From Basidiobolus heterosporus B8920 (lineage: Eukaryota > Basidiobolomycota > Basidiobolomycetes > Basidiobolales > Basidiobolaceae), in NCBI GenBank assembly GCA_000697455.1, contig JNET01034877.1, positions 1 through 30,989 of the forward strand: DNA of 30,989 nt. The letters are read 5' to 3'. Each line of letters opens with the position of its first letter. Positions within the stretch are counted from its first letter, which is position 1. A program made the position numbers and the translations under genes. The notes beneath the pieces are model-generated. The model did not search any database, was not told the DNA's origin, and saw only the letters and a list, made by a program, of their open reading frames with translations. This document shows, in pieces, positions 1 to 30,989 of this stretch.

Positions 1-1754
1 TTGCCTTCATCTTCCTCCATCATATACAAGTGGCCATAGGGATAATGCCAGCCGTGCTTGTTGTATTCAAAGTGGCGTAGTACTATAGAGACATTGGCTT
101 CAATTACCCTTGGTTGCCGTGGAGTTGGGATCAACGTAAACAGGTTGCCAATTTGTGGATCGTGATTCATATTGAGATCCTCCAGCCTGGAAGCGGCACG
201 GTAATCAGCGTTCTTGGGAATTTCCCCGAAAAGATCTACGGGCCATGGTACCCTCGGGGATTTCTGGCCTACGATACCGTCCAAGTAGTTAGGGAAGCCT
301 GGATGGTCTTTATCCTTTAATGGGGGTGATGGCCTAGTGGGTAATATAGAAAGCCTTTCAATGGGTGTCCCATCGGGGTATTTTCCCTTGCCATCTTGGA
401 AGCGGTCCAACACACGGAAAATGCCCCACATACCGCTCTCAAAGTGTGGGTATAAATGACAGTGCCAAACAACATCTCCAATGGACTTCAATCTAGAACC
501 AGCACCGTAATGAATATCCATATCCCAGGAAGTTTGTGGTGAAAGAGAAAACGAATCGATAGTTAAGCTCTCGCGGTCACCGCGCAAAGAGCTCCATTGA
601 TGTACATGCAAGTGGAAAACATGGGTTTCCTTAACTCCAGCATGCACCACTCTGAATCTGACTGGGTCGCCGGCATATGCACGGAATACAGGTGTAGCTG
701 GGTCGCCAAACATCCAGCTTGAATGATGCTGCTCCTCACCGTTGATGTTCAACTTCTCTCCTTGTCGAATCTTTTCGTATAGAACGTACTGACGGTTACG
801 CATTGGCTCTGCTCGGTAATTGATGGAGTTGGTCATTGGTTCCAGTTGAGCGGTTTGATTAGTGCACGGATCAATGGGACGAGGATTATAATTGGTTGTA
901 TGACTCTCGTCATGAAATATCGCCACAAATTCGCGAAATGAGCAATCAGGATGTGTGAATTTATCTTCCTCGTCAAAGAAGCCTCGTTTAGGGCAACCAC
1001 CATATTTCGCTGGTGGATGGATGTCAGCCACAACTCCGTCATCTGTTGGCTCTCCTGTGATCGGGTCTGTCCATGTAGATCCTTTTGGCTCAACCACAAT
1101 CACTGCAAATAGCCCATGCACATGAGTACCTTTGTCAGTTCCATCGTAGTCTCCGTTGTTGGAGATCATGTAGGTCCCCTCTTTCATGCATGGCCAATGA
1201 TAGCGTATCTCTTCCTGGAATCCAACGGTGGTATCGGGATTTTTACCGGCTGCTGAGCCATCGTTGACAATATCTTGTCCAAATAGATGAGGATGCAGGC
1301 TGACTCGTCGACCCTTGATTTCGTTTTTTAGATGGACGTCAACCGATTCTCCTTCATTACAGCGGAGAACTAGAGGACGGACCAAAGGCTCCATTGTTAG
1401 CTCAACCTTCTTGTTATGGCCACCGTTGATTTTCTTCAAGATAGTAGCACGGACCTTTCGTAAATAGTCCCGGTTTCGACCCAGAGTGAACATCACCCCG
1501 TTAGGGTCAATATCCCCATACTTATTGTATACGATGGGCATCTCGATGGCAACAACCTCATATGAGCGGACATTAGCCAAGGTAAGATTCGAGGTTCTAG
1601 CCTGAAAGCTCGTGTCTGGATAAGTCAATAGCGAGGATCCCCCGACACTAGGGTAAAAGAACGTGCCATAGCTTAAAGTGGGTTGCAATGAGAAGCAGAC
1701 CCAAGCTCCGAGTAAACGCACTCCATTTGCAGAAAGAAGACGTCGTAGCACCAT
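1..1754 (-). CDS. Multicopper oxidase, MnxG-like (5' part, runs off left edge)
   Basis: An uninterrupted frame of 584 codons starts at ATG 1754 and is still open at base 1, so only the N-terminal part is present. Multicopper oxidases couple one-electron oxidation of a substrate (a metal ion or organic compound) to reduction of O2 to water. The N-terminus has arginines followed by a hydrophobic stretch (LLGAWVCFSLQ), a plausible secretion signal. Copper-binding signatures visible are HVHGLF near residue 210, HLHVHQW near 381 and the type 1 site WHCHLYPHFESGMW near 433-446. The phrases MPIVYNKYGDIDPNG and YNKHGWHYPYG each open a cupredoxin segment and resemble the large multi-cupredoxin oxidases typified by bacterial MnxG, rather than fungal laccases or Fet3. 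No intron is needed, unlike most neighbours. A TATA box lies upstream. The substrate is not predictable. Family confidence is high, subfamily moderate. Confidence 0.85.
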   Translation of the reverse strand, partial: MVLRRLLSANGVRLLGAWVCFSLQPTLSYGTFFYPSVGGSSLLTYPDTSFQARTSNLTLANVRSYEVVAIEMPIVYNKYGDIDPNGVMFTLGRNRDYLRKVRATILKKINGGHNKKVELTMEPLVRPLVLRCNEGESVDVHLKNEIKGRRVSLHPHLFGQDIVNDGSAAGKNPDTTVGFQEEIRYHWPCMKEGTYMISNNGDYDGTDKGTHVHGLFAVIVVEPKGSTWTDPITGEPTDDGVVADIHPPAKYGGCPKRGFFDEEDKFTHPDCSFREFVAIFHDESHTTNYNPRPIDPCTNQTAQLEPMTNSINYRAEPMRNRQYVLYEKIRQGEKLNINGEEQHHSSWMFGDPATPVFRAYAGDPVRFRVVHAGVKETHVFHLHVHQWSSLRGDRESLTIDSFSLSPQTSWDMDIHYGAGSRLKSIGDVVWHCHLYPHFESGMWGIFRVLDRFQDGKGKYPDGTPIERLSILPTRPSPPLKDKDHPGFPNYLDGIVGQKSPRVPWPVDLFGEIPKNADYRAASRLEDLNMNHDPQIGNLFTLIPTPRQPRVIEANVSIVLRHFEYNKHGWHYPYGHLYMMEEDEG

Positions 1755-1806
1755 CGGTACAAAGGAACTACTGTGAGACTTATGTAGACTTACTGTCAAG
1801 TAAAAG

Positions 1807-1814
1807 CCTTTTAT
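1807..1814 (-). promoter_or_regulatory. TATA box of the multicopper oxidase gene
   Basis: TATAAAAG reads on the minus strand about 55 bases before ATG 1754. This spacing predicts a short 5' leader of roughly 25 bases and supports 1754 as the start codon. Confidence 0.55.
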
Positions 1815-3848
1815 AACCCTAAAGTGCTTGCAACTACAAATTAATATCAGGAAACTCTGTCAAGTTAAACTCAAAAAACCGTCGTTTCTATAGAAATTTC
1901 TTTGCCGCACCGATGAAGCGGAGCAGCGTGAGATCTTTGTTCACTTCTCTTAGTATGGCGTAGTGGGGCAACATGAGGCGTAACCAAATATGGACCCAGA
2001 ATTATTGACAAGGTTGATGTCTAGTCTTTAGGTTGAGGATTACATTATAGGAATGTGATATACAATTTAATTCTACTAACTGTGCATTGTCCACTATCTA
2101 AACATGCTACATCGATATCGCCCTTTGTTTAATTCTTTACTCCGCCAATATTGGATAAATAAGGTAAATAGGCTATTTGTGAACCTGTCTATGTTTTCGG
2201 CCTAAATCCCGCATAAATATTGTAGGACAATGCATTTCATACTTCCATACTATATAGTGTGAGAATCAACTCGTCAAAGTGCTAAGCTAAATCACCAAAT
2301 CTCAGTAAAACTAGTATAGACCACTGGCATAAGCCCAAGAGGAAATCTCCGCTTTAAATTCTTCGCAATGCTGTTTTCCTAAAATACGGTACGTGTGCAC
2401 AAAGCATTGAAGTGTTTTAACAAGAACAATGGTTATTTGGGATAAACAAGATGTGAACTGTAACACTGCAATTCATAATTCCAATCCATATTCAAACTGT
2501 ATTCTAGACTTGATTGATGAATATTCTTGATAGGATCCTGAGGGTTAGTAAACAATGCGGCATGTGAAAGCCTATTTTAGTTCCAAGTAACTTTGAAAGG
2601 ATAATCTTACTTTATGAAAGTCTTATTGTACCCTTCGCCAAAACCATCCAAAAGTGTTAGTATGCTATGTTCTGTGAAGCTCTAGAAGCATATTGTAAGG
2701 GTTCAAGACATATAATTCTGAATCTTCTATTTTCCTGTTCCCAATGAAAATGTATACGTCTTTTGAAGATTTTTCTTAAGGGTAGTTAGCTTCAAGCACC
2801 TCATAGCATGACTAACCACACAATTAGTCAGATCTTAAACTGGCACCGGGAGAGTTAGAAAGCAAGGTATGCTTCATATTCTCCAACAGAAGAGATAGGA
2901 TGTATTCGTATTTATTCACTAATAGCAAGTTTGGACTCGATTGGATTCCTTTGACAATATCAGTTGAAATTATTTAAAGTCATTGAGAAAGTTTTGAGGT
3001 TACTATGTCGGTGTTATATAGTAATAAATGAATGAATAGATGCCTTTTGTAAGGAGAAAAAGGGTCTTCAGCACCACTAGAGGAGTACAACGTAAAAGTT
3101 GAAGTCCATATGAATATGTTCGCCATTTTCTATCAATCTAACTGTTACATAATCTTGCGACTAATCCAAAATTGCTTCTTCAACACCATGTCGCTTTTAC
3201 AACGAAAACTACGTAATTTACAAGTTCTATTAATTACTTCAGTTAACTCTCAAAATCCTTCCTGTTCGAACATAGCTGTTTAATTGGTTTTGAGGCATTT
3301 GAAGAGATCAAGAGATCCACGGTAGCATCAGGTCGCTTCAACAAGTCGGCATACTATTAATCCATTTGAGCGATAATCTGTATATTTTTTATAGGGAATA
3401 GTTCGGGATGGCAGTTACAATTCTCAATGCTCATGAGCAATGATGAGTGCAATGGTTCCAGCAATATCGTAAGTACTATTAGAGGAGTCTACTGCTGAAA
3501 GTCTACCGCGCCACAATGTTTTAGGATCGGAAGAATACACCTTTATCGAGTTCATTTTAGTTCAGGTTAATTCGATCTTTTGTACGACTATAACAACTTC
3601 ATACGCCTCATTTGAAACTGACACCAGTGCACTTTTCTCACACGCGTCCCACGTGAATTCCCATTACAAACCCTAATTGTATTCATTGCTCACCTGACCA
3701 ACTATTTTACCATAGAGTCAGCGTTTATCGCAACACCCGTCGCAACACATATCAATTCAGATACAGTAATGGTGTAACTGGTATCAAGGTTTAAGTCAGT
3801 TAAACATAGGTTTGGTGTCAGTGTCAGGAGAAGTGTCTTATCTAGATT
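1815..3848. other. Intergenic spacer between divergent genes
   Basis: About 2 kb of AT-rich sequence separates the divergent oxidase and permease genes. I see no coding frame with family similarity, no tRNA and no transposon ends. It presumably holds the promoters of both flanking genes. Confidence 0.6.
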
Positions 3849-5947
3849 ATGTGGGAGATTTTCGCAGCAGAGTCCTCGGACAATATCGCTAAGCTGTCTA
3901 TAAAGACAGCCTCATCGATACATGAAGCGAGCAAACCTTCTTGCACTATGGCATCTTTGGAAAGTAAGAATCCTGAGAAACAACCGGTTGAAATTGAAGA
4001 GATAGCAATCACTTCAGGTGACGAAAAGCCACTTTACTTGGACCCTGTAGAGGAAGCGAAACTGGCTCGGTATGATTGAATGAAACTAGCCTATCCTCTG
4101 CAGATTATTGACATTGTTGATTGACAGTAAACTCGATAAGCACATCTTACCGTTGTTGTGGTTGATGTATTACTTCAGCAGTGCAGACCGTTCCAATGTT
4201 GGTGTGGCCTTAACGATGAACAAGGAGAAAGGCCATGACCTTCTATCTACAGCAGGGCTCACAGCCCAACAATCAGCTCTAGGCGTTGCTATATTCTATG
4301 TAGGATGGTTTCACAAAGCATAACAATAGTCAGTTGTTTGACATGATTTGTAGATTGGTTATACCGCCTTTGAGATACCCTCGAACCTAGTCATGACTAA
4401 GGTTTCGCCTTCGAAATGGCTGGCTAGAATCTGCATCACCTGGGGTACAGTTGCTGGTTTAATGGCGCTCATTAATAATGCAGCATCCTTCTTCACTTTG
4501 AGATTTTTTTTGGGTGTGGCTGAGGCTGGGGTAAGTAAGATTACTTGTAGATGTTACTTTCGCGTAATTACTTACTAACTCTGATTTAAGTTGTGGCCTG
4601 GTATGGCTCTTTATTTGACTAAATTCTATCGCAAGAAAGAGATCGGAGGTCGAGTTGGAACGTACTACTTTGCTGCCAGTGCATCGGCTATCATAGGGTA
4701 AAACTATAACTACCGTTCCATTCCCCAAGAACCTAATCTAAGCTTTCTACAAAGCAATTTTATCTCAGCGGGTGTTCAGCTAATGGATGGAATCAACGGT
4801 ATCTATGGCTGGAAATGGTAGACACACAAAATTCAACTGAAGCTTAGGAATAGCACTCACAGCACATGCATGTCTCTCTTAGGCTACTTATTATCAATGG
4901 TACTTTAACGGTTGTAGTCGGCCTGGTCGTCTATTTCATGCTTCCCGATAGCCCTGAGCGTTGCCGGTTCTTGTCAGAAAAAGAAAAAGCATTGGCAGTC
5001 AACCGAATGAAATCTGAGGCTCAAAAGCCTTCTCATCCTGGCTTCAAAGAGGTTTTAGTGCAGTTGAAGAACTATAGAGGTAAAACTTACTTAGAATCAT
5101 CGTAACGTTCGTTGCTGAATGTCAATTCCATTCCAGTTTACATCTTCGGTATCCTGTATATGTGCCCTGTGTTGATCTCTACATCTCTCCAGTATTACGT
5201 TCCGGTAAGTAGTTGTATAATATATGTATATAGATATATATGCTCACATCTTCCAGACTATCATTGCTCGACTTGGAGATGGAAAATTCACTTCTATTCA
5301 AGTTTCTCTCTTGATCATCCCATATGGTGTATGTATGATGACTACCGCAATCATCGTCCCTCGCCTCGCAGACAGGTTCAACAGTCGTTCGTTTCCTTTG
5401 TGCCTGTTTTTTAGCATCACTGGTGTTGGGTTCTGTATCTTGTCATTTGCTGGTCCCCTTGGTGTCCGCTACTTTGGTGTGCTGGTAGCCGCTATAGGGC
5501 AGGGTCCATTAGTCCCCATTGTGAGTAGATCTATTGTTTGGGAAATGAGAGTTTGACCGAGTGTTTACCATGTTTCCAATTAACCCTGTAGGCTATGGGC
5601 TGGACGACTAGCTCTGCGAATGGAGAGAAGGCGGTAGCTGCTACTACAGGATTAGCCTCGACGATGGTTAGCAGGCACTGTATCTCATTCATCTCCGCAG
5701 CCTTTACTCATATTTTACTACCCTTTCTTAGGCCCAGCTCGGCGTTATATTTGTGACATATCTCTTGTATCAGGGATGGCCTTCTGATGCACCAAAATAC
5801 ATTGGAAGCAATATGGTTAATGTCGGGCTGAGTATCGTTGGCGTGATTTTCAGTCTTATCTTGCGATGGGACCTTAGTCGGTTAAACAGGATTATTGAAA
5901 GTGAGGGTCAAACCAAGGATGGTGTCAAAATCAAATATTTGTTATGA
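3849..5947 (+). CDS. MFS anion:cation symporter, Dal5/allantoate permease-like (10 exons)
   Basis: Exons by conserved frame: 3849-4069, 4104-4299, 4354-4530, 4591-4697, 4755-4817, 4883-5079, 5137-5204, 5257-5520, 5592-5666 and 5732-5947. Phases join cleanly to give 527 residues, the usual size for this family. Members import small organic anions (allantoate, nicotinate, pantothenate, vitamins) with protons at the plasma membrane. Recognisable motifs are KLDKHILPLLWLMYYF with DRSNVG in TM1 and its loop, FYIGYTAFEIPSNL in TM2, RFFLGVAEAGLWPGM in TM4-5, the central YGWKWLLIINGTL, then LPDSPE, VPRLADRF and a C-terminal helix LGVIFVTYLLYQGW. ATG 3948 (MASLESK, with G at +4) is an alternative start that drops 33 cytosolic residues. 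Intron 1 is only 34 nt. Intron 4 uses an AAG acceptor; using it restores the residues before GVQLMDGINGIYGW. Substrate unknown. Convergent with the aldolase gene 150 bp downstream. Confidence 0.9.
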
Positions 5948-6097
5948 TCTCTTGGCTGTATGCTCTGCGCTGTATAGTATATAATGTCGGTACGCTTCTT
6001 ATGTAGCCAACTTTTTATTGATTGTTATTGAATTTTATTATATTAATAAATTTTGATTGTTGAATGCATTGAAATGTTCTAATTCTAAGTCTTTTAG

Positions 6098-6985
6098 TTA
6101 GTATCCACTGTCTGCTTGTGAGGGTGCCTCCTTTCCAGGTGCGAGGACATTCACCAGTTTACTGAACACACCACTAGCGCCAATTCGGAAATTCTTGGCA
6201 TTTACCCAGCGTTGATTCTCTTTGCCTTCAACTAAGGCCTCGTCAGTACCGGTCATCATCTTCTCAGCGAGCCAGATATAGGAAGCTGCCTGGTCGACAG
6301 TTTTGACTCCACCAGAGATTTTGATGCTGATTTCCTTCCCTTCTTTATCTTTAGTGTTCTTGATAGCACGCAACATGTCATAAGCAACCTCAAGTGAGGC
6401 TCCTCCAGTAGGATGCTTACCAGTAGAGGTTTTAAGGAAGTCTGCGCCAGCGTGAATAGCATCGATGCAGGCATCATAAACCAGTTCAGTTGGTAAGGCT
6501 GAAGTTTCCAGGATAACCTTTAGAAGAACTGGGCGACGTTCAGGGGAAATAGTTTTGTTATAGTCAAGGATAGTCTTCTTGACTTCAGAGATCATGTTGC
6601 ACGCAGCCGCTTTGTCACCTTGAATGTACTTTTCAAAGGGCCATACGAGATCTACTTCGTCTACTTGGTCAAGACAAGCCTTCGTCTCAGCGACCACCTG
6701 TTCAATTGAGTTGGCCCCGTGTGGGAAGTTTACTACGGTAGCTACGCCAGCATTGTATTGGTTTTCTTTCAATATTCTCCGTACAAGTCCAGCAAACTGT
6801 GAGTAAATACAGATAGCAGCGACGGGTTCAGGTGAGGCCAAGGCACGCTTACAGAAGTCAGTGATAACCTCGTCTGTGTCGTTGTCATTGAGTGAGGTTA
6901 AATCTAGAGTAGCGAGTCCCAAACGAGCATAAAGAGGGGAGCTCTTTTGAGATAAGGCAGTTTGGAGTAGAGTAGAGCGAGACAT
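6098..6985 (-). CDS. deoC: Deoxyribose-phosphate aldolase (DERA), bacterial DeoC-like
   Basis: The enzyme cleaves 2-deoxyribose 5-phosphate to glyceraldehyde 3-phosphate and acetaldehyde in deoxynucleoside catabolism, in the cytosol. Motifs (numbered from the upstream ATG 7024) are LDLTSLNDNDTDE at 40-52, NFPHG at 99-103, DEVDLVWPF at 122-130 with proton-relay Asp125, FLKTSTGK with Schiff-base Lys198, and IKISGGVK with Lys235. The protein ends in Tyr, like the E. coli enzyme, whose C-terminal Tyr helps catalysis. The NFPHG and DEVD-V-P segments and the tail are closer to the gammaproteobacterial form than to the human enzyme. ATG 6985 (MSRST, 295 aa) is preferred: a TATA-like AATAAATA at 7032-7039 sits only about 15 bases before ATG 7024, so transcription probably begins inside the longer frame (308 aa). 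Intronless. Function is confident; origin by transfer is only a possibility. Confidence 0.93.
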   Translation of the reverse strand: MSRSTLLQTALSQKSSPLYARLGLATLDLTSLNDNDTDEVITDFCKRALASPEPVAAICIYSQFAGLVRRILKENQYNAGVATVVNFPHGANSIEQVVAETKACLDQVDEVDLVWPFEKYIQGDKAAACNMISEVKKTILDYNKTISPERRPVLLKVILETSALPTELVYDACIDAIHAGADFLKTSTGKHPTGGASLEVAYDMLRAIKNTKDKEGKEISIKISGGVKTVDQAASYIWLAEKMMTGTDEALVEGKENQRWVNAKNFRIGASGVFSKLVNVLAPGKEAPSQADSGY

Positions 6986-7030
6986 GATGGAATTGAAAAT
7001 TGTAAATGTGGGTACATTCTTCACACGCCT

Positions 7031-7040
7031 CTATTTATTG
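7031..7040 (-). promoter_or_regulatory. TATA-like element of the aldolase gene
   Basis: CAATAAATAG on the minus strand. Its position, about 50 bases before ATG 6985 and only about 15 before ATG 7024, favours the downstream start codon. Confidence 0.35.
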
Positions 7041-7209
7041 CCTCGATAATTCAGAAAATCAACACATTTTCATTTGAATCAATGGTCCCTGGAAATCGGG
7101 TACGTCAGAGGCTTATTTCATTTAAAGCCACTACATTATATACCCCAGGGATAGGTTTATTTACTACGACCCCATCAATTTCACTTAGGGACCACTATGC
7201 TGTCGAGCA

Positions 7210-7263
7210 GGATAAGCATGGGATAAGCATGGGATAAGCATGGGATAAACATGGGATAAACAT
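7210..7263. repeat. 11-bp tandem repeat, five copies
   Basis: Unit GGGATAAGCAT. The first copy lacks one base and the last two read GGGATAAACAT. It lies in non-coding sequence upstream of the aldolase gene. Confidence 0.9.
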
Positions 7264-7439
7264 GGTCCAAGAGCAATAAGGAAGAACATTGTCAAAGCGT
7301 CCATGCCTTTGCTCGCATGTATCTAAGTACCTAACGTTAGCCTTTACTTCGAGCACATAGTACAGCTTTAGGAATTTACGCAATGAGAATGGTCATTGTC
7401 CACTCGTTACCATAAAGGAACTCTTCTAATGGAACGATT

Positions 7440-7505
7440 CAGTCATTACAAATATGAACTTCATTGATTAATCAGTCATTACAAATATGAACTTCATTGA
7501 TTAAT
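7440..7505. repeat. Perfect 33-bp tandem duplication
   Basis: Bases 7440-7472 are repeated exactly at 7473-7505 (unit begins CAGTCATTACAAATATGAAC). Perfect identity suggests a recent duplication. Confidence 0.95.
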
Positions 7506-7770
7506 GAGCATAAAAGTTTAAAGATCTCCGAGAGATTAGCCTCAAAAGCCGCTTACGGTATCATCTAAATATTGAGCCAATCACCGTGGTTTGAATTAGT
7601 TAAATTAGAGGCAAATGAACTTTATCAGGGATTATCATTGAGCTAGAATCTGCATACGGCTTTATTAGCATCCCACTACATTTCTATAACTGCTCGTAAA
7701 TCATCCAGGTAACTAAATTTCTATGGTTTCTATTAAATTATGTGTTCTTTATTTCTTCAGCAAGTCACAT

Positions 7771-9665
7771 TTACTCCGAGTCATCAATCAGAAACTCTGA
7801 GATCTGTTCTCTCAAGGATTCGCGACTGTGAACTTGAATAGCACGTTCAGCCATGAATGGTGGTAGAATGGTTGAATTCATGTCGCGTGCACTAATCTGG
7901 CAGCCATAGCATAAGTGGGGCAATAAGTCAAACTGAGAATCCTTGGAAGACCCGCATCCTTCTCCACAGCACTCCTTTGATGCGCAAGAGTTCTCGTTCT
8001 CTGATTTGGTTGTAACTCCACTCACGTTGGGTAGCTCCATAACAGTGATTCTTTCCCGCCACTCACCAACATCATTTTGCATGGGGCTAGAATGAAAATT
8101 TTCATCAGGAAGTCATTGCAAAATCATCGAGCGCTGTTTAAAGCTTACCGCATACACATAGCGCATCTCTCGTTTTTCTCCGAAGATTCTGTGGGGACTA
8201 ACTTGCTAACGGTTCTCACAACGGTACTTACAGTAGAAGGGAAATCTCTGTCTAAGCCTGTGATGAATTCTAAGATCAAAATAACCAGTTAATCTTAGTA
8301 TTCAGTCTCCCTTGAGTTTGCACTGTTACTTACCTTCAGTAAGTCTATCGATGCTGGCCTTGACTGGTGCACCCGTGGTGATGGTTGGGACAAACACGGT
8401 TTCCAACTGATTTATATGGTTGTAGATTCCGATTTCCTTCATGAGGCAATCTCGAAGCGGTCTGAGGTATCCGATTCCACTCTCCACTTCAATCTCTGTA
8501 GCCACGTCATAAGGCAAGCTGAATCCACGGCCCTTGCTGGTGTAGGCAATGCACTTGATGGCAATGCGAGTTGAAGAGTCGCCTAAGAGGATGATGGAGC
8601 AACTGGAGTTTGGACGTTAGATAGATATTTCGAGGATTACTAGAGATTGAGCACGCTTACTTTTCTCTTTTTGCGATGCGAGCCAGGAGTCTGTTCTTCA
8701 AAGACGAAATTATATCCTCTTTAGCAGTGTTTTTGGTTACACTATTCAACAGAGCGTGGATCTTTTCCTTATTTGATAGAGTAGAATCTTCAAGGATGAC
8801 TCTAAGTTCTAGATTTTGGCGTTTATATTATTATCTATCTCGGATAATATCGTCTCTATGTAAACTTACGGTCGTGGTTCTTGGTGCTCTTTCCCCTGGA
8901 TAGAGCCTCCGTGCGAAGGACCTGCTCAAAGTCGGAAGAATCAGTGTATTCCGAGGAGAATACGTCTTCTAGGGAAGCTCCGACAAGTTGGAAAGGATAT
9001 TTGGAGGTGATTTTTTCAACCTGTTTGAGTGTTCCTTCCTAACGAGATATTAGTATCCACTTGGATACGATAGTAGACACACTAAGAACCTACCTCCGGG
9101 CCACATACGATACTTTCATCTATATGGCAAATTTTGACGTTCCCCAAAATTGTCTTCTTCTTGATTTCTGGGTCGCCAACGTGAAAATCGTTCATCATGT
9201 GAATGAGAGCTCTATAGTAGAATTTAGAATGAAGCGTACTCCAGAGCTTTAAGCTAAAGTGACTATATGCAGTACCTCGAAGATGGACCTCCCGAAAAGG
9301 CCAATAACACATTAGGCTTGCATTCTTTTCTACCAACAACAAACTTGGATTTCGAGATGAGGACACGGAATTTTCCGACAAAAGTGTGTGAAAAGCATTG
9401 TCTAAAAAATTGGTTATCAGGTACGGTTTGTCAGTCTCACCGAATTTCGACACAGCAATAAAATGTGGCGATAACCTACTTGCAATATTGGGCATGTCGA
9501 ATCAAATAGTCAGCCTTTACAGTTTTACATTTAACACAGGTATTGAGCTGAGGCTTGCTCTTCTCTATGATAGAGTAAACGAGAGGATTAATTTTCGTAC
9601 GTCCACGTTGGTAAAGGGTAGCTGAACCTACTCTCTATATCAATATCGTCTTGTAAACTACACAT
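7771..9665 (-). CDS. NCS2: Cytoplasmic tRNA 2-thiolation protein 2 (Ctu2/Ncs2), 9 exons
   Basis: Exons on the minus strand: 9665-9632, 9564-9480, 9401-9276, 9211-9094, 9038-8870, 8808-8661, 8602-8334, 8269-8149 and 8086-7771, giving 461 aa. Ctu2 is the partner of Ctu1/Ncs6 in the Urm1-dependent complex that makes the 2-thio group of mcm5s2U34 in cytosolic tRNA-Lys, -Glu and -Gln. The protein begins MCSLQDD. It has CVKC (21-24) and CKQC (39-42), then a degenerate PP-loop in LLAFSGGPSSRALIHMM (SGGPSS at 76-81, lacking the catalytic Asp, as is normal for Ctu2). Next come a KGRGFSLPYDVATE-PLRDCLMKEI region, CAMC at 352-355, LCYGC at 415-419 and the C-terminal REQISEFLIDDSE. Every exon junction keeps phase. 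Exon 1 is only 34 nt. The many residues that match family landmarks make the call secure; exon 1 is the least certain part. Confidence 0.93.
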
Positions 9666-10268
9666 GGTTTTAAAAAATTGGATAGGTATTTTCGCACACC
9701 CGCCACCATTCTACGGTAATTAGAAATCATTCTTGACAAGATTCTCTTGCCGCAAAAAAAAATGCGAAAAAAAACCATTTTAATCAAGTTATCAAAAGTC
9801 TTGGAGTTATCTGATCACGAACGTGCTTAAATTAGAACTTCGTTTAATGAAATGAATCATCATAGACTGGGTTAGTGTGGGTCTCACTGTACCCATAATC
9901 TTACCCCGAACCACTGATATTCCGGGATCCGTTTGAGACGGGTGTGAAACCGCCTCAGGTCTCGCACTCCAACCTAAAGCTTCCACTTGGCTGGTCGATC
10001 GGCGAGATCTCTTGTGCATTGTCACGCATTATACAGTCATTAACTTGTGGCCTCTTGATCGTCTTGCTTTATGCAGCAAAACATTATGACTGCCTCTAAA
10101 TACCTCGTGAACTAGCCAATCAACATATATTTCGATGAATTATTCGGCCTTGAATCCAGACCTACTGACGAGTTCATTTAGTTTCACGAAATACCTGGAT
10201 CTTCTATCTTCTAGCCTCTTGACTCGTTGCTATACCTCTTTCATGACCAGTCTTTGAGTAGAGAGAAA
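9666..10268. other. Divergent promoter region between Ctu2 and Nudix genes
   Basis: About 600 bp with an A-rich patch near 9755-9780. A 4-codon upstream reading frame (10243-10257, ATG to TGA) precedes the Nudix start by 11 bases. No coding gene is recognised. Confidence 0.5.
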
Positions 10269-11748
10269 ATGTTGACAAGACTTAGGATTCGTCTTCTTCC
10301 CCGGCTTACGAAATCTCCATCAATAGTCAGAAGGTTTCATGATAAAGCCTTGATATTTAGTCACTCGGATAAAAGACTCCCGGAAAACAACAAGGTGGAA
10401 GCCTTTTTAACACCCATTTTAGACCTTCTCAATTTAGAGACCATTTATATGAATGCAAGCACCTTCGATCCCAAACGGTATGCCTGTACCAACCCTCCTC
10501 CTGCCTTAGCCCTTCTACTCTTTCCCAGGATTACTGACTTGAAGTTTCATAAAGAAGTGGGATTTCCCCTAGTCCAAGGACTACGTACACTACCCGAGCC
10601 TTTGGAGCCCGGAGTCGCCGGGAAAATGTTTAACCGAACTTTTATAATAGTATGGAATGAATCAGCAAGTGAGAAAGTACTCTTTCGATCACAATACATC
10701 CAAATGGGTGCGAACATGGTTACACATAGTACTGACAGCGTTCAGCAAGCATTATTGACTGCCTTTGATCCCATAGTAAAACCTGATTTTCGTACTGGTG
10801 TAGCACGATCACTGCATAAAACCTACGAATGCCCATTATGTCCCGCTAATTTCCTATCGTTTACCTCTACAAGACAACCTTCCTTGAGAACTCATCTTCC
10901 TCTCTATCATTGCTCCGCATCAAACGTACCCATCAAGGAATGTCCTAGATGTCTCGAAATCCCTACTAAATGCTCAAGACCCACCAAACTGAATCCTAGA
11001 TGGTTTCCTATCCATCTACAGGAAGAGCATCTACCGAACGAGATATGGCCTGTGCAAAGTTTGGTCGCCGAAGAGCTTGGAATACGGAAGCGAAAACCTC
11101 GACCAACGTCCGGGGACTGTAGGTTTGCTGTGGTAGTTGTTCGTCGTCCGAGTGATGGAAAATTCCTGATGGTTAGTACAGTTGATTAGAGGTATAGATG
11201 CGATTTCAATGATAGAGACTCTAGTCCATACAGATTGAAGAGCGTGGCAACGCAGGATATTGGTTCCCAGGTGGGGAGATTGATCCGGAGGAAACACCCA
11301 TGGAGGGGGCTATACGAGAGACAAAAGAGGAGTCTGGAATCGATATAGAGATACAAGGGTTTCTACATTATGAACGTGAATCGGGGGATAAAGATGGTGA
11401 AGATTATTTGAAATACGAGAATCGGTTGTGGGTATTCCTGGCCAAGGTACGCCATTTATCTTAGGGTTGGTGTTGATTCCCCTGGAATTAATAGGTTACT
11501 TGTAGCCAAAGTATGAGGGTCAGATACCAAAATCATTGCCAGACTACGAAACAAATGGGGCCTGTTGGGTTCATCTTGATGAATTGGATTGTCCATCGAT
11601 CAGACTGCGTAGCGATCATCCAAAAATATGGTTTAATTATGTAGCCAAGGGTGGCCGTGTAAGACCACTCACAGAATGGGATATGGACATGGCGAAGGAA
11701 GGAACTCGGGAGGCATCGATGTATGCGGAAAGTACAGGTATCCTTTAA
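10269..11748 (+). CDS. Zinc finger-Nudix fusion protein, likely mitochondrial (3 or 4 exons)
   Basis: Exons: 10269-11171, 11234-11446 and 11506-11748, giving 452 aa. The start is MLTRLRIRLLPRLTK, arginine-rich without acids, which suggests a mitochondrial presequence. Residues about 30-170 form a domain I do not recognise. Then follow two C2H2-like modules with long loops: CPLC (188/191) with H209 and H214, and CPRC (225/228) with H249 and H254. A Nudix domain comes next, with the complete box from G315 to I337 (GX5EX7REXXEEXGI, here GGEIDPEE...RETKEESGI), the Mg-binding motif that hydrolyses nucleoside diphosphates linked to another moiety. The substrate cannot be predicted. The end is uncertain: the stop at 11746-11748 lies inside an exact U12-like donor, GTATCCTTT (11738-11746). 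Splicing to 11779 would extend the frame to 11957. Confidence 0.8.
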
Positions 11749-12415
11749 GCGTTGTCTGATCAACTTGGATCTCAACAGCCAGAAGAGTTGGTGTGATTCA
11801 GTGGCCAATGGAAATTACGGCTATCTCCGAGGATAACGATGATAGGTTGACTGAACATTTCAGAGTTAACCTCACACACACACACACACTTGCAGTTATC
11901 TACCTCACCTTACTCCCAGGCAAGCTCTATCACAATAAAGAGATATTAGCCAAGTGATTTGTTTCTATGATGGAGAGTCAATAATCATACGAACACTTGT
12001 GCCAAGCTAGTTACCAAAAAGATAAACTCCATTCTTGTGCTCTTGGCTGGTTGTTAGTAGGATAAGACACGTGGCGTGAACAGAAATTTTTTCTAGAAGA
12101 ATTCAAAGCTTTGTTTGAACTTCATTGATTCGACATGATTGGAATCAATGGAAAGTTCACCAAACCTAGGGTTAAATTGGTCGCCCTAAGCCACAATCAG
12201 ATGCGAAAAGGGAAGAAAATTGAGGGACTTGAATGAATTTATTTCTTTCAAGATAAGCGTAGAAAGATTATATTGGAACTAGGTCTATATAGTTTTACAT
12301 GGCATAATACATACAATCGGTGTAAGGTTCAATGGAAAGCGAAGATTCATAGGAGTGGAAGAAAATTACGGCTGGTGTTTGCTATTCTGTACAAAGACGT
12401 CTATTAGATATCCGT
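11749..12415. other. Spacer between Nudix and phosphatase genes
   Basis: It holds a (CA)8 microsatellite and possibly an alternative last exon of the Nudix gene (11779-11957). The rest is non-coding, presumably the 3' regions of the two convergent genes. Confidence 0.5.
11873..11889. repeat. CA dinucleotide microsatellite
   Basis: An uninterrupted (CA)8C run, just downstream of the Nudix coding region. Confidence 0.95.
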
Positions 12416-13111
12416 TTATCCTGAAATCGCACTGATGCTCGAGTGAGTTGGCGTTACTACCGGGACTGGCACAGTGGAAGTAGTGAATGAGTTTCTTGTT
12501 GAAGTTGAGTACTTGGTTATGATTCTACGCACTTGATTCACTTGCACCCTTGTCTCTGGAGACTTCGCGATGACTTTATCTTCTCTGGTATCATGTAGGC
12601 GCTGGGTCAGTTCGAGTGCCAAGTCGGCATTCAAGCCGTAATATTTTGCTAACATACAGGCAACCAGCGTTCCTGTTCTACCATGACCACCCCAACAATG
12701 TATATATAACACTTCGTTACTTTGGAAAACCCTTTGTTCAAGCACATTGACCAACGAGCTTAGTAAAACATCATGTAGAATCGATCCATCACGTATAGGG
12801 AAATGTACGAAATGAAGTGGGGAGGACGAGGTCGAGGACTCATCATCCACAGGTTCCTGGTGCAATCTCTTCACTAGAGATTTGTATTCTGGAAGCATAT
12901 CTAACTCACTTTCCTCTTGTAAGCACACAAACGTTGTTACGCCAGCTGCTAGTAAAGCACGCATATACTCTACGCTCAACTGTTTATCTCTCACCATAGG
13001 GTAAGCGCCACATAACACTTTTCCGGGAATCACCCAGTTCGAGTAAGGAGTCGGGTTGGAAGGGTATTCGGAGATCACCTTCTCTAAAGCTTTCAATGCA
13101 GTGGTCAACAT
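12416..13111 (-). CDS. Protein-tyrosine/dual-specificity phosphatase-like protein
   Basis: A cysteine phosphatase of 231 aa from ATG 13111 (MLTTALKALEK). The signature HCWGGHGRTG (nucleophile Cys139, Arg145) matches HCX5R. FPIRDGS supplies the likely general acid Asp108. The N-terminal part has NWVIPGKVLCGAYP, a phrase seen in small phosphatases of protists, algae and bacteria that resemble the CDKN3/dual-specificity group. It would dephosphorylate phosphoproteins in the cytosol; the target is unknown. The frame also opens at ATG 13261 (281 aa). However, a TATA box at 13207-13214 lies inside that extension, and the extra 50 residues look unconserved, so 13111 is chosen. The Ser/Thr-rich C-terminus is probably disordered. 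Intronless. Confidence 0.85.
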   Translation of the reverse strand: MLTTALKALEKVISEYPSNPTPYSNWVIPGKVLCGAYPMVRDKQLSVEYMRALLAAGVTTFVCLQEESELDMLPEYKSLVKRLHQEPVDDESSTSSSPLHFVHFPIRDGSILHDVLLSSLVNVLEQRVFQSNEVLYIHCWGGHGRTGTLVACMLAKYYGLNADLALELTQRLHDTREDKVIAKSPETRVQVNQVRRIITKYSTSTRNSFTTSTVPVPVVTPTHSSISAISG

Positions 13112-13206
13112 AGTAATATTTGAAAAGCTGAGGAAAACGGAAGTGGTAATAGGTAGAGGTGGTTTTGAGGGTGAGAATTTATTCCAAAGTTGGCACAACT
13201 CCACTC

Positions 13207-13214
13207 TTTTTATA
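13207..13214 (-). promoter_or_regulatory. TATA box of the phosphatase gene
   Basis: TATAAAAA on the minus strand about 100 bases before ATG 13111. It decides between two in-frame starts, because it sits downstream of the alternative ATG 13261. Confidence 0.5.
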
Positions 13215-13261
13215 TTACTGGGAAGGCCGCACGAAACTTTCCTATGAAATATTGAGACCAA

Positions 13262-14367
13262 GTGGAGCCTATTGTGTTGGGTAGTAAATGGTCATTTGTT
13301 CATCCCCAACTTCTTTCAGAATCATCGAAATGTCTAGAAATACGAGATTTAACTCGCTTTTCATTTGGTCAGTAAATAGCGCTATTCATTTGGTCGGAAG
13401 TTTGACCAAAATGGGGACAAATGAAATTGTTTCAAATCAATGATTTCATCATGTGTATGATGATGTCAAATACAGCGACATGAATGTGTCTACCCCTTCA
13501 GTATTTTGGGGAAGAGAGTGAGATTTGCGGCGTTAGGTGTATTGACTGTAGATGTTATATTCACAGTATCCGCCGTGTAAATTGTGTAGACTATGCTCGT
13601 TGCATCTGCAGTATTAGGTATTTTCTGAAACTGAATGATGATCAGACGCTAGGGACCGCACTTAGGGTTAGATGCAAGATGCAGGGGCGTACACAAGCCC
13701 CACCACTTGACTCGGGGCACCATTGAGCAAACTTGAAGGGAAATAATGTGAAGTCCACACGACGACAATACCATGACGACATGGAAATTAAGTGTTTGAA
13801 TCATCGATCATGTGAGCCCCCCACCATTGTCAGTGTTGAGGAACCGTTTTGGTTAAAGGTGTTTTCTCACTTGACTGCTAGAATTGGCTTTTTCCCCTGC
13901 TACTAGGTCAGGTTAGGTCCCCGAATATACATAATTATGTGACAGTGAGATATTCATTCTTAATCTAGAAAAGTGTTGGAAGTTTCCATGTTTGCCTAGA
14001 CTGTACCTTACCTAGACTGTACCTTGACTCCTATGCCCACATTCACTTTCCATTCATTTTCCGTACAAGTTGAAGTTCAGATTGATTTCTAGACTTTTCT
14101 GGTTACATAATACTCGTTGTCAACTATGGCTATGTTTAGGGTTAGTCTGATTTGGTTCCGGTTCCACCAGTTAGACTGTGGTGAAGGCTGGGATTAATCC
14201 AGATCATAATAGTCAAGTAATAAATGTAAGCTTAAGCAGTCTTATGTGACCGCGATAGTTCAGTAAGTATGAGCTTTGTTAAACTTGATTTAATGATTTA
14301 TCAAATGATTTATACAATGCTTGAGAGTGCTTATTTTACGATATACAATCAACCACAGACCAATATA
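13262..14367. other. Intergenic region with a small tandem duplication
   Basis: About 1.1 kb. It has a 16-bp direct duplication at 13995-14026 and a weak CAGGGG...CCCCTG inverted pair (13682-13687 and 13894-13899). A cysteine-rich open frame at 13484-13726 shows no family resemblance. Nothing else is recognised. Confidence 0.5.
13995..14026. repeat. 16-bp tandem duplication
   Basis: CCTAGACTGTACCTTA (13995-14010) is followed directly by a copy differing only at its last base (14011-14026). Confidence 0.9.
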
Positions 14368-15946
14368 CTAGATGACCTGAACACCAGCTACTGAACGGGA
14401 TACGGAGCGTGGAACTGTATATGGATGATGCGCTGCTGGCCGCCTAATCACTGAGAATACAACCAACCCTAGAGTGAAAGCCGCTAAGGAGCCCAACAAA
14501 AACCACGCTACGCCATCGTCGTTGGACTGTGATTTGGATCGAGATCTTCGTGATTTACGTTTCTTGCTCTTCCTGTTGTCTTTACTTGGTGAAAGTTCCT
14601 CTTCGGAAGATTCAGCTTCTTGTATGTCGTTTCGGTCATTTGCGGGCTTTTCTTTAGCCAATTCTACCTGGGATGATGCGGGCGAGTTTCGTCTGGATTT
14701 GGGCGTAGTTGTTACCCGTTTTATGGGCCTTTGTTTAGTCTCTTGAGTTGGCTTCGTAGGTTTGTGATTCACTAAAGCCTCGGGGATTTTTAACTTCGGA
14801 TCTAGATCAACTGCATTTTGAATGTGCCTAGCTGCCTCATTTAGATTCTTTTCCGTTCCCACTCCATTCAGGTATAATATGCCTGCATTATACATAGATT
14901 GAGCATGACCAGCAGCTGCCGATTGTTTCCAAAATTCTAGCGCAAGAGATGGATCAGCAACAATTCCATTTCCACCCTCCAGATACATCAGTCCAGTTCG
15001 AAAGGCTGAGTTTACAAAGAAAGCATATGAGCCCCTGACCTGGCTGGAATGAAGATCAGCTGTAGTCTTATTAAGTGAAGGGGACGCCAAATCCATAGCC
15101 ATTTTGAAGTATTTAACTGCATCTGGATAGGATTTCCCAACGCCGTGCCCATTTGAATAAGAGGTGCCGACAATATAACAGGCCTCAGCATTCCCGTGTT
15201 TGGCTGCCTCTAGATGCCAATAAAAGGACTTTTCAGCGCTTCGTTCTACAGGGACAATCGCGCTCTTTTCTCTGCCGATTTCATACATCGCAGCTAATTT
15301 CAATTGGGATGAGATATGGCCATTCCTAGCTGCTGATAGATAGTATTTGAAAGCCTTAACAGGATCTGCACTTTCATACATTTTTCCTAGATAGAATTGG
15401 GATGCTATGTCCACTTCCGCGCTCTCTTTTGTTGGTTCAATAATCACTACTGGCCAATCTATTCCACGAACCAATTTTTCCATTTGTAAGGTTATAAGTT
15501 GGTATTTTGAGGCCGCACCAGTATCAACTAAGATGGACTCTAAAGCAGGTTCGACTTGCCATACAGAATCACTCGTTCGTATTTGAGCATATAACTTTCC
15601 CTATAGTGAAGCAGAGAGTAAGTAAATATGGCATTCCAAAAGGTGAAGAACTATCGGGATAACAAAACAGGCTAAGCCACAAGATAACCCGGCCTTGGGC
15701 CCGTGAGTGGAGAACTCAAGAAATGTAACGAGCAAAAGAGAGGGTAACTGAAAGACCTGGTCTGAGAATTACCTTTACAATTGGTTCAGTTCCGCGCAAA
15801 CCCGCATAAAGCTCATCAGTATGAAATTCAATAACAATATTCCTAGAACGACACGTATTCGGAACTAAGAAAGACACGGAAACATGGTCGTCCGTTTGTG
15901 ACCATACGTAGGAAACTGGGTCATTAAGTATTTTACTCGATACCAT
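14368..15946 (-). CDS. CS-domain/Sel1-repeat protein with C-terminal membrane anchor
   Basis: Two exons, 15946-15773 and 15600-14368, give 468 aa; the 172-nt intron is the longest in the window. Residues about 10-110 form a CS (p23/NudC-like) domain: VSYVWSQTDDHVSVSFLVP, then GKLYAQIRTSDSVWQVE and QMEKLVRGIDWP. CS domains are HSP90-type cochaperone or client-binding folds. Residues about 124-327 hold Sel1/TPR-like repeats such as ASQFYLGKMYESADPVKAF, GNAEACYIVGTSYSNGHGVG and AQSMYNAGILYLNGVGT. A charged, Ser/Arg/Lys-rich linker (337-419, with a KSKKRKSRRSRSKS patch) precedes one hydrophobic helix (about 421-444, AWFLLGSLAAFTLGLVVFSV) and a short basic tail. That predicts a tail-anchored protein with the domains facing the cytosol. 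A role in chaperoning or ER/mitochondrial outer membrane quality control is inference only. Confidence 0.83.
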
Positions 15947-16395
15947 GACTATTTCGTAAAACTAACGAGCGTAAAGCGCCTATTTCCCAAGTAACTATCC
16001 TTACTCTTGACTCCACCCTCCCCCGAATCGAATTGACCAATACCCTTCACAGTCTCTCATTCTTCACACTCCTCCCCATGAATTATCGTTTTCTGTTACT
16101 TCAGATGGGTCTTGTGTGACATCAGATTCTCGGGTGTTAACTAGTAACTCACACATCCGATGCGTGAACGATTTGTTTGGTGTAATTAGATACTTAGTTA
16201 AGCAACATTCTACTTACATGCAAAAGATAGTCATAAAATGAACCTCACGAAAGCATTCTGCGGCGCGCGAATTGCCGCAATTCTCCATACCAAATAAAAA
16301 TTGGATGAAAAGAATTCCTGAGTAGAAAGCAGGATCTCCGGTCCCACATATTAAGCGATCTATCTTATAGTCTAAATAGTTTCTTATAAGCTTGC
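15947..16395. other. Divergent promoter region, CS-Sel1 and XPA genes
   Basis: A 449-bp gap between head-to-head genes. It probably contains both promoters. I recognise no specific regulatory element. Confidence 0.5.
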
Positions 16396-17646
16396 ATGCC
16401 ACCACACGATTGTAACATGAGTGAGGAGAAAGGTGAAGCTGACCAGGGCTTGAGTGAAGAACAACGGCTTCGTATTGAAGAGAATCGAAAGAATGCTTTG
16501 AAAAAATTAGCAGAAAAGCAAGCTTCAGTCCAACCAACTATTCCCGATAATAAACCTATTTCTTTTAGTACTGAACCCACGAAGACAACTCCTGAGAAAT
16601 CCAAGAAACCTTTAAAAAGAAACAACCCATATTACGAGTATGATCTAACCAACATGGTGGATACGAGGGGTGGTTTTTTGGTGGACGAGGAAACAGAGGA
16701 GGAGGGTTCCAAAAAGAAAAAGTATGAGCCACCCAAGCTGATTGAAGAGCTAGGTGATTCTACTTGATGGACCATATCTCAGGTTGATTTAGATTGTTAA
16801 CACTTTCCACCTGACTGTAGCGCTTAGTCTTAATCCCGAGGAGAACCCGAAATGTAAAGAGTGTGGGTCTATAGAGTTGGATCCAATTTTTTTGACCATA
16901 TTTAATCTGTACGTATGTTCAAAATGTAAAGAAGAGTTTCCAGACAAATTCAGTCTAATCACCAAAACTGAAGCGAAGGAAGTAAGTGTTTGGTTCTGTT
17001 GAAACTAGTTTAACAAATAGTCTACTGTTTAAAGAAATTCACTGAACCAATTTCTTTACCACAGGATTACTTATTAACTGATCGTATGTGCTTGTCCTAT
17101 TAAGGATCCTCTTTCCCTTGATATCGTTTCTAACACTGTCATTCTGAAGCTGAGTTGAAAGACCGGGATTTATTTCCTTGTTGGAAAAAGCCTAACCCCA
17201 GGAAATCCACATGGAACGACATGATGTTGTTTGTTCGAGAGCAGGTAAGGTTGCTTCTAATTCTTGACAGGCTAGTAGATGATTCTTATAATCAACGTAT
17301 TCAAGGTTGAAGAATTCGCGTTCAAAAAGTGGGGCGGCGAAGAAGCACTTGATGCTGAGTTCGAAAGGCGGCAAAATGATAAGAAGAAGCGAAAAGATAA
17401 GAAATTCCGGGCAAAGTTGGCAGGTATTCAGCGATTTCTGTATGATCATTCACTTCTTCACTCTACTCATCAACTTAAAATGGGCCGATTGTAGATCTTC
17501 GTCGAAGGACTAGAACTAGCACTTGGGAAAAGAAACGGGAGGAGCATGTCCACGAGTATAATGAACCTGTAGAGGACCAAGAGACTGGAGAGATGACCCA
17601 AACTTGTAAATCGTGTGGATTCAAATTGTCATATGACGAGCTATAG
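16396..17646 (+). CDS. RAD14: DNA damage recognition protein Rad14/XPA (6 exons)
   Basis: Exons: 16396-16753, 16821-16981, 17065-17083, 17150-17244, 17306-17423 and 17495-17646, giving 300 aa (293 from the second ATG, 16417). XPA/Rad14 binds damaged DNA and organises the nucleotide excision repair complex in the nucleus. The zinc finger is C131-X2-C134-X17-C152-X2-C155 (KCKECGS...YVCSKC). The DNA-binding core follows: FSLITKTEAKEDYLLTDPEL, KPNPRKSTWNDMMLFVREQ and VEEFAFKKWGGEEALDAEFE. The C-terminus ends with TCKSCGFKLSYDEL, as in family members whose tails contact TFIIH. The Lys/Glu-rich N-terminus contains RNNPYYEYDLTNMVDTRGGF, the conserved stretch before the finger. Exon 3 is a 19-nt microexon encoding DYLLTD. 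Expression control is not visible. Confidence 0.96.
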
Positions 17647-18070
17647 AGATTTCACATGTATTTACAATCCTGTACTCTTATTTGTTTCAAACAAAACTTA
17701 ATAGAATGTCGTTATCTCTGGTGGTATGTGATGTCTCGGAACTAAATAAATGTGTAGCGTAATTATGGGCTACACCGTCAAGAACTCCCATAGTACCTGA
17801 CATCAAAAATAAGAGGCATTGCTATCTAGTAAATCGATCATTCGTGATCAATTTTATAGTGTGGCTATATGATGAGGTTTGCTTGGGGGAAAGGAAGGCA
17901 CTGTCAAAACCCTGTAATGAATTACTCCCACAGAGCCGAGTACTAACTAAGGTTGAAGCCGCGGTACGATTGAAAGGTATGCAATAGGCTGACTATATCG
18001 AGACCTATGCGATGCAAGAAAATATTAAATATTCGTAACTCTATATTTCTAAAATAATCGAGTCAATATT
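17647..18070. other. Convergent 3' spacer
   Basis: About 420 bp between the XPA and kinase stop codons, AT-rich. No gene or repeat recognised. Confidence 0.5.
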
Positions 18071-20445
<2,375 letters not shown>

Positions 20446-22491
20446 GTGAAGCAGGAAAATCGGGTTTACGAAAATTAAGATATACTAAATAGCTATTAAA
20501 GAGATCTTTTAGGAAGATATGAGAAGATGTAGCACAATGGAATGAACGCGAGGACGATATACAAATTATGTGAAGGATAAAAAGAAAGGTTGGACTTGTT
20601 AAGCAACAGACTAATAGATAAGCATATAGAAGAAACAAGTAAATTTGGAATTCCTAACCATACAAAATTCTAGGTTCTATTTGAACGATCTACATTTAAA
20701 ATCCGCATAGAATAAATGCTCATATATATTACATACAATTTAATCACGAATATGAAAATCAGTTTTAGTAAAAGAAAACTTCACATCAACATCTTAGTTG
20801 AATATGATACAATATGTGCTTGCTTGCTGGAGCTACAGAATGTGCTCATCTTAGAACAAGCCAGATCAATAAGAGAGCAGGGTGCGAAAGAAGATTTGAG
20901 ATAACTACATCACATCGTTCATATCAGATAAATGGGGTTGCAGAGTGACTTTACTTCATTGGCTGAAAATTACTGCAAAGCTCAAATACTCTTTATCCTT
21001 GCATCATTGTACATAGGTCTATAATTGGATTTACAACCAAAGTACTTGTCCTGATCGTAACTATATTCACCAGACTAAAGATATACAACTAACTCAACCA
21101 TACACACGATAATATTAGGGATACTCCAATAAAGAGGTCATATATTTGATGTAAGAACCTTTACACATCATATATGAGCGGAATGCTAATCTTTTAGATG
21201 GCAAGTATAGATAGATCAAAGATAGTTGAGGGCCTAGGCCTACATTAAGTTTAAACTACGCCTTGATACACATAAGCTCCATTGAATGCTTGGCAATAAT
21301 ATTCTCATTTGTTTTATATGTATGTTGATGCGCATCAAGTTGCTATGGACAAGTTCGTTAAGAGCTGGTACAAGCTTTTCTCTACTACTTTGAGTCTCTT
21401 CTGAAATATATCGGGATAGATTGGAAGTGTCGCAAATTACCGTAAACCTCATATTACAAAAGCATACAAATTGAAGAAACTTCCATAAAATGTGAATTTA
21501 AATATGGATATCTCCTGAGAAATCATCCCTATTCTCTCCTAACCCTTCAGGATATATTAAATACCAAGCCACACAAGTTATCCATACACCGTCTAAAGAG
21601 TCAAGTAAACCCAGAAACGAACGATTAAAAGGATCTCGGTAAGACGAATGTATTATAGTAACAGCTAAAGCACAGTACCGGAGTCCTAACTATAGAATAC
21701 TACTAGGCTTGATTAACGAAAACACCATACAATAAACTGATTAATTGATTTACGATCCTATCTAAACTACAGTCACAGATGTGTGGTAATGATGAATGTA
21801 ATGGAGGGTATAAGGTCTATGTGTAGAGGCTATTTATCAGCTCGTTCAGATCTAATCGAGTGAAATCTCAACTGACCCACTACACGTTGCAAATTTACAT
21901 CATTTACGTCCAGGCAAACATCTGACTCTGACCGATTCAACCGGGGGTTCATTGCCTTGGCATTGCATTGGAATATAAGTAATCACCTTGTATGCAGTCA
22001 TTGTCAGATCAGAATGTGGCACCATGAGTTCTAGAAATGGAAAAGTTAACAAACGGAAGTAATTTAGAGAGCTTAGTAATCCCTAGTCGGACCCCATGAA
22101 GAAGTCTGGAGCGTAAAAGTTGGGAAAACAAAGCGACATAAACAATGGCATGAGCTTGACAAGAAAATCCATTCGATAATGGTTTCTCGGAGTAGGGGCT
22201 TATATACGAAATGCCAATCGATTTCAGAACCTTTTCATAATCCATTATTGAATGGATGCTAATTGAGATTGAAATAGGCTATGGAACATTCTCCTGAGAC
22301 ACGTTGCCTGAATCATAATATTGACGTGACACAGTAGGTTTAGAGTGTGGGCGTTCTCCAATGTTCCAACTGTGTCATGGAACACTGAGGATGATTGGTT
22401 TGGAAGGAACTGATTGTGTGCCGACTGATTAGCGGCAGTGAATCAATATGAGATCATTTATATATATGGAAGTCACCCTTAGGAACAGCCG

Positions 22492-22647
22492 CAAATCCAT
22501 TGTCGAATGGGCCAGGACTCGATAATCCATTATTGAATCGATCAAATTCGAATGGCCAGAGTACTCAATCCATTGTTGAATCGATCAAATTCGAATGGCT
22601 GAAGTACTCAATCCATTATTGAATCGATCAAATGTGAATGGACCGAA
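22492..22647. repeat. 43-bp minisatellite, three copies plus a deleted one
   Basis: Copies start near 22522, 22565 and 22608, with a 43-base period. A leading copy at 22492-22521 lacks about 13 bases. The core is AATCCATTATTGAATCGATC, then AAATTCGAATGG. CCATT and AATGG within each unit can pair. A related core (AATCCATTATTGAATGG) also occurs near 22234-22250. Confidence 0.9.
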
Positions 22648-22915
22648 CCGAAACTAGAGCCTGGTGTTTACTCTGATGTTAGCATGATACACGAACACAA
22701 TCGAGATTTGCTCCAATTAATGCATCCCGTGAGTGCACGTTTCCCCAGGTTTAGGATTATGACTTTTGCTATAGTTACCAGCAAAGTTAAAGCACACAAA
22801 TCACTTCAACGCTCCCTAGGGCTCAGGTTTAAGGTGATGGCTGCTTGAAACCACCAACCTCTACAGAAAATTACCATGCTCAAAGCCAATCTAAAGTCTA
22901 TGAACGCAATACAAA

Positions 22916-22932
22916 GGTCCCTCTTCGGGACC
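22916..22932. other. Perfect 6-bp stem, 5-nt loop hairpin
   Basis: GGTCCC-TCTTC-GGGACC. It is isolated, with no U-tract or conserved RNA context, so its significance is unclear. Confidence 0.4.
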
Positions 22933-23878
22933 AATGCAATACTCACTACAATTTCTACTGATTAATAAACCAAATACATCGCTTAATAAGCACAATTCCA
23001 ACCAATACACCCTCTTGAATATTAAGCTTTCTGCAATCCATCCAAGAATCGTCGATTGGAGGATCTACAATTCCCGAATCAAACACAAGATTTAAGCTCA
23101 ACGATCGATAGAACAATGGGAAATACTTGAATGGGTTAGCCGGCCTTTTTGAATCACTTCCTTATATAGACGCATCCGGTTATCCGTGAGGTTGACTTTG
23201 ATGTCGGCTTATGCTATGATGTTACTAGTACACGACTGCTGATTCCTTATTTATGCTGTTTTAAAGAAAGCCCTATCCTAAACACTCTGAGCGGATAAGA
23301 GCTCCAACTTGGAGAATTGTATTCGAAAGAATTGTTTAAGCCGCTAAGTTAAACCCGATCTGAAGCCTATGCTTGAGAGCATTTGCACCTTAGCAGCTTT
23401 CCAGCTTTGACAGTCAAGGGAGTCCTTAGGCAGAACTGCACAACTCAACCTCCGAAAAAAAAGAAAAAAGGAGACCATTCTGGAATAAAGACAGGGTTTA
23501 GAGAAGAGAAAGGAAACCGTATTGGCAGCGTAATGATTACAAGGTGACAGGGTTGATGAGTTCTACATCAATCAACGACCAGAGCAAGAACATGCACACA
23601 TGATTGTTCCACGGTAGAAATGAATTTCCATATGGAGATAACGGGAATTCTTCATCAGTGATAAAGTAATCAGTCAGAAGCTTAATTTGTTCATATTTTC
23701 AAGGTTGAGTTATTCAACTGTGGAGAGACTCAGTAATTTTCCTATATCAATCCCTATACATTTAAATTAAATTTCTATTGCGATAGATTCAATAAAATTG
23801 CCATATAAATCTAATAGTTGATCTCGTTCTATTTTCATTTATATTACTTAGATTACTTCCGGGTGTTGTTGAAACAAC

Positions 23879-23885
23879 TATAAAA
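23879..23885 (+). promoter_or_regulatory. TATA box of the ENA gene
   Basis: TATAAAA about 156 bases before ATG 24042, predicting a 5' leader of about 120 bases. A short inverted repeat (GTTGT TGAA ACAAC) lies just upstream. Confidence 0.45.
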
Positions 23886-24041
23886 CTGCCACCTTGGAAC
23901 AGCTGCTAACCACAAGAATTTCATCTGAATTTCATTACATTATTAACACTTTTCAACATACATACTTTTTTAAAGTTTGAATCCCTCCGAATTCCTATTT
24001 TGTTGTCCTTGAAAAATCCCAAACCTTATTCTCCAAGTGGT

Positions 24042-26999
24042 ATGTCTAGTCCTGCTCCCGAAGCGCCCTTGCCTTACCATACTTATGACATACAAGATAT
24101 TGTCCAGAGGTTAGAAACCGATTTGGAAGATGGCCTTAGTTCCCAGCAAGTAGCTGACCGTCTACACAAATATGGTCCCAACCAGATGTCCGGAAATGGA
24201 GGTGTCAGCCCATGGAAGGTCCTTTTCAGACAAATCGCCAATGCTCTTACTCTTATTCTCGTTGCTGCCATGGCCATCGCTTTCTCTGCAAAAGATTGGG
24301 TCGAAGGAGCCGTTATTGGGGTTGTCATCGTTACAAACGCTACCATCGGTTTCTTCCAGGAATATCGAGCCGAAAAGACCATGGACTCTCTACGTAAAAT
24401 GGCATCTCCTACCTCACGTGTTATGCGCGATGGAAACCTGACTCACATTTCTACTAGCGAGCTCGTTCCTGGTGATGTTCTAGTTTTCGAAAACGGCGAT
24501 GTCATTGGAGCAGATGCTCGTCTTAGTGAGCAATTTAACCTAGAAGTTGACGAAGCGTTGCTTACCGGTGAATCTCTTCCTGTCCCAAAGACACTTGAAA
24601 CATTAACCGACCCTGATGAACCTATTGGTGACCGTATTAACTTGGTATATTCAAGCACTACTGTAACCAAAGGCCGTGGGCGCGGTATTGTTATAGCGAC
24701 TGGTATGCAAAGTGAGATTGGTAAAATCGCTAAAAGCCTTATTGAGAGCAGTGGTGATAGCAAAACCAAGCTCCAAAAAAGCATGGACAAGATGGCATAC
24801 ATCCTATTTTTCGTTGCCGTTATTCTAGCAGTAGTTGTTTTTGCCGTCAACAAATTCAGAATCGATACTGAAGTAGCGATCTATGCCATCTCACTGGGGA
24901 TTGCTGTGATTCCCGAAGGGTTGATCGCTGTTGTTACTCTCACAATGGCCGCTGGTGTTAGATCTATGGCCAAAAATAAGGCAATCATCAGACAACTTAA
25001 CGCGCTTGAAGCCTTAGGATCAGTTACCAATATTTGTTCCGATAAAACAGGGACCCTCACCCAGTCCAAGATGGTCATGACCAAAGCTTACATTCCAGGC
25101 GATGGCTACTACCACATTTCTGGTGCCGGTTTTAATCCTGAGGGCGAAGTAATCCGCCTTGGAGAGGTATCCACCAACGAATTGGCCATTTCCGGAAGTT
25201 CTGATTCATACTCACAGACTGTGACTTTCGAAAGTATGAGTGCTCCACTGAGAAGAGTGGTTGAGGTTTCATCCTTGTGCAACATGGCGATCCTCAAACA
25301 CGATAAAACTACCGGTGAATGGATAGGTGTCGGTGATCCGACCGAGACTGCTTTACAAGTTTTCGCAACAAAGGTTGGCCAAGGAAGACCTAAGCTCACC
25401 AGCGCTTCCGAAAAAGGGCATGCGGAGTTTTCTCTACACGCAGAATTTCCATTTGACTCCACTGTCAAAAGGATGAGCGTGGTTTACACAGAAGAGAAAT
25501 CCGGCAAACATATCGCTTATATGAAGGGTGCTACTGAGAGGGTCATTGGCTGTTGCTCACGTATAAAGATTGGTGACAGAGAAGAGACCATCGAAAAACC
25601 TGATCAACTAATGCAAATGATCGGCCATCAAGTCGAGCAGTTAGCTTCCAACGGACTTCGTGTATTGTCTTTGGCCTATCGTTATATTGAACCGCAACTA
25701 TCCGAAACCCACCCCGATTATTGGACCCGCGAACAGGTAGAACGGGATATGATTTTTGTTGGCTTGGTAGGTATTTATGATCCTCCACGCGCTGAATCGA
25801 AAGATAGTGTTGAACGATGTGCTCGCGCTGGTATCCGAGTCCATATGCTTACTGGTGATCATCCCGCAACTGCTGCAGCAATCGCTAGAGAGGTCTCGAT
25901 TATCCCTCCAAACTACAGAGAGAGCAAAGAAGGCCCAAAGCTAGTCATGACGGCAATAGAGTTTGACGCCCTGACTGACGAACAAGTGGATGCATTGGAG
26001 GAGCTTCCTCATGTAATTGCTCGTTGTAGTCCTGACACCAAGGTAAAGATGATTAAGGCTTTGCATAGAAGAAGAAAGATTGCTGCCATGACTGGTGATG
26101 GTGTAAACGATTCCCCTAGTCTTAAGATTGCAAATGTTGGTATTGCTATGGGAATGGCCGGCTCTGATGTCGCTAAGCAAGCGTCAGATATTGTATTGAC
26201 TGACGATAACTTCGCCACCATTGTTAGAGCTGTTGAAGAGGGTCGTCGTATCTTTGCCAACATTCAGAAATTCGTCCTTCATCTAATGTCAGGCAATGTC
26301 TCTGAGATCATTGCCTTAGTTATCGGTCTCTGTTTCTCTGACGCATCAGGAAATCCCGTTTATCCCATGTCGCCTGTTCAAATTCTCTTTTTGAACATGG
26401 TGACAAGCTCACCCCCAGCCATGGCCCTAGGATTGGAACCTAAAAACCCTCTGACCATGCGTATGCCTCCTCGTTCTCCTACCAGTGGAATCTTCACATT
26501 GGAAATCGTTGCTGATATCTTGGTCTATGGTACTTTGATGGGTGGTCTCTCTCTGATTAACTTTGTCCTCGTGGTATTTGGTTTTGGTGATGGAAACCTT
26601 GGCTTGGACTGCAACTCTAAATATAGCGATGCCTGCGATCAAGTATTCCGTGCTCGTGGAGCAGCCTTCTCCTGTCTTACTCTGCTGATTCTTTTGCATG
26701 CCTACAACTGTCGTAGTCTTCGTGAACCACAGTGGTTGCCTCCCGGTATCCGCAATTATTATTCCAATCGTCCCCTCTTCTGGTCCATTTTCCTCGGGTG
26801 TGGCCTATTGATCCCAGTCTTGTATATTCCTTATCTCAACACTGCTATCTTCAAGCACCAATATCTCACATGGGAGTGGGCTATCGTTGGTGTTTCGATT
26901 ATTATCTTTTTGATTGCCTCCGAGCTCTACAAATTCATCAAGAGGAAGGCTATGCGATCCAACGTTGTTCTTGTTGATAATGAGAAAGATGCTTTTTAA
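24042..26999 (+). CDS. ENA1: ENA-type P-type ATPase (Na+/K+ export pump)
   Basis: Intronless, 985 aa from ATG 24042 (MSSPAPEAPLPYHTYDIQDI). Type IID ATPases export Na+ or K+ across the plasma or endomembrane using ATP and are central to salt and high-pH tolerance in fungi. Seen in order: the N-terminal domain, TM1-2, LLTGESLPV (actuator TGES 175-178), IPEGL in TM4 (290-294), the phosphorylated Asp334 in ICSDKTGTLTQ, the nucleotide-binding domain with EFPFDSTVKRMSVVY and KGATERV, then IYDPPR, MLTGDHPATA, GDGVND (685-690) and SDIVLTDDNFA. Six further C-terminal helices follow, including FPMSPVQILF-like sequence and MALGLEPKNPLTMRMPPR. FVLVVFGFGDGNLGLDCN and the YSDAC loop resemble fungal ENA/Cta3 pumps rather than SERCA. 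Length is near the family norm of about 1,000. Cation specificity cannot be decided from sequence. Confidence 0.93.
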   Translation: MSSPAPEAPLPYHTYDIQDIVQRLETDLEDGLSSQQVADRLHKYGPNQMSGNGGVSPWKVLFRQIANALTLILVAAMAIAFSAKDWVEGAVIGVVIVTNATIGFFQEYRAEKTMDSLRKMASPTSRVMRDGNLTHISTSELVPGDVLVFENGDVIGADARLSEQFNLEVDEALLTGESLPVPKTLETLTDPDEPIGDRINLVYSSTTVTKGRGRGIVIATGMQSEIGKIAKSLIESSGDSKTKLQKSMDKMAYILFFVAVILAVVVFAVNKFRIDTEVAIYAISLGIAVIPEGLIAVVTLTMAAGVRSMAKNKAIIRQLNALEALGSVTNICSDKTGTLTQSKMVMTKAYIPGDGYYHISGAGFNPEGEVIRLGEVSTNELAISGSSDSYSQTVTFESMSAPLRRVVEVSSLCNMAILKHDKTTGEWIGVGDPTETALQVFATKVGQGRPKLTSASEKGHAEFSLHAEFPFDSTVKRMSVVYTEEKSGKHIAYMKGATERVIGCCSRIKIGDREETIEKPDQLMQMIGHQVEQLASNGLRVLSLAYRYIEPQLSETHPDYWTREQVERDMIFVGLVGIYDPPRAESKDSVERCARAGIRVHMLTGDHPATAAAIAREVSIIPPNYRESKEGPKLVMTAIEFDALTDEQVDALEELPHVIARCSPDTKVKMIKALHRRRKIAAMTGDGVNDSPSLKIANVGIAMGMAGSDVAKQASDIVLTDDNFATIVRAVEEGRRIFANIQKFVLHLMSGNVSEIIALVIGLCFSDASGNPVYPMSPVQILFLNMVTSSPPAMALGLEPKNPLTMRMPPRSPTSGIFTLEIVADILVYGTLMGGLSLINFVLVVFGFGDGNLGLDCNSKYSDACDQVFRARGAAFSCLTLLILLHAYNCRSLREPQWLPPGIRNYYSNRPLFWSIFLGCGLLIPVLYIPYLNTAIFKHQYLTWEWAIVGVSIIIFLIASELYKFIKRKAMRSNVVLVDNEKDAF

Positions 27000-27313
27000 T
27001 TGCACTTGAGCCCTCTATCCATACACCCATATACATATGTTCATCTTGCATTTATTTTATATATATATAAACGATCATAAACAATAGATCTGAGATTCTT
27101 CTTTGAGCATACATTTATGATTTATACGGTGGCCTCAGTTGTATTATATATCTAATGAAAATTCATTTTAAAATTCGCATACGTTTGTGAATACTAGGGT
27201 TAGTGGATATGGAAATTTTCTTAAGCATTGACCGAAGTGATTTGTCTATGCTAAGTACGTTGATAAATACTATCAGTCGAAAGTACTCTATAATTGCTTC
27301 CATTCCCGGCAGT
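27000..27313. other. Spacer between ENA and TatD genes
   Basis: About 310 bp, AT-rich. It holds the ENA 3' region, with a TATATATATA run near 27058-27069, and the TatD promoter. No gene seen. Confidence 0.5.
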
Positions 27314-28760
27314 ATGAAACTCATTGGTATGGATTCTTTCTAATCTGGAGAAGACGCTTGTTGCTAATTTAGCTTCCCTTTGGTCTATTCAAGATATTGG
27401 CCTTAACTTGACTGACCCTATGTTTCGAGGGGATTATCGAGGCAAAAAAGCTCATGAAGGTACTATTTCGTACAGTCGCAATCTATAATTAATTATGAAA
27501 GCTCTAATAGCTCTACTGTGACAAACAGATGATCTGGAATACGTTCTTCACAGAGCACTTAATGCTGGTGTAACACGTATGATTATTACTGGCGGGTCTT
27601 TGTCAGAGAGCAGAGAGGCTCTTGAGTTGGCCAGAAATAAAGGTCAGTTGGCCACTTGCGAGACTAAATAGTAAAGCTCATGAATTAAGCTTTACTTGTA
27701 CGTAGAATATTTATTTTCGACCGTTGGTTGTCATCCTACCCGGTGCTCTGAGTTTGAGGATTCTTCAATCGCAGCTTCACCTGACGCATATTACGAAGAG
27801 CTATTGAAGATAATCCGTAGTGAACAAAATAAAGTGGTGGCCATCGGCGAGTGTGGTTTAGGTAAGAGAATAGTAAGGCTTTTCTTAGTGATCTACAAGT
27901 TAAGTATCGGTCTATAGATTACGATAGACTTCAGTTCTGCGACAAGGATACACAAAACAAGTAAGTTACAATAGACTCTAAACTTCCAGAAAATCGGTAA
28001 GTAATTCTTAGTTGAACAGATATTTTGAGAAGCAATTTCAACTGGCCGAGGTTACTGGACTTCCGATGTTCTTACATAATCGAAACACCGATGGTGATTT
28101 TGTCAATATCCTTTTTATTTAAGATGGGAAAACTTGAAATTATGTTTTGCTTTCTATACATCCTTCACCCTAGCCTACAGATGATAAAGAAGAACCGTGA
28201 TCGGTTTACCCAGGGTGTAGTTCACTCGTTTACTGGAACTAGCGAAGAAGCCAAAGAGATAATAGATTTGGGTCTATTCATTGGAATCAACGGATGCTCT
28301 TTGAAAACTGAAGAAAATCTCAACGTTGTGGCATCGATACCCATTGAACACATGATGATAGAAACTGGTATGAGCATCACTTTCTCACCCCATAATTACC
28401 ATATTGGCATGAAAGTAATCAACGATATAACCTAAACAATAGACGCTCCTTGGTGCGATATCCGTCCAACGCATGCCAGTTACAAGTTCCTTAAAGACAA
28501 GCCAGAATTACTGTTTGAAAGTAAGAAGAAGGAACGCTTTGAATTAGGCCTGATGGTTAAGAGCCGAAACGAGCCTTGTACATTGAGGTAGATTTCTAAT
28601 GATACATGCTGCTTATTCTTCGAGAAATGCTAACCCATTAAATAGACAAGTTTTAGAGGTAATCGCAGGTGTACACTCTCGAGATGCTCAAGAGGTAGCC
28701 GAAATAGTCTATCAAAATACCTGCAACGTATTCTGGCCCAAGGCTTCAGATAATAAATAA
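27314..28760 (+). CDS. TatD-family metal-dependent DNase (TATDN1-like), 9 exons
   Basis: Exons: 27314-27326, 27394-27459, 27529-27642, 27706-27861, 27918-27960, 28020-28105, 28179-28367, 28443-28587 and 28646-28760, giving 308 aa (human TATDN1 is about 297). TatD enzymes are TIM-barrel metallonucleases that degrade DNA, with roles in 3'-5' trimming, repair and apoptotic DNA breakdown. The start [15 protein letters not shown] matches the eukaryotic TATDN1 N-terminus, which lacks the bacterial HXH. Metal-site motifs follow: AIGECGLDYDR (Glu), MFLHNRN (His), VVHSFTGT (His) and MIETDAPW (Asp). [11 protein letters not shown] and [15 protein letters not shown] are further landmarks. Exon 1 is only 13 nt. 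Six of the eight introns have clear GT-AG ends with strong donors, intron 3 has the weaker GTCAGT, and intron 6 is best explained as U12-type AT-AC (28106-28178). Confidence 0.93.
28106..28178 (+). other. Probable U12-type AT-AC intron in the TatD gene
   Basis: A 73-nt intron. The donor ATATCCTTT equals the U12 AT-AC consensus. TCCTTCAC (28161-28168) matches the branch-site core TCCTTRAY at all but one base. The branch A (28167) lies 11 nt before the AC end, within the usual U12 distance. Joining exons here gives [13 protein letters not shown], the same length as human TATDN1 in this region. The only GT-AG alternative has the poor donor GTCAAT and drops two residues. Confidence 0.7.
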
Positions 28761-29004
28761 AGAAGTAATTTCGATTTAATCATTATTCAACAACATGCAA
28801 AACCTGAACCAACAATCGCAAGAATACATCCCAACTAATAAGGAAAACTAATCAGAGCATGGAAAATAACACAATGATGGATGCTATAAAGGTATGATAA
28901 AATGTAAACTAATTTCTAGTACAATGAGGGGAAGTGTGAAAGTGGAGGAAAACCCAAATCTATGGATATATGTGATGGGTGATGGGTGATGAGTGATGTG
29001 TAAA
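28761..29004. other. Convergent 3' spacer
   Basis: About 240 bp between the TatD and helicase stop codons. It contains a short GTGATGGGTGATGGGTGATG run near 28973-28992. No gene seen. Confidence 0.5.
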
Positions 29005-30603
29005 TTAACTCAAGACTGTACCATCGCGGATCGACCGTTGAATCCGGTCAGCAAGGTTACGATTCTTGCGGGCTACCAAGCTGGTGGCCTTACCCTTGCT
29101 ACCTGCACGCGCAGTTCTACCCACTCTGTGCAAATAGTCTACAACGGAACTTGGGAAATCATAGAGAATGACATGATGTACATTGCTGACATCAAGACCA
29201 CGAGAAGCTATGTCAGTGCAGACCATGATCCTTGACTCTTGGGATCCATCCTTGAAGGCACTCACCATTTCATCTCGGGCATCGTCAGTAGTGTCACCAT
29301 GAAGCAGGAAAGTCTTGATATTCTTCTCGTCCAAGAACTTGTGAAGCAACTTGGCACCATGCTTTGTATTGGTAAATATCATAGTGCGGTCCTGTGAGTT
29401 ACCACGTAAAACATCCAATATTGCTAATTGTTTGTTTCCTTGGAACCTAGCTAGATCCACAAAGTTTTGCCGGAGTCTGGGAAGAGCTTTGTGAAGTGAC
29501 GGTGTGGTGATCTTGAAGAGCTCGGGGAACATCTTGTCCAGTGACTCGTTCACCTTCTTTGGAAGGGTGGCCGATACTACAACAAATTGGCAATTCAAGT
29601 TCTGAGTCTCCCGAGACCTTTTAACATACTTGAAGATGTCTTTGATCTCGTCGCCAAATCCACCGTCAAACATGCTGTCAGCTTCGTCAATGACCACTGA
29701 AAAAGTATCAGCGAAAGAAATATCCTTATCGTTGAAATAATGCAACAAACTAGCGGGGGTAGCTACCAAGATATCAACTGGGCTCTCGAAGGCACGAAGC
29801 ACATTTTTTTTGGTCATGGCGTTTGTCATGGCTGCGATCCGGAATTTTGCATGATGGCACATGCTTTTACCAACCTGGATGACTTGATTGACAAGCTCTC
29901 TGCTAGGAACCAGGATAACCACACGTGGTTTGTTGAGCTTTCTTACTGCGGTAGTACTTACTTGCTTCTCGTGAGCAGCCTCTTGCTCCTTCAATCTGTT
30001 AATTAATGGGATCAAATAAGCCAGAGTTTTACCCGAACCTGTCTCGGCAGCACAAAGGATCTGGCTTCGCCCCTTCATAATCTCAGGAATAGCTAAAGTT
30101 TGAATCTCAGTTGGTCGCACGTGCTCTCCGACGTGAGCTAATGGGCCTTTCTTCAAAGCAGTGTATACCTCTTCTCTTAGCTTAAAGTCCTCAAATTGGC
30201 TTGAGTTGGCCCTTTTAACAAAGTCTTTGACAGTTTCTTCGCCGGATTTATTCTTTTTTCCTTTGGTGATAGGGCTCTTTACATCCGACTCAACTGATAA
30301 AAGCTTGAACCGAACTGGCACGAACCCTCTAGTCTTCTTGGAAACGGGACTTTTTTTCTTACTCGATTCACGTAGTAATTTAGCTCTACGTTGGTATCCG
30401 GTCATGCCATCTGGTTTAAGATGTTTTGTCAACGTGCTCACGTTAGGTTTCTTTATGCTAGCGTTTCGTACTTCTAACGTAGCGGTATTTGAGAAGAAAG
30501 CCTTTGGGACGCCAACAGGTCCCACGAAAGCTAACTTGCTTTCATTGCAAAGAAGTGCTGTCTTCAAATGAAGCTGTTTGGTGAGCCGGCACAGACCAAA
30601 CAT
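29005..30603 (-). CDS. MRH4: Mitochondrial DEAD-box RNA helicase, Mrh4/DDX28-like
   Basis: Intronless, 532 aa from ATG 30603. The basic N-terminus (MFGLCRLTKQLHLKTALL, no acids in the first 20 residues) suggests a mitochondrial presequence, followed by a Lys-rich linker to about residue 130. All helicase motifs are present: Q motif PTEIQTLAIP (164-173), AETGSGKT (186-193, Lys192), VPSRELVNQ, TPASLL, DEAD (305-308), SAT (343-345), IFTNTKH, TDIASRGLD and HRVGRTARAG (491-500). Mrh4 and DDX28 act in assembly of the mitochondrial large ribosomal subunit, binding rRNA. The Mrh4 assignment rests on the presequence and on GPLAHVGEHVRPTEIQ resembling that subfamily. Another mitochondrial DEAD-box member is possible. 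Confidence 0.9.
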   Translation of the reverse strand: MFGLCRLTKQLHLKTALLCNESKLAFVGPVGVPKAFFSNTATLEVRNASIKKPNVSTLTKHLKPDGMTGYQRRAKLLRESSKKKSPVSKKTRGFVPVRFKLLSVESDVKSPITKGKKNKSGEETVKDFVKRANSSQFEDFKLREEVYTALKKGPLAHVGEHVRPTEIQTLAIPEIMKGRSQILCAAETGSGKTLAYLIPLINRLKEQEAAHEKQVSTTAVRKLNKPRVVILVPSRELVNQVIQVGKSMCHHAKFRIAAMTNAMTKKNVLRAFESPVDILVATPASLLHYFNDKDISFADTFSVVIDEADSMFDGGFGDEIKDIFKYVKRSRETQNLNCQFVVVSATLPKKVNESLDKMFPELFKITTPSLHKALPRLRQNFVDLARFQGNKQLAILDVLRGNSQDRTMIFTNTKHGAKLLHKFLDEKNIKTFLLHGDTTDDARDEMVSAFKDGSQESRIMVCTDIASRGLDVSNVHHVILYDFPSSVVDYLHRVGRTARAGSKGKATSLVARKNRNLADRIQRSIRDGTVLS

Positions 30604-30989
30604 AATGTTTCTATCTTTTATAGAATCGACAGTAGCTGTAGTCGATAAGTAAACCAGTGAGTTTACTGTAATTGCAAGTAACTATACCTCAGGCATGAAG
30701 TAGAAATTTGCGACAAGATTTCCTTGCAAAAAAAATCAGCACATTTTTAAACCAGTTGATTAAGTAAACCTGACCAGATGACTGATAGGTGAGGCGCAAG
30801 ACGGTTGACAGAATCTAAAAATAAATCAGGTTATATTTCATTTATTGTAGCGCCAAACTTACCATCACTTTAGAACCTAACAGATCTGGATTAGTCCCAA
30901 CTTATCTAGATGCATTAGAAAAGTCTGATTTGGCTGGAATGAACATCAGTCCTCTTGGACCTTTCTCGCCTTGAAAACTAGAGCGGGTT
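30604..30989. other. Right-hand end, no assigned gene
   Basis: The helicase promoter lies here. On the plus strand 30834-30974 is open (ending GMNISPLGPFSP then stop) and could be a terminal exon of a gene I cannot identify. On the minus strand GTAAGT near 30862 could instead be a donor. Neither is decided by the sequence. Confidence 0.35.

Follow-up and report, generated by a model that had tools for sequence, protein, structure and literature searches.

A probable U12-type AT-AC intron in Basidiobolus TATDN1

The question raised by this locus is which spliceosome would remove the sixth intron of a gene for a TATDN1-type TatD DNase, whose ends can be read as AT and AC. The gene lies at 27314-28760, stop codon included, on the forward strand of the window (the whole stretch of DNA that was analysed, 30,989 nucleotides). 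It comprises 9 exons and 8 introns and encodes 308 amino acids. The exons, all on the forward strand, are exon 1 (27314-27326), exon 2 (27394-27459), exon 3 (27529-27642), exon 4 (27706-27861), exon 5 (27918-27960), exon 6 (28020-28105), exon 7 (28179-28367), exon 8 (28443-28587) and exon 9 (28646-28760, stop included). The initial annotation had called this a TatD gene, and rightly so: Pfam TatD_DNase (PF01026) spans residues 5-300 of the predicted protein (8.3e-61), which is the full-length domain, and human TATDN1 (PDB 2XIO) aligns with it end to end (3.3e-110). Also as annotated, the other introns have GT and AG ends in seven cases out of seven; they measure 56-75 nt each, and their donors vary, with GTACTA and GTCAGT among them.

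We propose that the forward-strand stretch 28106-28178, in TATDN1 of a Basidiobolus species, forms a U12-type AT-AC intron, and we give this reading a probability of about 0.96. The intron is 73 nt long and in phase 1. Its motifs are observed directly, and they bear out what had been claimed for the donor and for the branch region. The 5' splice site ATATCCTTT (28106-28114) agrees in 9 of 9 bases with the U12 consensus /RTATCCTTT given by PMC2846911. The branch-site element TCCTTCAC (28161-28168) agrees with TCCTTRAC in 7 of 8 bases, the one mismatch being a C just before the likely branch A at 28167, and the 3' splice site AC (28177-28178), within the terminal CCTAC, follows 11 nt after that A. 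The span from the donor to the end of the branch element is 63 nt.

A loose scan of the window gave 10 further donor-like sites, all of which were dropped. Two of them, 11738 on the forward strand and 9000 on the reverse strand, are exact matches to RTATCCTTT with no branch-like element within the next 110 nt, and they are probably due to chance; the forward-strand stretch 11733-11750 reads TACAG followed by GTATCCTTT. A weak branch-like element accompanies each of the sites at 26248 (forward) and 20520 (reverse), and the six remaining sites have none. As for other genes in the window, a P-type cation ATPase of 1029 amino acids (23910-26999, forward strand) adjoins the intron-rich TatD gene in a single open frame, and a DeoC-type aldolase of 310 amino acids (6098-7030, reverse strand) likewise occupies a single open frame.

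The choice of splice sites can be judged from the reading frame and from the length of the protein. Splicing from AT to AC keeps the frame and leaves no gap at the junction against 2XIO (371.2 bits), as the initial annotation had stated. The most serious rival is an ordinary U2-type GT-AG intron of 79 nt at 28102-28180, removed by the major spliceosome, in which the U12-like motifs would be coincidental. This intron, GTCAAT...CTACAG, also stays in frame, and a weak GTCAAT donor is conceivable given the varied donors of the same gene; however, the protein would be two residues short, with a gap to 2XIO of that size and a score of 365.6 bits. We compared the spacing with 240 TatD homologues (the best 120 of 3713 and the best 120 of 1505), 239 of which cover the junction stretch and many of which are close relatives of one another. 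The AT-AC spacing was found in 228 of these 239 listed homologues, and the protein from Linderina (P0019) even has the identical letters DFVKMIK. Odd spacing was found in the other 11 (+1 in six, +2 in two, and -1, -3 and -5 in one each), and the two-residue deletion expected from GT-AG splicing in none of the 239. One listed model, P0119 from the oomycete Globisporangium ultimum, is three residues short at the junction. We rejected the intron at 28102-28180 because the length of its protein is wrong with respect to the homologues. In addition, it offers no explanation for three U12-like features, namely the exact donor, a branch element and the AC. Their combination occurred in 0 of 400 windows simulated with a first-order Markov model compared with one observed case, under a pattern drawn up once intron 6 was known. 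We therefore consider the GT-AG reading very improbable. Splicing from AT to AG (28106-28180) was rejected outright, as it breaks the frame and meets 12 stops.

Introns with AT-AC ends that are removed by the major spliceosome do exist, and the donor of such U2-type introns is ATAAG-like. That intron 6 is one of them is the most remote of the readings considered: a category of "Other AT-AC introns" is tabulated in PMC2846911, but the donor here is the U12 9-mer, the branch element is U12-like and the same assembly holds many candidate U12-type introns.

These further introns were sought by pattern in the 8.1-Mb assembly, where chance matches in coding regions contribute to the counts. TATCCTT followed by CCTTRAY after a gap of 25-55 gave 53 matches, five times the 10 of the reversed pattern. 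With ATATCCTTT and CCTTNAC, a pattern loosened to admit the branch letter of intron 6, there were 20 matches including intron 6 itself, against 2 reversed. Longer introns were covered by TATCCTTT with a gap of 55-85 nt; this added only 7 matches against 2 reversed, and most such introns therefore appear to have the short spacing. The base before the branch A is A in 31, G in 7 and T in 1 of 39 other strict-donor candidates, most of which came from a pattern permitting A or G alone at that position. In 29 of the 39 the base before CCTT is T, though the pattern had left it free, and the donor-to-branch-end span is 57-71 nt in 38 of them, the search range having ended near 70.

The ends of the candidates are also paired in a characteristic way, in that A-donors tend to go with AC and G-donors with AG. 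For 49 of the 50 candidates, intron 6 being set aside, we recorded whether AC or AG occurs 8-16 nt after the branch A. The A-donors had AC only in 15 cases, AG only in 3, both in 5 and neither in 2, and the corresponding counts for the G-donors were 4, 11, 7 and 2; the association of AC only or AG only with the donor type has a Fisher P of 0.0016, in a range of distances that was set after the candidate list was seen. Restricting the count to the 38 strict candidates, we obtained 12, 1, 4 and 1 for the A-donors and 3, 10, 6 and 1 for the G-donors (Fisher P 0.001).

For a Pfam scan, nine other candidates were picked as recognisable from 24 spliced flanks, with the 3' end chosen by frame, and in eight of the nine the junction falls within a domain match. 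The AT-AC junctions lie in CLP1_N, ATP_bind_1 (GPN3-like), zf-TFIIIC and ANAPC4_WD40, the last match being slightly below the Pfam cut-off, and the GT-AG junctions lie in Arf, Ras, Sedlin_N and Alg6_Alg8; in the ninth, a MyTH4 candidate, the domain match begins 3' of the junction. The CLP1 and GPN3 AT-AC junctions align without a gap to solved chains. Judged by these patterns and junctions, the assembly contains many U12-type introns of both the AT-AC and the GT-AG subtype. Two loci on separate contigs (L018 on C103 and L028 on C184) carry similar genes, each with a U12 GT-AG-type intron candidate directly before the start of the reading frame; the downstream exon resembles ribosomal protein L13.

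One of the sister introns bears on the host as well. The CCT-beta gene (L079 on C401) is interrupted by a U12 GT-AG intron that separates KVLV from ISKVQDDEVGDGTTS. Its product is identical to that of B. meristosporus CBS 931.73 in 476 of 482 aligned residues; the alignment leaves out 23 residues of the predicted frame that look like another intron still to be removed, as well as residues 1-45 of the public protein. The next matches are a second B. meristosporus copy (87%) and other named sequences listed at 85% or below. The TatD protein of the window is identical to a Basidiobolus ranarum protein (P0279) in 129 of 147 residues. By these two identities the host genus is Basidiobolus (Zoopagomycota), in line with the early-diverging fungus that the initial annotation had in mind. 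A Basidiobolus name is not visible among the best 120 of 3713 TatD homologues, in which names are shortened and some rows are nameless. In a TatD tree of 54 of the 120 listed homologues and the query, the query stands beside four sequences (96/88) and not within a fungal group. The tree does not show the placement in Basidiobolus and speaks neither for nor clearly against it; the genus rests on the CCT-beta and TatD identities.

The steps by which minor introns are spliced are established. For intron 6 they would mean recognition of the donor ATATCCTTT by U11 and of the branch element TCCTTCAC by U12, replacement of U11 by U6atac, attack on the donor by the presumed branch point A28167, and a cut after the AC at 28178 that would join GTC-A to AG-ATG. 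Such a scheme needs the working minor spliceosome that the initial annotation had implied; the many further candidate introns speak for it, while the genome search that the annotation recommended returned, from the 8.1 Mb of contigs, none of U11, U12, U4atac and U6atac above the Rfam cut-off, no SNRNP25 and no clear ZCRB1. U12 and U6atac snRNAs were absent at E <= 0.001, at which the control genomes were likewise silent. At E <= 10 there was no U11 match in the assembly and a single U4atac match of 18.5 bits (E 2.6) against a cut-off of 53. The U6 snRNA, which served as the positive control, was found with 78 bits. Core-motif patterns gave 15 U12-like matches against 32 reversed, which is noise, and, with 3 mismatches allowed, 2 U6atac-like matches against none reversed. 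An Rfam scan (E <= 5) of 12 loci, made up of nine of 12 U12-like loci, both U6atac-like loci and the U6 locus, recovered U6 and tRNAs and no minor snRNA.

The minor-specific proteins searched for were SNRNP25 and ZCRB1. There was no match to SNRNP25 (PF18036). With a ZCRB1-like query, 7 matches came up (best E 6.3e-7), of which four cover its RRM part and three its zinc-knuckle part; the two parts never occurred together, and the best zinc-knuckle match is a protein with many CCHC knuckles. In an assembly that may be incomplete, the failure to find these snRNAs and proteins does not show absence. Because so many sister introns stand in the same assembly, we take the machinery to be present, either outside these contigs or too diverged for the models.

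Public TatD models of other fungi show irregularities at the codon of intron 6. The B. ranarum model of 147 amino acids opens with MIRKNRHR, at the position that corresponds to the first complete codon downstream of the intron, and lacks the part that exons 1-6 encode. The gene predictor apparently dropped those exons at the AT-AC boundary, probably because it made no use of AT-AC ends. Read-through of intron 6 would give DFV-N-I-L-F, and [N/D]-I-L stands at exactly that codon in 3 of the 11 odd-length homologues, namely Geosiphon (P0060, FFNILSIQKNR), Phycomyces nitens (P0271, FYDILFFSH) and Funneliformis (P0286, FMDILQHRH), the last with less of a full read-through likeness. Among the 228 homologues of normal length it occurs in 3, Ptychodera (P0087), Rhopilema (P0113) and Lineus (P0282), whose names mark them as animals; their D-I-L fits the spacing and is plain sequence. 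The difference has a Fisher P of 0.0014, uncorrected for related sequences and noticed post hoc. The Rhizophagus protein is normal at this codon (FMDLIQKHR). These models fit a single old intron, and we see even odds that the TATDN1 AT-AC intron is one ancestral minor intron, kept at the same codon and phase in Basidiobolus, Glomeromycotina and Mucoromycotina but overlooked in gene prediction, which would leave public models either cut at the intron, as in B. ranarum, or read into it, as in Geosiphon, Phycomyces nitens and Funneliformis. If this is true, annotation-based surveys undercount minor introns in these fungi.

Intron 6 stands as a minor intron confirmed from raw sequence in Basidiobolus, and the likely practical cost of missing it is a conserved enzyme truncated in a public proteome. 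The homologue comparison suggests a cheap screen, in which models that break off or gain I-L at one conserved position point to missed minor introns; such a screen would bear on the number of minor introns in the ancestor of terrestrial fungi. The literature searched held no co-mention of TATDN1 with "U12-type" or "minor intron", and for Basidiobolus with "minor introns" it held PMC10639083 alone. What looks new is the B. ranarum model starting right after intron 6 and the I-L in the Geosiphon, Phycomyces and Funneliformis models.

Minor introns in Basidiobolus are already known, and TATDN1 intron 6 joins them. PMC10639083 reports 249 minor introns in Basidiobolus meristosporus (0.554% of introns), the highest density so far reported among fungal genera, compared with about 4 in Rhizopus, about 20 in Phycomyces and 205 in Rhizophagus. 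The B. meristosporus introns come from the same genus and share the donor and branch consensus of this assembly. TATDN1 is not named in those passages of PMC10639083 that describe them, and since the public B. ranarum protein breaks off there, intron 6 may be absent from annotation-based counts. The U12-type introns of Rhizopus, Phycomyces and Rhizophagus (PMC2846911, PMC10639083) are likewise from early-diverging fungi and have the same motifs, but belong to another phylum. Human TATDN1 (2XIO) is a homologous protein that is gap-free over the intron 6 junction, a likeness at the protein level.
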